Shown here: positions 1 to 64,000 of the stretch, piece by piece
How the letters are laid out: the number at the start of each line of letters is the position of its first letter
Position numbering within the stretch: position 1 is the first letter of the stretch
Assembly (NCBI RefSeq): GCF_001894945.1
Contig: NZ_BCXE01000035.1
Span: 62,001 to 126,000, forward strand
DNA from: Rhodococcus ruber NBRC 15591
GTDB taxonomy: Bacteria; Actinomycetota; Actinomycetes; Mycobacteriales; Mycobacteriaceae
DNA: 64,000 nt
Reading direction: 5' to 3'
Made by a program: the position numbers and the translations under genes
Notes under the pieces: generated by a model
What the model was told of the DNA's origin: nothing
The model's database searches: none
Seen by the model: only the letters and a program-made list of their open reading frames with translations

Positions 1-950
1 TGGCCGACACGCTGCAGCCCATCACGGCCGTCACGTCCGAGAACGGGTCGTACATCACCAAGATCGAGAACTACGGTGAGCAGCAGCTGCTCGTCTGGGT
101 GTACTCGGCGTCGATGGACGAGGAGATCCTGCTGGACGTGTGGCGCCCGGCCGACACCAGCAAGCCCGCGCCGACGCTGTACCTGCTCAACGGCGCCGGC
201 GGCGGCGAGGACATGGCCACGTGGCGGGGCCGTACCGACGCGATCGAGTTCTTCAAGGACAAGCACGTCAACGTCGTCTCGCCCGTCGGCGGCATGTTCA
301 GCTACTACACCGACTGGAAGAACCCCGATCCGCAGCTCGGTGTGAACAAGTGGGAGACCTTCCTGACCAAGGAGATTCCGCCGCTGGTCGACGGGGCCCT
401 CGGTACCACCGGAGTCAACGCCGTCGCCGGCATCTCCACCTCGGGCACCTCGGTGTTCCAGCTGCCCATGGCCGCGCCGGGGCTGTACCGGGGTGTCGCT
501 GCCTACAGCGGATGCGCACAGACGTCCGACCCGATCGGCCAGCAGTTCGTCAAGATCACGGTCGAGACGTGGGGCAGCGGCGACACCGAGAACATGTGGG
601 GACCGACGAACGACCCGATGTGGGCGGAGAAGGACCCGTACGTCAACGCCGAGAAGTTGCGCGGGCTCGAGATGTACATTTCCAACGGCAGCGGCCTGCC
701 CGGTCCGCACGACACGCTGACCGGCCCGGAGATCGACGGTGACGCGGGAGTGCTGGCCAACCAGATCGTGGTCGGCGGCGTGATCGAGGCCGCAACCAAC
801 TACTGCACCCACAACCTGAAGAACCGGCTCGACAGCCTGGGCATCCCCGCGACCTACAACTTCCGCGAGTCCGGAACCCACTCGTGGGGCTACTGGCAGG
901 ACGACCTGAAGGACTCGTGGCCGGTGCTGCAGCGAGCCCTCGGCATCTGA
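1..950 (+). CDS. Mycolyltransferase (antigen 85 / Cmt family), 5' end outside window
   Basis: The reading frame is open from base 3, so the N-terminus and signal peptide lie upstream of the window. The visible ~315 residues have the alpha/beta-hydrolase layout of antigen 85/corynomycolyltransferases: an early LYLLNGAGGG segment (oxyanion side), the nucleophile motif GISTSGTS, and a C-terminal GTHSWGYWQDDL carrying the catalytic His. Such enzymes act outside the membrane and move mycolic acids onto trehalose or arabinogalactan. A close paralog with the same landmarks (AGMSMSGSS, GTHSWGYWQD) lies at 26325-27317. The family is clear; the acceptor substrate cannot be read from sequence. The gene ends at a strong hairpin shared with the convergent lipase gene. 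Confidence 0.88.
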   Translation, partial: ADTLQPITAVTSENGSYITKIENYGEQQLLVWVYSASMDEEILLDVWRPADTSKPAPTLYLLNGAGGGEDMATWRGRTDAIEFFKDKHVNVVSPVGGMFSYYTDWKNPDPQLGVNKWETFLTKEIPPLVDGALGTTGVNAVAGISTSGTSVFQLPMAAPGLYRGVAAYSGCAQTSDPIGQQFVKITVETWGSGDTENMWGPTNDPMWAEKDPYVNAEKLRGLEMYISNGSGLPGPHDTLTGPEIDGDAGVLANQIVVGGVIEAATNYCTHNLKNRLDSLGIPATYNFRESGTHSWGYWQDDLKDSWPVLQRALGI

Positions 951-976
951 TCTCCGGTCCTCGGATCACTCGTACA

Positions 977-1013
977 CGCGAACGGCCCCTCCCGGCGGGA
1001 GGGGCCGTTCGCG
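977..1013. terminator. Bidirectional intrinsic terminator-like hairpin
   Basis: A perfect 17-bp stem (977-993 with 997-1013) closes on a 3-nt loop, between two convergent genes. No U-tract follows, as is usual in high-GC actinobacteria. It probably ends transcription from both sides. Confidence 0.8.
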
Positions 1014-1032
1014 TGCCGCGACTGTCGAGTGT

Positions 1033-2016
1033 CTAGCCGGTGGGAGGCGCCGTGCACGGGGCCGGCACGGTCTCGGCGTACTGCGGATCGAGAGCCGACT
1101 TCACCAGGTGCAGCGACTCGGGCAGTTCGAGCAGGGCGAGGTGATCGGCCGGGCTGGTCGGACACGCGTCCTCGAGCCACACGTTGTGCACCACGCTGTT
1201 CTCGCTGGGCTGCAGGAAGGCATTCTCCGGTGGCGTGGCGACCGTGTCCTGACGGGTGGCGATCGAGGTGTACTCGATTCCCGGCAAGGTCTCGGCCCCG
1301 GAGTTGAGCCGGGCCAACACGCGCGATCCGATCAGCTGCTGACGTCCCGCGATACCGAAGACCATCTGCGCGAGGCGTTCGGTGGCCCATTCCTCGTTCC
1401 CCAGCCCGAGACGGGCGAACAGGGAGTACAGCTGCTGCATGCCATTGAACGTGGTTCCGTGGTTGGTGGCGCCGAGCATCACCAGTTTGTCGACCTTGTT
1501 GCGGTCCGGGTCCACCGGGTCCGCGCCACCCTCGAACCGCAGGTACTGGCGGGAGACCGGTCCACCCTGCGAGTGCCCCACGAGGTCGACCTGGTCCGCT
1601 CCGGTGTGAGTGAGCACCGCATCGACGAACTCGCCGACCTGCTTCGCGGAGTCCTCGATGCTCCCGACCCCCCAGACCATCAGCTCCGGGTCGACCAGCG
1701 AGCGGATGCCGCCGTAGTTCAGGGCGTAGACGCAGTAGCCGAGATCGGCGAGCTGCGGGGCTGCAACGGCCCACGTGCCGGTCATGTCCATCCTCGTCCC
1801 GTGGACGAGAACAACCGGCCGGGGATGCTCGGGGGAGGGCACACAGTCGAGGTCGTTCGCTCCGGCGGGACTCGGCCCCATCGAGTCGAGCAGCGCCGGC
1901 AAGGACGTGGGCTCCGCGGCAGTCGTGGGCTCCGCGGCAGCCGTGGGCAGTGCCGGCCCGGCGGCGGCCAGGGCGGCCGCCATCACGGCGACGGTGATCC
2001 GGCGGGCATACTTCAT
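1033..2016 (-). CDS. Secreted alpha/beta-hydrolase lipase (lipase class 2-like)
   Basis: 327 residues. An N-terminal signal peptide (MKYARR followed by an Ala/Val-rich core ending near AAAEP) indicates export. The mature part has the lipase class 2 pattern: PVVLVHGTR (HG oxyanion loop, about residue 68) and the nucleophile elbow GHSQGG with Ser149. It likely hydrolyses acyl esters or triacylglycerols outside the cell. The second ATG (2016) is preferred over the ATG at 2022 because GGAGG lies about 7 nt before it; the other would sit on the Shine-Dalgarno. An 18-bp in-frame duplication produces AAEPTTAAEPTS just after the signal peptide. The start could be either Met; the fold assignment is firm, the substrate is not. 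Confidence 0.82.
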   Translation of the reverse strand: MKYARRITVAVMAAALAAAGPALPTAAAEPTTAAEPTSLPALLDSMGPSPAGANDLDCVPSPEHPRPVVLVHGTRMDMTGTWAVAAPQLADLGYCVYALNYGGIRSLVDPELMVWGVGSIEDSAKQVGEFVDAVLTHTGADQVDLVGHSQGGPVSRQYLRFEGGADPVDPDRNKVDKLVMLGATNHGTTFNGMQQLYSLFARLGLGNEEWATERLAQMVFGIAGRQQLIGSRVLARLNSGAETLPGIEYTSIATRQDTVATPPENAFLQPSENSVVHNVWLEDACPTSPADHLALLELPESLHLVKSALDPQYAETVPAPCTAPPTG

Positions 2017-2135
2017 CGGCATTCCTCCGTGGGCCGCACTGGGTGACAGTGCCTCGGCTGCTTGCTGCAGCCGTTGTGCGGCCGCGGTCGGCGGACAGGA
2101 TAACAGCCGGGGGTGGCCGCTCGGGGTCGCCGCGA

Positions 2136-2993
2136 TCAGCCCTCCTCGGCCGCGCGCCGATAGCCCCGGATGGCCGGCACCGTGAACAAGGCGACGGCGA
2201 GGAAGAACCACAGCAGTGTCTTGACGAGCGGTTCGGCGAGCGGACCGCCCATCGCCAGCGCCTTCATCGCGTCGATCGCACACGACATCGGCTGGTTCTC
2301 CACGATCGGTTGCAGCCACCTCGGGTAGGCCATCACCGGGACGAACCCGGAGTTGAAGAACATCAGCAGGGTGCACCCGATCGACACCAGTTCCACGAGA
2401 GGCAGCTTGCTCGACATGGTGGCGAGGACGGTGACCATGAGGGCGAACCCGATCCCGAAGAGGATCGGGATCACCAGAATCCCGAGTACGGCGAGGTATC
2501 CCTGCGTGAACCGGAACCCCAGAGCCACCCCGGCCGCCAGGATGACGATGGTGGTGGCCAGCACCCGGACCGCCTCGGCGAACATCCGGCCCAACAGCCC
2601 GGCCGCCCGGTGGATCGGCAGGGTGTAGAAGCGGCCGAGCAGTCCCGTCTGCCGCTCCGTACGCAGACCCACGGCGCTGACCACCGAGCCGAACATGGCA
2701 CCGACGAGGATGATCATCGGGACCGTGCCGTAGATCGCGGGCTGACCGGTCGCGGCGGTCACGGTGTTGCCGAGCACGACCCGGAACATCAGCAGGGTCA
2801 GCGCGGGGTAGAGCAGAGCCTGGATCATCGTCGCGGGATCGCGCGCCCAGCGCAGCAGCAGGCGCCCGCACTGGATTCGGCTGTGCTCCCACAGCGCCGC
2901 CGACGATCGCTCCGGGTGGGCGCGCGTGGGGTCCAGGAAGGCGAATGCGGCGCCGTCGGCGTCGACGGGCCGGGCGTCGGGCGTTCCGGTCAT
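2136..2993 (-). CDS. ABC-2 type exporter permease (DrrC/DrrB-like), second permease
   Basis: 285 residues with about six hydrophobic segments and the ABC-2 permease layout (ALLYPALTLLMFRVVLG at the first span; a late segment with NSGFVPVMAYPRWLQPIVENQP). It is the last gene of a three-gene exporter operon, starting 7 nt after the first permease. Together with that permease and the ATPase it should form a daunorubicin-type or lipid exporter; in mycolic-acid bacteria such DrrABC systems export complex lipids or drugs. The two permeases are related, so the membrane domain is probably a heterodimer. The substrate is unknown. Confidence 0.85.
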   Translation of the reverse strand: MTGTPDARPVDADGAAFAFLDPTRAHPERSSAALWEHSRIQCGRLLLRWARDPATMIQALLYPALTLLMFRVVLGNTVTAATGQPAIYGTVPMIILVGAMFGSVVSAVGLRTERQTGLLGRFYTLPIHRAAGLLGRMFAEAVRVLATTIVILAAGVALGFRFTQGYLAVLGILVIPILFGIGFALMVTVLATMSSKLPLVELVSIGCTLLMFFNSGFVPVMAYPRWLQPIVENQPMSCAIDAMKALAMGGPLAEPLVKTLLWFFLAVALFTVPAIRGYRRAAEEG

Positions 2994-3000
2994 CTGCGGA

Positions 3001-3852
3001 TCACCCCCGCCTCGTGCTGGCCCACACGGCGAGCGGCGCGAACACGAGCGCGAGACCCGTGCACCAGGCCACGGTGGGGAAGAGGACCTGCCAGGTGACG
3101 CCGCCCTCCGCCATGTCCTGCATGGCGAACGAGAACTGCGAGATGGGCTGGTTGCGGACGAACGGCCGGATCCACTCGGGGAAGCCCTCCTCCGGGACGA
3201 AGCCGCACGAGAGCATGCCGAGGATCAGCTGCGGCAGCGTCAGGGCCTGCGCGGTGGCCTCGGGACTCTTCGACAGCGTGCCGATCGCGTCGGCGCCCAG
3301 CGCCAGGACGAGACTGATCGCCAGGGCGGTGGCACAGAACAGCACCGCCTGGGCGAATCCCGCCGAGAACCGGAACCCGATCGCGTACCCGAACAGCAGC
3401 GCCCCCGCCAGGGACACGACGGACCGCAACATCGCGCTCGACATCCGGGAGAGCAGCGGGACCGCGCTGAACACGGGCATGGTCTGCAACCGGCTCGTCA
3501 GGCCCGTCATCGCCTCGCCCGAGGACAGCTGCGCCGCCGAGATGGCGGTGAACGCCATCGCCTGCAGGACGATGATCGGCATCAGGTACTGCGCGTAGTC
3601 GATGCCCTGCAGCGACATGACGAACTTCAGCGGCAGGTAGAAACCGAGGCCGAAGACGACCGGGGTGATCGCGGCGACGACGAGCTCGCCGTACCGCGCC
3701 ATGGTGCGAACGGTGCGCATCGTGAGCGCACTCCACTGGTTGAGCACCGTCGGGTCGGCCCGCCGGTGCGAACCGACCCGCTTCTCCGGGAGGGTGATCT
3801 TCGCGTCGTGCCGCACCCGCTGGGCGCTGATGCTCTTGGTGTGCACGGTCAC
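3001..3852 (-). CDS. ABC-2 type exporter permease (DrrB-like), first permease
   Basis: 283 residues. A GTG start is chosen because GTGA overlaps the stop of the ATPase gene (translational coupling). The N-terminal ~45 residues are basic and soluble; six membrane spans follow, with the ABC-2 signature region QLILGMLSCGFVPEEGFPEW before the last span. It partners the adjacent permease and ATPase. The family is clear; what is transported is not shown by the sequence. Confidence 0.85.
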   Translation of the reverse strand: MTVHTKSISAQRVRHDAKITLPEKRVGSHRRADPTVLNQWSALTMRTVRTMARYGELVVAAITPVVFGLGFYLPLKFVMSLQGIDYAQYLMPIIVLQAMAFTAISAAQLSSGEAMTGLTSRLQTMPVFSAVPLLSRMSSAMLRSVVSLAGALLFGYAIGFRFSAGFAQAVLFCATALAISLVLALGADAIGTLSKSPEATAQALTLPQLILGMLSCGFVPEEGFPEWIRPFVRNQPISQFSFAMQDMAEGGVTWQVLFPTVAWCTGLALVFAPLAVWASTRRG

Positions 3853-4850
3853 GCCGGCTCTCCCGTCGTCGGTTCCTGGGCATCGGCGCCGGCCGTGTGG
3901 CCGGTGAGGCTGAGGAACACGTCGTCGAGCGACGGCCGGCGCAGACCGATGTCGGCCAGCTCGATCCGGGTGGGTGCCAGCCGGCGCAGGGCCTCGGCGA
4001 GGGTCGCCGGACCGTGCGGCGCCGGGATGGAGACCCGGTCGTTGGAGTCGGACGCGGCCAGTTCCGCCCGGACGTCGCCCGGGACGAGGTTGCCGAGTGC
4101 GTGCACCACCCACGGCAGGGCCTTCGGATCGGCCGGGACGATCTCGCAGTAGCTGCCTCCGGTCGAGGCCTTGAGCTGGTTGGCCGTGCCCTCGGCGACG
4201 ACGGTGCCCCGGTCGATGACGATGATGTTGTCGCTGAGCAGGTCGGCCTCTTCGAGGTACTGCGTCGTCAGCAGCACCGTGATGCCCTGCTTCTTGAGCG
4301 CGCCGACCAGGGACCAGACGCCCTGCCGGCTGCGGGGATCGAGACCGGTGGTCGGCTCGTCGAGGAAGACCACCTCGGGGCGCACGACGAGACCGCACGC
4401 GATGTCGACGCGGCGGCGCATGCCGCCGGAGTAGTGCCGCACCGCCCGTTTGCCGGCGTCGACCAGGTCGAATTCGCGGAGCAGATCGTCGGCGCGCTGG
4501 CGGGCGGCCGCGCGGTCGAGACCCATCAGACGGCCGAAGAGGATCAGATTCTCCCGGCCCGACAGCGTCTCGTCGAGGGCGGCGTACTGCCCGGTCATCA
4601 TGATCGAGCGGCGCACGGCGGCCGGGTCGGCGACCACGTCGTGTCCCGCGATCACCGCGCGCCCGCTCGTCGGGCGCAGCAGTGTGGACAGGATCTTCAC
4701 CGTCGTGGTCTTGCCGGCGCCGTTGGGACCGAGAATGCCGAGGACCGAGCCGCGCGGGGCGGAGAACGTGATGCCCTTGAGGGCATGGACGTCGCCGAAC
4801 GACTTGTGCAGGTCGTCGACGAGGACCGCTTCGTCGTGGTATCTCAGCAT
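3849..4850 (-). CDS. ABC exporter ATP-binding protein (DrrA-like)
   Basis: 333 residues. Walker A GPNGAGKTT (about residue 40), Q-loop near MMTGQYAALDETL, signature YSGGMRRR, Walker B VVFLDEPTTGLDP and the H-region equivalent VLLTTQYLEEAD (a Gln at the switch position, as in DrrA-type ATPases). The C-terminal ~110 residues form the extra DrrA/NodI-type domain. First gene of the operon with two permeases. ATG 4850 is preferred to GTG 4853 because GGAGA stands only a few bases upstream. Drug or lipid export is the family role. Confidence 0.88.
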   Translation of the reverse strand: MLRYHDEAVLVDDLHKSFGDVHALKGITFSAPRGSVLGILGPNGAGKTTTVKILSTLLRPTSGRAVIAGHDVVADPAAVRRSIMMTGQYAALDETLSGRENLILFGRLMGLDRAAARQRADDLLREFDLVDAGKRAVRHYSGGMRRRVDIACGLVVRPEVVFLDEPTTGLDPRSRQGVWSLVGALKKQGITVLLTTQYLEEADLLSDNIIVIDRGTVVAEGTANQLKASTGGSYCEIVPADPKALPWVVHALGNLVPGDVRAELAASDSNDRVSIPAPHGPATLAEALRRLAPTRIELADIGLRRPSLDDVFLSLTGHTAGADAQEPTTGEPA

Positions 4851-4981
4851 CACTCTCCGCCGTGGAACTCTCGGTCGGCCGCTCGCGGACCCGTCGACGA
4901 GTAGATCCCGCCGTCACGCCGCGATGTTACCGGCCGCCCCGTGCGGTCCGGGTGGCCTGCGAGTGCCGCGCGGCGGCCGCG

Positions 4982-5677
4982 TCAGCTCCAGACGCCGATC
5001 TCGTCGAGGTGCCGGACCAGGCGCCGGGCCCCGTCGGTGAAGTGCCGGCGGGTCTCCTCACCTGCGGAATCGGTGTCCGCGCGGCCGAGCGCGTCGATCA
5101 GGCGGCGGTGCGACGCGACGGCGGCGGCGCCCCAGGCGGGGTCGGACGAATAGAAGTGCACCGGGGTGTAGCGGGTGGCGTTGAGTAGGAACCACGACAG
5201 TTTCCGCGCGCCGGTCACGCGGTTGAGGGTGCGGTGGAACGCGAATTCGAGGTCCTCGATCCGCGCCCCGTCACCGCCGCGCACCGCCTCGGCGAGACGT
5301 TCGTTGAGGTCGGAGAGTTCCGCGACGGTCTCCGGGGTGATCGCCGCCGCCGCCCGGCGCGCGAGCTCCTCCGCGATCTGTCCCTGCAGCCAGAACAGGT
5401 CGTCGATGTCGCCCCGGCTCAACGGCGCGACGACGTAACCGCGGTGTGGAACGAGCTCCACGAGTCCCTCGCCGCGCAGTGTGAGCAATGCCTCACGCAC
5501 GGGGGTGACGCTCACGCCGAGTTCGGCGGCGGTCTCGTCCAGCCGGATGAAGTCACCGGGCCGGACCCCGCCGGACATGATGAGGTTGCGGACGTGCACC
5601 GCCACGTCGTCCGACAGCTGTGGCCTGCGGCGCAGCGGCCGGCCCCCGGACGCCCGGGACTGGGCAGAAGACGTCAT
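4982..5677 (-). CDS. GntR family regulator, FadR/FCD subfamily
   Basis: 231 residues. The N-terminal winged helix (about 15-80, with LDETAAELGVSVTPVREALL as recognition helix) is followed by an all-helical FCD ligand domain containing the typical metal/ligand residues (EFAFHRTLNR, SSDPAWGAAAVASHRRLIDAL, RRHF). These regulators usually repress a neighbouring catabolic gene and release on binding a carboxylate. The divergent neighbour is an exported amidase; a GGTATACC-type palindrome lies between them. The ATG at 5677 has GGGAG 5 nt upstream; the GTG at 5683 is less well placed. Confidence 0.87.
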   Translation of the reverse strand: MTSSAQSRASGGRPLRRRPQLSDDVAVHVRNLIMSGGVRPGDFIRLDETAAELGVSVTPVREALLTLRGEGLVELVPHRGYVVAPLSRGDIDDLFWLQGQIAEELARRAAAAITPETVAELSDLNERLAEAVRGGDGARIEDLEFAFHRTLNRVTGARKLSWFLLNATRYTPVHFYSSDPAWGAAAVASHRRLIDALGRADTDSAGEETRRHFTDGARRLVRHLDEIGVWS

Positions 5678-5702
5678 CGGCACTCCCTACAGTCCTGCGT
5701 TC

Positions 5703-5714
5703 CGGTATACCGGT
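5703..5714. promoter_or_regulatory. Candidate GntR operator CCGGTATACCGG
   Basis: A perfect 12-bp palindrome lies 25 bp upstream of the GntR gene and about 100 bp upstream of the amidase start. GTATAC-centred palindromes are typical FCD-subfamily GntR sites. Binding here is inferred. Confidence 0.5.
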
Positions 5715-5806
5715 CGGTTCCGTCCGACGGATTATCGCGCACCGGTCACCCGCCGTGGGGGAGGGTGGCTCGGTGTGCTCGCCCTGCGGGTATGCGAAGC
5801 CGGCAC

Positions 5807-5812
5807 TAACGT
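5807..5812 (+). promoter_or_regulatory. -10 box TAACGT for a probable leaderless amidase transcript
   Basis: TAACGT matches the actinobacterial TANNNT -10 consensus and is followed by exactly 7 nt before the GTG start, with no Shine-Dalgarno. No convincing -35 box was found. Confidence 0.45.
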
Positions 5813-5819
5813 CGAGCCG

Positions 5820-7484
5820 GTGAGTCACCGAACGTCTCGGCGCCGATTCCTCGGCACCGCTGCCGGCGGCGTCGTCGGACTCGGATTGCTCCCCGGCGTA
5901 CGTGCCGAGGCCCGGCCGGTGTCTCGTCTTCCCGACCCGGCGACCGTCCCGGCCACCGATCCGGCCATGTTGAGCGCGGTCGAGGCGGCCAGTCTGCTGC
6001 AGTCCGGACAGCTGCATCCGCGCGAACTCCTCGATGCGTACCTGCGCCGTACCCGGGACCACGACGGCGGCGTCGGCGCGTGGATCCACCTCTATCCGGA
6101 CCTCGCCTATGCCGCCGCCGACGCGGCGGCCACCCGGCTCACCGCCGCCCGGACGACGGGCGAGCCCGTCTCGCCGGTGTGCGGGCTGCCGATCGCGCTC
6201 AAGGATCTGTTCGCGGTGGGCGGGCTTCCGCTCACGGCGTCGAGCAACGTGCTCCGGGACAACGTCGCCGCCGGGGATTCCGGCGTGTGGCGCCGGCTGC
6301 GGGACGCCGGGGCGGTCCTGCTCGGTCACGTGCACACCGACGAGTTCGCGATCGGTGTCGTGACCCCACAGGTGGCGAACCCGTGGAACCCGCGGTACTC
6401 CCCGGGCGGCTCGTCGGGCGGCAGCGCGGCCGCGGTGGCGGCCCGCTTCGCCCCCTTGTCCGTCGGGAGCGACACCGGCGGTTCGCTGCGGCTGCCGGCG
6501 AGCGCGTGCGGCGTCTCGACGATCAAGCCGACGTACGGGCGGGTCACCTCGCACGGGATGATCCCGCTCACCTGGACCAGGGACCATCCCGGCCCCATCG
6601 GGCACAGCCTCGCGGACGCCTCGCTGCTGCTCGGTGTCCTCGCGGGCGAGGAGACGGACGACCCGGTGACGGCCGGCGGCCCCGGCGTGCCCGAGGGGGG
6701 CTACCCGCTGACACCGCCCGCCGGGGCGACCCCGCTCGCGGGCGTCCGTATCGGCCTCCCGCACGGCGCGACCGACCGGTTGGCACCGGAGCTGCGGCGG
6801 CTGTTCGACGAGTTCCTCGCGACGGCGCGCGCACTGGGTGCCGAGCTCGTTCCGGTGTCGATGCCCCACCCGCCGGAGTCGCTCCTGGCCGGTGACACCG
6901 CGGAGATGGGCGCCTACCACCGGCAGTTCGCCGACCGGATCGGCGAGTACCGCATCGACCTCGCGCCGCTCGTCAGTGCCGCAGTGGCCTCTCTGGCGCT
7001 GCCCGTCGCCGACTACTTCTCGCTGGAGCAGGACCGGCTGCGTTATCAGCACCAGTACAACGCCATGTTCCGCGACCACGAGCTCGACGTGATCGCCCTG
7101 CCGGGCGCGCTCGACGACGGCTGTCCCCGCGATGCGTTCGCGGGTCTGAGCGTGCTGTCCGGGGTGGCCGGCGACGTCCAGTGGGCCAATTACACCGGCG
7201 CCCCGGCTGTTTCGTTCCCCGTCGGCCGCTCGGCGGTGACCGGGCTGCCGTTCGGCGTCCAGCTGGGTGCGCTGCCGTGGCAGGAATCCGGGTTGATCTC
7301 GGTGGGGCTGGCCCTGCAGGAGGCGCTGCCGGTGTGGCGCGAGGTGCCGACGGTCGCGCCGGCGGCGCGGGAACTGCCGGTGGTCACGCCGACGGTTCCG
7401 GGCCCGGGTCCCGATCCGACCAATACGCTCGGGGCGGCGGCGCCGGTGCGGACGCCGGCGACCCTGTCGACCGGAGGATTGTGA
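5820..7484 (+). CDS. Tat-exported amidase (amidase signature family)
   Basis: 554 residues. GTG 5820 gives an N-terminus MSHRTSRRRFLGTAAGG, a textbook twin-arginine signal with hydrophobic stretch and cleavage near VRAEA. Upstream extension of the frame would bury this signal. The amidase-signature triad is visible: Lys128 (GLPIALKDLF), cis-Ser198 (PGGSSGGS) and nucleophile Ser222 (GSDTGGSLRLPAS). It should fold in the cytoplasm and hydrolyse an amide (amino-acid amide, peptide amide or aryl amide) outside the membrane. It is divergent from a GntR regulator that may control it. No specific substrate can be assigned. Confidence 0.88.
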   Translation: MSHRTSRRRFLGTAAGGVVGLGLLPGVRAEARPVSRLPDPATVPATDPAMLSAVEAASLLQSGQLHPRELLDAYLRRTRDHDGGVGAWIHLYPDLAYAAADAAATRLTAARTTGEPVSPVCGLPIALKDLFAVGGLPLTASSNVLRDNVAAGDSGVWRRLRDAGAVLLGHVHTDEFAIGVVTPQVANPWNPRYSPGGSSGGSAAAVAARFAPLSVGSDTGGSLRLPASACGVSTIKPTYGRVTSHGMIPLTWTRDHPGPIGHSLADASLLLGVLAGEETDDPVTAGGPGVPEGGYPLTPPAGATPLAGVRIGLPHGATDRLAPELRRLFDEFLATARALGAELVPVSMPHPPESLLAGDTAEMGAYHRQFADRIGEYRIDLAPLVSAAVASLALPVADYFSLEQDRLRYQHQYNAMFRDHELDVIALPGALDDGCPRDAFAGLSVLSGVAGDVQWANYTGAPAVSFPVGRSAVTGLPFGVQLGALPWQESGLISVGLALQEALPVWREVPTVAPAARELPVVTPTVPGPGPDPTNTLGAAAPVRTPATLSTGGL

Positions 7485-7506
7485 CGGCCGTCCTGCCGAC
7501 GCGAAG

Positions 7507-7535
7507 TTGAGAATGCCGGGGCGGTCCTGCATACT
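7507..7535 (+). promoter_or_regulatory. Candidate S10 operon promoter
   Basis: TTGAGA and CATACT are separated by 17 nt. This is the best sigma-A-like pair in the leader; the start would leave a ~380-nt untranslated leader before rpsJ. Confidence 0.4.
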
Positions 7536-7655
7536 GGTCGGGTTGCCTTGACCGGGTCACGGTTTTCCGCGGCTCGGAACGAGATCGAGTGACAGTCGCG
7601 GATCGAGCCTGACGGCCTGGTCGCGGCCACATGCAAGACGGAAGCAGTACCTCCC

Positions 7656-7673
7656 TGTACCCGTACGGGTACA
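7656..7673. promoter_or_regulatory. 18-bp perfect palindrome in S10 leader
   Basis: TGTACCCGTACGGGTACA is completely self-complementary with no loop, which suits a dimeric DNA-binding protein better than an RNA hairpin. Its ligand is unknown. Confidence 0.45.
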
Positions 7674-7919
7674 TCCGGCAGGTCGGTCCGTGGTGTCGAG
7701 CATCGGTTCGACGCTGCGGAGCGAGCAGTAGGGCGACACGCCCGACCGCGTGTGCCGGAGAACAATGACAGATGAACAGCGGCATGCGGATCGGGTGCGC
7801 CCGGTCACGAGGTGTGGAGAGTGCTGTTCGCCGTCGCCGTTCGGGCGGAACTGTGCAGACGAGGTGGTTCCCGATTCGCTCGGGTGCTACGAAACGCGGC
7901 AAGAAAAGGACACATAAGC

Positions 7920-8225
7920 GTGGCGGGACAAAAGATCCGCATCAGGCTCAAGGCCTATGACCATGAGGCGATCGACGCATCTGCGCGCAAGATCGTCGAG
8001 ACGGTGACCCGTACGGGCGCTCGCGTGGTCGGCCCGGTGCCGTTGCCCACCGAAAAGAACGTGTACTGCGTCATCCGCTCGCCGCACAAGTACAAGGACT
8101 CGCGCGAGCACTTCGAGATGCGGACTCACAAGCGGCTGATCGACATCCTCGACCCGACGCCCAAGACCGTCGACGCGCTCATGCGCATCGACCTCCCGGC
8201 GAGCGTCGACGTCAACATTCAGTGA
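7920..8225 (+). CDS. rpsJ: 30S ribosomal protein S10
   Basis: 101 residues, full length and colinear with actinobacterial S10 ([19 protein letters not shown] at the N-terminus, [18 protein letters not shown] at the end). GTG start, with AAAAGGA upstream. S10 binds the 30S head and doubles as NusE in antitermination. First gene of the S10 operon. Unlike many bacteria, the upstream neighbour is not tuf/fusA but an amidase. Confidence 0.97.
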
Positions 8226-8270
8226 CTTTCGAGACCAGCGAGCTTGTAGAAGACGCAGCGGAGACAACAC

Positions 8271-8924
8271 ATGACTAACCAGATCAAGGGAATCCTGGGC
8301 ACCAAGCTCGGCATGACCCAGGTCTTCGACGAGAACAACCGGGTCGTTCCGGTCACCGTCGTCAAGGCCGGACCGAACGTGGTCACCCAGATCCGTACCG
8401 AGGAGCGCGACGGCTACAGCGCCGTGCAGCTCGCCTACGGTGCGATCGACCCGCGCAAGGTCACCAAGCCGGTCGCCGGCCAGTTCGCGAAGGCGGGCGT
8501 CACTCCTCGGCGCCACATCGTCGAGCTGCGTGTCGACGACACCGACGGCATCGAGATCGGCCAGGAGCTCACCGCCGAGGTCTTCGAGGACGGCGCATTC
8601 GTCGACGTCACCGGCACCTCCAAGGGCAAGGGCTTCGCCGGCACCATGAAGCGTCACGGCTTCGCCGGTCAGGGCGCCTCGCACGGTGCGCAGGCTGTGC
8701 ACCGTCGTCCGGGCTCCATCGGTGGCTGCGCCACGCCGGGCCGCGTGTTCAAGGGAACCCGCATGTCCGGGCGTATGGGTAGCGACCGCGTCACGACGCA
8801 GAACCTCTCGGTCCACAAGGTGGACGCCGAGAACGGCCTGCTGCTGATCAAGGGTGCGATCCCGGGCCGCAAGGGCGGCGTCGTGATCGTCAAGACCGCA
8901 GTGAAGGGTGGTGCACGGGCATGA
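8271..8924 (+). CDS. rplC: 50S ribosomal protein L3
   Basis: 217 residues; typical start [13 protein letters not shown] and the conserved loop with the Gln methylation-site region ([20 protein letters not shown]). L3 binds near the peptidyl-transferase centre and initiates 50S assembly. It ends in an ATGA overlap with rplD, indicating coupled translation. Confidence 0.97.
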
Positions 8925-9604
8925 CCAGCACCGAGACCGCAACCAAGCTGACGCTCGACGTCAAGGCCCCCGGCGGCCAGACCAACGGCACCGTCGATCT
9001 CCCCGCCGAGATCTTCGACGCCCCCGCGAACATCGCGCTGCTCCACCAGGTGGTCGTCGCGCAGCTCGCCGCGGCTCGCCAGGGCACGCACGCCACCAAG
9101 ACCCGCGGCGAGGTCCGCGGCGGTGGCAGGAAGCCGTACCGCCAGAAGGGCACCGGCCGCGCCCGCCAGGGCTCGACCCGCGCGCCGCAGTTCGCCGGCG
9201 GTGGCACCGTCCACGGCCCGCAGCCGCGCGACTACAGCCAGCGCACGCCCAAGAAGATGAAGGCTGCCGCCCTCCGCGGCGCCCTCTCCGACCGGGCTCG
9301 CAACGAGCGCATCCACGTGATCACCGAGCTCGTCGCCGGGCAGGCGCCGTCCACCAAGGGCGCGCGTACCTTCCTCGCGGAGCTGACCGATCGCAAGAAC
9401 CTGCTCCTCGTCGTCGGCCGTGAGGATCTCGCGGCGTGGAAGAGCGTGCAGAACCTGCAGAACGTGCACGCGATCGCTCCGGACCAGCTGAACACCTACG
9501 ACGTGCTCTACAGCGACGACGTCGTGTTCAGCGTCGAGGCGCTCAACGCGTTCATCCACGGGCCGGCCGAGTCCGCCCAGGCAGAGAAGGAGGAGAGCAA
9601 GTGA
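8921..9604 (+). CDS. rplD: 50S ribosomal protein L4
   Basis: 227 residues; the arginine/glycine-rich tunnel loop is visible as [21 protein letters not shown]4 lines the exit tunnel. It overlaps rplC by 4 nt and rplW by 4 nt (GTGA). The C-terminal tail ([12 protein letters not shown]) is a short charged extension. Confidence 0.97.
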
Positions 9605-9906
9605 GCACGATCGCGGATCCGCGCGACATCCTGCTGGCTCCGGTCATCTCCGAGAAGTCCTACGGGCTGATGGAGGAGGGCACCTACACCTTCCTGGTGC
9701 ACCCGGACTCGAACAAGACGCAGATCAAGATTGCCGTCGAGAAGGTCTTCGGCGTCAAGGTGACCAGCGTCAACACCGCCAACCGTCAGGGCAAGCGCAA
9801 GCGGACCCGGTTCGGTTACGGCAAGCGCAAGGACACCAAGCGCGCGCTCGTGACCCTGTCGGCCGACAGCAAGCCCATCGAGATCTTCGGAGGGCCGGTC
9901 GCCTAG
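9601..9906 (+). CDS. rplW: 50S ribosomal protein L23
   Basis: 101 residues from a GTG that overlaps the rplD stop. Landmarks: [21 protein letters not shown] and [21 protein letters not shown] (rRNA-binding loop). L23 sits at the tunnel exit and docks signal recognition particle and trigger factor. Confidence 0.96.
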
Positions 9907-9943
9907 GCGGCCGGGACTCGAGAGATAGAGGACGAGAAGACTC

Positions 9944-10777
<834 letters not shown>

Positions 10778-10796
10778 TCAAGGAGGGAGTTAGAGA

Positions 10797-11074
10797 ATGC
10801 CACGCAGCCTCAAGAAGGGCCCGTTCGTCGACGACCACCTCCTGGCGAAGGTCGATACGCAGAACGAAAAGGGCACCAAGCAGGTCATCAAGACCTGGTC
10901 GCGCCGTTCCACCATTCTGCCCGACTTCATCGGTCACACATTCGCCGTCCACGACGGTCGCAAGCACGTGCCGGTGTTCGTCTCGGAGTCGATGGTCGGC
11001 CACAAGCTCGGCGAGTTCGCGCCGACCCGTACGTTCAAGGGCCACATCAAGGACGACCGGAAGAGCAAGCGTCG

Positions 11075-11078
<4 letters not shown>
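10797..11078 (+). CDS. rpsS: 30S ribosomal protein S19
   Basis: 93 residues, [16 protein letters not shown] at the start; preceded by AGGAGGGA. S19 forms the 30S head with S13. Ends in ATGA overlap with rplV. Confidence 0.97.
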
Positions 11079-12270
<1,192 letters not shown>

Positions 12271-12273
12271 CGC

Positions 12274-12690
12274 ATGTTGATCCCACGGCGGGTCAAGCAC
12301 CGCAAGCAGCACCACCCGAGCCGCTCGGGTGCCGCCAAGGGTGGGACCCAGGTGACCTTCGGTGACTACGGCATCCAGGCTCTCGAGCCGGCCTACATCA
12401 CCAACCGGCAGATCGAGTCCGCTCGTATCGCCATGACCCGGCACATCAAGCGTGGCGGCAAGATCTGGATCAACATCTTCCCGGATCGCCCCCTCACCAA
12501 GAAGCCCGCCGAGACCCGCATGGGTTCCGGTAAGGGTTCGCCCGAGTGGTGGGTCGCGAACGTCAAGCCCGGACGGGTGATGTTCGAGATGAGCTACCCG
12601 AACGAGGAGATTGCCCGCGAAGCCCTCCGGCGCGCGATGCACAAGCTCCCGTGCAAGTGCAGGATCGTGACGAGGGAGGAGCAGTTCTGA
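12274..12690 (+). CDS. rplP: 50S ribosomal protein L16
   Basis: 138 residues; [15 protein letters not shown] start and conserved [19 protein letters not shown] loop. L16 organises the A-site region. Its stop shares an A with the rpmC start (TGATG). Confidence 0.97.
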
Positions 12691-12926
12691 TGGCTACCGG
12701 AACCCCCGCCACAGAGCTCCGCGAGCTGACCGAGGAAGAGCTGGTCACCAAGCTCCGCGAGGCGAAGGAAGAGCTGTTCAACCTTCGTTTCCAGATGGCC
12801 ACCGGCCAGCTGGACAACAACCGCCGGCTGCGCGTCGTGCGCAACGAGATCGCCCGCATCTACACGGTGCTGCGTGAGCGCGAGCTCGGCCTGGCCTCCG
12901 GCCCGGATGCGGGTGACGCGGCATGA
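12690..12926 (+). CDS. rpmC: 50S ribosomal protein L29
   Basis: 78 residues, mostly helical, [21 protein letters not shown] then [19 protein letters not shown]. The ATG overlapping the rplP stop is chosen; the longer frame upstream is a shadow of rplP. L29 lies near the tunnel exit. Confidence 0.95.
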
Positions 12927-13207
12927 GTGAGGAAAAGGCAGTGACCCAGAAGGAAGAGCGCGCCAGCCGCAAGGTCCGCATCGGCTACGTCGTCTCCGAC
13001 AAGATGGAGAAGACGATCGTGGTCGAGCTCGAGGACCGGGTGAAGCACCCGCTGTACGGCAAGATCATCCGCCGTACCACCAAGGTGAAGGCGCACGACG
13101 AGAACGGCGTGGCCGGCATCGGCGACCGCGTGCAGCTGATGGAGACCCGTCCGCTGTCCGCGACCAAGCGGTGGCGTCTGGTCGAGGTGCTCGAGAAGGC
13201 CAAGTAG
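12923..13207 (+). CDS. rpsQ: 30S ribosomal protein S17
   Basis: 94 residues; OB-fold core from [19 protein letters not shown] to [18 protein letters not shown] short charged N-terminal extension precedes the core. Overlaps rpmC by ATGA and is the last gene of the S10 operon before a strong hairpin. Confidence 0.96.
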
Positions 13208-13238
13208 GTCCTCCTCGCATCGTCGACGACGATCGAGT

Positions 13239-13282
13239 ACGGCACCCACACCGTTCGCCTCGTGCGCCGGTGCGGGTGCCGT
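13239..13282 (+). terminator. Hairpin ending the S10 operon
   Basis: ACGGCACCC (13239-13247) pairs with GGGTGCCGT (13274-13282), and an inner CACCG/CGGTG pair extends the stem past a single mismatch. It sits 31 nt after rpsQ and before a new promoter. Confidence 0.75.
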
Positions 13283-13355
13283 CGGTCGTTCCGGGACGAT
13301 CCCGGGAACGACACGCCCGGGTCCGGGGTAGGGAGCGACCTCACGGTTCGCGGAT

Positions 13356-13385
13356 TTGCCCTGCATGAGGTATATCGCCTACCCT
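13356..13385 (+). promoter_or_regulatory. Promoter of the spc operon
   Basis: TTGCCC and TACCCT are separated by 18 nt, giving a ~115-nt leader to rplN. Together with the preceding hairpin this makes rplN onward an independent transcription unit. Confidence 0.6.
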
Positions 13386-13504
13386 GGACGGGTTGCCTCA
13401 CGGGACCCGTGTGTCTTGCGCGCGTGCGCCGTGGGCGACCGACGACCGCGTGCGTCCAGGTCGGAAATCTGACGCACACACCAATCCAGGTCAAGGAGAA
13501 GTAA

Positions 13505-13873
13505 GTGATCCAGCAGGAGTCGCGACTGCGCGTCGCCGACAACACGGGTGCCAAGGAGATCCTCTGCATCCGCGTTCTCGGTGGCTCGTCCCGTCGCTAC
13601 GCCGGTATCGGTGACATCATCGTCGCCACCGTGAAGGACGCGATCCCCGGTGGCAACGTCAAGCGCGGTGACGTCGTCAAGGCCGTGATCGTGCGCACCG
13701 CCAAGGAGCGCCGCCGGCCGGACGGCTCGTACATCAAGTTCGACGAGAACGCCGCCGTCATCATCAAGGGTGACAACGACCCGCGCGGCACCCGCATCTT
13801 CGGCCCCGTCGGCCGCGAGCTGCGCGACAAGCGGTTCATGAAGATCGTCTCGCTCGCTCCGGAGGTGCTGTGA
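13505..13873 (+). CDS. rplN: 50S ribosomal protein L14
   Basis: 122 residues, the standard length; [18 protein letters not shown] to [23 protein letters not shown] start with AAGGAG upstream. L14 is at the 30S interface. First gene of the spc operon. Confidence 0.97.
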
Positions 13874-14190
13874 TGAAGGTGCACAAGGGCGACACCGTGC
13901 TCGTCATCTCGGGCAAGGACAAGGGTGCCAAGGGCAAGGTCATCGCGGCCTACCCGAAGGAGAACCGGGTCCTCGTCGAGGGCGTGAACCGGATCAAGAA
14001 GCACACGGCGGTCTCGGCCAACGAGCGCGGCGCCTCCTCCGGGGGCATCGTGACGCAGGAGGCCCCGATCCACGTTTCCAACGTCGCTGTCATCGACTCG
14101 GACGGCAACCCCACCCGCGTGGGCTACCGGTCCGACGAGGAAACCGGCAAGCGCGTTCGGATTTCCCGGAAGAACGGGAAGGACATCTGA
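13873..14190 (+). CDS. rplX: 50S ribosomal protein L24
   Basis: 105 residues; KOW motif [21 protein letters not shown]. The ATG overlapping the rplN stop gives the usual start; a GTG one codon earlier would add a single Met. L24 is an assembly initiator. Confidence 0.96.
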
Positions 14191-14191
14191 C

Positions 14192-14758
14192 ATGACCACC
14201 ACCGAGAACAAGACCACACCGCGTCTGAAGACCCGGTACCGCGAGGAGATCCGCGACGCGCTGAACGCGGAGTTCGACTACGCGAACGTCATGCAGATCC
14301 CCGGCGTCGTGAAGGTCGTCGTCAACATGGGTGTCGGTGACGCCGCCCGCGACGCGAAGCTGATCAACGGCGCCGTCGCCGACCTCGCTCTGATCACCGG
14401 TCAGAAGCCGGAGATCCGCAAGGCCCGCAAGTCGATCGCCCAGTTCAAGCTGCGTGAGGGCATGCCGATCGGCGCGCGCGTCACGCTGCGCGGCGACCGC
14501 ATGTGGGAGTTCCTGGACCGCCTGGTCTCCATCGCGCTGCCCCGTATCCGGGACTTCCGCGGCCTCAACGGCAACCAGTTCGACGGCAACGGCAACTACA
14601 CGTTCGGCCTGAACGAGCAGTCGATGTTCCACGAGATCGACGTGGACAAGATCGACCGTCCGCGCGGCATGGACATCACCGTCGTCACGACCGCCACCAA
14701 CAACGAAGAAGGCCGTGCCCTGCTCAAGCACCTCGGCTTCCCGTTCAAGGAGAACTGA
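14192..14758 (+). CDS. rplE: 50S ribosomal protein L5
   Basis: 188 residues; [20 protein letters not shown] and the P-site tRNA loop region ([20 protein letters not shown]). L5 carries 5S rRNA with L18. The first ~10 residues are a variable Thr-rich lead. Confidence 0.97.
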
Positions 14759-14762
14759 GCCC

Positions 14763-14948
14763 ATGGCTAAGAAGGCACTGGTCAACAAGGCCAACAAGAA
14801 GCCGAAGTTCGCGGTGCGCGCCTACACCCGCTGCCAGCGCTGCGGGCGCCCCCACTCGGTCTTCCGCAAGTTCGGACTCTGCCGCATCTGCCTGCGTGAC
14901 ATGGCACACCGCGGTCAGCTTCCGGGAGTTCACAAGAGCTCCTGGTGA
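14763..14948 (+). CDS. rpsZ: 30S ribosomal protein S14, zinc-binding short form
   Basis: 61 residues with two Cys pairs (CQRC and CRIC), so this is the zinc-containing type Z S14, not the long zinc-free paralog that zinc starvation induces in actinobacteria. ATG 14763 lies 4 nt after rplE; the longer frame upstream is a shadow. Confidence 0.96.
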
Positions 14949-14953
14949 CGTGA

Positions 14954-14984
14954 ACGGTGGGCGACCCGCACGGTCGTCCACCGT
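14954..14984 (+). terminator. Stem-loop between rpsZ and rpsH
   Basis: A 12-bp stem (14954-14965 with 14973-14984, one G-U pair) and 7-nt loop start 5 nt after the rpsZ stop, in the only long gap (185 bp) inside the spc operon. Could be a partial terminator or processing site. Confidence 0.55.
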
Positions 14985-15133
14985 CACTCCTGTCAGGGGC
15001 CGGTCGCAACCGCGTCCGGTCCGCATGAAACCAAGTTCGTCGTAGGCCCACGGCCGGTCCGCGCCGGCGACACGCTCGTCGCCGCTGCCGGTGTTGCATG
15101 GGAACCGCAACGAGAAAGGTGAACAGGTCAGCC

Positions 15134-15532
15134 ATGACCATGACCGACCCCATCGCAGACTTCTTGACGCGTCTGCGTAACGCCAACACGGCGTACCACG
15201 ACGAGGTGAAGCTTCCCCACTCGAAGATCAAGGCGAACATCGCCGAGATCCTCAAGCGTGAGGGCTACATCGCCGACTTCCGCACCGAGGATGCCGAGGT
15301 GGGCAAGACCCTCGTCGTCGACCTCAAGTACGGCCCGTCCCGTGAGCGCAGCCTCGCCGGTGTGCGCCGCGTGTCGAAGCCCGGCCTGCGCGTGTACGCG
15401 AAATCCACCAACCTGCCCAAGGTCCTGGGCGGCCTCGGCGTGGCGATCATCTCCACGTCCTCCGGCCTGCTCACCGATCGCCAGGCGGCCAAGCAGGGAG
15501 TGGGCGGGGAAGTCCTCGCCTACGTCTGGTAA
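15134..15532 (+). CDS. rpsH: 30S ribosomal protein S8
   Basis: 132 residues; [20 protein letters not shown] to [28 protein letters not shown] lies upstream of this ATG, and the longer frame from 15098 is not supported by the family N-terminus. In enterobacteria S8 represses the spc operon; whether this holds here is unknown. Confidence 0.97.
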
Positions 15533-15546
15533 GGGAGGCCACCACA

Positions 15547-16086
15547 ATGTCGCGTATTGGAAAGCTTCCGGTCACCGTCCCCTCGGGCGTCGAGGTGACC
15601 ATCGACGGCCAGGACGTCGCAGTGAAGGGCCCCAAGGGCAACCTCTCGCTGACCATCGCCGAGCCGATCACCATCGCCAAGGGTGAGGACGGCGCGCTCA
15701 ACGTGAGCCGTCCGAACGACGAGCGTCGCAGCCGCGCGCTGCACGGTCTGTCGCGCACGCTCGTGCAGAACCTCATCGTGGGTGTCACCGACGGGTACAC
15801 CACGAAGATGGAGATCCACGGCGTCGGCTACCGCGTCGCGCTCAAGGGCAAGGACCTCGAGTTCTCGCTCGGCTACAGCCACCCGGTCCCGATCGAGGCG
15901 CCCGAGGGCATCACGTTCGCGGTCGAGTCGCCGACGAAGTTCTCGATCTCGGGCATCGACAAGCAGAAGGTCGGCCAGATCGCGGCCAACATTCGCCGGC
16001 TGCGCAAGTCCGACCCGTACAAGGGCAAGGGCATCCGCTACGAGGGCGAGCAGGTGCGCCGCAAGGTCGGAAAGACGGGTAAGTGA
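15547..16086 (+). CDS. rplF: 50S ribosomal protein L6
   Basis: 179 residues with both repeated L6 folds; [20 protein letters not shown] at the start and [20 protein letters not shown] at the end, the rRNA-binding tail. Located near the GTPase centre of 50S. Confidence 0.97.
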
Positions 16087-16088
16087 TC

Positions 16089-16496
16089 ATGAGCCAGACC
16101 GAGAACCAGAAGGCCAAGCGGATTCCGCTCGGCAAGGACGCGTCCACCCGGCGTCGGCTGTCGAAGCAGCGTCGGCACTTCCGTCTGCGCAAGAAGGTCG
16201 CCGGCACCGCCGAGCGTCCCCGTCTCGTCGTGAACCGGTCCTCGCGCCACATTCACGCCCAGCTGGTCGACGACCTGACGGGCACCACGCTGGCGGCGGC
16301 CTCGACCGTCGAGCCGGACGTGCGTGCGCTCGAGGGCGACAAGAAGGCGCGCGGCGCCAAGGTCGGCCAGCTGCTCGCCGAGCGCGCCAAGGCCGCCGGC
16401 GTGGAGGCTGTGGTCTTCGACCGTGGCGGCCACACCTACAGCGGCCGGATCGCGGCCCTCGCAGACGCGGCTCGCGAAAGCGGGTTGAAGTTCTGA
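16089..16496 (+). CDS. rplR: 50S ribosomal protein L18
   Basis: 135 residues from ATG 16089 ([17 protein letters not shown]). A GTG at 16083 overlapping the rplF stop would add two residues. Core [19 protein letters not shown] to [17 protein letters not shown] binds 5S rRNA. Confidence 0.95.
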
Positions 16497-16527
16497 TGAC
16501 CATCTCTTCGAACGGAAGGAACGCCTG

Positions 16528-17178
16528 ATGCCGGGACGTCAGCGGCGTGACGGCGGCAACGGCCCCGCCGGACAGAATGGCCCCAACACCGGGGACCAGC
16601 GTGGTGGTCGCGACCGCCGCGATCGCGACTCGCGCGGCGGCGGTGCCGCCGAGAAGTCGAACTACATCGAGCGTGTCGTCTCGATCAACCGTGTGTCGAA
16701 GGTCGTCAAGGGCGGCCGTCGCTTCAGCTTCACCGCACTGGTGATCGTGGGCGACGGCAACGGCCTGGTCGGCGTCGGCTACGGCAAGGCCAAGGAAGTT
16801 CCCGCGGCCATCCAGAAGGGTGTCGAGGAGGCTCGCAAGGGCTTCTTCCGCGTCCCGCTCATCGGCTCCACGATCACGCACCCGGTGCAGGGTGAGGCCG
16901 CGGCCGGCGTCGTCATGCTGCGCCCCGCCTCGCCGGGTACCGGTGTGATCGCCGGTGGTGCGGTGCGTGCCGTGCTCGAATGCGCGGGCATCCACGACAT
17001 CCTGTCGAAGTCGCTCGGCAGCGACAACGCCATCAACGTCGTGCACGCCACCGTGGCCGCCCTCAAGCAGCTGCAGCGCCCCGAGGAAGTCGCGGCTCGC
17101 CGCGGTCTGGCCCTCGAGGACGTCGCACCTGCGGGCATGCTGCGCGCCCGGGCACAGGCCGCTGGGAGCGTGAAGTAA
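16528..17178 (+). CDS. rpsE: 30S ribosomal protein S5
   Basis: 216 residues. The first ~45 residues are a Gly/Arg/Asp-rich extension seen in actinobacteria; the double-stranded RNA-binding core starts at [21 protein letters not shown]5 affects decoding fidelity and mRNA entry. Confidence 0.97.
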
Positions 17179-17378
17179 TGGCAGAGCTGAAGATCACTCA
17201 GGTCAAGAGCACCATCGGCGCCAAGTCGAACCAGCGCGACAGCCTGCGCACCCTCGGTCTGCGGAAGATCCGCCAGTCCGTGGTCCGCGAGGACAACGCG
17301 CAGAACCGCGGCTTGATCAACGTGGTGCGTCACCTCGTCGTTGTCGAGGAAGTCACTGCTGAGGAGGCCTCCAAGTGA
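17178..17378 (+). CDS. rpmD: 50S ribosomal protein L30
   Basis: 66 residues; [20 protein letters not shown] and [14 protein letters not shown]. Start ATG overlaps the rpsE stop (TAATG). Encoded between rpsE and rplO as usual. Confidence 0.96.
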
Positions 17379-17818
17379 CAATCAAGCTGCACCACCTCCG
17401 CCCGGCTCCGGGCGCGAAGACGGACAAGACCCGCGTCGGTCGCGGTGAGGGTTCGAAGGGCAAGACCGCCGGTCGCGGTACGAAGGGCACCAAGGCGCGC
17501 AAGAACGTCTCGGCGGCCTTCGAGGGTGGCCAGATGCCGCTGCACATGCGGCTGCCGAAGCTCAAGGGCTTCAAGAACGCCTTCCGCACCGAGTACCAGG
17601 TCGTCAACGTCGGCGACATCGCCCGTCTCTTCCCCGAGGGGGGACAGGTCGGCGTCGACGAGCTCGTCGCCAAGGGCGCGGTTCGCAAGAACCAGCTCGT
17701 GAAGGTCCTCGGCGAGGGCGAGCTCACGGTGGCCGTGCAGGTGACCGCGAACAAGTTCTCCGGCTCCGCCAAGGAGAAGATCACCGCTGCCGGCGGCACC
17801 GCGACCGAACTGGCCTGA
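17375..17818 (+). CDS. rplO: 50S ribosomal protein L15
   Basis: 147 residues; GTG start overlapping the rpmD stop. The Gly/Arg/Lys-rich N-terminal half ([20 protein letters not shown]) threads into 23S rRNA. Last gene of the spc operon before a very strong palindrome. Confidence 0.97.
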
Positions 17819-17848
17819 CCGGTTCGCTCGTGCGTGACGCACAGCACA

Positions 17849-17890
17849 CGAACGGCCGCACTGCAGCACGTGCTGCAGTGCGGCCGTTCG
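17849..17890. terminator. 42-bp perfect palindrome after rplO
   Basis: Left arm 17849-17869 and right arm 17870-17890 are exact reverse complements, centred on CACGTG. As RNA this gives a ~19-bp stem with a minimal loop, so it is a likely terminator of the spc operon. Confidence 0.75.
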
Positions 17891-17904
17891 GCGTTCCCGC
17901 CCTG

Positions 17905-17967
17905 CCGGACACCGCGCAGTGGCATCCGGACACCGCGCAGTGGCATCCGGACACCGCGCAGTGGCAT
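17905..17967. repeat. 21-bp tandem repeat, three perfect copies
   Basis: Unit CCGGACACCGCGCAGTGGCAT occurs at 17905, 17926 and 17947 with no mismatch, then degenerates (CCGGCTGCC). It lies between the spc terminator and secY. The unit is a multiple of three but no gene signals accompany it. Confidence 0.9.
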
Positions 17968-18107
17968 CCGGCTGCCGCGTGGACGGCCGGCCCCGACCCG
18001 GCGCCACGGCACCGGTTCCGGGCGCGCTGCTAGAGTTCAAGAGTTGTCGACCGTCGGACCCCGCGCGTCGATCCACAGTCTCCCGTTTCGCCCTGCCAGG
18101 AGGATCT

Positions 18108-19421
18108 TTGCTTTCCGCCTTCGTCTCGGCCCTCAGGACCCCGGACCTGAGGCGGAAGATCCTCGTCGCGCTCGGGTTGGTGGCTCTGTACCGCCTCGGC
18201 GCGACGCTGCCGTCTCCGGGCGTCGACTACGGCAACGTGCGTGCCTGCATCGATCAGCTCAGCGGCGGGGACTCCGCCGGGATCTACTCGCTGATCAACC
18301 TGTTCTCCGGTGGCGCCCTGCTGCAGCTGTCGGTGTTCGCGATCGGCATCATGCCGTTCATCACCGCGAGCATCATCGTCCAGCTGCTGACGGTGGTCAT
18401 TCCGCGCTTCGAGGAGTTGCGCAAGGAAGGCCAGTCGGGGCAGGCCAAGATGACGCAGTACACGCGGTACCTCGCGGTGGCGCTCGCCGTGCTGCAGTCC
18501 ACCGGCATCGTCGCCCTCGCGGCCCGCGGTCAGCTGTTGCAGGGCTGTTCCGAACCGATCCTGGCCGACGACAGCATCTTCGGCATGGTCGTGATCGTGC
18601 TGGTCATGACGGCCGGCGCGGCCCTCGTCATGTGGTTCGGTGAGCTCATCACCGAGCGCGGCGTCGGCAACGGCATGTCGATCCTGATCTTCGCCGGCAT
18701 CGCCTCGCGGCTGCCGTCCGAGGGTCGCACCATTCTCGAATCCCGCGGCGGGCTGGTCTTCACGATCGTGCTCGTCGTCGCGCTGGTCGTCATCACCGGC
18801 GTGGTGTTCGTCGAGCAGGGCCAGCGCCGGATCCCGGTGCAGTACGCCAAGCGGATGGTGGGCCGGCGCATGTACGGCGGGTCCTCGACGTACCTGCCGT
18901 TGAAGGTGAACCAGGCCGGCATCATCCCGGTGATCTTCGCGTCGTCGCTGCTGTACCTGCCGAACCTCATCGCGCAGCTGACCGGGGCCACCTCGGCCAC
19001 CGACCCGAGCTGGTGGCAGCGGATCATCAACGAGTACCTGGTGAATCCGAACAACCCGGTCTACATCGCGATCTACTTCGGGCTGATCGTCTTCTTCGTC
19101 TTCTTCTACGTCGCCATCACCTTCAATCCGGAGGAACGGGCCGACGAGATGAAGAAGTACGGCGGCTTCATCCCGGGTATCCGGCCGGGACGCCCCACCG
19201 CCGAGTACCTCAGCTACGTCCTCAACCGCATCACGGTGCCAGGTTCGCTGTACCTGGGTCTCATCGCGACGCTGCCCAACTTCTTCCTCTCCGGCAGCCA
19301 GACCGCCACCAGCATCTTCGGTGGCGCCGCGGTGCTCATTCTCGTCAGTGTCGCGCTGGACACTGTCAAGCAGATCGAAAGTCAACTCATGCAGCGCAAC
19401 TACGAAGGGTTCCTCAAGTGA
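18108..19421 (+). CDS. secY: Protein translocase subunit SecY
   Basis: 437 residues with ten membrane spans; plug/pore region and the conserved cytoplasmic loops ([40 protein letters not shown]). The channel exports unfolded proteins with SecE/SecG and SecA. Start is TTG 18108, with AGGAGG 4 nt upstream and an N-terminus ([19 protein letters not shown]) like other actinobacterial SecY; the frame upstream runs through the tandem repeat and is not coding. A TAGAGT -10-like box at 18031 could drive secY-adk-map. GTGA overlap with adk. Confidence 0.96.
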
Positions 19422-19963
19422 GACTTGTACTCCTCGGTCCGCCCGGTGCCGGCAAGGGCACGCAGGCCGCCATCCTGTCGGAGAAGCTCGGCGTCCCCGC
19501 GATCTCCACCGGAGATCTGTTCCGGGCCAACATCGGGCAGGGCACCCCGCTCGGTGTCGAAGCCAAGAAGTACATCGACGCCGGCGAGCTCGTACCCGCC
19601 GAGATCACCAACAACATGGTGCGCGCCCGTCTCGCCGAGCCCGACGCCGCCGACGGCTTCCTGCTCGACGGCTTCCCCCGCAGCGTGGAACAGGCCCGCG
19701 AACTCGAGTCCATCCTGAAGGACCTGGACACGAAGCTCGACGGCGTCCTCTCCTTCGACATCGACGAGGACGTCGTGGTCGAGCGGATGCTCGCCCGCGG
19801 CCGCGCCGACGACACCGAGGACGTCATCCGCAACCGGCTCCGGGTGTACCGCGAGGAGACGGCGCCGCTGCTCGACTACTACGCCGATGTGCTCGTCACG
19901 GTCGATGCCGTCGGCGAGGTCGACGAGATCAACGCCCGCGCCCTCGCGGCTCTCGGCAAGTAA
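19418..19963 (+). CDS. adk: Adenylate kinase
   Basis: 181 residues, the short form with a brief LID and no zinc finger. P-loop [14 protein letters not shown]-site [10 protein letters not shown] and [10 protein letters not shown] are present. It balances ATP + AMP with 2 ADP. Starts at a GTG inside the secY stop, so it is translationally coupled to secY, as in most actinobacteria. Confidence 0.97.
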
Positions 19964-19981
19964 GGACGCAGGAGCAAGACA

Positions 19982-20779
19982 ATGGGTTTCGGGCGCAAGC
20001 GCAAGGTGGTTCCGTTCCGCACCGCCGGTGAACTGGATGCGATGGCGGCGGCGGGCGCTGTCGTCGGCGCCGCACTCGTGGCGGTGCGCAAGGCGGCGAA
20101 GCCGGGCGTGAGCACCCTGGAACTGGACCAGGTGGCGGAGGCGGTCATCCGTGACGCGGGGGCCGTCCCCTCCTTCCTGGGCTATCACGGGTTCACCGGC
20201 TCGATCTGCTCGTCGGTGAACGACCGCGTGGTGCACGGAATCCCCTCGGCGACGGAGATCCTCGCCGAGGGCGATCTCGTGTCGATCGACTGCGGCGCGA
20301 TCCTCGACGGCTGGCACGGCGACTCGGCGTGGACCTTCGGCGTCGGGGAACTCGCCGCCGCCGACGTCGATCTCAGCGATGCGACACGGCTGTCGATGGA
20401 GGCGGGCATCGCGGCGATGCTGCCGGACAACCGGCTCACCGACGTCTCGCACGCCATCGAGACCGGCACCCGCGAGGCGGAGCGGGTGCACGGCCGGCAC
20501 TACGGCATCGTCGACGGATACGGCGGGCACGCCATCGGCCGCGAAATGCACATGGACCCGTTCCTGCCGAACGAGGGCGAGCCCGGGAAGGGCCCCCGCC
20601 TCGTGGTGGGATCGGTGCTCGCCATCGAACCGATGCTGACGCTCGGCACCTACGAGACCGAGGTGCTCGACGACAAGTGGACCGTCGTCACGACCGACGG
20701 CAGCCGCGCCGCGCACTGGGAGCACACCGTCGCGGTGACCGAGGACGGCCCGCGCATCCTCACCCCGCGCCCGGAGTAG
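19982..20779 (+). CDS. map: Methionine aminopeptidase type I
   Basis: 265 residues. The five metal ligands can be placed: Asp in SIDCGA, Asp in WHGDSAWTF, His in [10 protein letters not shown], Glu in LAIEPM, Glu in TVAVTEDG. It removes the initiator Met from nascent proteins. Third gene after secY and adk. The short N-terminal extension lacks the SH3-type linker some actinobacterial paralogs carry. Confidence 0.96.
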
Positions 20780-20792
20780 CGCGGCGGTGGCG

Positions 20793-20813
20793 GCGAGCGA
20801 ATGCACCGCTCGC
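20793..20813. terminator. Hairpin between convergent map and dtd
   Basis: GCGAGCG pairs with CGCTCGC over a 7-nt loop in the 81-bp convergent gap. Moderate stem; likely a shared terminator. Confidence 0.45.
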
Positions 20814-20860
20814 TGCCCGAGGAGCCGAACGGGATCGTCGCCCGGGCCGCCGACTCCGGT

Positions 20861-21298
20861 TCACACCTCGACCAGGAGGGTGACCGGACCGTCGTTCACG
20901 AGGCTCACCTCCATGTGCTCCCCGAAGACTCCGGTCTGCACGTCGGCGCCCAGCTCCCGCAGAGCCGCCGCGAACTCGTCCACCAGCGGTTCGGCGACGG
21001 CGCGGGGCGCGGCCGCCGACCACGACGGCCGCCGGCTCTTGCGCGTGTCGGCCATGAGCGTGAACTGGCTGACCACGAGGATCGGGGCCGCCAGATCGGA
21101 CGCCGACTTCTCGTCCTCGAGGATCCGCATCGTCCACACCTTCCGGGCCAGCGTCGCGGCCTTGGCCGCGTCGTCGTCGTGGGTCACCCCGACGAGCACG
21201 AGCAGCCCGTGGCCGCCGACCGGGGGTGAGATCCGGGCGACCTCGCGGCCGTCGACCGCGACCGCGGCACCCGTCACCCGCTGAACCAACGCCCGCAC
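20861..21298 (-). CDS. dtd: D-aminoacyl-tRNA deacylase
   Basis: 145 residues. Signature motifs SQFTLMAD and [10 protein letters not shown] (the cross-subunit Gly-cisPro motif) are present; the usual NSGP reads NDGP. It recycles D-aminoacyl-tRNAs and glycyl-tRNA-Ala. GTG 21298 is chosen: AGGAGG precedes it by 6 nt and MRALVQRV is the family N-terminus. It is inserted antisense between map and infA, splitting the otherwise continuous ribosomal gene run. Confidence 0.93.
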
Positions 21299-21322
21299 GG
21301 TTGTCCTCCTGTATGTCGGCAT

Positions 21323-21352
21323 TTGGCCCTGGTGGGAAAGTTCCCGTAACAT
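21323..21352 (+). promoter_or_regulatory. Promoter for infA-rpmJ
   Basis: TTGGCC and TAACAT with 18-nt spacing, within the divergent dtd-infA gap; it predicts a ~110-nt infA leader. Confidence 0.55.
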
Positions 21353-21469
21353 AGATCGATGGTGCGCCCTGCGCGCCGGTCTGCGGGTGTCCGCAGTCCG
21401 GTCACGCCGAGCGTCACGGTAACGGACACCGATGCAACCACACGCCGAACAACACGGATCGCGGAGGAT

Positions 21470-21691
21470 ATGGCCAAGAAAGACGGAGCCATCGAGGTCG
21501 AGGGTCGCGTGATCGAGCCGCTGCCCAATGCGATGTTTCGCATTGAGCTCGAGAACGGTCACAAGGTCCTGGCTCACATCAGCGGCAAGATGCGTCAGCA
21601 CTACATTCGCATCCTGCCCGAGGACCGGGTTGTCGTAGAGCTCTCGCCCTACGACCTGTCGCGTGGGCGCATCGTCTACCGCTACAAGTAA
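21470..21691 (+). CDS. infA: Translation initiation factor IF-1
   Basis: 73 residues, standard length; [20 protein letters not shown] and [21 protein letters not shown] directly upstream fixes this ATG; a longer frame upstream is not conserved. IF-1 blocks the A site during initiation. A hairpin follows within 7 nt. Confidence 0.97.
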
Positions 21692-21697
21692 GAGCTT

Positions 21698-21717
21698 CCC
21701 CGGCCGCACGGTCGGGG
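21698..21717 (+). terminator. Stem-loop after infA
   Basis: CCCCGGCCG pairs with CGGTCGGGG (one G-U) over a 2-nt loop. It could partly separate infA expression from rpmJ and the rpsM cluster. Confidence 0.5.
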
Positions 21718-21782
21718 AGAACCATGTCTGCAGCATGCCTCGTGCTCTGCCGCAGGCGTACACACAGGAGATCAGACGCACC

Positions 21783-21896
21783 GTGAAGGTTCAGCCGAGC
21801 GTCAAGAAGATCTGCGAGAAGTGCAAGGTGATCCGGCGTAACGGCCGGGTCATGGTGATCTGCGAGAACCTGCGCCACAAGCAGCGCCAGGGCTAG
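21783..21896 (+). CDS. rpmJ: 50S ribosomal protein L36, zinc-binding form
   Basis: 37 residues; [17 protein letters not shown] then [14 protein letters not shown], with the Cys-Cys-Cys-His zinc set intact, so the C+ form. GTG start with AGGAG upstream. Too short for standard ORF cut-offs unless the frame is extended upstream. Confidence 0.96.
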
Positions 21897-22140
21897 ACCA
21901 CCCGCTCTTCGAAGGATCGGCTTGGCAACAAGCTAGAGAAGACCTTCCAGTACCAGTCGTTCGGTCACGATTCCCGATTCGTCGGGGAGCCGCGCGATAC
22001 ACCCCCGGTTCGGAGGCCGGGGCCCCACTGTGTTTCGGACTACCGGCGTTCCGGCTTCGGCCGGGCCGCGGGACCACACAGTTTCACGACGCAGGGGACG
22101 GGCTGGGAGCAGACCTCCGCACACCGAATAGGAATGCCAC

Positions 22141-22509
22141 ATGGCACGTCTCGCAGGTGTCGATCTTCCCCGCGAAAAGCGGATGGAGATCGCACTGACC
22201 TACATCTACGGCATCGGCCGTACCCGCTCGAAGGAGATCCTCGAGGCCACCGGCGTGAGCCCGGATCTGCGCAGCAAGGACCTCTCCGACGAGGATCTCG
22301 CCAAGCTGCGCGAGTTCATCGAGGAGACCTACAAGGTCGAGGGTGACCTCCGCCGCGAGGTCCAGGCGGACATCCGTCGCAAGATCGAGATCGGCTGCTA
22401 CCAGGGCCTGCGACACCGTCGTGGTCTGCCCGTGCGTGGACAGCGCACCAAGACCAACGCCCGCACCCGTAAGGGTCCGAAGCGCACCGTCGCAGGAAAG
22501 AAGAAGTAA
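22141..22509 (+). CDS. rpsM: 30S ribosomal protein S13
   Basis: 122 residues; [20 protein letters not shown] and a basic tail ([21 protein letters not shown] region). Forms 30S-50S bridges. The 244-bp gap before it contains GC-rich inverted segments but no gene. Confidence 0.97.
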
Positions 22510-22922
22510 TGCCTCCCAAGTCACGCAGCACCGGTCCCAAGAAGACCCAGAAGGCGCGCCGCAGGGACAAGAAGAACGTCCCGCACGGTGCCGCTCACAT
22601 CAAGAGCACCTTCAACAACACGATCGTGTCCATCACGGACCCGAACGGCAACGTCATCTCCTGGGCGTCCTCCGGCCACGTCGGCTTCAAGGGTTCGCGC
22701 AAGTCGACCCCGTTCGCCGCGCAGCTCGCCGCCGAGAACGCTGCCCGCAAGGCGCAGGAGCACGGTGTCAAGAAGGTCGACGTCTTCGTGAAGGGCCCGG
22801 GCTCGGGCCGCGAGACGGCGATCCGTTCCCTCCAGGCCGCGGGCCTCGAGGTCGGCACCATCTCCGACGTCACCCCCCAGCCGCACAACGGCTGCCGTCC
22901 GCCCAAGCGGCGTCGCGTCTAA
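22509..22922 (+). CDS. rpsK: 30S ribosomal protein S11
   Basis: 137 residues; [19 protein letters not shown] and [20 protein letters not shown]. Starts at the last base of the rpsM stop (TAATG). S11 is part of the platform near the mRNA exit. Confidence 0.97.
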
Positions 22923-22943
22923 CGGGAAAGGAAGGTTTGAATC

Positions 22944-23549
22944 ATGGCTCGCTATACCGGTCCCGTTACCCGTAAGTCGCGTCGTCTGCGTGTCGACCTC
23001 GTCGGAGGCGACCAGGCGTTCGAGCGTCGCCCCTACCCGCCCGGCCAGCACGGCCGCGCGCGGATCAAGGAGAGCGAATACCTGCTCCAGCTGCAGGAGA
23101 AGCAGAAGGCCCGCTTCTCCTACGGCGTGATGGAGAAGCAGTTCCGTCGCTACTACGAGGAGGCCGCCGGCCGGCCCGGCAAGACCGGCGAGGTCCTGCT
23201 GACCATCCTCGAGTCGCGTCTGGACAACGTCGTCTACCGTGCCGGTCTCGCCCGGACCCGCCGTCAGGCCCGCCAGCTGGTGAGCCACGGTCACTTCCTG
23301 GTGAACGGCAAGAAGGTCGACATCCCCAGCTACCGCGTCTCGCAGTACGACATCATCGACGTCCGCGAGAAGTCGCTGGGCACGCTGCCCTTCCAGGTGG
23401 CCCGTGAGACCCAGGGCGATCGTCCGATCCCGGGTTGGCTGCAGGTCGTCGGCCCGCGTCTGCGGGTGCTGGTCCACCAGCTCCCCGAGCGCGCGCAGAT
23501 CGACATCCCGCTGCAGGAACAGCTGATCGTCGAGTACTACTCGAAGTAA
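22944..23549 (+). CDS. rpsD: 30S ribosomal protein S4
   Basis: 201 residues; MARYTGPVTRKSRRLRVDL. There are no cysteines in the N-terminal domain, so this is the zinc-free form. S4-fold RNA-binding domain at LDNVVYRAGLARTRRQARQL. S4 nucleates 30S assembly and contributes to fidelity. Confidence 0.97.
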   Translation: MARYTGPVTRKSRRLRVDLVGGDQAFERRPYPPGQHGRARIKESEYLLQLQEKQKARFSYGVMEKQFRRYYEEAAGRPGKTGEVLLTILESRLDNVVYRAGLARTRRQARQLVSHGHFLVNGKKVDIPSYRVSQYDIIDVREKSLGTLPFQVARETQGDRPIPGWLQVVGPRLRVLVHQLPERAQIDIPLQEQLIVEYYSK

Positions 23550-23562
23550 GGCGCTTCGCGCC

Positions 23563-23604
23563 GTGGTGTCCTTCCGGTCCTCCCGAGGTCCGGGGGGACA
23601 CCAC
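23563..23604 (+). terminator. Stem-loop between rpsD and rpoA
   Basis: GTGGTGTCC (23563-23571) pairs with GGACACCAC (23596-23604), with a smaller CCGG/CCGG pairing inside. It could tune rpoA relative to the ribosomal genes. Confidence 0.5.
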
Positions 23605-23651
23605 ATCCCGACCAGGGCGTCATATGGCGGACGCCCACAAGGAGGCACTCC

Positions 23652-24713
23652 ATGCTCATCTCGCAGCGACCCACCCTCAGCGAAGAGGTCATCGCCGACG
23701 ACCGCTCGAAGTTCGTCATCGAACCCCTCGAGCCGGGCTTCGGGTACACCCTCGGCAACTCGCTTCGTCGCACCCTGCTGTCCTCGATTCCGGGCGCGGC
23801 CGTCACCAGCATTCGCATCGACGGCGTGCTCCACGAGTTCACCACGGTTCCCGGGGTCAAGGAGGATGTCACCGACATCATCCTCAACCTCAAGGGCCTC
23901 GTGGTCAGCTCGGAAGAGGACGAGCCGGTCACCATGTACGTCCGCAAGCAGGGCCCCGGCACCGTGACCGCGGGCGACATCGTGCCCCCGGCCGGTGTCA
24001 CCGTCCACAACCCGGACCTGCACATCGCCACCCTGAACGACAAGGGCAAGCTGGAGATCGAGCTCGTCGTCGAGCGCGGCCGCGGCTACGTCCCTGCCGT
24101 CCAGAACAAGGCGTCCGGCGCCGAGATCGGCCGTATTCCGGTCGACTCGATCTACTCGCCGGTGCTCAAGGTGACCTACAAGGTGGAGGCGACCCGCGTC
24201 GAGCAGCGCACCGACTTCGATCGGTTGATTCTCGACGTGGAGACCAAGAACTCGATCACCGCGCGGGACGCGCTCGCTTCGGCGGGCAAGACCCTGGTGG
24301 AGCTCTTCGGTCTGGCTCGTGAGCTGAACGTCGAAGCAGAAGGCATCGAGATCGGTCCCTCGCCCGCCGAGGCCGACCACATCGCCTCCTTCGGACTCCC
24401 CATCGAGGATCTCGACCTCACGGTCCGGTCCTACAACTGCCTCAAGCGCGAGGGTGTGCACACCGTCGGTGAGCTCGTGGCACGCACGGAGTCCGACCTG
24501 CTCGACATCCGCAACTTCGGTCAGAAGTCCATCGACGAGGTGAAGGTCAAGCTGCACTCGCTCGGCCTCTCCCTCAAGGACAGCCCCGCGTCCTTCGACC
24601 CGAGCACCGTCGCCGGCTACGACGCCGCGACCGGTACCTGGAGCGACACGGACGCCGGTTCCTTCGGCGACGCCGAGGGGAACGAGGACTACGCCGAGAC
24701 CGAGCAGCTGTAG
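23652..24713 (+). CDS. rpoA: RNA polymerase alpha subunit
   Basis: 353 residues. N-terminal dimerisation domain ([20 protein letters not shown]) and C-terminal DNA/activator-binding domain ([34 protein letters not shown]) are both intact, followed by an acidic tail of ~40 residues. AGGAGGC precedes the ATG. Confidence 0.98.
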
Positions 24714-24744
24714 CAGCTCACGGTCCGTTACTAGGAGATTCATC

Positions 24745-25317
24745 ATGCCCAAGCCCAAGAAGGGTGCCCGCTTCGGCGGGTCGGCCTCGCACCAGAAGGC
24801 GCTGCTGGCCAACCTGGCCACCGCGCTCTTCGAGCACGGCCGCATCACCACCACCGAGGCCAAGGCCAAGGCCCTGCGGCCCTACGCCGAGAAGCTCGTC
24901 ACGCACGCGAAGGCCGGCACGCTGGCCAACCGTCGTGAGGTGCTGAAGGTCATCCGCAACAAGGACGTCGTCCACACGCTGTTCGCGGAGATCGGCCCGT
25001 TCTACGAGGACCGCAACGGCGGCTACACGCGCATCGTCAAGACGATGCCGCGCAAGGGTGACAACGCTCCCATGGCGATCATCGAGCTCGTCAAGGAGAA
25101 GACCGTCACCTCCGAGGCCGACCGCGCCCGTCGCGTCGCCGCCTCGCAGAGCGCGCCGGCCACCGAGGCCCCGGCCGAGGAGAACGTCGTCGAGGCCGTC
25201 GAGGCCGACGCCTCCGACGCGCAGGTCGAGAACGCGGACGCCGTCGTCGACGCGATCGAGGACGAGACCGCCACCGCGGCCGACGCCAAGGACGCCGACG
25301 AGGCCAAGAAGGACTAG
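24745..25317 (+). CDS. rplQ: 50S ribosomal protein L17 with acidic C-terminal extension
   Basis: 190 residues. The ~120-residue L17 core ([20 protein letters not shown] to [12 protein letters not shown]) is followed by ~70 residues rich in Ala, Glu, Asp and Val, poorly ordered by composition. Such tails are common in actinobacterial L17. L17 lies at the tunnel exit rim. Confidence 0.97.
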
Positions 25318-25322
25318 TCCAC

Positions 25323-26237
25323 TTGGTTTCGGCATCCGCTGAAGCGAACGAGCCCGTCGCCCCCCACCGGGGCGGCGGGCCCGTTGCTTTCGAGAACCCG
25401 TCCGCCGCCGGTGAGGACAGCACCCGGCTGCGGCTCGACATCGCCTACGACGGCACCGACTTCTCCGGCTGGGCACGGCAGCCCGGACGACGGACGGTGT
25501 GCGGGGAGATCGAAGAGAAGCTCGGGGCGGTCGTACGCACTCCGGTCCAGCTCACGGTCGCCGGGCGGACCGACGCCGGGGTGCACGCGTCCGGTCAGGT
25601 CGCGCACGTCGACGTCCCCACCGCTACCCTTCCGGACGACCTCGCCCGCCTGGTGCGGCGGCTCGCGCGGTTCCTGCCGCGCGACGTCCGCGTCACCGGC
25701 ATCTCCGTCGCCCCGCCCCACTTCGACGCCCGTTTCTCGGCGGTCCGCCGGCACTACGAGTACCGGCTCACCACCGCCGTCTACGGCGCCGAGCCGCTGC
25801 GGGCCCGCGACACCGTCGCCTGGCCCAAACCGGTGGACGTCGACGCCATGCGTGCCGCCTCGCGGTCGCTGCTGGGCCTGCACGACTTCGCCGCCTTCTG
25901 CAAGCGGCGCGACGGTGCGACGACGGTCCGCGAACTGCAACGCTTCGACTGGACGCGCACAGGGGACATCCTCACCGCGCACGTGAGCGCGGACGCGTTC
26001 TGCTGGTCGATGGTGCGCAGCCTCGTCGGGGCGGCGCTCGCGGTAGGGGAGGGGCGGCGCAGTGTCGAGTGGACGACCGCGCTGCTCGACGAACGGCAGC
26101 GCGCCGCGGCCGTGGCCGTGGCTCCGGCGCACGGACTCAGCCTCGTCGGCGTCGACTATCCCCCCGACGACGAACTCGCGGCACGCAACGCGGCCACCCG
26201 CGAGGTACGTGGGCCCGTCGGTCCCGGCTGCTGCTGA
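25323..26237 (+). CDS. truA: tRNA pseudouridine(38-40) synthase TruA
   Basis: 304 residues. Catalytic Asp84 lies in [12 protein letters not shown]; the fold starts at [20 protein letters not shown] and continues to [14 protein letters not shown]. It modifies U38-U40 of tRNA anticodon arms. The start is uncertain: TTG 25323 has AAGGA 10 nt upstream, and no closer in-frame ATG/GTG exists before the conserved core. The ~30-residue lead is poorly conserved and its DNA holds an imperfect GC-rich inverted repeat (about 25350-25380). Located 5 nt after rplQ, as in M. tuberculosis. Confidence 0.93.
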
Positions 26238-26324
26238 CCCGCGGCCGAACCCGCCGGTGATATGTTCCGACGAGCACGTCCCCCGGCCGGCCCGGCCGGG
26301 GGATCGGCATGTGAGGGAGGCACA

Positions 26325-27317
26325 GTGCTCGACCTGCCCGCGATCCGGCGGCGAGGCGCGACGGTCGCGGCGGCCCTGCTCGCCGCGGCGTCCCTGCTGA
26401 CGGCACCGGCGGCCGCCGAGCCGGCTCCGGCCGGGGCCTACGTCGATCACGTGGAGGAGCGAACCGCGCGCGACTGGGTGTTGCACGTGTACTCACCGTC
26501 CATGGACCGGGTGATCCCGGTCGAGGTGATCCGGCCCGCCGACACTTCCGCTGCCCGGCCGACCTTCTACCTGCTCAATGGAGCGGGTGGGGGCGAGGAC
26601 GCCGCGAACTGGCGGGAGCAGACGGACGTCCGCGAGTTCTTCGACGGCAAGAACGTCAACGTCGTCACCCCGGTGGGCGGGGCCTTCTCGTACTACACGG
26701 ACTGGGTCCGTGACGACCCGAAGCTCGGCCGGCACCGGTGGGCGACGTTCCTGACGTCGGAACTGCCGCCGGTCGTGGACGCGGCACTGGGCGCCGACGG
26801 TCGCAACGCCGTGGCGGGGATGTCGATGTCGGGCAGTTCGGTGCTGGCCCTCGCGCAGCAGTCGCCGGGACTGTACGAGGCGGTGGCGTCCTACAGCGGG
26901 TGCGCGCAGACGAGCAGCGATCCTGGGCGCAGCTACGTCGAAGCCGTCGTCACGATCGGGGGCGGCGAGGTCGAGAACATGTGGGGCCCGATCGGAGGGC
27001 CGGGGTGGATCGCCAACGACGCGGCGCTGAACGCGGAGAAGTTGCGCGGGACGACGCTGTACATCTCCTCCGGCGGTGGCCTGCCGGGTCCGCACGAGGC
27101 GGCCCTGGGCGGGCAGGTGGATCCGGTCGACCTACTCGTCCTCGGATCCATCGAGGCGGCTACGGCACAGTGCACCGAGCGGCTGCGACGGACCTTCGAC
27201 GAACTCGGGATCGAGGCGACCTTCAGCACAGCGGCAGAGGGCACGCACTCGTGGGGATACTGGCAGGATGCGCTGCACGAGTCCTGGCCGATTCTCGCCG
27301 AGGCGATCGGCGCGTAG
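26325..27317 (+). CDS. Mycolyltransferase (antigen 85 / Cmt family)
   Basis: 330 residues. GTG 26325 has GAGGGAGG 4 nt upstream and gives a signal peptide (IRRRGATVAAALLAAASLL, cleavage near AAAEP). Landmarks: FYLLNGAGGGED, nucleophile elbow AGMSMSGSS, YSGCAQT, and GTHSWGYWQDAL with the catalytic His. It should esterify trehalose or the cell wall with mycolates. It parallels the partial gene at the window start, so the ribosomal block is flanked by two paralogs. A TATGTT -10-like box lies at 26261. Which acceptor each paralog uses is not visible. Confidence 0.9.
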   Translation: MLDLPAIRRRGATVAAALLAAASLLTAPAAAEPAPAGAYVDHVEERTARDWVLHVYSPSMDRVIPVEVIRPADTSAARPTFYLLNGAGGGEDAANWREQTDVREFFDGKNVNVVTPVGGAFSYYTDWVRDDPKLGRHRWATFLTSELPPVVDAALGADGRNAVAGMSMSGSSVLALAQQSPGLYEAVASYSGCAQTSSDPGRSYVEAVVTIGGGEVENMWGPIGGPGWIANDAALNAEKLRGTTLYISSGGGLPGPHEAALGGQVDPVDLLVLGSIEAATAQCTERLRRTFDELGIEATFSTAAEGTHSWGYWQDALHESWPILAEAIGA

Positions 27318-27346
27318 CGCGGTCCGGCACGAGCGACGGAAACGGC

Positions 27347-27376
27347 AAGGGGCGAGGTCGGGTGACCTCGCCCCTT
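27347..27376. terminator. Terminator after mycolyltransferase
   Basis: A 13-bp perfect stem (27347-27359 with 27364-27376) and a 4-nt loop, 29 nt after the stop codon. It also lies 24 nt downstream of the small reverse-strand ORF and may serve both. Confidence 0.8.
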
Positions 27377-27400
27377 TCGCTACGCGCGTCGAGGCTTCTC

Positions 27401-27466
27401 TCAGATCAGCCAGCTGAGGAAGGAGAGCACGTGGTCGACCAGGGAGCCGAGCGAGCCGAGCAGCAT
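27401..27466 (-). CDS. Candidate 21-residue amphipathic peptide
   Basis: The ORF starts MLLGSLGSLV and ends FLSWLI. GGAGG lies exactly 8 nt before the ATG, near the best possible spacing, and every sense codon ends in G or C, as in real genes here. Polar residues (Gly4, Ser5, Ser8, Asp11, His12, Ser15, Ser18) fall on one helical face; Leu, Val, Phe, Trp and Ile on the other, so it should form an amphipathic membrane-active helix without a cleavable signal. Mycolate-containing corynebacteria make very small cell-wall porin peptides (PorA/PorH), and the neighbour is a mycolyltransferase, but no sequence relation is claimed. It could also be a leader peptide or toxin. Confidence 0.55.
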   Translation of the reverse strand: MLLGSLGSLVDHVLSFLSWLI

Positions 27467-27498
27467 GGGGATTACCTCCGATGTCGATGGACAAATCC

Positions 27499-27512
27499 TG
27501 GACGTACGTCCA
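27499..27512. promoter_or_regulatory. 14-bp palindrome TGGACGTACGTCCA upstream of small peptide ORF
   Basis: Perfect palindrome 33 bp upstream of the peptide ATG, between its Shine-Dalgarno and a probable upstream promoter. The form suits a TetR- or similar dimeric repressor; the protein is unknown. Confidence 0.5.
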
Positions 27513-27591
27513 ACCAAGATCTAAGTACAGGATGTCCGCTTTGCCCAGAAAATGTGACGCAGGATACCGGGGCACGGCGAGGGTTCCGAGG

Positions 27592-27759
27592 TCAGTCCGC
27601 GATCATCCGGAGCAGCGCCGCGAGCGCGCGGAACGGCAGCGTCAGGACCCGCAGGAACAGGACGCCGAGCTCGGCGAGTGGCGCCACCGTCTCCGCGGCG
27701 TCGGCCGCCCTCTCCACTCGGTCCACGGCTCTGCGACCCCGTCGACGATGTCTGTCCAC
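27592..27759 (-). CDS. Candidate 55-residue small protein with hydrophobic C-terminus
   Basis: Reads GTG to TGA. The first ~11 residues are Arg-rich, then AVDRVERAADAAETVAPLAE, then a hydrophobic/basic helix (LGVLFLRVLTLPFRALAALL). A -10-like TACCGT stands 6 nt before the GTG, which would fit leaderless translation. Third positions are mixed in the first ten codons and strongly G/C after, so the real start may be the internal GTG at residue 12 (44 residues). No family recognised. It lies 125 bp upstream of the 21-residue peptide ORF on the same strand; the two could share a transcript. Confidence 0.4.
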   Translation of the reverse strand: MDRHRRRGRRAVDRVERAADAAETVAPLAELGVLFLRVLTLPFRALAALLRMIAD

Positions 27760-27786
27760 CGGCGCACGGTAGCAGGCGGTTCGCGA

Positions 27787-27812
27787 AATCTGACAGGAGG
27801 ATGTTTCAGATT
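27787..27812. repeat. Inverted repeat AATCTGA/TCAGATT
   Basis: Seven-bp arms (27787-27793, 27806-27812) flank a loop containing AGGAGG; three more pairs form beyond one mismatch. It lies upstream of the 55-residue ORF and downstream of the acyl-CoA dehydrogenase. Function unknown; operator or hairpin. Confidence 0.4.
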
Positions 27813-27931
27813 CCGCGGCACGAGTTATCCCGGCAGTGCCGGGGTGCGCGTGCCGCCGGGGAGGACGGCCGCGCGCCCCGGCACCGCTGCGGGCCCGCGC
27901 CCCGGCTCGACCGGGCCTTCGACACCCGGCA

Positions 27932-27997
27932 CGGCCGGGAGTTCACACCCCGGCGCGGCCGGGAGTTCACACCCCGGCGCGGCCGGGAGTTCACACC
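27932..27997. repeat. 24-bp tandem repeat, 2.75 copies
   Basis: Unit CGGCCGGGAGTTCACACC plus CCGGCG at 27932, 27956 and (partial) 27980. It begins 1 nt beyond the acyl-CoA dehydrogenase stop codon, so it is in that gene's 3' untranslated region. Confidence 0.85.
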
Positions 27998-27998
27998 G

Positions 27999-29141
27999 TC
28001 AGCCCGCCAGGTGCCGCGCGATGACCAGCCGCTGGATCTGGTTCGTCCCCTCGAAGATCTGGGTGATCTTCGCGTCCCGCATGAAGCGCTCGACGGGAAA
28101 GTCCCGGGTGTAGCCGTAGCCGCCGAGTACCTGCACGGCGTCGGTGGTCACCTTCATCGCCGCGTCGGTCGCGACGAGCTTGGCGACCGACGCCTGCCGC
28201 GAGTAGGGCAGACCGGCGTCCTTGCGGCGCGCGGCGTCGATGTAGGTGGCGCGGGCCGAGTCCACCGCCGCGGCCATGTCGGCCAGGACGAATCCGAGGC
28301 CCTGATGGTCGATGATCTTCTTGCCGAACGCCTTGCGCTCCTTGGCGTAGGCGGTGGCCTCGTCGAGCGCGGCCTGCGCGAGACCCACCGCGACGGCCGC
28401 GATCCCGAGGCGGCCCGAATCGAGGGCGCTGAACGCGATCGGCAGGCCCTGCCCCTCGGCCCCGATGCGGCGCTCCTCGGGGACGAACGCATCGTCGTAG
28501 TGGGCGGTCGTGGTGGGGATGGCATGCAGGCCCATCTTCTCCTCGGGCTTGCCGAAGCTGAGGCCCTCGGTTCCGGCGGGCACGAGGAAGCAGGAGATGC
28601 CCTTGGAGCCGGCGTCGGAGGTCCGGGCGAACAGCGTGTAGAAGTCCGCCTTGCCGCCGTTGGTGATCCACGCCTTCGATCCGGAGATCCGGTAGCCGCC
28701 GTCCACGGCTGTCGCGCGGCAGGTCAGGGCCGCGGCATCGGACCCGGCCTGCGGCTCGGACAGGCTGTAGGCGCCGATCGTCTCGCCGCCGAGCATGGCG
28801 GGCAACCACCGGGCCTTCTGCTCCTCGGTGCCGTGGGTGGCCAGCGCGAAGCACGACAGGCCGTGCACACTCACCGCGACCGCGACGGCCGCCCAGCGGG
28901 CGCCGAGCTCCTCGAGCACCTGCAGGTACACCTCGTACGGCTGATTCCCGCCGCCGAACTCCTCCGGGTACGGCAGGCTCAGCAGTCCCGCCGCGCCGAG
29001 GGCGGGGAACACGCCCTCGGGGAACGTCTCGTTGCGCTCGTGTTCGACGACCCGCGGCGCGAGAACCTTGTCCGCGACGTCGCGGGTCAGCTCGATGAGG
29101 TCGTAGGCCTCGGGGGTGGGCAGCAGGCGCTCGACGGGCAC
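27999..29141 (-). CDS. Acyl-CoA dehydrogenase
   Basis: 380 residues, family length. FAD/substrate motifs: AYSLSEPQAGSDAAAL, WITNGGKADFYTLFAR, then RKAFGKKIIDHQG and the C-terminal FEGTNQIQR with catalytic Glu364. It oxidises an acyl-CoA to the 2-enoyl-CoA, passing electrons to ETF; chain length is not clear. GTG 29141 is chosen because AGGAG precedes it and the family N-terminus starts there; the longer frame runs into the divergent TetR gene. Control by that TetR protein is likely, since overlapping inverted repeats fill the gap. Confidence 0.92.
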   Translation of the reverse strand: MPVERLLPTPEAYDLIELTRDVADKVLAPRVVEHERNETFPEGVFPALGAAGLLSLPYPEEFGGGNQPYEVYLQVLEELGARWAAVAVAVSVHGLSCFALATHGTEEQKARWLPAMLGGETIGAYSLSEPQAGSDAAALTCRATAVDGGYRISGSKAWITNGGKADFYTLFARTSDAGSKGISCFLVPAGTEGLSFGKPEEKMGLHAIPTTTAHYDDAFVPEERRIGAEGQGLPIAFSALDSGRLGIAAVAVGLAQAALDEATAYAKERKAFGKKIIDHQGLGFVLADMAAAVDSARATYIDAARRKDAGLPYSRQASVAKLVATDAAMKVTTDAVQVLGGYGYTRDFPVERFMRDAKITQIFEGTNQIQRLVIARHLAG

Positions 29142-29161
29142 GGTGACTCCTCGCTCGGAAA

Positions 29162-29200
29162 ATAGTACTGAGAACGATACTGCAGTACTATCTGCAGTAT
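29162..29200. promoter_or_regulatory. Overlapping inverted repeats, probable TetR operator
   Basis: Two interleaved perfect repeats: ATAGTACTG/CAGTACTAT (29162-29170, 29183-29191) and ATACTGCAG/CTGCAGTAT (29177-29185, 29192-29200). TACTAT boxes for both directions lie within them, and the second repeat touches the tetR start codon, so a bound repressor would block both genes. Confidence 0.65.
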
Positions 29201-29780
29201 GACAAGAGCGGGAACCCGGCGCGGCACGGCGCGGCAGGCGCAACTGTTCGACCAGCTCGTCGCGCTGTTTCTCGCCGAGGGCTTCGCCCGCTTCACCCTC
29301 GACGACATCGCCGCCCGCCTGCACTGCTCCAAGTCGACCCTGTACGCCCTCGCCGAGAGCAAGGACCGCCTCGTCCGGGCCGCCACCGTGCACTTCTTCC
29401 GCGGCGCGACCGAGCGCGTCGAAGCCGAGCTCGACGGCCGCAGCGGCGCCGTCGACCGCATCCGCGGCTACCTCGAGGCCGTCGGCCGGCAACTCGAACC
29501 CGCCTCCGCGCAGTTCATGGAGGACATGGCTGCCGCCCCCGCCGCCCGTGAGGTCTACGAGCGCAACACCCGGCTCGCCGCCGAACGCGTCCGCGACCTC
29601 ATCGCCGTCGGAGTCGCCACCGGCGAACTGCGCGACGTGCACGCCGCGTTCGTCGCCGACGTCGTCGCCGCCGTCATGGTCCGCATCCAGCAGCGCCACG
29701 TCGCCGAGGCCATCGGCCTGCCGGACGCCCAGGCCTACCGCGAACTCGCCGCCCTGCTCACCCACGGCCTCACCGCCTGA
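29199..29780 (+). CDS. TetR family regulator
   Basis: 193 residues. N-terminal helix-turn-helix FTLDDIAARLHCSKSTLYAL (about 33-52) and an all-helical ligand domain. Divergent from the acyl-CoA dehydrogenase, so probably a fatty-acid or acyl-CoA responsive repressor of that gene and itself. No Shine-Dalgarno; TACTAT stands 7 nt before the ATG, consistent with a leaderless transcript. The ligand is unknown. Confidence 0.88.
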   Translation: MTRAGTRRGTARQAQLFDQLVALFLAEGFARFTLDDIAARLHCSKSTLYALAESKDRLVRAATVHFFRGATERVEAELDGRSGAVDRIRGYLEAVGRQLEPASAQFMEDMAAAPAAREVYERNTRLAAERVRDLIAVGVATGELRDVHAAFVADVVAAVMVRIQQRHVAEAIGLPDAQAYRELAALLTHGLTA

Positions 29781-29798
29781 CCCGCCTACCATCGGGCC

Positions 29799-30365
29799 AT
29801 GGACGCCGAAGCCCCGATTCGTCTCGAGATCGTCGTCGCCAGCGTGCGGGCCGGGCGGATCGCGCCCGTCGTCGCCGACTGGTTCGCCGCCGCCGCGCGG
29901 CAACGCCGCGAGTTCGACGTCGGCGTGCTCGACCTCGCCGACACCCCGCTGCCGCAGGATCTGTCCGGCGGCCGGGAGGCCGAGGCGTTCACCCGGCGCA
30001 TCGGTGCGGCCGACGCGTTCGCGATCGTCACCTCCGAGTACAACCACGGCTATCCGGCCGCCCTGAAGACCGCCCTCGACACCGTCAAACACGAATGGCG
30101 CACCAAGCCGGTCGGATTCGTCTCCTACGGCGGGCTCTCCGGCGGTCTGCGCGCCGTCGAACAACTCCGGCAGGTCGTCGTAGAGGTGCACATGGTTCCC
30201 GTGCGCGAATCGGTCAGCTTCCACCGCGTCAAGCACGCCTTCGCCGCCGACGGCACCACCACCGACGGCGCCGCCGCAGATGCGGCCCAGCGGATGCTGA
30301 CCCAGCTCGCCTGGTGGGCACGGACCGTGCGCGCCGGACAGAGCGCCGAACCCTACCCGGGCTGA
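29799..30365 (+). CDS. NADPH-dependent FMN reductase family protein
   Basis: 188 residues with a flavodoxin-like fold: phosphate loop IVVASVRAGRIAP and the conserved SEYNHGYPAALKTALD, then GFVSYGGLSGG. It should bind FMN and reduce flavin, quinone or chromate-like acceptors with NAD(P)H. TACCAT stands 6 nt before the ATG with no ribosome binding site, again a leaderless layout. Its last 13 nt overlap the 3' end of the convergent eccE. Confidence 0.88.
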   Translation: MDAEAPIRLEIVVASVRAGRIAPVVADWFAAAARQRREFDVGVLDLADTPLPQDLSGGREAEAFTRRIGAADAFAIVTSEYNHGYPAALKTALDTVKHEWRTKPVGFVSYGGLSGGLRAVEQLRQVVVEVHMVPVRESVSFHRVKHAFAADGTTTDGAAADAAQRMLTQLAWWARTVRAGQSAEPYPG

Positions 30366-31978
30366 GGAACCCGGCTGCGCCCACCCGCGCGCGGACGACC
30401 GAGGAACGCGGCTTCGGCGCCGACACTCACCAGCGACAACGACACCCGGCGGCCCCCAGCCGTGAGCACCACCCGATCCCCGGCCGCTCCGGGCTGCAGG
30501 ATCGACACGTCCGGGCGCTCACGCGGCCACCGATCCGGATCCACGTGCACGTGGATCGCGGTCGCCCCGGCGGGAACCGCCGCCGGGCGCACACCGTCGT
30601 ACACGATCGTGTCGAAACCCCGCTCGTCGCCACCGAGGCGCAACCGGTCCGGTCCCGCGGCGGCGAGCAGGGGGCGCCAGGCCGAGGCGCGATCGGTGTG
30701 GATCGCCACCCGCGCGCCGATCGCGACCGACCGGAACACCAGCTGCTGCGCCAGGTACAGCTCCCCGGCGACGTAGACGGTGCGCACGCCCCGGCCGGTC
30801 ACGCGAGCTGACACGGCCGCTCCGGATTCGTCCGCCCCGACCACCTGCCCGCATCCTGTCACCGGCAGGGTCAGGGCGTCGGCGTCGCCGAGCTGCACGG
30901 TGCGCAGGGGGACCAGATCCTCGAGCCCCGCCGCGGCCGTCGGCGTCGACGCCAGCAACCCGTCCAGTTCGCGACTCCACAACCGCCGAGTGCCCGGCAT
31001 CCGGCGGCTCGGCTCGGGGGACCGGCTCGTTCCGCGCAGCACCGCCCCCACCCGCACGGTTCCGGGCTCGGTGCCGGGTCGCAGGCGCACCGTGATCGTC
31101 GCCGACGACAGCGGCTCCGACCAGACGCGGGTCAAGGTCGCCCGGTCGAGGTGACCCGGTTCGACGACCGAGGCCCGGCTGAGACCGCCGGGAAGCCGTA
31201 CCGCGTCGCGATCCTCCTCGAGCAGTAGCGGATCCGCGCATCCGGTGACGGACTCCACCGCCCGGGTGATCTCTCCCGCGTCGAGGATCCGCGCGGCGTG
31301 GTGCTGTTCCGCCAACGCCCGCACGACCCGGCGCGCCGCGATGCTCACGGCGCGTGCCGCGCCCTCGGCCCCGCCGCCCCGGCGCGCCACCGCGGCCGGG
31401 CAGGCGAGGGCGTCGAACCGCAGCGCGAGCCACACCGTGCGGGTCCCGGCGGCGGGCAGCGGACCGACCAGGCTCCCGTATGCCTCGCCGGCCACGGTCT
31501 CGTCGCACGCCCGGCGGCCGTGCGCGACGACGTCGATCCCGTCGAGTTCGACGTCGTGCCGCGAGAGGCACGCGGCGATCGCCGCCAGCGGAAGCCGGCG
31601 CAGGGGATCTGCCCGGTCGCGTGTCAGCCGGGTGAGGTCGCCGCCCGTCGGCACCAGCTCCACGACCGCGACGACGGCCGAGCCGTCCCAGCACACCCCG
31701 ACAGGTCCGTCGCCGGCCGCGGCGACGTCGACGATCACCGGGGCGGTACGGATCGGACGGTTCCGGAATCGCCACCATTCCCGCGACCAGTCGACGGCGT
31801 CGCGCCCCCGGACCGGGACCACCACCGACACCGCGGCCAGCGCCGCCACGACCACCGAAGCGGGAAGCGGGGCGCCGGCGGCCGCCGCGATCGTCCACCC
31901 GATCAGCGCTGCACACTGCGCCCGCACGACCCCGGCCGCGGAGCGGCGCCGTGGCCGCCGGAAAACCCCATGCTGCAC
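30353..31978 (-). CDS. eccE: Type VII secretion protein EccE
   Basis: 541 residues. Two adjacent hydrophobic spans near the N-terminus (about 17-55, with WTIAAAAGAPLPASVVVAAL) and a long periplasmic-side domain fit EccE, the ESX subunit that stabilises the membrane complex and contacts MycP. GTG 31978 has GGGGGAA upstream. It is divergent from eccB and ends tail-to-tail with an FMN reductase gene. From memory, M. tuberculosis ESX-4 lacks eccE whereas M. abscessus ESX-4 has it, so this locus represents the complete form. Confidence 0.82.
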   Translation of the reverse strand: MQHGVFRRPRRRSAAGVVRAQCAALIGWTIAAAAGAPLPASVVVAALAAVSVVVPVRGRDAVDWSREWWRFRNRPIRTAPVIVDVAAAGDGPVGVCWDGSAVVAVVELVPTGGDLTRLTRDRADPLRRLPLAAIAACLSRHDVELDGIDVVAHGRRACDETVAGEAYGSLVGPLPAAGTRTVWLALRFDALACPAAVARRGGGAEGAARAVSIAARRVVRALAEQHHAARILDAGEITRAVESVTGCADPLLLEEDRDAVRLPGGLSRASVVEPGHLDRATLTRVWSEPLSSATITVRLRPGTEPGTVRVGAVLRGTSRSPEPSRRMPGTRRLWSRELDGLLASTPTAAAGLEDLVPLRTVQLGDADALTLPVTGCGQVVGADESGAAVSARVTGRGVRTVYVAGELYLAQQLVFRSVAIGARVAIHTDRASAWRPLLAAAGPDRLRLGGDERGFDTIVYDGVRPAAVPAGATAIHVHVDPDRWPRERPDVSILQPGAAGDRVVLTAGGRRVSLSLVSVGAEAAFLGRPRAGGRSRVPQPG

Positions 31979-32082
31979 GACGATTCCCCCGTTCCCCCCG
32001 AGCGACGGCCCGGTCCCCCCGATGTTCCCCGCCGGAACTGTACTGTGTTGCGGCGGAGGGGGCGTCGTACGGGGGAGGATCG

Positions 32083-33537
32083 ATGGGAGCGCAGCCGACC
32101 ACGCGCTGGCAGGTCAACGGCTACCGGTTTCTGGTGCGCCGCATGGAGCATGCACTGGTGCGGCGGGACGTGCGGATGATCCACGACCCGATGCGGTCGC
32201 AGTCACGCGCGCTGGCGGTGGGTGCCGTCCTCGCCTGTGTCGGACTCGCGGGCTGCGCCGCACTCGCCCTGTTCCGCCCGCAGGACAAGATCGGCGATGC
32301 CACCATCGTGGTGGGTCGCGAATCCGGCGCGATGCTGGTCGCGATCGACGGCACCTTCCATCCGGTGCTCAACCTGGCCTCCGCCCGCCTGGTGCTCGGG
32401 CGGCCCGACGAGCCCACCGTCGTCGCCGACGAGGAATTCGAGACGCGCCCACGGGGTTCCCTCGTCGGCATCCCCGGTGCGCCGTCGGCGCTGGCACACG
32501 TCGCGGAACCGCTGTCGTGGACGGTGTGCGACACCGTGGCCTCCGACGGAAGCCGCTCGGTCACCACAATTGTCGCCGCCGGGGAGCCCGCCTACGGCGA
32601 CCGCGCACGACCGCTCACCGACGACGAGGCCCTGCTCGTCGCGGCCGACGGCAGGCACCATCTGGTGTACCGCGGATCGCGCGCCGAAGTCGACCTGTCG
32701 GACCGCGCGCTCACCCGCGTTCTCGGCCTCGATGCCGGCATGGCGCGTCCCGTCGGTCCGGCCCTGCTCGCCGCCATCCCGGAGGTGCCGCGGCTCGAGG
32801 CTCCGCGGATCCCCGGCGCCGGCGACGAGCCCCGCTATCCTATCGGCTCGCTGACCGTCGGTTCGGTGGTCCGCGTCGCAGTGCCGGACGGGAAGAAGTT
32901 CTACGTCGTGCTGCGCGACGGTGTGCAGGAGGTGTCCGAGGCGACGGCACAGATCGTCCACTTCACCGATTCGCAGGGCGCCGCGGAGATCCCTGCCGTC
33001 CCGCCGGATCTGCTACGGGACGCGCCGGCCGTGCGGGGTCTCGACGTGGACACCTTCCCCACGACCGTGCCCACGGTCGTCGATGCCGGCGACCGCCCCG
33101 TCGGATGCCTGACGTGGACCCCGGAGGCCGCCGCGGACGGACAGTCGCGGTCCGTCGTCGAGGTGTCGGCAGGCTCGGCACTGCCGCTACCCGAGGGGGC
33201 GGTGCCGGTGTCCCTGGCTCAGGCGGACGGTGGCGGGCCCGAGGCCGACAGCGCGTACCTCGCGCCCGGCCGCGGCGCGTTCGTGCAGACCACCTCCGTC
33301 GCGCCGGACAGTGCGCGGCGCGGCGCCCTCTTCTACGTCGCCGACACCGGCGTGCGGTACGGCATCGTCGACGCGGACGCCGCGACCGCCCTGGGATTCT
33401 CCGAACCCGTGCCCGCGCCGTGGCAGATCGTCGAATTGTTCGCGCCGGGACCGGCACTCGGGCGGGCGGAGGCGCTCGTCGCTCACGACGGCGTCGCACC
33501 CGATCCGGACCCGGCGCCGGTCGGCGCCGGCAGCTGA
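32083..33537 (+). CDS. eccB: Type VII secretion protein EccB
   Basis: 484 residues. N-terminal cytoplasmic stretch with the family signature TTRWQVNGYRFLVRRMEHAL, one membrane span (about 43-64), then a large extracytoplasmic repeat domain with paired cysteines. EccB forms the periplasmic crown of the ESX complex. GGGGGAGG precedes the ATG. Its 3' end overlaps the convergent mycP by 55 bp, so neither C-terminus can change without affecting the other. Confidence 0.93.
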   Translation: MGAQPTTRWQVNGYRFLVRRMEHALVRRDVRMIHDPMRSQSRALAVGAVLACVGLAGCAALALFRPQDKIGDATIVVGRESGAMLVAIDGTFHPVLNLASARLVLGRPDEPTVVADEEFETRPRGSLVGIPGAPSALAHVAEPLSWTVCDTVASDGSRSVTTIVAAGEPAYGDRARPLTDDEALLVAADGRHHLVYRGSRAEVDLSDRALTRVLGLDAGMARPVGPALLAAIPEVPRLEAPRIPGAGDEPRYPIGSLTVGSVVRVAVPDGKKFYVVLRDGVQEVSEATAQIVHFTDSQGAAEIPAVPPDLLRDAPAVRGLDVDTFPTTVPTVVDAGDRPVGCLTWTPEAAADGQSRSVVEVSAGSALPLPEGAVPVSLAQADGGGPEADSAYLAPGRGAFVQTTSVAPDSARRGALFYVADTGVRYGIVDADAATALGFSEPVPAPWQIVELFAPGPALGRAEALVAHDGVAPDPDPAPVGAGS

Positions 33538-34880
33538 CGCCGGCGTCGCAGCGACGCTGTCGCTCCCACGATCACGAGCACCACAGTCGCCGCGACGACC
33601 GCGACGTTCCGGGGCCGTTGATCCGTCGGCGCCGGTGGTGCCGGGGATGCGACGGCCACCGAACGGGGCACCTGCGGACGCTCTTCCGTCCACGGGGCGG
33701 TCACCGCCGCGAACGGGTCGATGACGCCGTGTCCCACCCGCGGATTCCAGCCCTCGGCCGGCGCGTGCGCCGTGGCCTCGATCCGCAGCGCGACGGCGCG
33801 GGCATCGAGATGCGGAAATCGTGCCCGTACCAGCGCGACGGTCGCGGATACGAGTGGCGCCGCGAAACTGGTGCCCGACACCGGAATCGGGCCCTGTGCT
33901 CCCCGATAGGCGTCGACGAGGCCGTCCGCGGTGGGATGCAGGGAGACCACACCGCTGCCGGGTGCGGCGACATCCACCCACGGTCCCGGCAGGCTGAAGC
34001 TCGACGGTGAGCCGTCGGGCTCGACCGAACCGACCGTCAGTACGTAGTCGTCGTACCAGGCCGGCGAGGCCACGGTCGTGACCGCACGCCAGGGATCCTC
34101 GCCCGGGCGGAGCGGATCGAGTCCGTGCGGATTCGACCCCCGGCAGCGCTCCTCCACATTCCCGGCGGCGGCGACGACGACGGCGTCCTTCACCTCCGTC
34201 GCGTACCGCACCGCCGCCCCGAGTTCGGGGTCGTCGATCCCTTCTGCGGCCGGAGCGCAGGCGACCTCGGAGATGTTGATGACGGTGGCGCCGCGATCCG
34301 CGGCGTGGCGCACCGCCATCGCCATCGTGCGCACGTTGCCGTAGCCGGGTGACGTGCGCGCATCCTGGTCGTCGGCGTCCGGCCGGTGCGCCGAGAAGTG
34401 GCGGCTGGACTGGCGCACGGTGAGGATCCGCGCGTCCGGGGCGCCGCCGGCGAATCCCGACCCGGCGACCGGGCGGGCCGCGACGAGTCCCGCCACCAGG
34501 GTCCCGTGGGCGTCGCAGTCCTGCGTCCCGTCGCCCGAGGAGACGTAGTCCCCACCGGGGACCAGCCCGGGCAGCCTGGCGTTCCGGCCCACTCCGGTGT
34601 CGATCACCGCCACGAGCTGGCCCGCGCCGCGCGTCAACGGCCACACGGCCGGAAAATCCAGGAGGCGTTGCGGTTCCGGGATCGAGGCGGTGTCGTCGAC
34701 GGTGGCGACGGTGGTGCACGGCGAACGTTGCGCGGTATCGTCGACGGGGCCGGGCGCCGCGGGGGGAGGCAGGCTCCCGGCATCGGCGGGCGGGGGCTGC
34801 GCCCCGGCGAACGGGGCCGTGCCGAAGGACGAGGTCGTCAGCACCAGAGCGACGAGGAAGAGACGTGCCCCGCGGGCCAC
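33483..34880 (-). CDS. mycP: Mycosin, subtilisin-like serine protease of ESX
   Basis: 465 residues. Signal peptide, catalytic Asp94 (VAVIDTGVG), His125 (DAHGTLVAG), oxyanion Asn241 (AAAGN) and Ser338 (SGTSFAAP), then a C-terminal membrane anchor (VAVVAATVVLVIVGATA) with an RRRR stop-transfer. Mycosins are needed for ESX complex stability and cleave some secreted substrates. GTG start 1 nt after the eccD stop, so coupled. All catalytic residues are intact. Confidence 0.93.
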   Translation of the reverse strand: MARGARLFLVALVLTTSSFGTAPFAGAQPPPADAGSLPPPAAPGPVDDTAQRSPCTTVATVDDTASIPEPQRLLDFPAVWPLTRGAGQLVAVIDTGVGRNARLPGLVPGGDYVSSGDGTQDCDAHGTLVAGLVAARPVAGSGFAGGAPDARILTVRQSSRHFSAHRPDADDQDARTSPGYGNVRTMAMAVRHAADRGATVINISEVACAPAAEGIDDPELGAAVRYATEVKDAVVVAAAGNVEERCRGSNPHGLDPLRPGEDPWRAVTTVASPAWYDDYVLTVGSVEPDGSPSSFSLPGPWVDVAAPGSGVVSLHPTADGLVDAYRGAQGPIPVSGTSFAAPLVSATVALVRARFPHLDARAVALRIEATAHAPAEGWNPRVGHGVIDPFAAVTAPWTEERPQVPRSVAVASPAPPAPTDQRPRNVAVVAATVVLVIVGATASLRRRRQLPAPTGAGSGSGATPS

Positions 34881-34881
34881 G

Positions 34882-36342
34882 TCAGATCCCGCGGACGGCG
34901 GCGTAGAGCCCCGTGACCCAGCAGGCCAGCGGCAGGACCGTCGCGATCGTCGCGTACTCGACGAGCTCGGCGGCGCGCCGCTGCACCGGAGTGAACGAGC
35001 GACGCGGGGCGGCCACGCCGAACACCAGCGCTGCGGCCGCGACGCCCGCGGCGAGGGCGAAGACCGCGACGGGCGGCACGGATCCGCTGATCGCGGCCGC
35101 GGCGAGCAGGGCTACCGGCACGGATGCGCCGCCTGCCACCAGCAGCGTCGCCTGGCGCGCGTCGGTATAGGTGCGGCCCCGCAGCATGATCACCGCCGCA
35201 GCGGCGAGCGCCAGGGCGGTGCCCGGTCCGACGGGGTCGTCCCCGGACAGCGGGGCTGCCGCGCACCACGCACCGGCGACGGTCAGAACGGCTCCCGCAC
35301 CGACGAGACCGGTGAGGTGGTCGCGTGCCCGCGCGGCGGCCGCCGCGAGCTCGCCCCGATCGGGCAGGGACCGGTCCTCGCCGTCTGGGCCGTCCTCTCC
35401 GTCCTCGATCCGGGGTGCTCCCGCGCCGGGGCCGGGTACCGGGGGCAGCGGCAGGTCGGCGAGCTTCATGGCGAGCCGGGGAGCGAACGTCACGGTCAGC
35501 ATCGCCGTGACGACGACTCCGGCTCCGACCGCGGACGCGGGGATTCCCGAGGTGGCGACGAGGAAGGCGGCCGCCGCCACCGCGGCGACGGCGGCAACCG
35601 CGGTGAAGGGCACCCGTCCGACGTCGGCCGAGACCAGGACCAGGGTTGCCGCGGCCCCCGACAGGACCGCACCGAGCATCGAGTGTGCCGGTCCGAAGGC
35701 CCCCGGCACCACGAGGATTCCGGTGACGAAGGCGGCCGGCACCGCGCAGGCGCACAGCAGCGCCACGGGGCGACGGTCGTCGCGGGCCCGGCCGAGCAGG
35801 ATCCCGGCGAGCAGGAGCAGGACGGCGAGTGCGCCGCAGCCGGCCCCGGCGGCAAGCCGTCCCTCCGGCGCGGAAAGGCGCAGCAGAGCCCCCGCACCGA
35901 CCGCCGTCGCGGACAGGGTGACCGCTGCCGCGACCGTCGCCGCCGCGCCCGGCGACCAGCGGCCCGTCCCGGCCTCGTCGGCGGTCGCGACGCTGTGGGT
36001 CACGTCGTCGAACAGCGGGGGTGGCGCCGGTGTCGACGCGTCCTCGAGCACGAGCAGATCGCCGTCGCGGACGCCCTGCTCGTGCAGACTCAGTGCCGCC
36101 GCGAGCCGCGACGAACCGAGGCGGGCCAGCGCCCATGCTTCGGGCTCGACCCGCTCGACGGAGGGGTCGAAGTCGTTGACGGCGCGGTGACTCGCGACGA
36201 GGTCGACGACGCCGGGCACGATCAAGGCGACGGGCACGTCGCCGGGCAGGGCGAGATCGACCTGTGTGTGCCGTGCCAGCACGGTCACCCGGCAGAGTTC
36301 GGGTGGGTCGATCCGCCCCGGTTCGGTATGCGCAGCCGTCAT
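34882..36342 (-). CDS. eccD: Type VII secretion channel protein EccD
   Basis: 486 residues. An N-terminal ubiquitin-like domain (about 1-110, beginning CRVTVLARHTQVDLALPGDV) followed by eleven predicted membrane spans, the standard EccD architecture; EccD dimers form the membrane vestibule. ATG 36342 follows a GGGGGATGG stretch; the much longer upstream frame is antisense to eccC. Operon eccD-mycP, divergent from eccC, the same arrangement as in mycobacterial ESX-4. Confidence 0.93.
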   Translation of the reverse strand: MTAAHTEPGRIDPPELCRVTVLARHTQVDLALPGDVPVALIVPGVVDLVASHRAVNDFDPSVERVEPEAWALARLGSSRLAAALSLHEQGVRDGDLLVLEDASTPAPPPLFDDVTHSVATADEAGTGRWSPGAAATVAAAVTLSATAVGAGALLRLSAPEGRLAAGAGCGALAVLLLLAGILLGRARDDRRPVALLCACAVPAAFVTGILVVPGAFGPAHSMLGAVLSGAAATLVLVSADVGRVPFTAVAAVAAVAAAAFLVATSGIPASAVGAGVVVTAMLTVTFAPRLAMKLADLPLPPVPGPGAGAPRIEDGEDGPDGEDRSLPDRGELAAAAARARDHLTGLVGAGAVLTVAGAWCAAAPLSGDDPVGPGTALALAAAAVIMLRGRTYTDARQATLLVAGGASVPVALLAAAAISGSVPPVAVFALAAGVAAAALVFGVAAPRRSFTPVQRRAAELVEYATIATVLPLACWVTGLYAAVRGI

Positions 36343-36555
36343 CGTCCATCCCCCCGTCGTCCCCCGACCGTGCTTCGGTCCGGACGGGCTCGCCCGCCCG
36401 CCCGGACCTCGCGGAGACGATACGACATCGCCTCGCGCAGACGCCGTCGCGTCCGCCTGCATGCCGATCCATCCGGTGTGCGTTACCCTTCGTCGACCGT
36501 GGGGGGACGGCCGTCGCGAGGACGGCTGCCGTGGTGGGGCGGTGGGGGTGGGTTC

Positions 36556-39500
36556 GTGAGCACAGTGCGGTTCGTGGGGACAGTGCGGTTCGTGCGCAGG
36601 CCGCGGCGCGAGGTGCCGCGCGTACCGGTGGGCGAGGTGGGAATGCAGGCCCCGCCGGAGATTCCGCGCTCGACGCCGGGCAATCTCCTGGCGAAGTTGC
36701 TGCCGGTCGTGATGGTCGCGGCGATGATCGGCATGGTGGCGCTGATGTTCGGTTCCGGGGCGGCGCGGAGCCCGATGTCGCTCGTCTTCCCGCTCATGAT
36801 GGTCGTCTCGATGGTCGGCATGTTCGCGGGCAGCCGCGGAGGCGGAGCGAAAGCGGCGGAGGCGGACGAGGATCGAAAGGACTACCTGCGGTATCTCGAC
36901 GGTCTCCGGCGGGAGGTCCACGACACCGCGGACCGGCAGCGGCGCGCCCTCGAATGGACGCATCCCGACCCGGCCGTGCTGTGGACGCTCGCGGGGACGG
37001 TACGCATGTGGGAACGTGGCGGCACCGACGCCGACTTCTGCCACGTCCGGGTCGGGCTCAGCGGCCAACGTCTCGCGACCCGGCTGATCGCTCCCGACAC
37101 CGGTCCCGTCGAGGACCTCGAACCGGTGGCAGCCGTGTCGCTGCGGCGGTTCGTGCGCGCGCACTCGGTCGTGCCGGCTCTGCCGACCGCGGTGTCGCTG
37201 CGCGGGTTCGCGGCCGTGTCGTTCGGCGGCGACCGCCGCACGGCACGCGATCTGGTACGCGCGATGCTCCTGCAACTGTGCACCTTCCACAGCACGGAGG
37301 TCCTGCGAATCGCCGTCGTGTGCGGGCCGGACACGGCTGACGAGTGGGACTGGGTCAAGTGGCTGCCGCACGTGCAGAACCACGAGATCGTCGACGGGGC
37401 GGGTAGCGCCCGCGCCGTGTTCGGGTCGGTCCGCGATCTCGAGGCCGCATTCGCCGACCGCCTGACGGGGCGCGGGCGATTCGCCCGCAACGCGGCCCCG
37501 GTCGACGGTGTGCCCCAACTGGTGATCGTGATCGACGGGGGCGTACACGGCTCGGGTTCGGGGATCCTCGACGACGGACTCGACTCCGTCACGATCCTGG
37601 ACCTGTGCGCGTCGATGCCCGTCGCGGCGGCCTCCCGCGGACTCGAACTCGTTGTCGGTCCGGGACGCCTGGGTGCCCGCGCCGGCGAGCGGGTGGAGAC
37701 CTTCGCGGTGCCGGACGGAGCAAGCGTGGCGCAGGCACAGACGGCGGCGCGGCGACTGGCGCCGTACCGAGCCACCCACCGGGCCGCCGAGTCCGGTGCC
37801 GGTGAGAATCGGCCGGACCGGTGGGAGGAGCTGCTCGGGCTCGGCGACGTCGCACAGTTCGACCCCGGCCGGGCATGGTCGCCGCGGCGGGGGCGCAACC
37901 GGTTGCGGGTCCCGATCGGAATCGGAACCGACGGCACACCGGTCGAACTGGACCTGAAGGAGGCCGCCGAGGGTGGCATGGGCCCGCACGGATTGTGCAT
38001 CGGCGCCACCGGCTCGGGAAAATCGGAGCTGTTGCGAACCCTGGTACTGGGTCTGATCGCGACGCACGCCCCCGAGTCGCTGAATCTCGTTCTCGTCGAC
38101 TTCAAGGGCGGCGCAACCTTTCTCGGACTCGAGTCGGCGCCGCACGTCGCGGCGGTGATCACCAATCTCGCCGACGAGCTGGCCATGGTCGATCGGATGA
38201 AGGATGCCCTCGAGGGCGAGATGAACCGCAGGCAGGAGCTTCTGCGTGCGGCAGGTAACTTCGCGAACGTGGGCGACTACGAACGCGCCCGCGCCGGCGG
38301 TGCAGCGCTGGCACCGTTGCCGGCGCTGGTCGTCGTCGTGGACGAGTTCTCGGAGTTGCTCACGCAGCAGCCGGACTTCGCGGACCTGTTCGCCGCGATC
38401 GGCCGGCTGGGGCGGTCCCTGCACATGCATCTGCTGCTCGCCAGTCAGCGAATCGACGAGGGCCGGTTACGCGGACTCGACAGTCATCTGTCGTACCGCA
38501 TTGGACTGAAAACCTTCTCGGCCAACGAATCCCGAAGTGTTCTCGGCGTCCCCGACGCCTACCACCTGCCGCCCTCGCCGGGAGCCGGATACCTCAAGTG
38601 CGACTCGGCGGAGATCGTGCGGTTCGCTGCCGCCTACGTGTCGGGGCCCTACGAGCGTCGCCGCTCGGACCGGTCGGTGACCCGGCACGGCACTGCAGCC
38701 GCCCGGTCGCGGCTGTTCACCACCGCGGAAGTGCCCCTGGCGCAGCCCGAACCCGTTCCCGAGCCGGTCGAGCCCGGCGACGATCCCCTCCCTGCCGAGG
38801 AAAGCCGCTCCGTGCTCGATGTCCTCGTCGCGCAGGTCCGCGGCCACGGCGCACCCGCGCACGAGGTCTGGCTGCCGCCTCTCGATGCGGCGCCGAGCCT
38901 GGACCGGCTCCTTCCCCGGTCGTTGCTGACCGGTGACGTGCTGCCGCGGAGCATCCTGCGCACGCCGATCGGCATCGTGGACCGCCCCTTCGAGCAACGG
39001 CGGGATCCGCTGGTGGTGGACCTCTCCGGCTCGGCCGGCAACGTGGTCGTCGTCGGAGGACCGCGCTCCGGCAAGTCGACGATGCTCCGCAGCCTCGTCC
39101 TGTCGATGGCGATGACGCACACGTCCGAACAGGTGCAGTTCTACTGTCTGGACTTCGGCGGCGGGGCGCTGGCCGGCCTCGCCGGCCTCCCGCACGTCGG
39201 CTCGGTCGCCAACCGGCTGGACGCCGACCGCGTCCGCCGGACGATCGCCGAGCTGACCGCCCTGCTGCGGCGCCGGGAGGGCCGATTCGGCGAACTCGGC
39301 CTCGAATCGATGGCCGAGTTGCGCCGTCGCCGGGCCGGCGGCGGGCCGGGTGCGGACGTGGACGCCTTCGGCGACGTGTTCCTCGTGATCGACGGCTGGC
39401 CCAGCATCCGGCAGGACTTCGAGGCCCTGGAGCCGCAGGTCGCGGTGCTGGCCGCCCAGGGGCTGTCCTTCGGCATCCACGTGGTGCTCACCGCGCCGCG

Positions 39501-40557
39501 CTGGGGTGACGTGCGACCGGCGATGCGGGACCACCTCGGGACCCGTCTCGAGCTGCGCCTCGGTGATCCCGCCGACTCCGAGTACGGCCGTAAGAAGGCG
39601 GCGGCGGTACCCGAGGGCCGGCCGGGCCGGGGCATCGACCGTGACGGGCTGCACGTACTGGCCGCGCTGCCGCGGGTCGACGGCAGCTCCGAGACCGTCG
39701 ATCTCGCCGCGGGACTGGCGGACGCCGTGGCCGCCGTCGCCGCGGCCGCACCGGGTCGCCCCGCCCCGGTCGTCCGGATGCTGCCCGACCTCGTCGATCG
39801 CGCCGACGTCCTGGCCGCCCTCGGCGACCGGTGGGCCGCCGGCGGCGGCGCGGCCGGGGAACGGCGGCTGTTCGTGCCGCTCGGCATCGACGAGGCCGAA
39901 CTGGCCCCCGTGGGGATCGACTTCGCCGAACAGCCTCACCTGCTCGTCTTCGGCGATTCGGGCTGCGGGAAGACGACGGTGCTCCGCGGCATCTGCCGCA
40001 GCCTCATGGAGTCCCGCACGGGGGCGCAGGCCCGCATCATCGTCGGGGACTACCGGCGCACCCTGCTCGGCGTCGTGGAGGGGGACCACCTCGGCGGATA
40101 CGCACCGTCCGCCGTGACGTTGTCGGCGATGTCCCGCGACCTAGCGGCGGTGTTCGAGCGGCGGATGCCCGGTCCCGACGTCACCCAGCAGCAGCTGCGG
40201 GAACGCTCCTGGTGGTCGGGACCCGAGGTCTTCGTCGTCGTCGACGACTACGACCTCGTCTCCGCCGCGAGCCAGTCGCCGCTGACGCCCCTGCTCGAAT
40301 ACCTGCCCCAGGCCAAGGACGTCGGGCTGCACCTGGTCCTGGCACGCCGCTCCGGAGGGGCCGGGCGGGCACTCTTCGAACCGGTCATCGCGCGGCTGCG
40401 GGAACTGTCGTCGGCCGGTCTCGTGATGAGCGGCAACCGCGAGGAGGGTGCACTCGTGGGTACCGCGCGTCCGCGTCCGATGCCGCCCGGGCGGGGCACC
40501 CTCGTGCAGCGCGACGGGGAGACGCTCGTGCAGACGGCCTGGCTGCCCCCGCAATGA
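36556..40557 (+). CDS. eccC: Type VII secretion ATPase EccC (single polypeptide)
   Basis: 1333 residues. Two N-terminal membrane spans (about 45-92), then three FtsK/SpoIIIE-type ATPase domains: Walker A sites GATGSGKSE (about 483), GGPRSGKST (about 834) and GDSGCGKTT (about 1133), with Walker B-like LVDFKGG, CLDFGGG and VVVDDYD. EccC is the motor that recognises Esx dimers. An 18-bp duplication at the 5' end repeats TVRFV and yields two equivalent GTG starts (36556 and 36574 region); the first, with GGGGGTGGG upstream, is used. Stop overlaps the next gene by ATGA. Confidence 0.95.
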   Translation: MSTVRFVGTVRFVRRPRREVPRVPVGEVGMQAPPEIPRSTPGNLLAKLLPVVMVAAMIGMVALMFGSGAARSPMSLVFPLMMVVSMVGMFAGSRGGGAKAAEADEDRKDYLRYLDGLRREVHDTADRQRRALEWTHPDPAVLWTLAGTVRMWERGGTDADFCHVRVGLSGQRLATRLIAPDTGPVEDLEPVAAVSLRRFVRAHSVVPALPTAVSLRGFAAVSFGGDRRTARDLVRAMLLQLCTFHSTEVLRIAVVCGPDTADEWDWVKWLPHVQNHEIVDGAGSARAVFGSVRDLEAAFADRLTGRGRFARNAAPVDGVPQLVIVIDGGVHGSGSGILDDGLDSVTILDLCASMPVAAASRGLELVVGPGRLGARAGERVETFAVPDGASVAQAQTAARRLAPYRATHRAAESGAGENRPDRWEELLGLGDVAQFDPGRAWSPRRGRNRLRVPIGIGTDGTPVELDLKEAAEGGMGPHGLCIGATGSGKSELLRTLVLGLIATHAPESLNLVLVDFKGGATFLGLESAPHVAAVITNLADELAMVDRMKDALEGEMNRRQELLRAAGNFANVGDYERARAGGAALAPLPALVVVVDEFSELLTQQPDFADLFAAIGRLGRSLHMHLLLASQRIDEGRLRGLDSHLSYRIGLKTFSANESRSVLGVPDAYHLPPSPGAGYLKCDSAEIVRFAAAYVSGPYERRRSDRSVTRHGTAAARSRLFTTAEVPLAQPEPVPEPVEPGDDPLPAEESRSVLDVLVAQVRGHGAPAHEVWLPPLDAAPSLDRLLPRSLLTGDVLPRSILRTPIGIVDRPFEQRRDPLVVDLSGSAGNVVVVGGPRSGKSTMLRSLVLSMAMTHTSEQVQFYCLDFGGGALAGLAGLPHVGSVANRLDADRVRRTIAELTALLRRREGRFGELGLESMAELRRRRAGGGPGADVDAFGDVFLVIDGWPSIRQDFEALEPQVAVLAAQGLSFGIHVVLTAPRWGDVRPAMRDHLGTRLELRLGDPADSEYGRKKAAAVPEGRPGRGIDRDGLHVLAALPRVDGSSETVDLAAGLADAVAAVAAAAPGRPAPVVRMLPDLVDRADVLAALGDRWAAGGGAAGERRLFVPLGIDEAELAPVGIDFAEQPHLLVFGDSGCGKTTVLRGICRSLMESRTGAQARIIVGDYRRTLLGVVEGDHLGGYAPSAVTLSAMSRDLAAVFERRMPGPDVTQQQLRERSWWSGPEVFVVVDDYDLVSAASQSPLTPLLEYLPQAKDVGLHLVLARRSGGAGRALFEPVIARLRELSSAGLVMSGNREEGALVGTARPRPMPPGRGTLVQRDGETLVQTAWLPPQ

Positions 40558-41879
40558 GCGACGTCCGCACGCTGCATATGCAGGTCGTCCCGGGACGGAT
40601 CCACGCACGGTGGGCCGATCGGACCGTGACGATTCCCGCCGCGGCGCCCGAGCTCCGTTCGGACGACGATGCGCACCCGGCCGCCCTGCTCGGGTACGCG
40701 GCGGCGACGGCAGGGGCACCGGACGATCTCGACACCGTGACGGTGGTGCATCCCACCGAGTGGGGCGAACGTCGTCGAGCGCAGCTGCACACGGCCGCGC
40801 GGCAGGTCGCGCGGCACGCCGTCCTCGTGACCGCCGCGGTCGCCGCGCGCCGCACCGCGCCGCCGGGCGACGGCGAGCGGTACGCGGTCGTGGAGGTCGA
40901 CGGCGCCGGTGTGACGACGACGGCGCTGACCACCCCCGACGGCGAGGTCGACCGGCTCGCCCGGGATTCCGACCTGGACGAGGGGCTGCTGGACTCTCCG
41001 GCCGGGGCCCGCCGGCTCGACGAGCTGATACGGAACGTGTGTGGGTCCGTCGATCCGGACGTCGTCCTCGTGACGGGCAGTCCGGGCGAGCCACCCGGAA
41101 TGCCGCTGTGCGAGCGCATCGCCGAGCGGCTCGGCCGTGGCATCCGGGTGCTACCGGTCGCAGCGTCCGAGATGCTGGCCGCGGTGCCGGATCCCGGCCC
41201 CGAGCCGCCGGCGGACGCGGCGGCGGCACCGCGCTGGCTGCACACCGAGCCGGCGTCCCGGCCGGTCGGCCGGATGCGTCGGGGCGTTGCCGTCGTCGCA
41301 GTCGTCGCAGTCGTGGCCGCCGTGGCAGCCGTGGCAGCTGTCGGCCTGGTGTGGACTTCCGGACACCGTGCGGACCTGCACGAGGAAATCGTGAACGATC
41401 CCGCCGCGGGCGACGCGGGCGGCGTGACCCCGGGGACGAGATCTCCCACGCCGAGGGCTCCTTCGGTGCGGCACGTGCTCGGGCCCGTCCGGCTGGAGCT
41501 GCCGGAGGGGTGGGCGCTTCGTGGCCCGGCCCGTGCCGACCGTGCCGAACTCGTCCCGGTGGGCGGGAGTGATCGCCGAATAGTGCTGGTGCACAGCATT
41601 CTTCGTCGTCATCTGGACTTGGCCGGCGTGGGGGAGGTGCTGGCCCGCCGCGCGGCCGAACGAGGCGAGGTGATCCGCGACCTCGACGCCGACACCACCT
41701 TCGCGGACCGTCCGGTGATCGCCTATGTGGAGGCGCCGGACGACTTCTCGCTCGTGCGCTGGTTCGTCGTGGTCGAGTCCGGCATCCAGGTCGCGGTCGG
41801 ATGCCAATTCCTCACCGGCGAATGGTCGGGCATCAAGAACGAATGCGAGCAGGCCGTGCACACGGTGACGGTCGCGTAG
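40554..41879 (+). CDS. Type VII secretion-associated protein, Rv3446c family
   Basis: 441 residues. An N-terminal domain with a possible actin/Hsp70-like ring (YAVVEVDGAGVTTTALT, then VVLVTGSPGEP), one membrane span of Ala/Val repeats (about 243-266, encoded by a GTC/GCA/GCC microsatellite-like run), and a C-terminal domain (VRLELPEGWALRGP to VRWFVVVESGIQVAVGCQF) typical of the Rv3446c family. It lies between eccC and esxU exactly as in ESX-4 of mycobacteria. Role unknown, probably chaperone or complex assembly. Confidence 0.85.
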   Translation: MSDVRTLHMQVVPGRIHARWADRTVTIPAAAPELRSDDDAHPAALLGYAAATAGAPDDLDTVTVVHPTEWGERRRAQLHTAARQVARHAVLVTAAVAARRTAPPGDGERYAVVEVDGAGVTTTALTTPDGEVDRLARDSDLDEGLLDSPAGARRLDELIRNVCGSVDPDVVLVTGSPGEPPGMPLCERIAERLGRGIRVLPVAASEMLAAVPDPGPEPPADAAAAPRWLHTEPASRPVGRMRRGVAVVAVVAVVAAVAAVAAVGLVWTSGHRADLHEEIVNDPAAGDAGGVTPGTRSPTPRAPSVRHVLGPVRLELPEGWALRGPARADRAELVPVGGSDRRIVLVHSILRRHLDLAGVGEVLARRAAERGEVIRDLDADTTFADRPVIAYVEAPDDFSLVRWFVVVESGIQVAVGCQFLTGEWSGIKNECEQAVHTVTVA

Positions 41880-42007
41880 CGGATCGCCTCGTTCGCCGAG
41901 AAGGGAACCTGACGGCCCGGCACTGCGTCCAATCGGTGTAGGCGCGAACCGCTTCGGCCACGGGGGTCCGAAGGGACACGGAACGCGGAACTGCAGAGGA
42001 GACAGGC

Positions 42008-42349
42008 GTGACGCAACCAGGGCAGGGCAGTTCGAATCGGGTGGCGACCGACGTCGCGACCATGGAGACGGCGGCGCGGCAGATCGAGGACTCCCACGGA
42101 GAGCTCGAACAACTGCTCGGGGCGCTGCGTACCACGGTCTCGTCGTCGCCGGACGTGTGGCAGGGCCGGTCGGGAATGGCGTTCACCGACGTGATGTCGC
42201 GATGGGACCGCAGTGCCCTTCAGCTCAACGAGGCGCTGGCCGCGATCGTCGCCGGCATCCGCACCAACGGCCGGGCGTACGAGGGCACCGTCGAGGCCCA
42301 GGCGCAGTCGCTGAACGTCCTCGGCGACAGCCTCCACGGCACCTACTGA
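42008..42349 (+). CDS. esxU: WXG100 family protein EsxU-like
   Basis: 113 residues, two helices joined by a WQG turn (SSPDVWQGRSGMAFTDVMSRW). Position and pattern match Rv3445c/EsxU, one half of the ESX-4 Esx heterodimer. GTG start with GGAGACAGG upstream. No canonical YxxxD/E secretion tail is present; the partner or another protein may supply it. Confidence 0.88.
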   Translation: MTQPGQGSSNRVATDVATMETAARQIEDSHGELEQLLGALRTTVSSSPDVWQGRSGMAFTDVMSRWDRSALQLNEALAAIVAGIRTNGRAYEGTVEAQAQSLNVLGDSLHGTY

Positions 42350-42412
42350 CCCCGAAGGTCCGGCACCGACCGGACCCGATTCCGTCCGCACGACCCGACC
42401 CGAGGAGAACGA

Positions 42413-42712
42413 ATGAGTGGACCCGATGTGATCCGGCAGGACTTCGGTGGCATCGACGACCTGCATGCGCGCGTCGTCGGGCTGCAGCGCGGCATGAACG
42501 ACACGCTCGACCGGATCAGATCCCAGGTCGAACCGCTGGTGCAGACCTGGGACGGGCAGGCCCGGTCCGAGTACCACGTCACCCAGCAGAAGTGGGATCG
42601 GGCGTCCGCCGACCTGAACCTGCTGCTCGACCAGATCGCCGTCGCCGTGGCGCGGGGCAACGACGAGATGCGCAGCGTCGAATCCGAGCTGGCGCGGAGG
42701 TGGCAGGCCTGA
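42413..42712 (+). CDS. esxT: WXG100 family protein EsxT-like
   Basis: 99 residues with the turn [20 protein letters not shown] (WxG as WDG). Matches Rv3444c/EsxT in length and pattern, and in lying directly before rplM. Probably dimerises with EsxU and is exported by ESX-4; established partners are known only from mycobacteria. Confidence 0.88.
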
Positions 42713-42770
42713 GACGACCCGGGTGACGAGCGACGTCCCGGTGGTGGAGAGGCCGCCGGGACGTCGTGCC

Positions 42771-42854
42771 GTGTCGAACGGGCCGGGTGCTGTGTCGAAC
42801 GGGCCGGGTGCTGTGTCGAACGGGCTGGATGCTGTGTCGAACGGGTCGAGTGCT
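42771..42854. repeat. 21-bp tandem repeat, four copies plus a degenerate fifth
   Basis: Unit GTGTCGAACGGGCCGGGTGCT at 42771, 42792, 42813 and 42834; copies 1-2 identical, 3 and 4 carry 2-3 changes each. A fifth, more diverged copy (GTTTTGACCGGGCGG, from 42855) contains the -35 box of the rplM promoter. Confidence 0.9.
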
Positions 42855-42857
42855 GTT

Positions 42858-42887
42858 TTGACCGGGCGGACACGTCCCCGGTATCGT
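42858..42887 (+). promoter_or_regulatory. rplM-rpsI promoter
   Basis: TTGACC and TATCGT with 18-nt spacing, the best promoter match in the gap. The -35 box is part of the last degenerate tandem-repeat copy. Confidence 0.7.
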
Positions 42888-43019
42888 GTCCCGTTGGCGT
42901 GTCGTACGTCGTCGTTGCTTCGTGCGCGGCGAACGTCGCTTCTCGGGTCCCAACTGGCCGCCGAGGGTGATCATCGACGACGCGCGGGCCAGCAGCGACA
43001 CGATAGACGAGGAAGATCT

Positions 43020-43463
43020 GTGTCTACGTACACACCGAAGGCCGGCGACGTGACCCACCAGTGGCACGTCATCGACGCCACCGACGTGGTGCTCGGCCGC
43101 CTCGCGGTGCAGGCGGCGAACCTGCTCCGCGGCAAGCACAAGCCCACTTTTGCCCCCCACGTGGACGGTGGCGACTTCGTCGTCATCATCAACGCGGACA
43201 AGGTTGCCGTCTCCGGCAACAAGAAGCAGGACAAGCTCCTGTACAACCACTCCGGCTACCCGGGCGGCCTCCGTTCCCGCACCGTCGGTGAGGTTCTGGA
43301 GAAGAACCCGGACCGTCTGGTGGAGAAGGCCGTAACCGGCATGCTCCCGAAGAACAAGCTCGGTCGCGCGATCGCGAAGAAGCTGAAGGTCTACGCGGGC
43401 CCGAACCACCCGCACACCGCGCAGCAGCCGGTGCCGTTCGAAATCAAGCAGGTGGCGCAGTGA
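43020..43463 (+). CDS. rplM: 50S ribosomal protein L13
   Basis: 147 residues from GTG 43020 (AGGAAG upstream): [20 protein letters not shown] to [17 protein letters not shown]. Early 50S assembly protein. The frame extending upstream through the tandem repeat is not part of the gene. GTGA overlap with rpsI. Confidence 0.97.
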
Positions 43464-43966
43464 CCGAGAACGTGAACGAGAACTACAGCGACGAGTACAC
43501 CGACACCGAGAACGTCGAGGTCGCCGCGGACGAGTACGTGGCCGAGGAGGCCGCTGTCGCTCCTGCGCCGATCGTGTTCGACCGCCCGGTGCAGACCGTC
43601 GGCCGCCGCAAGGAGGCCGTCGTCCGCGTCCGCCTCGTGCCCGGCACCGGCAAGTTCGTGCTCAACGGCCGCACCATCGAGGACTACTTCCCGAACAAGG
43701 TGCACCAGCAGCTCGTCAAGTCGCCGCTGGTCACGGTCGAGCGCACCGAGCAGTTCGACGTGCACGCCCGCCTGCACGGCGGCGGCCCGTCGGGTCAGGC
43801 AGGCGCCCTGCGCCTGGCGATCGCCCGCGCGCTGATCGAGGTCACCGCCGAGGACCGTCCCGCGCTCAAGCGTGCCGGCTTCCTCACGCGTGACCCGCGT
43901 GCCACCGAGCGCAAGAAGTACGGCCTGAAGAAGGCCCGTAAGGCACCGCAGTACTCCAAGCGCTGA
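43460..43966 (+). CDS. rpsI: 30S ribosomal protein S9
   Basis: 168 residues. A ~40-residue acidic N-terminal extension precedes the core [20 protein letters not shown], and the C-terminus [14 protein letters not shown] reaches the P-site tRNA. GTG start overlapping rplM. Such acidic leads are frequent in actinobacterial S9. Confidence 0.97.
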
Positions 43967-44010
43967 TGTGCCGCCGACGCTGACCTCGTCAGCCTCGGCA
44001 CCTGTTCGAC

Positions 44011-44061
44011 CACGAGAGCAGGCGCCGGTAGAGAATTCGCTACCGGACGCCTGCTCTCGTG
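44011..44061 (+). terminator. Strong terminator after rpsI
   Basis: A 14-bp outer stem (44011-44024 with 44048-44061) and a 7-bp inner stem (44025-44031 with 44040-44046) enclose an 8-nt loop, with one bulged A. It separates rplM-rpsI from glmM. Confidence 0.85.
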
Positions 44062-44128
44062 CATTGACGTACTTTTTGCGACAGCAGGCGGCGCAGGCCG
44101 CATTTCTCGACGTGGAGGACTTTGCTCG

Positions 44129-45466
44129 ATGGGTCGGATGTTCGGTACCGATGGCGTGCGAGGCTTGGCGAACGCCGAGCTCACGGTCGAACTGGCGATG
44201 CGACTCGCCGGAGCGGCCGCGACCGTGCTGGCGAACGGTGCCGAGGGGCGGCGCCCCGTCGCGGTGGTGGGCCGCGACCCCCGCGCGAGCGGGGAGATGC
44301 TCGAAGCCGCGGTGACCGCGGGTCTCGCGGCGGCCGGCGTCGACGTGTTGTCGGTCGGGGTGCTGCCCACTCCGGCGGTCGCGTTCCTGACCGACGCCTA
44401 CGACGCCGACCTCGGCGTGATGATCTCCGCGTCGCACAACCCCATGCCGGACAACGGCATCAAGATCTTCGCGGCCGGCGGCCACAAGCTCGACGACACC
44501 GTCGAGGACCGCATCGAGGCGATGCTGCACGGTGAGGGCGTCGTCGCACGTCCCACCGGTGCGGGTGTCGGCCGGGTGCGGACCGCCGCCGACGCGGCCG
44601 ATCGCTATCTTGCACACCTCGCGTCGGCGCTGCGTACGCCGCTGACCGGACTGACGGTGGTCGTGGACTGCGCCAACGGCGCGGCGTCGCACGTCGGACC
44701 GGCCGCGTACGCCGCGGCCGGGGCCACCGTCGTCGCGCTGCATGCGGAACCGGACGGGCTCGACATCAACGACGGGTGCGGTTCGACCCACCTGGAGGGT
44801 CTGCGGGCCGCGGTCGTCGAGCACGGCGCCGACCTCGGTCTCGCCCACGACGGCGATGCCGACCGGTGCCTCGCGGTCGATGCGACGGGCGCCGTCGTCG
44901 ACGGCGACGCGATCATGGCGATCCTCGCCCTCGGGATGCGGGAGGCCGGCGAACTGCACGACGACACGCTCGTCGCCACCGTGATGAGCAATCTGGGCCT
45001 GCACCTGGCGATGCGCGAAGCCGGGATCACCGTCGTCACCGCCGGGGTCGGTGACCGCTACGTGCTCGAGGAGCTGCGGCGCGGTTCCTTCAGCCTCGGC
45101 GGCGAACAGTCCGGTCACATCGTGCTGCCGGCGCTGGGCACCACGGGTGACGGGGTGCTCACCGGTCTGCGTCTCATGGAGCGGATGGTGGCGACGGGAT
45201 CGTCCCTCGCGGACTTGGCCGCCGTCATGCGCACTCTGCCGCAGGTGCTGGTGAACGTCCCTGTGTCCGACAAGTCCGCGGTTGCCGAGGCACCGGCCGT
45301 CGCCGACGCGGTAGCCGCCGCGGAACGGGAACTGGGTGAGTCCGGCCGGGTGCTGCTGCGCCCGTCCGGCACCGAACAGCTGGTGCGGGTCATGGTGGAG
45401 GCCGCCGACGACGCACTGGCCCGCGCGCTCGCCGATCGCCTCGCGGGAGCTGTCGCTGCCGTCTGA
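44129..45466 (+). CDS. glmM: Phosphoglucosamine mutase
   Basis: 445 residues. [15 protein letters not shown] start, active-site Ser102 in ISASHNP, metal loop DGDADRC, sugar-binding GGEQSGHI and phosphate-binding [11 protein letters not shown]. It converts glucosamine-6-P to glucosamine-1-P for UDP-GlcNAc and peptidoglycan. GGAGG stands 10 nt upstream. The rplM-rpsI-glmM order is conserved in actinobacteria; glmS, the preceding pathway step, is 2.8 kb downstream. Confidence 0.97.
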
Positions 45467-45539
45467 GGCGCTTCTCCGCCCGGGAACCGAACCGCCGCCC
45501 GCTGCGTCCAATCCTCCGGGGGACGAGGGAGGGGGCGCG

Positions 45540-45866
45540 GTGCGTGACGGAATGGGACTCGACGGCGCGGTGGTCCGGTCGGTCGCCGACGGACTGGCGG
45601 ACTCGGCCACCGACGCGGACTGCCGTGCGCGTGCGTTCCACACCGTCGGCTTCGGCCCGGACGCGGTCGACGACCGCTACCGGTCCGAGGCCGAAGCGGT
45701 GCGGGCGTGCTACGACCGACTGCATCGCGCGGTGGTGGAGTGGTCGGCAGCGACGGCCGCACACGCGTCGGCGCTGCGCCGCGCGGCCGGGGGGTACGCG
45801 TGGCTGGACCAGGAGACCGACTCCGTCCTGCGGGGCGTCGACATGCCGCCGACGGCATCCCGGTGA
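45540..45866 (+). CDS. EspC/Rv3440c-like small secreted protein
   Basis: 108 residues, predicted two long helices without a signal peptide. The C-terminal GYAWLDQETD contains Tyr-x-x-x-Asp, the general type VII secretion signal, in the place it occupies in EspC-like (DUF2580) proteins. The same slot after glmM holds Rv3440c in M. tuberculosis. GTG start with GGGAGGGGG upstream; ends in a GTGA overlap with the next gene, so the pair are translated together and may be exported as a complex by the nearby ESX-4. Experimental role unknown. Confidence 0.7.
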   Translation: MRDGMGLDGAVVRSVADGLADSATDADCRARAFHTVGFGPDAVDDRYRSEAEAVRACYDRLHRAVVEWSAATAAHASALRRAAGGYAWLDQETDSVLRGVDMPPTASR

Positions 45867-47143
45867 CCGGGGGCGAGCGGCGGCTCGACCTGGTGCTCGA
45901 CGGGGGACGGGTCGGGTTGCGCTTCTTCGCCGAGCATCTTCCGCGCGCCGAGCGGTACGCTCCCGGCCTGCCGCCCTGTTCGCACCTGGAGGAACGCTAC
46001 GACGAGCAGCGCGGCACGGACCCGGCCGTCCTGCTCGTGGACGCCGACGTCTTCGCCCGGCTCGAGACCGGCCTGGATGCCGAGGTCGCGCGGCAGCGTT
46101 CCGGTGTCGACGCCCTGGCGACGGCGTGGACGGGAGGGGGAGCGGCGGGTGCGGTCGACGCGCTCGTCCGCCATGTGCGAGCGGGGGAGGACCTGCGGGC
46201 AGGGCTGGGCACCGCCCACCGTGCGCTGACCGACGCCGCGGCCGCGGTGCTCGCCGTCGTCGAGGAGAAGGCCCGCGCGGCCGCCGAATTCGCGGACACG
46301 ACCGTCGGCGGACGCACCGTCGAGGAGATCGACGCCATCCTGGCCGGCGCCGCGGACGGCGACGGTCCGACGGCACGCCAGCTCGCCGCGTGGGATCCGG
46401 CGCTGGGTCCGGATCTCGACCGCGCCGCCGTCACGCACTGGTGCGCGCGGTGGCGTGACGAGGTGTACCGGCCCGGCGTGGAGGCGGCGGTCGAGTCCTT
46501 CCTCGCCCTGTGCGACGACACCGACCGCGCGGTGCGGGCGGTGTTCGCCGAACTCGTCACGATGCTCGCGCCACCGGATCCGGCGGTGCGGGACGTGGGT
46601 CCGGTGACCGACCCGTGGGCGCCGCCGGGCGCATCCACGGATCTGGTCGCGGCGGGGCTACGACTCGTGACCGCTGTGGGCGGTCTCACCGGCGCGGTCC
46701 TCGATCTGGCCGCGACGGTGGTGGAGGAGGTGACCGAGGCCGTCGAGACGGCCATACCGGCGCCGCCGGATCCCGCACGGGCGCCGTCGCACGCATCCGA
46801 CTCACAGGCCGGGACCACAGCCACGGAACCGGAACCGCCCACACCCGTTGCCGATTCGGGACACGTCGTTCCGGGGCACGTCGTTCCGGGGCAGGACGCT
46901 GCGGGAGACGGCACTGCGGAACACGGCGCTTCGGGACCCGACACGTCGGCGGCACCGCTGCCGCCCGATCCCCAGCGGGCGGGTGCGTCGGGTGACGGTG
47001 TGCCCCCTGCGCCGGCCGGGATACCCGGACCCCGGGCGGACACCGCCCGCCGGACCGGGACGGCCGGGGCCGAGGGCGCCGACCCGAACCCCGAGCAGGA
47101 GGCCGGCGACGGGGTGGTCCTGGCCGAGGCGGGGCCACTGTGA
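45863..47143 (+). CDS. Rv3439c-like Ala/Pro-rich protein with WXG-type helical region
   Basis: 426 residues. The first ~60 residues are a small mixed domain; about 70-270 is helical, with a WTGG turn (DALATAWTGGGAAGAVDALV) resembling a WXG100 hairpin, and a second helical block containing WCARWRDEV. The last ~130 residues are disordered by composition (Pro, Ala, Gly, Asp) with short repeats such as VVPGHVVPG. No signal peptide. Coupled by GTGA to the EspC-like gene, it looks like a large type VII substrate or substrate chaperone. It occupies the position of Rv3439c. Function unknown. Confidence 0.6.
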   Translation: MTGGERRLDLVLDGGRVGLRFFAEHLPRAERYAPGLPPCSHLEERYDEQRGTDPAVLLVDADVFARLETGLDAEVARQRSGVDALATAWTGGGAAGAVDALVRHVRAGEDLRAGLGTAHRALTDAAAAVLAVVEEKARAAAEFADTTVGGRTVEEIDAILAGAADGDGPTARQLAAWDPALGPDLDRAAVTHWCARWRDEVYRPGVEAAVESFLALCDDTDRAVRAVFAELVTMLAPPDPAVRDVGPVTDPWAPPGASTDLVAAGLRLVTAVGGLTGAVLDLAATVVEEVTEAVETAIPAPPDPARAPSHASDSQAGTTATEPEPPTPVADSGHVVPGHVVPGQDAAGDGTAEHGASGPDTSAAPLPPDPQRAGASGDGVPPAPAGIPGPRADTARRTGTAGAEGADPNPEQEAGDGVVLAEAGPL

Positions 47144-47173
47144 TCGGACGGCTGCAGTGACGGGACGGCCGCT

Positions 47174-47341
47174 GTGACCGGCCGCTTCGAGCGCATCGTC
47201 GCCGAGCACCGGGAGGCGGTCGCGTGCCGCCTCGAGACCCTACGGCGCGTCCGGGATCCGCACGAGCTCCCGGTCGGGACGATGCGCGCGCCGGAGCCGG
47301 CCGACGAGGAGTTCTACCGTCCGAGAAGCTGGTTGATCTGA
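47174..47341 (+). CDS. Small 55-residue protein, conserved-looking C-terminal motif
   Basis: Reads VTGRFERIVAEHREAVACRL then a linker (ETLRRVRDPHELPVGTMRAP) and ends EEFYRPRSWLI. About 93% of codons end in G or C, far above chance, so it is very likely translated. It starts 30 nt after the 426-residue gene, on the same strand, and its last 28 bases overlap the 3' end of the convergent hydrolase gene. The N-terminal half should be one helix; the Tyr/Arg/Trp-rich tail looks like a docking motif. No family recognised. As third gene of the set it may assist the two upstream proteins. Confidence 0.6.
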   Translation: MTGRFERIVAEHREAVACRLETLRRVRDPHELPVGTMRAPEPADEEFYRPRSWLI

Positions 47342-48159
47342 GTGCCGAGTTCACGGTCGATCGCGTCGGGCTCGGTGAGCACCTCGGAGCCGGGAAGCTC
47401 CGCCTCGGGATCGGCTAACGGCGCGTAGGTCTTGTCACCGGCGAGCCGGTACAGCAGGTATCCGGTGAGCAGCGTGCGGGTGACCTTCTGGGTGTTCCGC
47501 TGCGCGCCCCCGACGCCGAGGAAGGCGAGCAGGCGTCGGCCCTCGATCATGCCGTCGTCGGTGGCCTTGTGAACGACCCGCATCAGCACCTCGCCGCCCC
47601 AGGCCTGGGCGACGGCGACGGCGTCGCTGCCCATCGAGCCGAGGTCCTTCTCCGCGGCGAGCACGAGACCGGGCGCGTGCACCCGGGCGGCCAGGGCCGA
47701 GGCCGGGGGCGACGTCGGAGCCGGGTAGAGCGCCGCGACGGCCGCCACCTCGCGCCGGGACGCGGCAAGCACCGCGGCTCCCGCGCCCATGCCGTGGCCG
47801 ACCAGGCCGAGCCGATCGGGGTGCACACTGATCCGGCCGGTCCCCAGGCGCACGCCCACACAGATGTCGAGGGTGGTGCCGAGATCGGCGGCGAGCCCGA
47901 GGTGCGACGGGATCGGTCCGCGTTCGGTACTCGGAGCAGCGACCACGATGCCCCACGAGGCCAGGTGCTCGAACAGCTTCGAGTACTTGTCGAGGCCGGT
48001 CATCCAGCCGTGGCCGAACGCGACGGCGGGCAGGCCGAACCCCTCGGCGGGTGTGTAGACGGTGCCCGGCTGACCTGCGAGAGCGAGGTTGCCGCGCAAT
48101 ACCGTGTGCGGTCCGCGTTTCGAGAGCCGCTGGGCCAGGGATTTCGGTTTCGCCGCCAC
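47314..48159 (-). CDS. Alpha/beta-hydrolase fold protein lacking the nucleophile (Rv3438-like)
   Basis: 281 residues with the dienelactone-hydrolase/PETase-like layout: VAFGHGWMTGLDKY (oxyanion side), then GLVGHGMGAGAAVL where the G-x-Ser-x-G elbow is Gly121-His-Gly123-Met-Gly125. The catalytic Ser is thus Gly (codon GGC). An acid/His region can still be drawn (LAAEKDLG, HKATDDGMIEG). It probably binds a ligand or a protein without hydrolysing esters, unless another residue acts. TAACGT stands 7 nt before the GTG, so a leaderless transcript is likely; divergent from glmS. Rv3438 occupies this slot in M. tuberculosis. Confidence 0.75.
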   Translation of the reverse strand: MAAKPKSLAQRLSKRGPHTVLRGNLALAGQPGTVYTPAEGFGLPAVAFGHGWMTGLDKYSKLFEHLASWGIVVAAPSTERGPIPSHLGLAADLGTTLDICVGVRLGTGRISVHPDRLGLVGHGMGAGAAVLAASRREVAAVAALYPAPTSPPASALAARVHAPGLVLAAEKDLGSMGSDAVAVAQAWGGEVLMRVVHKATDDGMIEGRRLLAFLGVGGAQRNTQKVTRTLLTGYLLYRLAGDKTYAPLADPEAELPGSEVLTEPDAIDRELGTQINQLLGR

Positions 48160-48166
48160 GGCGTGA

Positions 48167-48250
48167 ACGTTAGCCGATGATCAGCTTCGCGCGTGCCACC
48201 CGTCGGGGACACGGACGAGTTGTTACCGGCGGGTCGCGGACCAGTACCCT
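48167..48250. promoter_or_regulatory. Divergent leaderless promoters between Rv3438-like gene and glmS
   Basis: Reverse: TAACGT (48172-48167) 7 nt before the GTG. Forward: TACCCT (48245-48250) 7 nt before the glmS ATG, with a possible -35 TTGTTA at 48220 (19-nt spacing). Neither gene has a Shine-Dalgarno. Confidence 0.55.
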
Positions 48251-48257
48251 GCTAACC

Positions 48258-50123
48258 ATGTGCGGAATCGTGGGGTACGTCGGGCACCGCCCGGCTCTCG
48301 ATGTCGTGGTGGAGGCACTGCGGCGGATGGAGTACCGGGGCTACGACTCGGCCGGGGTGGCGGTCCTGGACGGCGCGGGTGGTCTGGCGGTGGAGCGCAA
48401 GGCCGGTCGGCTGGCGAATCTGGAGGCCGAGCTCGACGAGGTCGGGGCCGAGCACTTCGCCGGGACCACCGGCATGGGCCACACCCGGTGGGCCACGCAC
48501 GGTCGCCCGACCGATCGGAACGCGCACCCGCACCGGGACGCGACGGGGAAGGTGGCGGTGGTGCACAACGGCATCATCGAGAACTTCGCGCCGTTGCGGG
48601 TGGAGCTCGAGAAGGCCGGGGTGGAGTTCGCCAGCGACACCGACACCGAGGTGGCGGTGCATCTGGTGGCCCGGGCGTATGCCGAGGGGCCGACCGCGGG
48701 GGATTTCGAGGCCAGTGCGCTGTCGGTGCTGCGCCGGCTCGAGGGGGCGTTCACGCTGGTGTTCACCCACGCCGAGCATCCGGGCACGATCGTGGCGGCG
48801 CGCCGGTCGACGCCGCTGGTGGTCGGGGTCGGGGACGGGGAGACGTTCGTGGCCTCGGACGTGGCGGCGTTCATCGAGCACACCCGGCACGCGGTCGAGC
48901 TCGGGCAGGACCAGGTGGTGGTGATCACCGCCGACGGGTACCGGGTGTCGGACTTCGACGGGGACACCGACGTGGCGACCCGGCCGTTCGAGATCGACTG
49001 GGATCTGGCGGCCGCCGAGAAGGGCGGCCACGACTACTTCATGCTCAAGGAGATCGAGGAGCAGCCCGCCGCGGTGGGCGACACGCTGCTCGGGCACTTC
49101 GCCGGCGGTCGCATCGTGCTCGACGAGCAGCGGCTGTCGGATCAGGAGCTGCGCGATGTGGACAAGGTGTTCGTCGTCGCCTGCGGCAGTGCGTACCACT
49201 CGGGTCTGGTGGCCAAGTACGCGATCGAGCACTGGACGCGGCTGCCGGTGGAGGTGGAGCTGGCCAGCGAGTTCCGGTACCGGGATCCGGTGCTGGACCG
49301 GTCGACGCTGGTGGTGGCGATCTCCCAGTCAGGGGAGACCGCCGACACCCTCGAGGCGGTGCGGCACGCGAAGGATCAGAAGGCGCGGGTGCTGGCGGTG
49401 TGCAACACCAACGGCGCGCAGATCCCCCGGGAGGCCGACGCGGTGCTCTACACCCGGGCCGGGCCGGAGATCGGGGTGGCCTCGACCAAGGCGTTCCTGG
49501 CGCAGGTCGCCGCGAACTACCTGGTGGGGTTGGCGTTGGCGCAGGCCCGCGGCACCAAGTATCCGGACGAGGTGGCCCGCGAGTACGCCGACCTGGCCGC
49601 GATGCCGCACCTGATCGCGCGGGTGCTCGAGACGGTCGAGCCGGTGCGGCGGCTGGCGCGGGAGCTGGCGTCGTCGTCGACGGTGCTGTTCCTGGGCCGG
49701 CACGTGGGGTATCCGGTGGCGCTCGAGGGTGCGCTCAAGCTCAAGGAGCTGGCGTACATGCATGCCGAGGGCTTCGCCGCGGGCGAGCTCAAGCACGGTC
49801 CGATCGCGCTGATCGAGGACGGGCTGCCGGTGATCGTGGTGATGCCGTCGCCGAAGGGGCGGGCGGTGCTGCACTCGAAGTTGCTGAGCAACATCCGGGA
49901 GATCCAGGCCCGGGGCGCGCGGACGGTGGTGATCGCCGAGGAGGGCGACGAGGCGGTGCGGCCGTTCGCCGACCACCTCATCGAGATCCCGGCGGCGCCG
50001 ACGTTGCTGCAGCCGCTGCTGTCGACCGTGCCGCTGCAGGTGTTCGCCGCCGAGGTCGCCCAGACCCGCGGCTACGACGTCGACAAGCCCCGCAACCTCG
50101 CCAAGTCCGTGACGGTGGAATAG
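48258..50123 (+). CDS. glmS: Glutamine-fructose-6-phosphate aminotransferase (isomerizing)
   Basis: 621 residues. Starts MCGIVGYVGHRPA, so after Met removal Cys1 is the glutaminase nucleophile; this fixes the ATG at 48258. The GATase2 domain (with MGHTRWATHGRPT, HNGIIENF) is followed by two SIS isomerase domains (ISQSGETADTLEA, ASTKAFLAQ, EGALKLKELAYMHAEGF). It makes glucosamine-6-P, the substrate of GlmM. No glmS ribozyme is present; the mRNA looks leaderless. Confidence 0.97.
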   Translation: MCGIVGYVGHRPALDVVVEALRRMEYRGYDSAGVAVLDGAGGLAVERKAGRLANLEAELDEVGAEHFAGTTGMGHTRWATHGRPTDRNAHPHRDATGKVAVVHNGIIENFAPLRVELEKAGVEFASDTDTEVAVHLVARAYAEGPTAGDFEASALSVLRRLEGAFTLVFTHAEHPGTIVAARRSTPLVVGVGDGETFVASDVAAFIEHTRHAVELGQDQVVVITADGYRVSDFDGDTDVATRPFEIDWDLAAAEKGGHDYFMLKEIEEQPAAVGDTLLGHFAGGRIVLDEQRLSDQELRDVDKVFVVACGSAYHSGLVAKYAIEHWTRLPVEVELASEFRYRDPVLDRSTLVVAISQSGETADTLEAVRHAKDQKARVLAVCNTNGAQIPREADAVLYTRAGPEIGVASTKAFLAQVAANYLVGLALAQARGTKYPDEVAREYADLAAMPHLIARVLETVEPVRRLARELASSSTVLFLGRHVGYPVALEGALKLKELAYMHAEGFAAGELKHGPIALIEDGLPVIVVMPSPKGRAVLHSKLLSNIREIQARGARTVVIAEEGDEAVRPFADHLIEIPAAPTLLQPLLSTVPLQVFAAEVAQTRGYDVDKPRNLAKSVTVE

Positions 50124-50143
50124 CGACCCCGGCGGGAGACCCG

Positions 50144-51592
50144 ATGCGCAGCTACTACCCGTGTGAGCAGGTGCGGGCGGCGGAGGCGCCGCTGCTCGCA
50201 GCCCTGCCCGAGGGCACGTTGATGCGTCGTGCCGCGTTCGGGCTCGCCCGGATCGCGGCGACGGAACTGCATGCGCGCACCGGTTCCGTCGCCGGTCGGC
50301 ACGTGAGCCTGCTCGTCGGATCGGGCGACAACGGCGGCGACGCCCTGTGGGCGGGCGCGTTCCTGCGTCGCCGCGGGGTCGCGGTCACGGCGCTGCTCCT
50401 CGACCCGGAGCGGGCCCATCAGGCGGGGGCCGCGGCGCTGCGTGCCGCCGGGGGACGCCTCGTGCCGGCCGATCCCGGGCGGATCGGTGACCCGGATCTC
50501 GTGCTCGACGGAATCGTCGGCATCTCGGGCCGGGGCCCGCTGCGCCCGGCGGCCGCGGCGGTCGTCGAGCAGATCACCGCGCCGATCGTCGCCGTGGACA
50601 CCCCCAGCGGCGTGGACCCGGATACCGGTGCCGTGGACGGACCGGCCGTCACCGCGGCCGTGACCGTCACGTTCGGTGCGTACAAGCCTGTCCACGTCCT
50701 CGCCCCGGCCCGCTGTGGGCGGGTCGAGCTCGTCGACATCGGTCTCGACCTGTCCCCGGCGCACCTGGTGGCGGCCGAGCCGGCCGAGATCGGCGCGATC
50801 TGGCCGGTGCCCGGCGCCGACGACGACAAGTACAGCCAGGGCGTCGTGGGCATCGTCGCCGGGAGCGCCCGGTTCCCGGGTGCCGGCGTGCTCTGCGCCG
50901 GCGGGGCGGTGGCCGCGACGTCCGGCATGGTCCGCTACGCCGGCAGCGCCGCGCCCGTCGTCCTGGCCCGGTTCCCCGAAGTGGTGGCCGCGCCGTCGTT
51001 CGCCGAGGCGGGCCGCGTCCAGGCGTGGGTGATCGGGCCCGGCGGCGGCACCGATCACCAGGCGGCCGACACCCTGCGCGAGGTGCTGGCGACGGATCTG
51101 CCCGTCCTCGTCGATGCCGACGGGCTGACGCTGCTGTCCCGGCAGCCCGAACTGGTCCGCGGCCGACACGCCCCGACGCTGTTGACCCCGCACGCCGGGG
51201 AGTTCGCGCGGCTCACCGGCCGCCGGCCCGAGCCGGACCGGGTGACGGCGGTGCGAGCCCTGGCCGCCGACTGGGGAGTGCACGTACTGCTCAAGGGCCG
51301 CTCGACGCTGATCGCGAACCCGGCCGGGCACGTGTTCGTCAACGAGGCCGGCGGGTCGTGGGCCGCCACCGCCGGGGCGGGCGACGTCCTGTCCGGGATG
51401 ATCGGGGCACTGATGTCCGCCGGTATGGCCCCGGACCTCGCCGCCGCGGCCGGTGCGCGGGCCCATGCGTTCGCGGCGGACACGGCCGCGCGCGGGGGCG
51501 TCGACGGCGCCGGGGCGCCGACGTCGGCGAGTGCGATCCTCGACCGGGTGCCCACGGCAGTACGCCGTCTGCGGGGCATGGCCGAATCGTGA
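50144..51592 (+). CDS. nnr: Bifunctional NAD(P)HX epimerase/dehydratase
   Basis: 482 residues. N-terminal epimerase domain (NnrE/YjeF: LLVGSGDNGGDALWAGAFLR, VDTPSGVDPDTG) fused to the C-terminal ADP-dependent dehydratase domain (NnrD: GIVAGSARFPGAGVLC, LLTPHAGEFARLTG, AATAGAGDVLSGMIGALM). It repairs hydrated NAD(P)H. Starts 20 nt after glmS with a GGGAG site, as in M. tuberculosis where nnr (Rv3433c) is near glmS. Confidence 0.94.
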   Translation: MRSYYPCEQVRAAEAPLLAALPEGTLMRRAAFGLARIAATELHARTGSVAGRHVSLLVGSGDNGGDALWAGAFLRRRGVAVTALLLDPERAHQAGAAALRAAGGRLVPADPGRIGDPDLVLDGIVGISGRGPLRPAAAAVVEQITAPIVAVDTPSGVDPDTGAVDGPAVTAAVTVTFGAYKPVHVLAPARCGRVELVDIGLDLSPAHLVAAEPAEIGAIWPVPGADDDKYSQGVVGIVAGSARFPGAGVLCAGGAVAATSGMVRYAGSAAPVVLARFPEVVAAPSFAEAGRVQAWVIGPGGGTDHQAADTLREVLATDLPVLVDADGLTLLSRQPELVRGRHAPTLLTPHAGEFARLTGRRPEPDRVTAVRALAADWGVHVLLKGRSTLIANPAGHVFVNEAGGSWAATAGAGDVLSGMIGALMSAGMAPDLAAAAGARAHAFAADTAARGGVDGAGAPTSASAILDRVPTAVRRLRGMAES

Positions 51593-51650
51593 CCCGACAC
51601 CGTCGACCGTGCTGCGGGCCACTTCGCCCGCAGTGGCAGGATCGGGACCC

Positions 51651-52835
51651 ATGACCACGGCCGAACCCCGACCCCGCAACCACCTCCACCACGACCTGCC
51701 GCAGGCCGAGGCGCTGATCGACCTCGACGCCGTGGCCGAGAACGTGCGGCGGCTGCAGGAGTTCGCCGGGGAGGCGGCGGTGATGGCCGTCGTCAAGGCC
51801 GACGCATACAACCACGGTGCCGTCCCGGTCGCGCGGGCCGCCGTGGCCGCCGGGGCGCGCGAGCTGGGGGTGACGACCCTGACCGAGGCACTCGAACTGC
51901 GTCGCGCCGGGATCGACGTGCCCGTGTTGTCCTGGCTGCACACCGTCGACGCCGATTTCGCACCCGCGATCACCGCCGGCGTCGAGTTGGGGGTTTCGTC
52001 GACCCGGCATCTCGCGTCGATCGTTGCCGCAGCTCGGGAAACGGGCGTGACCGCGGTGCTCACCGCGAAGATCGACACCGGACTCAACCGCAACGGCGTG
52101 GCACGCGACGAATGGCCGGAATTTCTGCAGGACCTGGGCCGGGCCCGCGCCGAGGGCGCGATCCGGCTGCGCGGCGCCTTTTCCCATCTCGCACACGCGG
52201 ACGAACTCGGTCACCCCGAGATCGACTGCCAGCGGGACCGGTTGCGCGAGGCCGTCGCGGATCTGAGCCGCCACGGCATGAGACCCGAGGTGGTGCACCT
52301 GTCGAACTCGGCAGCCACTGTCACGCGTCCTGACCTGCGTTTTGACATGGTCAGACCGGGTATAGCGATGTACGGGTTGTCCCCGATCCCCGAGGTCGGG
52401 GACTTCGGGTTCCGGCCCGCAATGACGTTGCGAACGAGGGTGGCGCTGGTGAAGAAGGTGCGTGCAGGGTCCGGGGTGTCGTACGGGCATCGCTGGGTGG
52501 CGCCCGTCGACACCACCGTGGCCCTGTTGCCGATGGGCTACGCCGACGGAATCCGGCGCAATCTCAGCGGCCGCTTCGAGGTGCAGCTCGGCGGACGTCG
52601 CCGCCCTCAGCTCGGCCGCGTGTGCATGGACCAGGTCGTGGTCGATCTCGGACCGGACGGGGACGGAGTAAAAGAAGGCGATACCGCGTTCTTCTTCGGT
52701 GACGGTCGTCACGGCGAGCCTGTCGCGCAGGAGTGGGCAGACCTGCTGGACACCATCAATTACGAGGTGGTCACCGGCGTGGGCGGGCGCACCGTCCGCA
52801 CCTACGTCGGTGGCGGAGGAGGCGAGCGGCGATGA
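51651..52835 (+). CDS. alr: Alanine racemase
   Basis: 394 residues. PLP-binding Lys49 (VVKADAYNHG) and the opposite-face base Tyr278 (GSGVSYGHRW) are both present, with LSNSAA and GYADG. It supplies D-Ala for peptidoglycan and is the D-cycloserine target. AGGAT stands upstream of the ATG. Ends in ATGA overlap with the next hydrolase gene. Confidence 0.97.
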   Translation: MTTAEPRPRNHLHHDLPQAEALIDLDAVAENVRRLQEFAGEAAVMAVVKADAYNHGAVPVARAAVAAGARELGVTTLTEALELRRAGIDVPVLSWLHTVDADFAPAITAGVELGVSSTRHLASIVAAARETGVTAVLTAKIDTGLNRNGVARDEWPEFLQDLGRARAEGAIRLRGAFSHLAHADELGHPEIDCQRDRLREAVADLSRHGMRPEVVHLSNSAATVTRPDLRFDMVRPGIAMYGLSPIPEVGDFGFRPAMTLRTRVALVKKVRAGSGVSYGHRWVAPVDTTVALLPMGYADGIRRNLSGRFEVQLGGRRRPQLGRVCMDQVVVDLGPDGDGVKEGDTAFFFGDGRHGEPVAQEWADLLDTINYEVVTGVGGRTVRTYVGGGGGERR

Positions 52836-53890
52836 CGCTGTTGGGCAGTCTGGGACTGTTGGGTGCGAGCCTGGCCACGCTCGGCTCGAACGCGGGACTG
52901 TACGCGGTGCGCACCGCGGGCCTGCCCGCGCACGAGATCTACGGCGAGGAAGACTTCGATGCGATGCTCGCGCTGCCCAAGCGCACCGTCCGCACCGAGG
53001 ACGGCGTCGAACTCGCCGTGCGCGAGGTCGGCTCGGCTCTGGCGCCGCTGACGATCGTGTTCGTGCACGGGTACTGCCTGCGCATGCAGTCCTGGCACCT
53101 GCAGATGCGGCACCTGCAGGAGCGCTGGGGCAAGGACGTGCGGATGGTGTTCTACGATCAGCGCGGCCACGGGGAGTCCGGCGCGCCGAGGTCGAAGTCC
53201 TGCACCATCGCCCAACTCGGCCGCGATCTGGGGACGGTCATCGACACGGTCGCCCCCACCGGCCCGGTGGTCGTGGTCGGGCACTCGATGGGCGGAATGA
53301 CGACCATCGCGCTGGCTGCGCAGCGCCCGGAACTGTTCGACCAACGCATCGTCGGCGTCGGACTGCTCGCCACCACCGCGGCCGGCCTGACCAAGACCGG
53401 CATCGGCCGCAACCTCGAGAACCCGGTGATCGACGGATTCCGGCACCTGGCCCGCACCGCGCCGGGCTTCGTGCAGTACACCCGCGGTGCCGCCAAGGCG
53501 ATCATCGCGCCGATCCTGCGCGCGGCGTCCTACGGGACCGTGGTCAGCCCGAAGCTCGTCGAATTCTCCGACCGGATGCTGGCGGAAACCTCGGTGCTGA
53601 CCATCGTGAACTTCCTGCGCACCCTGGAACTGCACGACGAGTCCGCGGCCCTGCCGGTGCTGGGTCGGGTGCCCGCCCTCGTGCTGTGCGGGGACGCCGA
53701 CATGATCATCCCGTTCTCCGGCTCCGAGGAACTCGCGGCGGCACTCCCGGACGTCGAGCTCAAGCGGGTCCGCGGCGCCGGGCACCTGGTGCAACTCGAA
53801 TTCCCCGAGGTCGTCGTCGGTGCGCTCGACCGGCTGATCCAACGCGGGTTCGCCCACGACGCCGGCAGGAGGCGCGCCGCAATTGGGTGA
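52832..53890 (+). CDS. Alpha/beta hydrolase in the alr-tsaE operon
   Basis: 352 residues. N-terminal hydrophobic stretch (LLGSLGLLGASLATL) could be a membrane anchor or uncleaved signal. Catalytic signature complete: VFVHGYCLRMQSW oxyanion region, nucleophile in VVGHSMGGMT, an acid in LCGDADMIIP, and His in RGAGHLVQLE. Coupled to alr (ATGA) and to tsaE (8-nt overlap). The substrate is unknown; a lipid or acyl ester is plausible because of the membrane segment. Confidence 0.85.
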   Translation: MTLLGSLGLLGASLATLGSNAGLYAVRTAGLPAHEIYGEEDFDAMLALPKRTVRTEDGVELAVREVGSALAPLTIVFVHGYCLRMQSWHLQMRHLQERWGKDVRMVFYDQRGHGESGAPRSKSCTIAQLGRDLGTVIDTVAPTGPVVVVGHSMGGMTTIALAAQRPELFDQRIVGVGLLATTAAGLTKTGIGRNLENPVIDGFRHLARTAPGFVQYTRGAAKAIIAPILRAASYGTVVSPKLVEFSDRMLAETSVLTIVNFLRTLELHDESAALPVLGRVPALVLCGDADMIIPFSGSEELAAALPDVELKRVRGAGHLVQLEFPEVVVGALDRLIQRGFAHDAGRRRAAIG

Positions 53891-54368
53891 CGATCTCGCC
53901 GCCGGCACGCACACCGAGCGCAGCGCCGAGCTGCCCACGGTCGAGGACACCGAGGCACTGGGCCGGCGCCTGGCAGAACAGCTGCACGCCGGCGATCTCG
54001 TAGTGCTGGACGGACCGCTCGGCGCCGGGAAGACCGCCCTGACCCGTGGCATCGCGGCAGGCCTCGGGGTGCAGGGCCGGGTCACCTCGCCCACCTTCGT
54101 CATCGCCCGCGAGCATCGCCCCGGCGGTCGCACCGAGGGCGAACCCGTGGGCATGATCCACGTCGACGCCTACCGCCTCGGGGACGGACCGAACGCCCTC
54201 GACGAACTTGACGCTCTCGACCTCGACACCGACCTGACCGCCGCCGTGGTCGTCGTGGAATGGGGTGAGGGACTGGTCGAGGCGCTCACCGAACGGCACC
54301 TGCGGGTGCGGCTGCGCCGCGAACCGGACTCGGACGTGCGCACCGCCACCTGGTCCTGGGTGGGGTGA
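53883..54368 (+). CDS. tsaE: tRNA threonylcarbamoyladenosine ATPase TsaE
   Basis: 161 residues. P-loop GPLGAGKTALTRG, SPTFVIAREH and VVVVEWGEGL (Walker B/Trp-Glu region). It drives turnover of the TsaB-TsaD complex in t6A37 synthesis. The TTG at 53883 is used: AGGAGG stands 10 nt upstream, and no in-frame ATG/GTG precedes the conserved EDTEALGRRLAE. Confidence 0.93.
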   Translation: MGDDLAAGTHTERSAELPTVEDTEALGRRLAEQLHAGDLVVLDGPLGAGKTALTRGIAAGLGVQGRVTSPTFVIAREHRPGGRTEGEPVGMIHVDAYRLGDGPNALDELDALDLDTDLTAAVVVVEWGEGLVEALTERHLRVRLRREPDSDVRTATWSWVG

Positions 54369-54398
54369 CCGCCGCGCTCGGCGGTACTCTGGATACTC

Positions 54399-55103
54399 GT
54401 GCTCGTTCTCGCCGTGGATACCGCCACCCCCGCCGTCACCGCAGGTCTCGTCCGGGTGGACGACCGCGGTGAACCAGGGACCGCCGGCATCGAGACGCTG
54501 GCCGTGCGGGTCACGGACGATCCACGCGCCCATGCCGAGGTACTGACCCCGCAGATCCTCGAGTGTCTGTCGTCCACCGGGCGCACGCCGGCCGATCTCG
54601 ACGCCGTCGTCGTCGGTGTCGGCCCGGGGCCGTTCACCGGGTTGCGCGTGGGCATGGCGACCGCCGCTGCCTTCGGCGACGCCCTCGACGTGCCGGTGTA
54701 CGGCGTGTGCAGTCTCGACGCGATCGCGGCCGACGTCCTGGGTGCGGACGCCGACGGTACGGGGCCGGGAGCCGGCGAGAGTGCCGGTGATCTTCTCGTC
54801 GTCACCGACGCTCGTCGCCGCGAGGTGTACTGGGCGCGGTACTCCGGCGGCGTCCGCCTCGAGGGGCCGGGGGTGTGCAGGCCGGCGGATCTGAAGGCGG
54901 AGCCGTCGCAGCGGATCGCGGGATCCCGCCCGCACGTCGACCTGTTCGAGCTGCCCGCGCATTCGGTGGCCACACCCTCCCCGGCAGGGCTGGTCGCCGT
55001 GGCCGTCGCGGACCTGCTCGCCGGGGTGGAGCCCGAGCCCCTGGTGCCCCTGTACCTGCGCCGCCCGGACGCGGTGGAGACGGCGGACCGGAAGAAGAAA
55101 TGA
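54399..55103 (+). CDS. tsaB: tRNA threonylcarbamoyladenosine protein TsaB
   Basis: 234 residues with the inactive ASKHA fold of TsaB: LVLAVDTATPAVTAG, AHAEVLTPQI, VGVGPGPFTGLRVGMATAAA. Scaffold partner of TsaD. TACTCT stands 8 nt before the GTG, so a secondary leaderless promoter inside the operon is possible. ATGA overlap with rimI. Confidence 0.94.
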   Translation: MLVLAVDTATPAVTAGLVRVDDRGEPGTAGIETLAVRVTDDPRAHAEVLTPQILECLSSTGRTPADLDAVVVGVGPGPFTGLRVGMATAAAFGDALDVPVYGVCSLDAIAADVLGADADGTGPGAGESAGDLLVVTDARRREVYWARYSGGVRLEGPGVCRPADLKAEPSQRIAGSRPHVDLFELPAHSVATPSPAGLVAVAVADLLAGVEPEPLVPLYLRRPDAVETADRKKK

Positions 55104-55594
55104 CCACCCACGACCCTCGTCCCCTCGTCGACGCGCTGCAGCCGTCCGACGTCGCCCGGTGCGCTGAGCTGGAACGGATCCTGTTCCCCGGTGACGACCC
55201 GTGGAGCGCCGACGCGTTCCGTGCCGAGCTGGCGGCACCGCAGAACCACTACGTCGCCGCCCGGGACGAGGAAGGCCGGCTCATCGGCTACGCCGGTCTC
55301 GCGCGTCTCGGCACCGCGGTTCATCCGGAATCGGAGGTCCACACCATCGGGGTGGACCCACGACAGCGGCGCCGCGGCGTCGGTGGCGCGTTGCTCGCCG
55401 AGCTGTTGCGGACGGCCGACGCCTGGGGCGGTCCCGTGTTCCTCGAGGTGCGCACCGACAACGACGCAGCGATCGCGCTGTACCGCCGGGAGGGTTTCGA
55501 GATCGTCGGGACGAGGAAGCGGTACTACCAGCCGAGCGGGGCCGACGCGTACACCATGTGCCGGCCGGACCGGCGGAAGGAGTCACAGTCGTGA
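55100..55594 (+). CDS. rimI: Ribosomal protein S18-alanine N-acetyltransferase
   Basis: 164 residues, GNAT fold. Acetyl-CoA loop [19 protein letters not shown] and [20 protein letters not shown]. Fits RimI by its location between tsaB and tsaD; in mycobacteria it acts as a general N-alpha-acetyltransferase. Coupled to both neighbours. Confidence 0.93.
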
Positions 55595-56631
55595 TCGTGA
55601 TGGGGATCGAGAGTTCCTGCGACGAGACGGGCGTGGGCATCGTCCGGTGGGTCGGCGACGGCACGCTCGACCTGCTCGCCGACGAGGTGGCCTCGAGCGT
55701 CGACGAACACGCCCGCTTCGGTGGCGTCGTCCCGGAGATCGCGTCCCGCGCGCACCTCGAGGCGATCGTTCCGACCATGCGACGGGCGCTGGCTGCCGCC
55801 GGTGTCACCAAGCCCGACGCCGTGTGCGTGACGATCGGGCCCGGTCTCGCCGGCGCACTGCTCGTCGGTGTCGCGGCAGCCAAGGCGTATGCGGCGGCGT
55901 GGGACGTGCCGTTCTACGCGATCAACCATCTCGGTGGGCACGTCGCCGTGGACACCATCGAACACGGACCGATGCCACCGTGCGTGGCGCTGCTGGTCTC
56001 CGGCGGGCACACCCACCTGCTGCACGTCGAGGATCTCGGCCGTCAGCCGATCGTCGAGCTGGGCACGACGGTCGACGACGCGGCCGGCGAGGCGTTCGAC
56101 AAGGTCGCCCGGCTGCTCGGACTCGGTTTCCCGGGCGGTCCCGCGCTGGACCGGGCCGCACAGAACGGTGACCGCACCGCGGTGGTGTTCCCGCGGGGGA
56201 TGACGGGGCCGCGCGACGCCCGGCACGACTTCTCCTTCTCCGGGCTCAAGACGGCTGTCGCGCGGTTCGTCGAGGCGCGCGAGCGCTCCGGCGAGCCGGT
56301 CCCGCTCGAGGACGTGGCGGCCGGTTTCCAGGAAGCGGTCGCCGACGTGCTGACGATGAAGGCGGTGCGGGCCGCGCAGGACGTGGGCGTGGACACGCTG
56401 GTCCTCGGCGGTGGAGCCACTGCCAATTCCCGCCTGCGTGAGCTCGCCGAGGAGCGCTGCGCGGCCGCCGGGATCGCGCTGCGGGTGCCGCGGCCGCGCC
56501 TGTGCACCGACAACGGGGTGATGATCGCCGCGCTGGGAGCGCATCTGATCGCCGGGGGCGCCCAGCCCTCCGCGCTCACCGTCGGCACCGATCCCGGCCT
56601 GCCGGTCGAGATCGCCCAGGTGCCTGCCTGA
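55591..56631 (+). CDS. tsaD: tRNA N6-adenosine threonylcarbamoyltransferase TsaD
   Basis: 346 residues. [15 protein letters not shown], metal-binding His pair in [20 protein letters not shown] and [14 protein letters not shown]. It transfers the threonylcarbamoyl group to A37. The GTG overlapping the rimI stop is chosen (GGAAGGAG upstream); an ATG four codons later is possible. Last gene of the alr-tsa operon. Confidence 0.95.
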
Positions 56632-56660
56632 CCCGACGCTGCGGGGATCGGCGGGCGCGA

Positions 56661-58181
56661 TCAGGCGGCCGGTGACGGTTCGATGAGAGGCGGTGACGTG
56701 CTCGTCGCCTCCTCCGCCGGGGCCGCGGTCGAGGAGGTCTCGGTCGTCGTCTCGGGTGGTGCGAACTCGGACGGCGGCGCGGACGTCGTCGAGCTCGGTG
56801 TCGTGCTCTCGGACGGCGTCGTGCCGGGCAGCGTCGGCAGCGGGACGGTCGGCAGCGGAACGCTCGGGAGGGTTCCCGGCAACTGCCACGGCCGGTCGGT
56901 GCCGGGGACGTCCGCAGGCGACTCGGGCCGCTCGCTCGTCGTCGATTCCGGTGTGCTGGGCGGCGTGGTCGTCGCCGGCGTGGTCGTCGACGACTCGGGC
57001 ACGGTGGGAGTGGGATAGGGCACCGGCGTGTCCGTGCGTGCGTAGCCGTTGTCGGCAGCTGTCGTGGTGACGGCGGCGTGGGGATCCTCGGAGGGGATCT
57101 GCGTGTGTCCGGTGTCGGGGACGGCCGCCGCCGGCTGGGTCGTGGCCTGGCCGCTGGTCCCGGCGGGGGACACGGCGGTGTCGTCGGACGCGATCTGGTC
57201 GGTCGCATAGCCCGCGACGAGCGCACCGATCACGAGCGCCCCGGCGAGGGCACCGGAGACCTTGCCGCCGGGGGTGCCCGCCGTCGGGGTCGAGGCACCT
57301 ACCGACGGATAGGAGGACAGTCGTGACGACGCGGCGAGCAGCGCGGCGCCGTGGGCCGCGGCGGTGGCCGGTTCCGGCACCACCGCGACGGGGCCGGCGA
57401 AGGCCGAGGTCACGGCGTCGGCCAGAGCCGGCATCGCCGCTGCGCCGCCCACGAGCGCCAGCATCTGCGGCCGCGGTTCGGTGTGGCAGACCCGCCGGGT
57501 GAACGTCGCCGCGGTGTCGCTGAGATCGGCCACCATCTCGTCGAGTTCCGTGCGGGTCAGGGGCACCGCCGGTCCGGCGTCACCGAGTTCGATCCGGGTC
57601 GTGGACGCCTCTCCGAGGGCCTCGAGTGCACCCTGACAGCGCACCGTCAGCAGGGCGGGGTCGATCGGGATGCGGCCACGGGTACGGCCGATCCGGCGGC
57701 GCACGTGGTCGTAGACGCGGGCACGGACGGCTCCGCCCCCCACGTCCCCGGTCCGGGCCGAGCGCAGCATCGACCCGGACCGTCGGTCGACGACGGAGAC
57801 GGTGAATCCCGACGCCCCCAGGTCGGCGACGGCGAGGGTGTCGGCGGTGTCGACGAGCCCGGTGCTGTTCAGGTAGGCGAGCACGGCCGTCGTCTCCGGA
57901 ACCAGATGGACGATGTGGCCGTCGCGCACCGACGCGGAGCGGATCGCCTCCGCGTGCTCGGAGGTTCGATAGGCCACCGCCACCGCGTCGGGGACGGCGT
58001 GTCCGTCGATCTGGGTGCTCATGAGGGAGAGGGCATCGATGACGAGGTCGCCCAGGTCGCCGGCGGTCTCGGGATCGGCGGCGAGAAATCGGTACTCGGT
58101 GGTGTGCTCTCCCGGCCCCTCGACGACGAGGGCCGAGCCCACTCCGGAAGCGCCGGTGGAAATTCCCAGCGACGTGCGCAT
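56661..58181 (-). CDS. Hsp70-like actin-fold protein with membrane anchor and Pro/Ser/Thr-rich tail
   Basis: 506 residues. The N-terminal ~300 form an Hsp70-like ATPase: LGISTGASGVGSALV (phosphate 1), VADLGASGFTVSVV (phosphate 2), ALVGGAAAMPALADAV (adenosine) and VPEPATAAAHGAALLA. There is no substrate-binding domain; instead one membrane span (VSGALAGALVIGALVAGYA) and ~190 residues rich in Pro, Thr and Ser that should be outside the membrane, possibly glycosylated or wall-spanning. GGGAGGGGAAC precedes the ATG. Convergent with tsaD, divergent from groES. Not a canonical DnaK; function unknown, perhaps ATP-dependent signalling across the envelope. Confidence 0.78.
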   Translation of the reverse strand: MRTSLGISTGASGVGSALVVEGPGEHTTEYRFLAADPETAGDLGDLVIDALSLMSTQIDGHAVPDAVAVAYRTSEHAEAIRSASVRDGHIVHLVPETTAVLAYLNSTGLVDTADTLAVADLGASGFTVSVVDRRSGSMLRSARTGDVGGGAVRARVYDHVRRRIGRTRGRIPIDPALLTVRCQGALEALGEASTTRIELGDAGPAVPLTRTELDEMVADLSDTAATFTRRVCHTEPRPQMLALVGGAAAMPALADAVTSAFAGPVAVVPEPATAAAHGAALLAASSRLSSYPSVGASTPTAGTPGGKVSGALAGALVIGALVAGYATDQIASDDTAVSPAGTSGQATTQPAAAVPDTGHTQIPSEDPHAAVTTTAADNGYARTDTPVPYPTPTVPESSTTTPATTTPPSTPESTTSERPESPADVPGTDRPWQLPGTLPSVPLPTVPLPTLPGTTPSESTTPSSTTSAPPSEFAPPETTTETSSTAAPAEEATSTSPPLIEPSPAA

Positions 58182-58713
58182 AGTTCCCCTCCCGTGCGTG
58201 ACCGGCGGACAGGGACGCGGTCGAGCCGCAAAGTCACCGAATGGTCACGCGTTCGGTCTCCGTTATCCGAACGTAACAGACGGGGGTGTGCGGGCGCGCG
58301 CCGAAAACCGCCGATCTCGGCCCGCCCGGCGGCGCGGCGGCGCGGCGTCCCTGTTCCGCCACGCGCGCCCGACGTCGGTGCCGGGCGCGGGTGGTTCGTC
58401 CGTTCGGCCGCTGTCGTCCCAGCTCGGAGCCGTACTCTCGGAGGGCGGCGCGAGTGGAGCGTCGTGGGCACGGGTGCCGAACGGACGTCATCTCGGCAGG
58501 GGATCACCCGCAGCTCGGCTCCGGGTACGAATGGTCACAGTTCGGTCTCCTCGGTTGCGGACGCGACGGGCACGTGCGGGGGTCGACGGCCCGCGGTGGG
58601 TCCGGAGCCCGACGAACGGGGTGCACTCGTGCGGAGGTCGCCCGGGTGGGGGCCCGCTCGTCGCGGTCGTGGTGCGTCCGAGGCGACACGAGCTCATTCA
58701 GCACCCTCTGCCC
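58182..58713. other. Intergenic region between Hsp70-like gene and groES promoter
   Basis: About 530 bp with no convincing gene; the open frames overlap and lack ribosome binding sites. It contains two same-strand copies of a bipartite element (CGAATGGTCAC, 1-2 nt, GTTCGGTCTCC) at 58238-58261 and 58528-58550. Confidence 0.65.
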
Positions 58714-58747
58714 TTGAGCGCTGGCACTCGCGTGTATAGAGTGCTAG
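58714..58747 (+). promoter_or_regulatory. groES promoter with CIRCE operator (HrcA site)
   Basis: CTGGCACTC, 9 nt, GAGTGCTAG (58721-58747) is a nearly exact CIRCE inverted repeat. TTGAGC (58714) and TAGAGT (58737) with 17-nt spacing form the promoter, so HrcA bound to CIRCE would cover the -10 region. HrcA itself is not in the window. Confidence 0.9.
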
Positions 58748-58879
58748 TCGACGCCGAGCGTGTTCCGGCACCCGCGACGACGGGACTGCGCGCGGAGTCA
58801 CCGTGGTGACTGAACAAACCCTGTCCGAGGACGACAAGAGTCCTCGGACCATCGAACCCCTGAAAGTGGAGGGCTCATC

Positions 58880-59182
58880 GTGGCGAGCGTGAACATCAAG
58901 CCGCTCGAGGACAAGATCCTCGTCCAGGCCAACGAGGCCGAGACGACGACTGCCTCCGGCCTCGTCATCCCGGATACGGCGAAGGAGAAGCCCCAGGAGG
59001 GCACCGTCGTCGCCGTCGGCCCCGGCCGCTGGGACGACGAGGGTGAGAAGCGCATCCCCCTCGATGTCAAGGAAGGCGACGTCGTCATCTACAGCAAGTA
59101 CGGCGGAACCGAGATCAAGTACGCCGGCCAGGAGTACCTGATCCTGTCGGCTCGCGACGTGCTGGCCGTCGTCGCCAAGTAA
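58880..59182 (+). CDS. groES: Co-chaperonin GroES
   Basis: 100 residues; [20 protein letters not shown], mobile loop [19 protein letters not shown], and [22 protein letters not shown] start with GGAGG 8 nt upstream. It caps GroEL rings. Heat-shock control through CIRCE. Confidence 0.97.
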
Positions 59183-59191
59183 ACCGCACGC

Positions 59192-59230
59192 ATTCCGCCC
59201 CGGAGTTCCGTCTCGGACCCGGGGCGGAAT
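59192..59230 (+). terminator. Stem-loop between groES and groEL1
   Basis: A 12-bp perfect stem (59192-59203 with 59219-59230) and a 15-nt loop, 9 nt after groES. It could attenuate readthrough or mark an mRNA processing site, giving different GroES and GroEL1 levels. Confidence 0.65.
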
Positions 59231-59259
59231 CCGTTCCGGATCCTTCGTTCCAGGAGTAG

Positions 59260-60885
<1,626 letters not shown>

Positions 60886-60931
60886 CGAGCCGGGTGCCCG
60901 GCCGCGGAGTCGGCCGGGTACCCGGGAACTG

Positions 60932-60967
60932 CGAAGCCCCGCACGGAACAATCCGTGCGGGGCTTCG
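60932..60967. terminator. Terminator between groEL1 and whiB3
   Basis: A 16-bp perfect stem (60932-60947 with 60952-60967) and a 4-nt loop followed by a T-containing run; it serves the convergent groEL1 and whiB3 genes. Confidence 0.85.
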
Positions 60968-60996
60968 TCGTCTCGTGGTGTCGTCCGGCGGGCCGG

Positions 60997-61290
60997 TCAG
61001 ACCGCGATCCGCCGTCGTCGGTGCCGCGCGTACATCTCCCGTTCGGTCTCGGACATGCCGCCCCAGATGCCGTACGGCTCGGACACCGCCAGAGCGTGCT
61101 CCCGGCACTGCACGAGCACCGGGCACTGCCGGCACATCTCCTTGGCCCGGCTCTCGCGCTGCGCCCTGGCCCGGCCGCGCTCACCGTCCGGGTGGAAGAA
61201 CATCGAGGAGTCCACCCCACGACACAGTCCGTGCATCTGCCAATCCCAGACGTCCGCGTTCGGTCCGGGCAAGTGGTGTGGTGCAGGCAT
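60997..61290 (-). CDS. whiB3: WhiB family iron-sulfur regulator WhiB3
   Basis: 97 residues. Four cluster cysteines at 23, 53, 56 and 62 (GLCRG, MCRQCP, QCREHA), the turn YGIWGG, and a basic C-terminal helix (RHRRRR). The MPAPHHLPGPNADVWDWQ N-terminus and cysteine positions match M. tuberculosis WhiB3, which senses O2/NO/redox and controls lipid anabolism through sigma-A. GGAG precedes ATG 61290; the longer frame upstream lacks similarity. Location between groEL1 and sigD is conserved. Confidence 0.95.
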   Translation of the reverse strand: MPAPHHLPGPNADVWDWQMHGLCRGVDSSMFFHPDGERGRARAQRESRAKEMCRQCPVLVQCREHALAVSEPYGIWGGMSETEREMYARHRRRRIAV

Positions 61291-61377
61291 GGGTACTCCT
61301 TTGCAGCGTGCTCGCCCGAGGCGAGCGGACCGTGGGCGGAAGGTCTTTCCCCCCAAAGCAGTTGTTCAGGCTTCGTA

Positions 61378-61407
61378 ACCGTAAAGGTGGCGAGGAAATG
61401 GAGTCAA
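61378..61407 (-). promoter_or_regulatory. whiB3 promoter
   Basis: On the reverse strand TTGACT (61407-61402) and TACGGT (61383-61378) are 18 nt apart, predicting an ~80-nt leader. Confidence 0.65.
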
Positions 61408-61790
61408 CACTTTCGCGGAGTGGCAATTTCCATATCCCGATCTGCGAGAATTAACCGCCGAAATATTTACATCGTGGCTGATCCGTGATTGTGTCCTGAG
61501 GGTGTGCGCCTCCACGGTGCGTGCCGTCCTCCGGTTCCCGGAATGGCCCCGATCAGGGACTATAGGCCCTGCGCTGGGTGCCGGAAGGCATCCGTCCGGT
61601 TCGCCGGGGCCGAAAATTGCCACGGCGTGCGCATCTTTCGTACCGACACCGTGTCTGTAATTAACAAAACGTAAACCGGATGTTCAACCGGCCGAAGCAC
61701 GGAAGTAATTGATGCGCCGTCGGTGCATATTTCTCGGAATGCACTCCACCTCCCCGCCGGACGGAGGCGAAGGGGTGCGATCATGGCCTC
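61408..61790. other. Long AT-richer intergenic region between whiB3 and the Rv3415c-like gene
   Basis: About 380 bp without a gene. Two stretches (near 61426-61480 and 61608-61690) are clearly less GC-rich than the surroundings, with motifs such as AATTAACC, AAATATTTAC and TAATTAAC. It probably holds regulatory sites for both flanking genes; no defined operator was recognised. Confidence 0.6.
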
Positions 61791-62633
61791 GTGCCCGTCA
61801 CCGCCCTGCCGTCCGACACGTCCACGCTCGCCTCGGCGGCATTCGGTGCCCGGCCGGACCTGTTCCCTCTCCCGCCCGGCGGGGATCGCGTCGCGTCGTG
61901 GCACCGGGCCGTCGCCCTGGGCGGTCAGGGTCGCTACGCCGCCGCCCGCGCGGAGCTGACCCGGCTCCGCCGCGCCACGGGTCCGGACGGAGCGCTCGCG
62001 TCCCTGGCGGCGAGCACCGAGGCGTCGCTGCTGCGTCAGCTCGGCCGGCACCGCGAGGCCGCCGTCCTCGACGGACGGGCGGCCGCGGCGCTCGCCGACG
62101 CCCCGCGGTATTCCTCGTGGACCGTCGAGGCTCGGTGCGACGCCCTCACGGGGCTGGCGGCGGACGCGCTCGGGTGCGGCCGGATCCGGCCGGCCGTCCG
62201 GCTGCTGGACCGTTGCGCTGCCGCTCTCGACGCCGCCGAAGGCGTGCACGGCGCGGTGTTCCGGCGCCAGCGTGTGCGCCTGCACTGGGTCTGCGCGGAG
62301 ACTGCCCTGGCTTCCGGGGACTTCGCCACCGCCCGTCGGCGTTCGGCTGCGGCCGCGGCCGAGGCCGAACGCAGCGGCTCGGTCCGGCACCTGGTCAAAT
62401 CCGATCTGCTGCGGGCCGCCTCGTGGACCGGGGAGTCCGATCTCACGCCCGCCCGGGACCTGTGCCTCGACGTACTCGACCGTAGTACCGCGCTCGGTCT
62501 GGTCCCGCTGCGCTGGGCGGCCGCGATGCTGTGGGACGGGCTCGGGGGCGGGGAGGCGGCTCGGCGCGTGCGCGACGAGTCGGCGGCACTCGTCGTCCGG
62601 CGCGGTGGGAGATTCGCAACGATCCGGGTCTAG
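61791..62633 (+). CDS. Helical (TPR-like) protein, Rv3415c-like
   Basis: 280 residues, Ala/Arg/Leu-rich and almost entirely helical, with pairs of helices resembling tetratricopeptide repeats (GRYAAARAELTRLRRATG, GRHREAAVLDGRAAAALAD, GDFATARRRSAAAAAEAE). No signal or membrane span. It fills the whiB3-sigD slot held by Rv3415c in M. tuberculosis, so a role tied to SigD or WhiB3 control is possible. GTG 61791 is the first start giving the full frame; its ribosome binding site is weak. Function unknown. Confidence 0.75.
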   Translation: MPVTALPSDTSTLASAAFGARPDLFPLPPGGDRVASWHRAVALGGQGRYAAARAELTRLRRATGPDGALASLAASTEASLLRQLGRHREAAVLDGRAAAALADAPRYSSWTVEARCDALTGLAADALGCGRIRPAVRLLDRCAAALDAAEGVHGAVFRRQRVRLHWVCAETALASGDFATARRRSAAAAAEAERSGSVRHLVKSDLLRAASWTGESDLTPARDLCLDVLDRSTALGLVPLRWAAAMLWDGLGGGEAARRVRDESAALVVRRGGRFATIRV

Positions 62634-62730
62634 AAGCCATCCGTGCGTCCGTTCCGTCCGGTCGTGTCGCTAGTCTGGGGATGTTCCACTGCAAGTGGAA
62701 GCACACCCGGCCGGGGGGTCGTGTCACTTT

Positions 62731-62756
62731 GTAACGCCAGGACTTGCGCAATCGAT
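62731..62756 (+). promoter_or_regulatory. SigD-type promoter of sigD (autoregulation)
   Basis: GTAACG, exactly 16 nt, then CGAT: the published M. tuberculosis SigD consensus as I recall it. The -10 CGAT overlaps an ATG at 62755; 7 nt further is ATG 62764, the expected start of a leaderless message. Confidence 0.65.
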
Positions 62757-62763
62757 GACTGTC

Positions 62764-63333
62764 ATGGGTGAGGAGTTGGACTCCGCTGTCGCTGCGGCTG
62801 CGCAGGGAGATCGGACGGCCCTCGCTCAGGTTCTGAGAACCATCCGGCCCTTGGTCGTCCGGTACTGCCGGGCACGGGTCGGAGCCGCGGAGCGTGGCCA
62901 GCTCTCCGCGGACGACGTAGCGCAGGAGGTGTGCCTGGCCGTGATGACGGCGTTGCCGCGGTATCAGGACCAGGGACGCCCCTTCATGGCATTCGTGTAC
63001 GGGATCGCGGCACACAAGGTCGCCGACGCGCACCGCAGCGCCGCCCGCAACCGGGCGGATCCGGTCGCGGAGGTACCCGAGTCGATGTCGCTGGACGACA
63101 GTCCGGAGGAGCAGGCGCTCAATGCGGAGACGAGCCGGCAGATGAAGCAGCTGCTGGGCACGCTTCCGGAGAAGCAGCGGGAGATCTTGGTCCTGCGGCT
63201 CGTGGTGGGCCTGTCCGCGGAAGAAACGGCAGCAGCGGTGGGAAGTACGGCAGGGGCCATTCGAGTGGCGCAGCACCGTGCCATCGCCCGACTGAAGAAG
63301 GAAGTGACGAGAGCAGGTGAGAGAAATGGGTAG
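62764..63333 (+). CDS. sigD: ECF sigma factor SigD
   Basis: 189 residues from ATG 62764. Sigma region 2 (LSADDVAQEVCLAVMTALPR, FMAFVYGIAAHKVADAHR) and region 4 (LPEKQREILVLRLVVGLSAE then GSTAGAIRVAQHRAIARLKK) match SigD. The start is debatable: 62755 adds three residues, and GTG 62695 adds 23, as in the M. tuberculosis annotation. I prefer 62764 because a perfect SigD promoter covers 62731-62756 and no Shine-Dalgarno exists for any start. Its 3' end overlaps rsdA by 8 nt, coupling sigma and anti-sigma synthesis. Confidence 0.93.
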   Translation: MGEELDSAVAAAAQGDRTALAQVLRTIRPLVVRYCRARVGAAERGQLSADDVAQEVCLAVMTALPRYQDQGRPFMAFVYGIAAHKVADAHRSAARNRADPVAEVPESMSLDDSPEEQALNAETSRQMKQLLGTLPEKQREILVLRLVVGLSAEETAAAVGSTAGAIRVAQHRAIARLKKEVTRAGERNG

Positions 63334-64000
63334 GAAGCACGGCGCGGATGACGATTTCTTCGCCGATCTCGCCGACGACGGCACCCCCGTGGACATTGCG
63401 GCCGTGCGCCGTGACGACGCCCTCATCGACGCGATCTCCGGGGACGGACCGGTGCCCACCGAGACGACCGAGGAATACGAGCTCGCCACCCTTCTTGCGG
63501 GCTGGCGTGCCGAGATCCTGGCCGATCCGCTTCCTTCCGAGCCGGATCTCGACGAGATCGTCGCCGCGGTCAACCGGGAGATCGGTGCCCGCGACGCACT
63601 CGCCGAGCGCCGCTCCCGCGCCCGCACCCAGCTCCGCCTGATCCGGCCCATCGCCGGCGCCGCCGCCCTGATCGCCATCGCCGTCGGTGGTGCGACCGCC
63701 GTGTCCTACCAGGCCGAACCCGGCGACCCGCTGTGGAGTGTCAAGCAGGTCGTCTTCAGTGAGCAGGCCGAGTCGACGGTCGCCCGGATCGACACCGCCT
63801 CCACGCTGCAGGAGGCCGAGCAGCGGCTCGCCGTCGGCGACACGGAAGGCGCGCAGGAACTGATCCAGTCGGCGCAGCAGCGGTCCGGATCGGTCACCGA
63901 CGCCGGCCAGCGGGACCAGCTGGGTGACTGGGTGCAGCGGCTCACCACCGAGTTGAGCAAGCTCCTTCCGCCCCCGCCTCCGCCCGTGCTGCCCGCGCCC
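63326..64000 (+). CDS. rsdA: Anti-sigma-D factor RsdA, 3' end outside window
   Basis: 225 residues visible and still open at the window end. The N-terminal SigD-binding segment (VRRDDALIDAISGDG, then EYELATLLAGWRAEILADP) is followed by one membrane span (about 108-126, IAGAAALIAIAVGGATAV) and an extracytoplasmic part with a coiled region and a Pro run (LLPPPPPPVLP) at the edge. This is the RsdA layout: cytoplasmic binding of SigD, membrane anchoring, external sensing. ATG lies inside the sigD 3' end with GGTGAGAGA upstream. Confidence 0.92.
   Translation, partial: MGRKHGADDDFFADLADDGTPVDIAAVRRDDALIDAISGDGPVPTETTEEYELATLLAGWRAEILADPLPSEPDLDEIVAAVNREIGARDALAERRSRARTQLRLIRPIAGAAALIAIAVGGATAVSYQAEPGDPLWSVKQVVFSEQAESTVARIDTASTLQEAEQRLAVGDTEGAQELIQSAQQRSGSVTDAGQRDQLGDWVQRLTTELSKLLPPPPPPVLPAP

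Follow-up and report, generated by a model that had tools for sequence, protein, structure and literature searches.

LGSL peptides, a multi-copy family of very short membrane-type peptides in Rhodococcus, with one member encoded beside a Cmt1-type mycolyltransferase

Judged by its sequence and those of its relatives, the peptide MLLGSLGSLVDHVLSFLSWLI, translated with its stop codon from positions 27401–27466 (minus strand) of the window (the whole 64,000-nucleotide stretch of Rhodococcus ruber NBRC 15591 DNA analysed here), is a member of a multi-copy family of very short membrane-type peptides, which we call LGSL peptides. It is predicted to be a leaderless membrane-type helix of 21 residues with a fixed pattern, conserved as a protein and encoded in what has the layout of a stand-alone transcription unit. 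What does a helix of this size do, and in which membrane? The explanation that we prefer, and hold tentatively, is that the helices self-associate and get as far as the mycomembrane, perhaps carrying a mycoloyl group on Ser5. The features of the locus are the following.

26325–27317, plus strand: mycolyltransferase of the Cmt1 type, convergent with the peptide gene; GTG start placed by alignment; Pfam Esterase; Cmt1 structures nearest.
27347–27376, no strand assigned: stem-loop with 13-bp arms and a 4-nt loop between the two convergent stops, from sequence and folding; probable shared terminator.
27401–27466, minus strand: LGSL peptide gene of 21 codons, from its translation, same-place counterparts and synonymous-biased change.
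27475–27479, minus strand: ribosome-binding site GGAGG, from the sequence, ending 8 nt 5' of the ATG.
27499–27512, minus strand: palindrome TGGACGTACGTCCA, from the sequence, ending 32 nt 5' of the ATG.

The 21-codon gene is almost certainly real. The GGAGG stands at the 8-nt spacing given in the initial annotation, and every one of the 21 sense codons has G or C in its third position, as that annotation also had it. Only two of the 188 ATG open reading frames of 15–40 residues in the whole window have GGAGG 4–10 nt upstream, this one among them, and GGAGG or a near form precedes most members of the family. What lifts the gene above chance is the presence of exact 21-residue peptides at this locus in 10 of 18 genomes, together with the synonymous-biased change seen across the family. 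The same-place survey took the region after truA from 17 further genomes of the genus, which makes 18 with the window. The mycolyltransferase is found at the locus in 14 of them, and in 10, the window included, an intact peptide of exactly 21 residues is encoded convergently with it, with start, stop and length kept in every one of these copies. Three genomes (G003, which is R. gordoniae, G005 and G015) carry peptide remnants lacking a usable start or the full length, G010 has the enzyme at the locus and no peptide was found there, and G002, G012, G014 and G016 have neither; in G014 and G016 further neighbours are also absent from the compared stretch. The nearest genome to that of the window in this set is R. 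aetherivorans (G001), whose enzyme is 96% identical. A wider search, at 58 loci that carry a relative of the enzyme, covered the 500 nt downstream (open reading frames of 15–45 residues with a Shine-Dalgarno sequence and at least half hydrophobic residues) and returned LGSL peptides at five, all in the window's genus and none in other genera.

Is it the peptide that is conserved, or an RNA in which a reading frame happens to lie? Thirteen within-locus pairs of family members, to which two genomes contribute at two loci, show 51 synonymous and 15 non-synonymous changes (pN/pS 0.14), and 49 of the 66 differences fall at codon position 3 (binomial P ~1e-13, uncorrected for the G/C bias of third positions). 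The window's locus alone gives 10 synonymous and five non-synonymous changes in four pairs. Its closest pair, the window's own genome (G000) and G001, differs once, non-synonymously; it is therefore the family, and not this pair, that supplies the codon evidence. At the deepest splits of the locus pN reaches or exceeds pS in several pairs (for example 0.47 and 0.29 for G000 and G004, R. phenolicus), which indicates that the charged branch to which the window peptide belongs has diverged far from the uncharged members. A chance reading frame in a non-coding RNA or terminator region, with the RNA conserved and not the peptide, would agree with the lack of synonymous change in the closest pair and with the excess of non-synonymous distance between the most distant ones. 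It is nevertheless very improbable, as length, start and stop are kept at the locus, the differences across the 13 pairs concentrate at third positions and unlinked copies keep the peptide although their leaders differ. The initial annotation had proposed a very short leaderless amphipathic peptide gene and held that a lack of conservation with synonymous-biased changes in relatives would count against it; relatives do have 21-residue counterparts, and the changes are biased in that way. Whichever reading of their function holds, these are genes below the usual gene-calling size under clear protein-level selection.

How far does the family extend? Profile searches over 401 and 321 genomes (the 27-residue profile was run on the 321) and a DNA pattern search over the 401 found 37 intact LGSL copies in 21 of the 401 genomes of the taxonomic family, at several loci and in some cases in tandem (634 nt apart in G006 and 247 nt apart in G091). 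The window's genus holds 25 of them in 13 of 18 genomes, genus g10 five in 5 of 14 genomes (one of which, G197, matches Prescottella defluvii CP121458.1) and genus g14 seven in 3 of 5. Copies are 21 (23 copies), 27 (10), 28 (two) or 32 (two) residues long, the longer Rhodococcus forms differing by 7 or 11 residues, two or three helical turns. A second copy in the window's own genome, MVLGSLAATLFTLLAGLGILL, lies at G000:C6:15081-15143. Most copies stand away from mycolyltransferase genes, and several are on plasmids. Genes for HxlR-type regulators were noticed near several unlinked copies (G000:C6:15081, with a Pfam HxlR match, and those of G008, G013 and G015, by eye).

The pattern of the peptide is tight. 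Leu3, Ser5 and Leu6 are present in all 37 copies and Gly4 in 34, no copy has a lysine or arginine, and six have aspartate or glutamate. Among the 23 copies with 21 residues, small or polar residues always occupy positions 4, 5, 7, 12 and 18, and hydrophobic ones positions 2, 3, 6, 10, 13, 14, 17, 20 and 21; mean hydrophobicity runs from 0.46 to 0.87 in 11 members. The window peptide has a calculated average mass of 2300.8, to which formylation would add about 28. Its helical moment, 0.35, exceeds the mean of its shuffles, 0.13 (P=0.001). The initial annotation described a clean helical-wheel split, and the seven polar residues that it named do all lie at least 100 degrees from the hydrophobic direction; Trp19 and Met1, however, are on the polar side as well, which makes the split good and not clean. 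Amphipathicity is strong in the window's branch; among the common uncharged members it is weak, five of them with 21 residues giving shuffle P values between 0.046 and 0.40.

Beyond the family the searches gave little. The 21-residue profile, taken order-wide, matched 5 of 397 genomes at E <=0.05, two of them in the window's genus; each of the three matches beyond the family falls in an open frame, of 493–1242 residues, and the two of these matches that were inspected are parts of long proteins. The DNA pattern ATGNTNCTNGGNTCNCTNG matches in 97 of the 401 genomes. Inspection covered 70 of about 130 listed places, so members may have been missed; the non-LGSL places among the 70 fall within other frames or at their starts, and nearly all of these frames are long. 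No family match was obtained in Pfam (the window peptide and four others), NCBIfam (the window peptide and seven others), PHROGs (four members) or PADLOC (four members). Against the PDB the 21-residue profile gave only 10-residue matches to viral proteins (E 0.13–0.66), which we take as chance, and the 27-residue profile gave no matches. No report of such peptides in Rhodococcus was found in a literature search. LGSL peptides thus appear to be a previously unlisted family, whose way of working would be of a known kind.

Further copies, left out of the count of 37, came from DNA searches of the plasmids in PLSDB: MLLGSLALTLGGLLAALGIVL is encoded on R. gordoniae pDND3A, on pGA1 of Rhodococcus sp. 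GA1, which is typed as conjugative, and on a plasmid of R. pyridinivorans SB3094. A copy without an ATG is present on pDF02 of Rhodococcus sp. p52 and a degenerate one on a Prescottella equi plasmid; the DNA search of plasmids with the window copy found none. No listed feature underlies the plasmid matches in the gene table consulted, which is incomplete. Protein searches of plasmids and phages gave no match, a weak negative because of the low-complexity filter, as the DNA searches did find plasmid copies. Directly after the SB3094 copy (L323, near 3001), its own 3' part is partially duplicated in tandem.

Placement of the window gene beside a mycolyltransferase, claimed from the start, holds, and the enzyme resembles Cmt1 of Corynebacterium glutamicum most closely: compared with solved structures it scores 263 bits with Cmt1 (8QHF/4H18), 153 with PS1 and at most 113 with antigen 85. 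Cmt1 differs from it by short insertions of 7 residues and fewer, which may or may not be the MytC-specific loop. Two other genes of the same genome are equally close to Cmt1 (252–256 bits, with seven of the eight mycolyltransferase matches compared), and a second Cmt1-like mycolyltransferase gene is found at positions 1–944 of the window, plus strand (G000:C35:61973-62944). Is the neighbourhood meaningful? An LGSL peptide is encoded somewhere in 13 of the 14 genomes with the enzyme at the locus and in none of the four without it (Fisher P=0.0016), and these four lie on three branches of a rough tree built from about 100 codons of truA. Other mycolyltransferases of the same kind are found in all 18 genomes, those four included, so the co-occurrence may be the mere loss of one region. 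Such regional loss explains much of it, because the sister genomes mostly carry only the local peptide copy.

The initial annotation gave the gene a palindrome and a terminator of its own. The palindrome is there, and the same or a near motif is found in 6 of the 10 intact members at the window's locus, with other hairpins in the remaining four, those of other species being different hairpins at a similar position. A leader RNA hairpin fits it at least as well as a DNA operator, and the genome shows no enrichment of the motif: with two mismatches at most, TGGACRTACGTCC occurs at 94+80 places and its reversed control at 101+99, and three other genomic places that were inspected are inside long open frames. 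A transcription-factor regulon is therefore rejected, though not a local site. Folding of the leader (z -1.37 in the window) and paired changes on both sides of the stem in leaders of one locus lead us, with moderate confidence, to regard the palindrome as a likely leader hairpin and possibly an operator. Leaders of the family have a mean z of -1.56, below -1 in 21 of 35 and above 0 in seven. For five of the seven leaders of that locus, both sides have changed with pairing kept at 7 of the 27 predicted pairs; for six leaders of another group this is true of none of 15. Downstream, the strong stem-loop exists (-42.9 kcal/mol, z -5.3 for the 75 nt 3' of the stop), but it is without a U-tract, and for this reason the terminator scan came back empty. 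The 75 nt after the stop fold with z < -1 in 34 of 35 family copies (mean z -4.8 against shuffles). No Rfam family overlaps the leader or the peptide at 20 loci; a match to Ms_IGR-7, an actinobacterial sRNA family, lies about 400 nt beyond the LGSL peptide in L145 (1984-2102, minus strand) and at 40.1 bits is below the gathering threshold of 45.

How might such a helix act? Helices would associate along the stripe of small and polar residues (positions 4, 7/8, 11/12, 15 and 18) and form small oligomers or channels. In the window's branch Gly4, Ser8, Asp11/His12, Ser15 and Ser18 replace the common Gly/Ala stripe, which, from the alignments, would give the oligomer a wetter interior. LGSL peptides would most likely act in the mycomembrane, possibly once Ser5 has been mycoloylated, as for PorA and PorH of Corynebacterium; the absence of positive charge, the invariant Ser5, usually beside a glycine, and the Cmt1-type neighbour at the commonest locus point there. 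PorA, PorH and ProtX of C. glutamicum are likewise very short α-helical proteins of a mycolate bacterium that lack signal sequences. Passages of PMC11066868 and PMC12632848 (and, for MytC, PMC5310785) describe the mycoloylation of PorA and PorH by Cmt1, the type of enzyme that neighbours the LGSL gene in the window, and passages of the same three papers place the modification mostly on Ser among Gly, Ala and Ser in proteins made without signal sequences. The window peptide has the short, signal-less α-helical pattern of these proteins, which is weaker in the uncharged members. PorA (45 residues) and PorH (57) form an operon pair, whereas LGSL peptides have 21–32 residues and their genes occur at several loci, singly or in tandem; the copy in the window has no operon partner, unlike the pair for the PorA/PorH hetero-oligomer, and tandem pairs from the same family occur elsewhere. 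PorARr and PorBRr, the R. ruber porins treated in the relevant passages of PMC9233653, are of the MspA family and have 213–267 residues and signal peptides; these are mycomembrane channels of the same or a near species, large where LGSL peptides are tiny leaderless helices. That the studied R. ruber porins are of this type counts against the mycomembrane reading, as do a length less than half that of PorA and PorH, the Cmt1 insertions that the window enzyme lacks, the many copies that are not beside mycolyltransferases, G010 with its enzyme and no peptide, and the weak amphipathicity of the uncharged members.

Could the target be the inner membrane instead? Type I toxins such as TisB, Ibs, Ldr, Fst and Hok are tiny hydrophobic peptides, multi-copy or plasmid-borne, made from structured stand-alone transcripts. 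If LGSL peptides were of this sort, the helix would insert in the inner membrane and slow or stop growth, leader structure or an antisense RNA would keep its translation low, and the copies would be stress or addiction modules on plasmids and chromosomes. We regard this as a possibility of some weight and nearly as likely as action in the mycomembrane, as it fits multi-copy, plasmid-borne, stand-alone genes about as well. Small hydrophobic peptides with a predicted stand-alone structured mRNA are common to both groups, and the many unlinked and tandem copies, the three intact plasmid copies and the decaying ones, the terminal hairpins, the leaders folded in more than half of the family and the one leader hairpin with paired changes are all what such modules would leave. 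TisB, Hok and Fst carry some positive charge, unlike LGSL peptides, which have none, and there is no PADLOC match in four members and no Rfam match to leader or peptide at 20 loci; no antisense RNA is known for LGSL genes, leader folding is absent in several members, and a mere pore or depolariser does not obviously need an invariant Ser5. The peptide might also be a small regulatory membrane protein, a helix that attaches to a single larger protein of the membrane or envelope and modulates it. An uncharged helix of 21 residues with a stripe of small residues does suit helix–helix packing, but one fixed partner goes poorly with the existence of several paralogues, whose neighbours differ, and with lengths that vary from 21 to 32 residues, and we think this unlikely.

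What would follow from action in the mycomembrane? In its boldest form, which is possible but doubtful, LGSL peptides would be the shortest mycomembrane channel formers known, of 21–32 residues, mycoloylated on Ser5 by Cmt1-type enzymes and encoded in several copies, chromosomal and plasmid-borne. Helical porins and the mycoloylation of peptides would then extend from Corynebacterium to Rhodococcus and Prescottella, and smaller multi-copy peptides beside a protein mycoloyltransferase would offer a minimal test substrate for the leaderless-peptide route to the mycomembrane. If they are toxins instead, they would form a large group resembling type I toxins, in a lineage for which the literature searched describes none that we found.

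Two minor observations concern the surroundings of the window gene. An open reading frame of 55 residues at 27592–27759 (minus strand) adjoins it, with 84% identity over 49 residues in R. aetherivorans; it resembles NCBIfam NF040918, 'LPFR motif small protein', only weakly (14.5 bits against a cutoff of 40). Three near-identical direct repeats (cggccgggagttcacacc), seen by eye, lie at 27933–27998, downstream of an acyl-CoA dehydrogenase gene.
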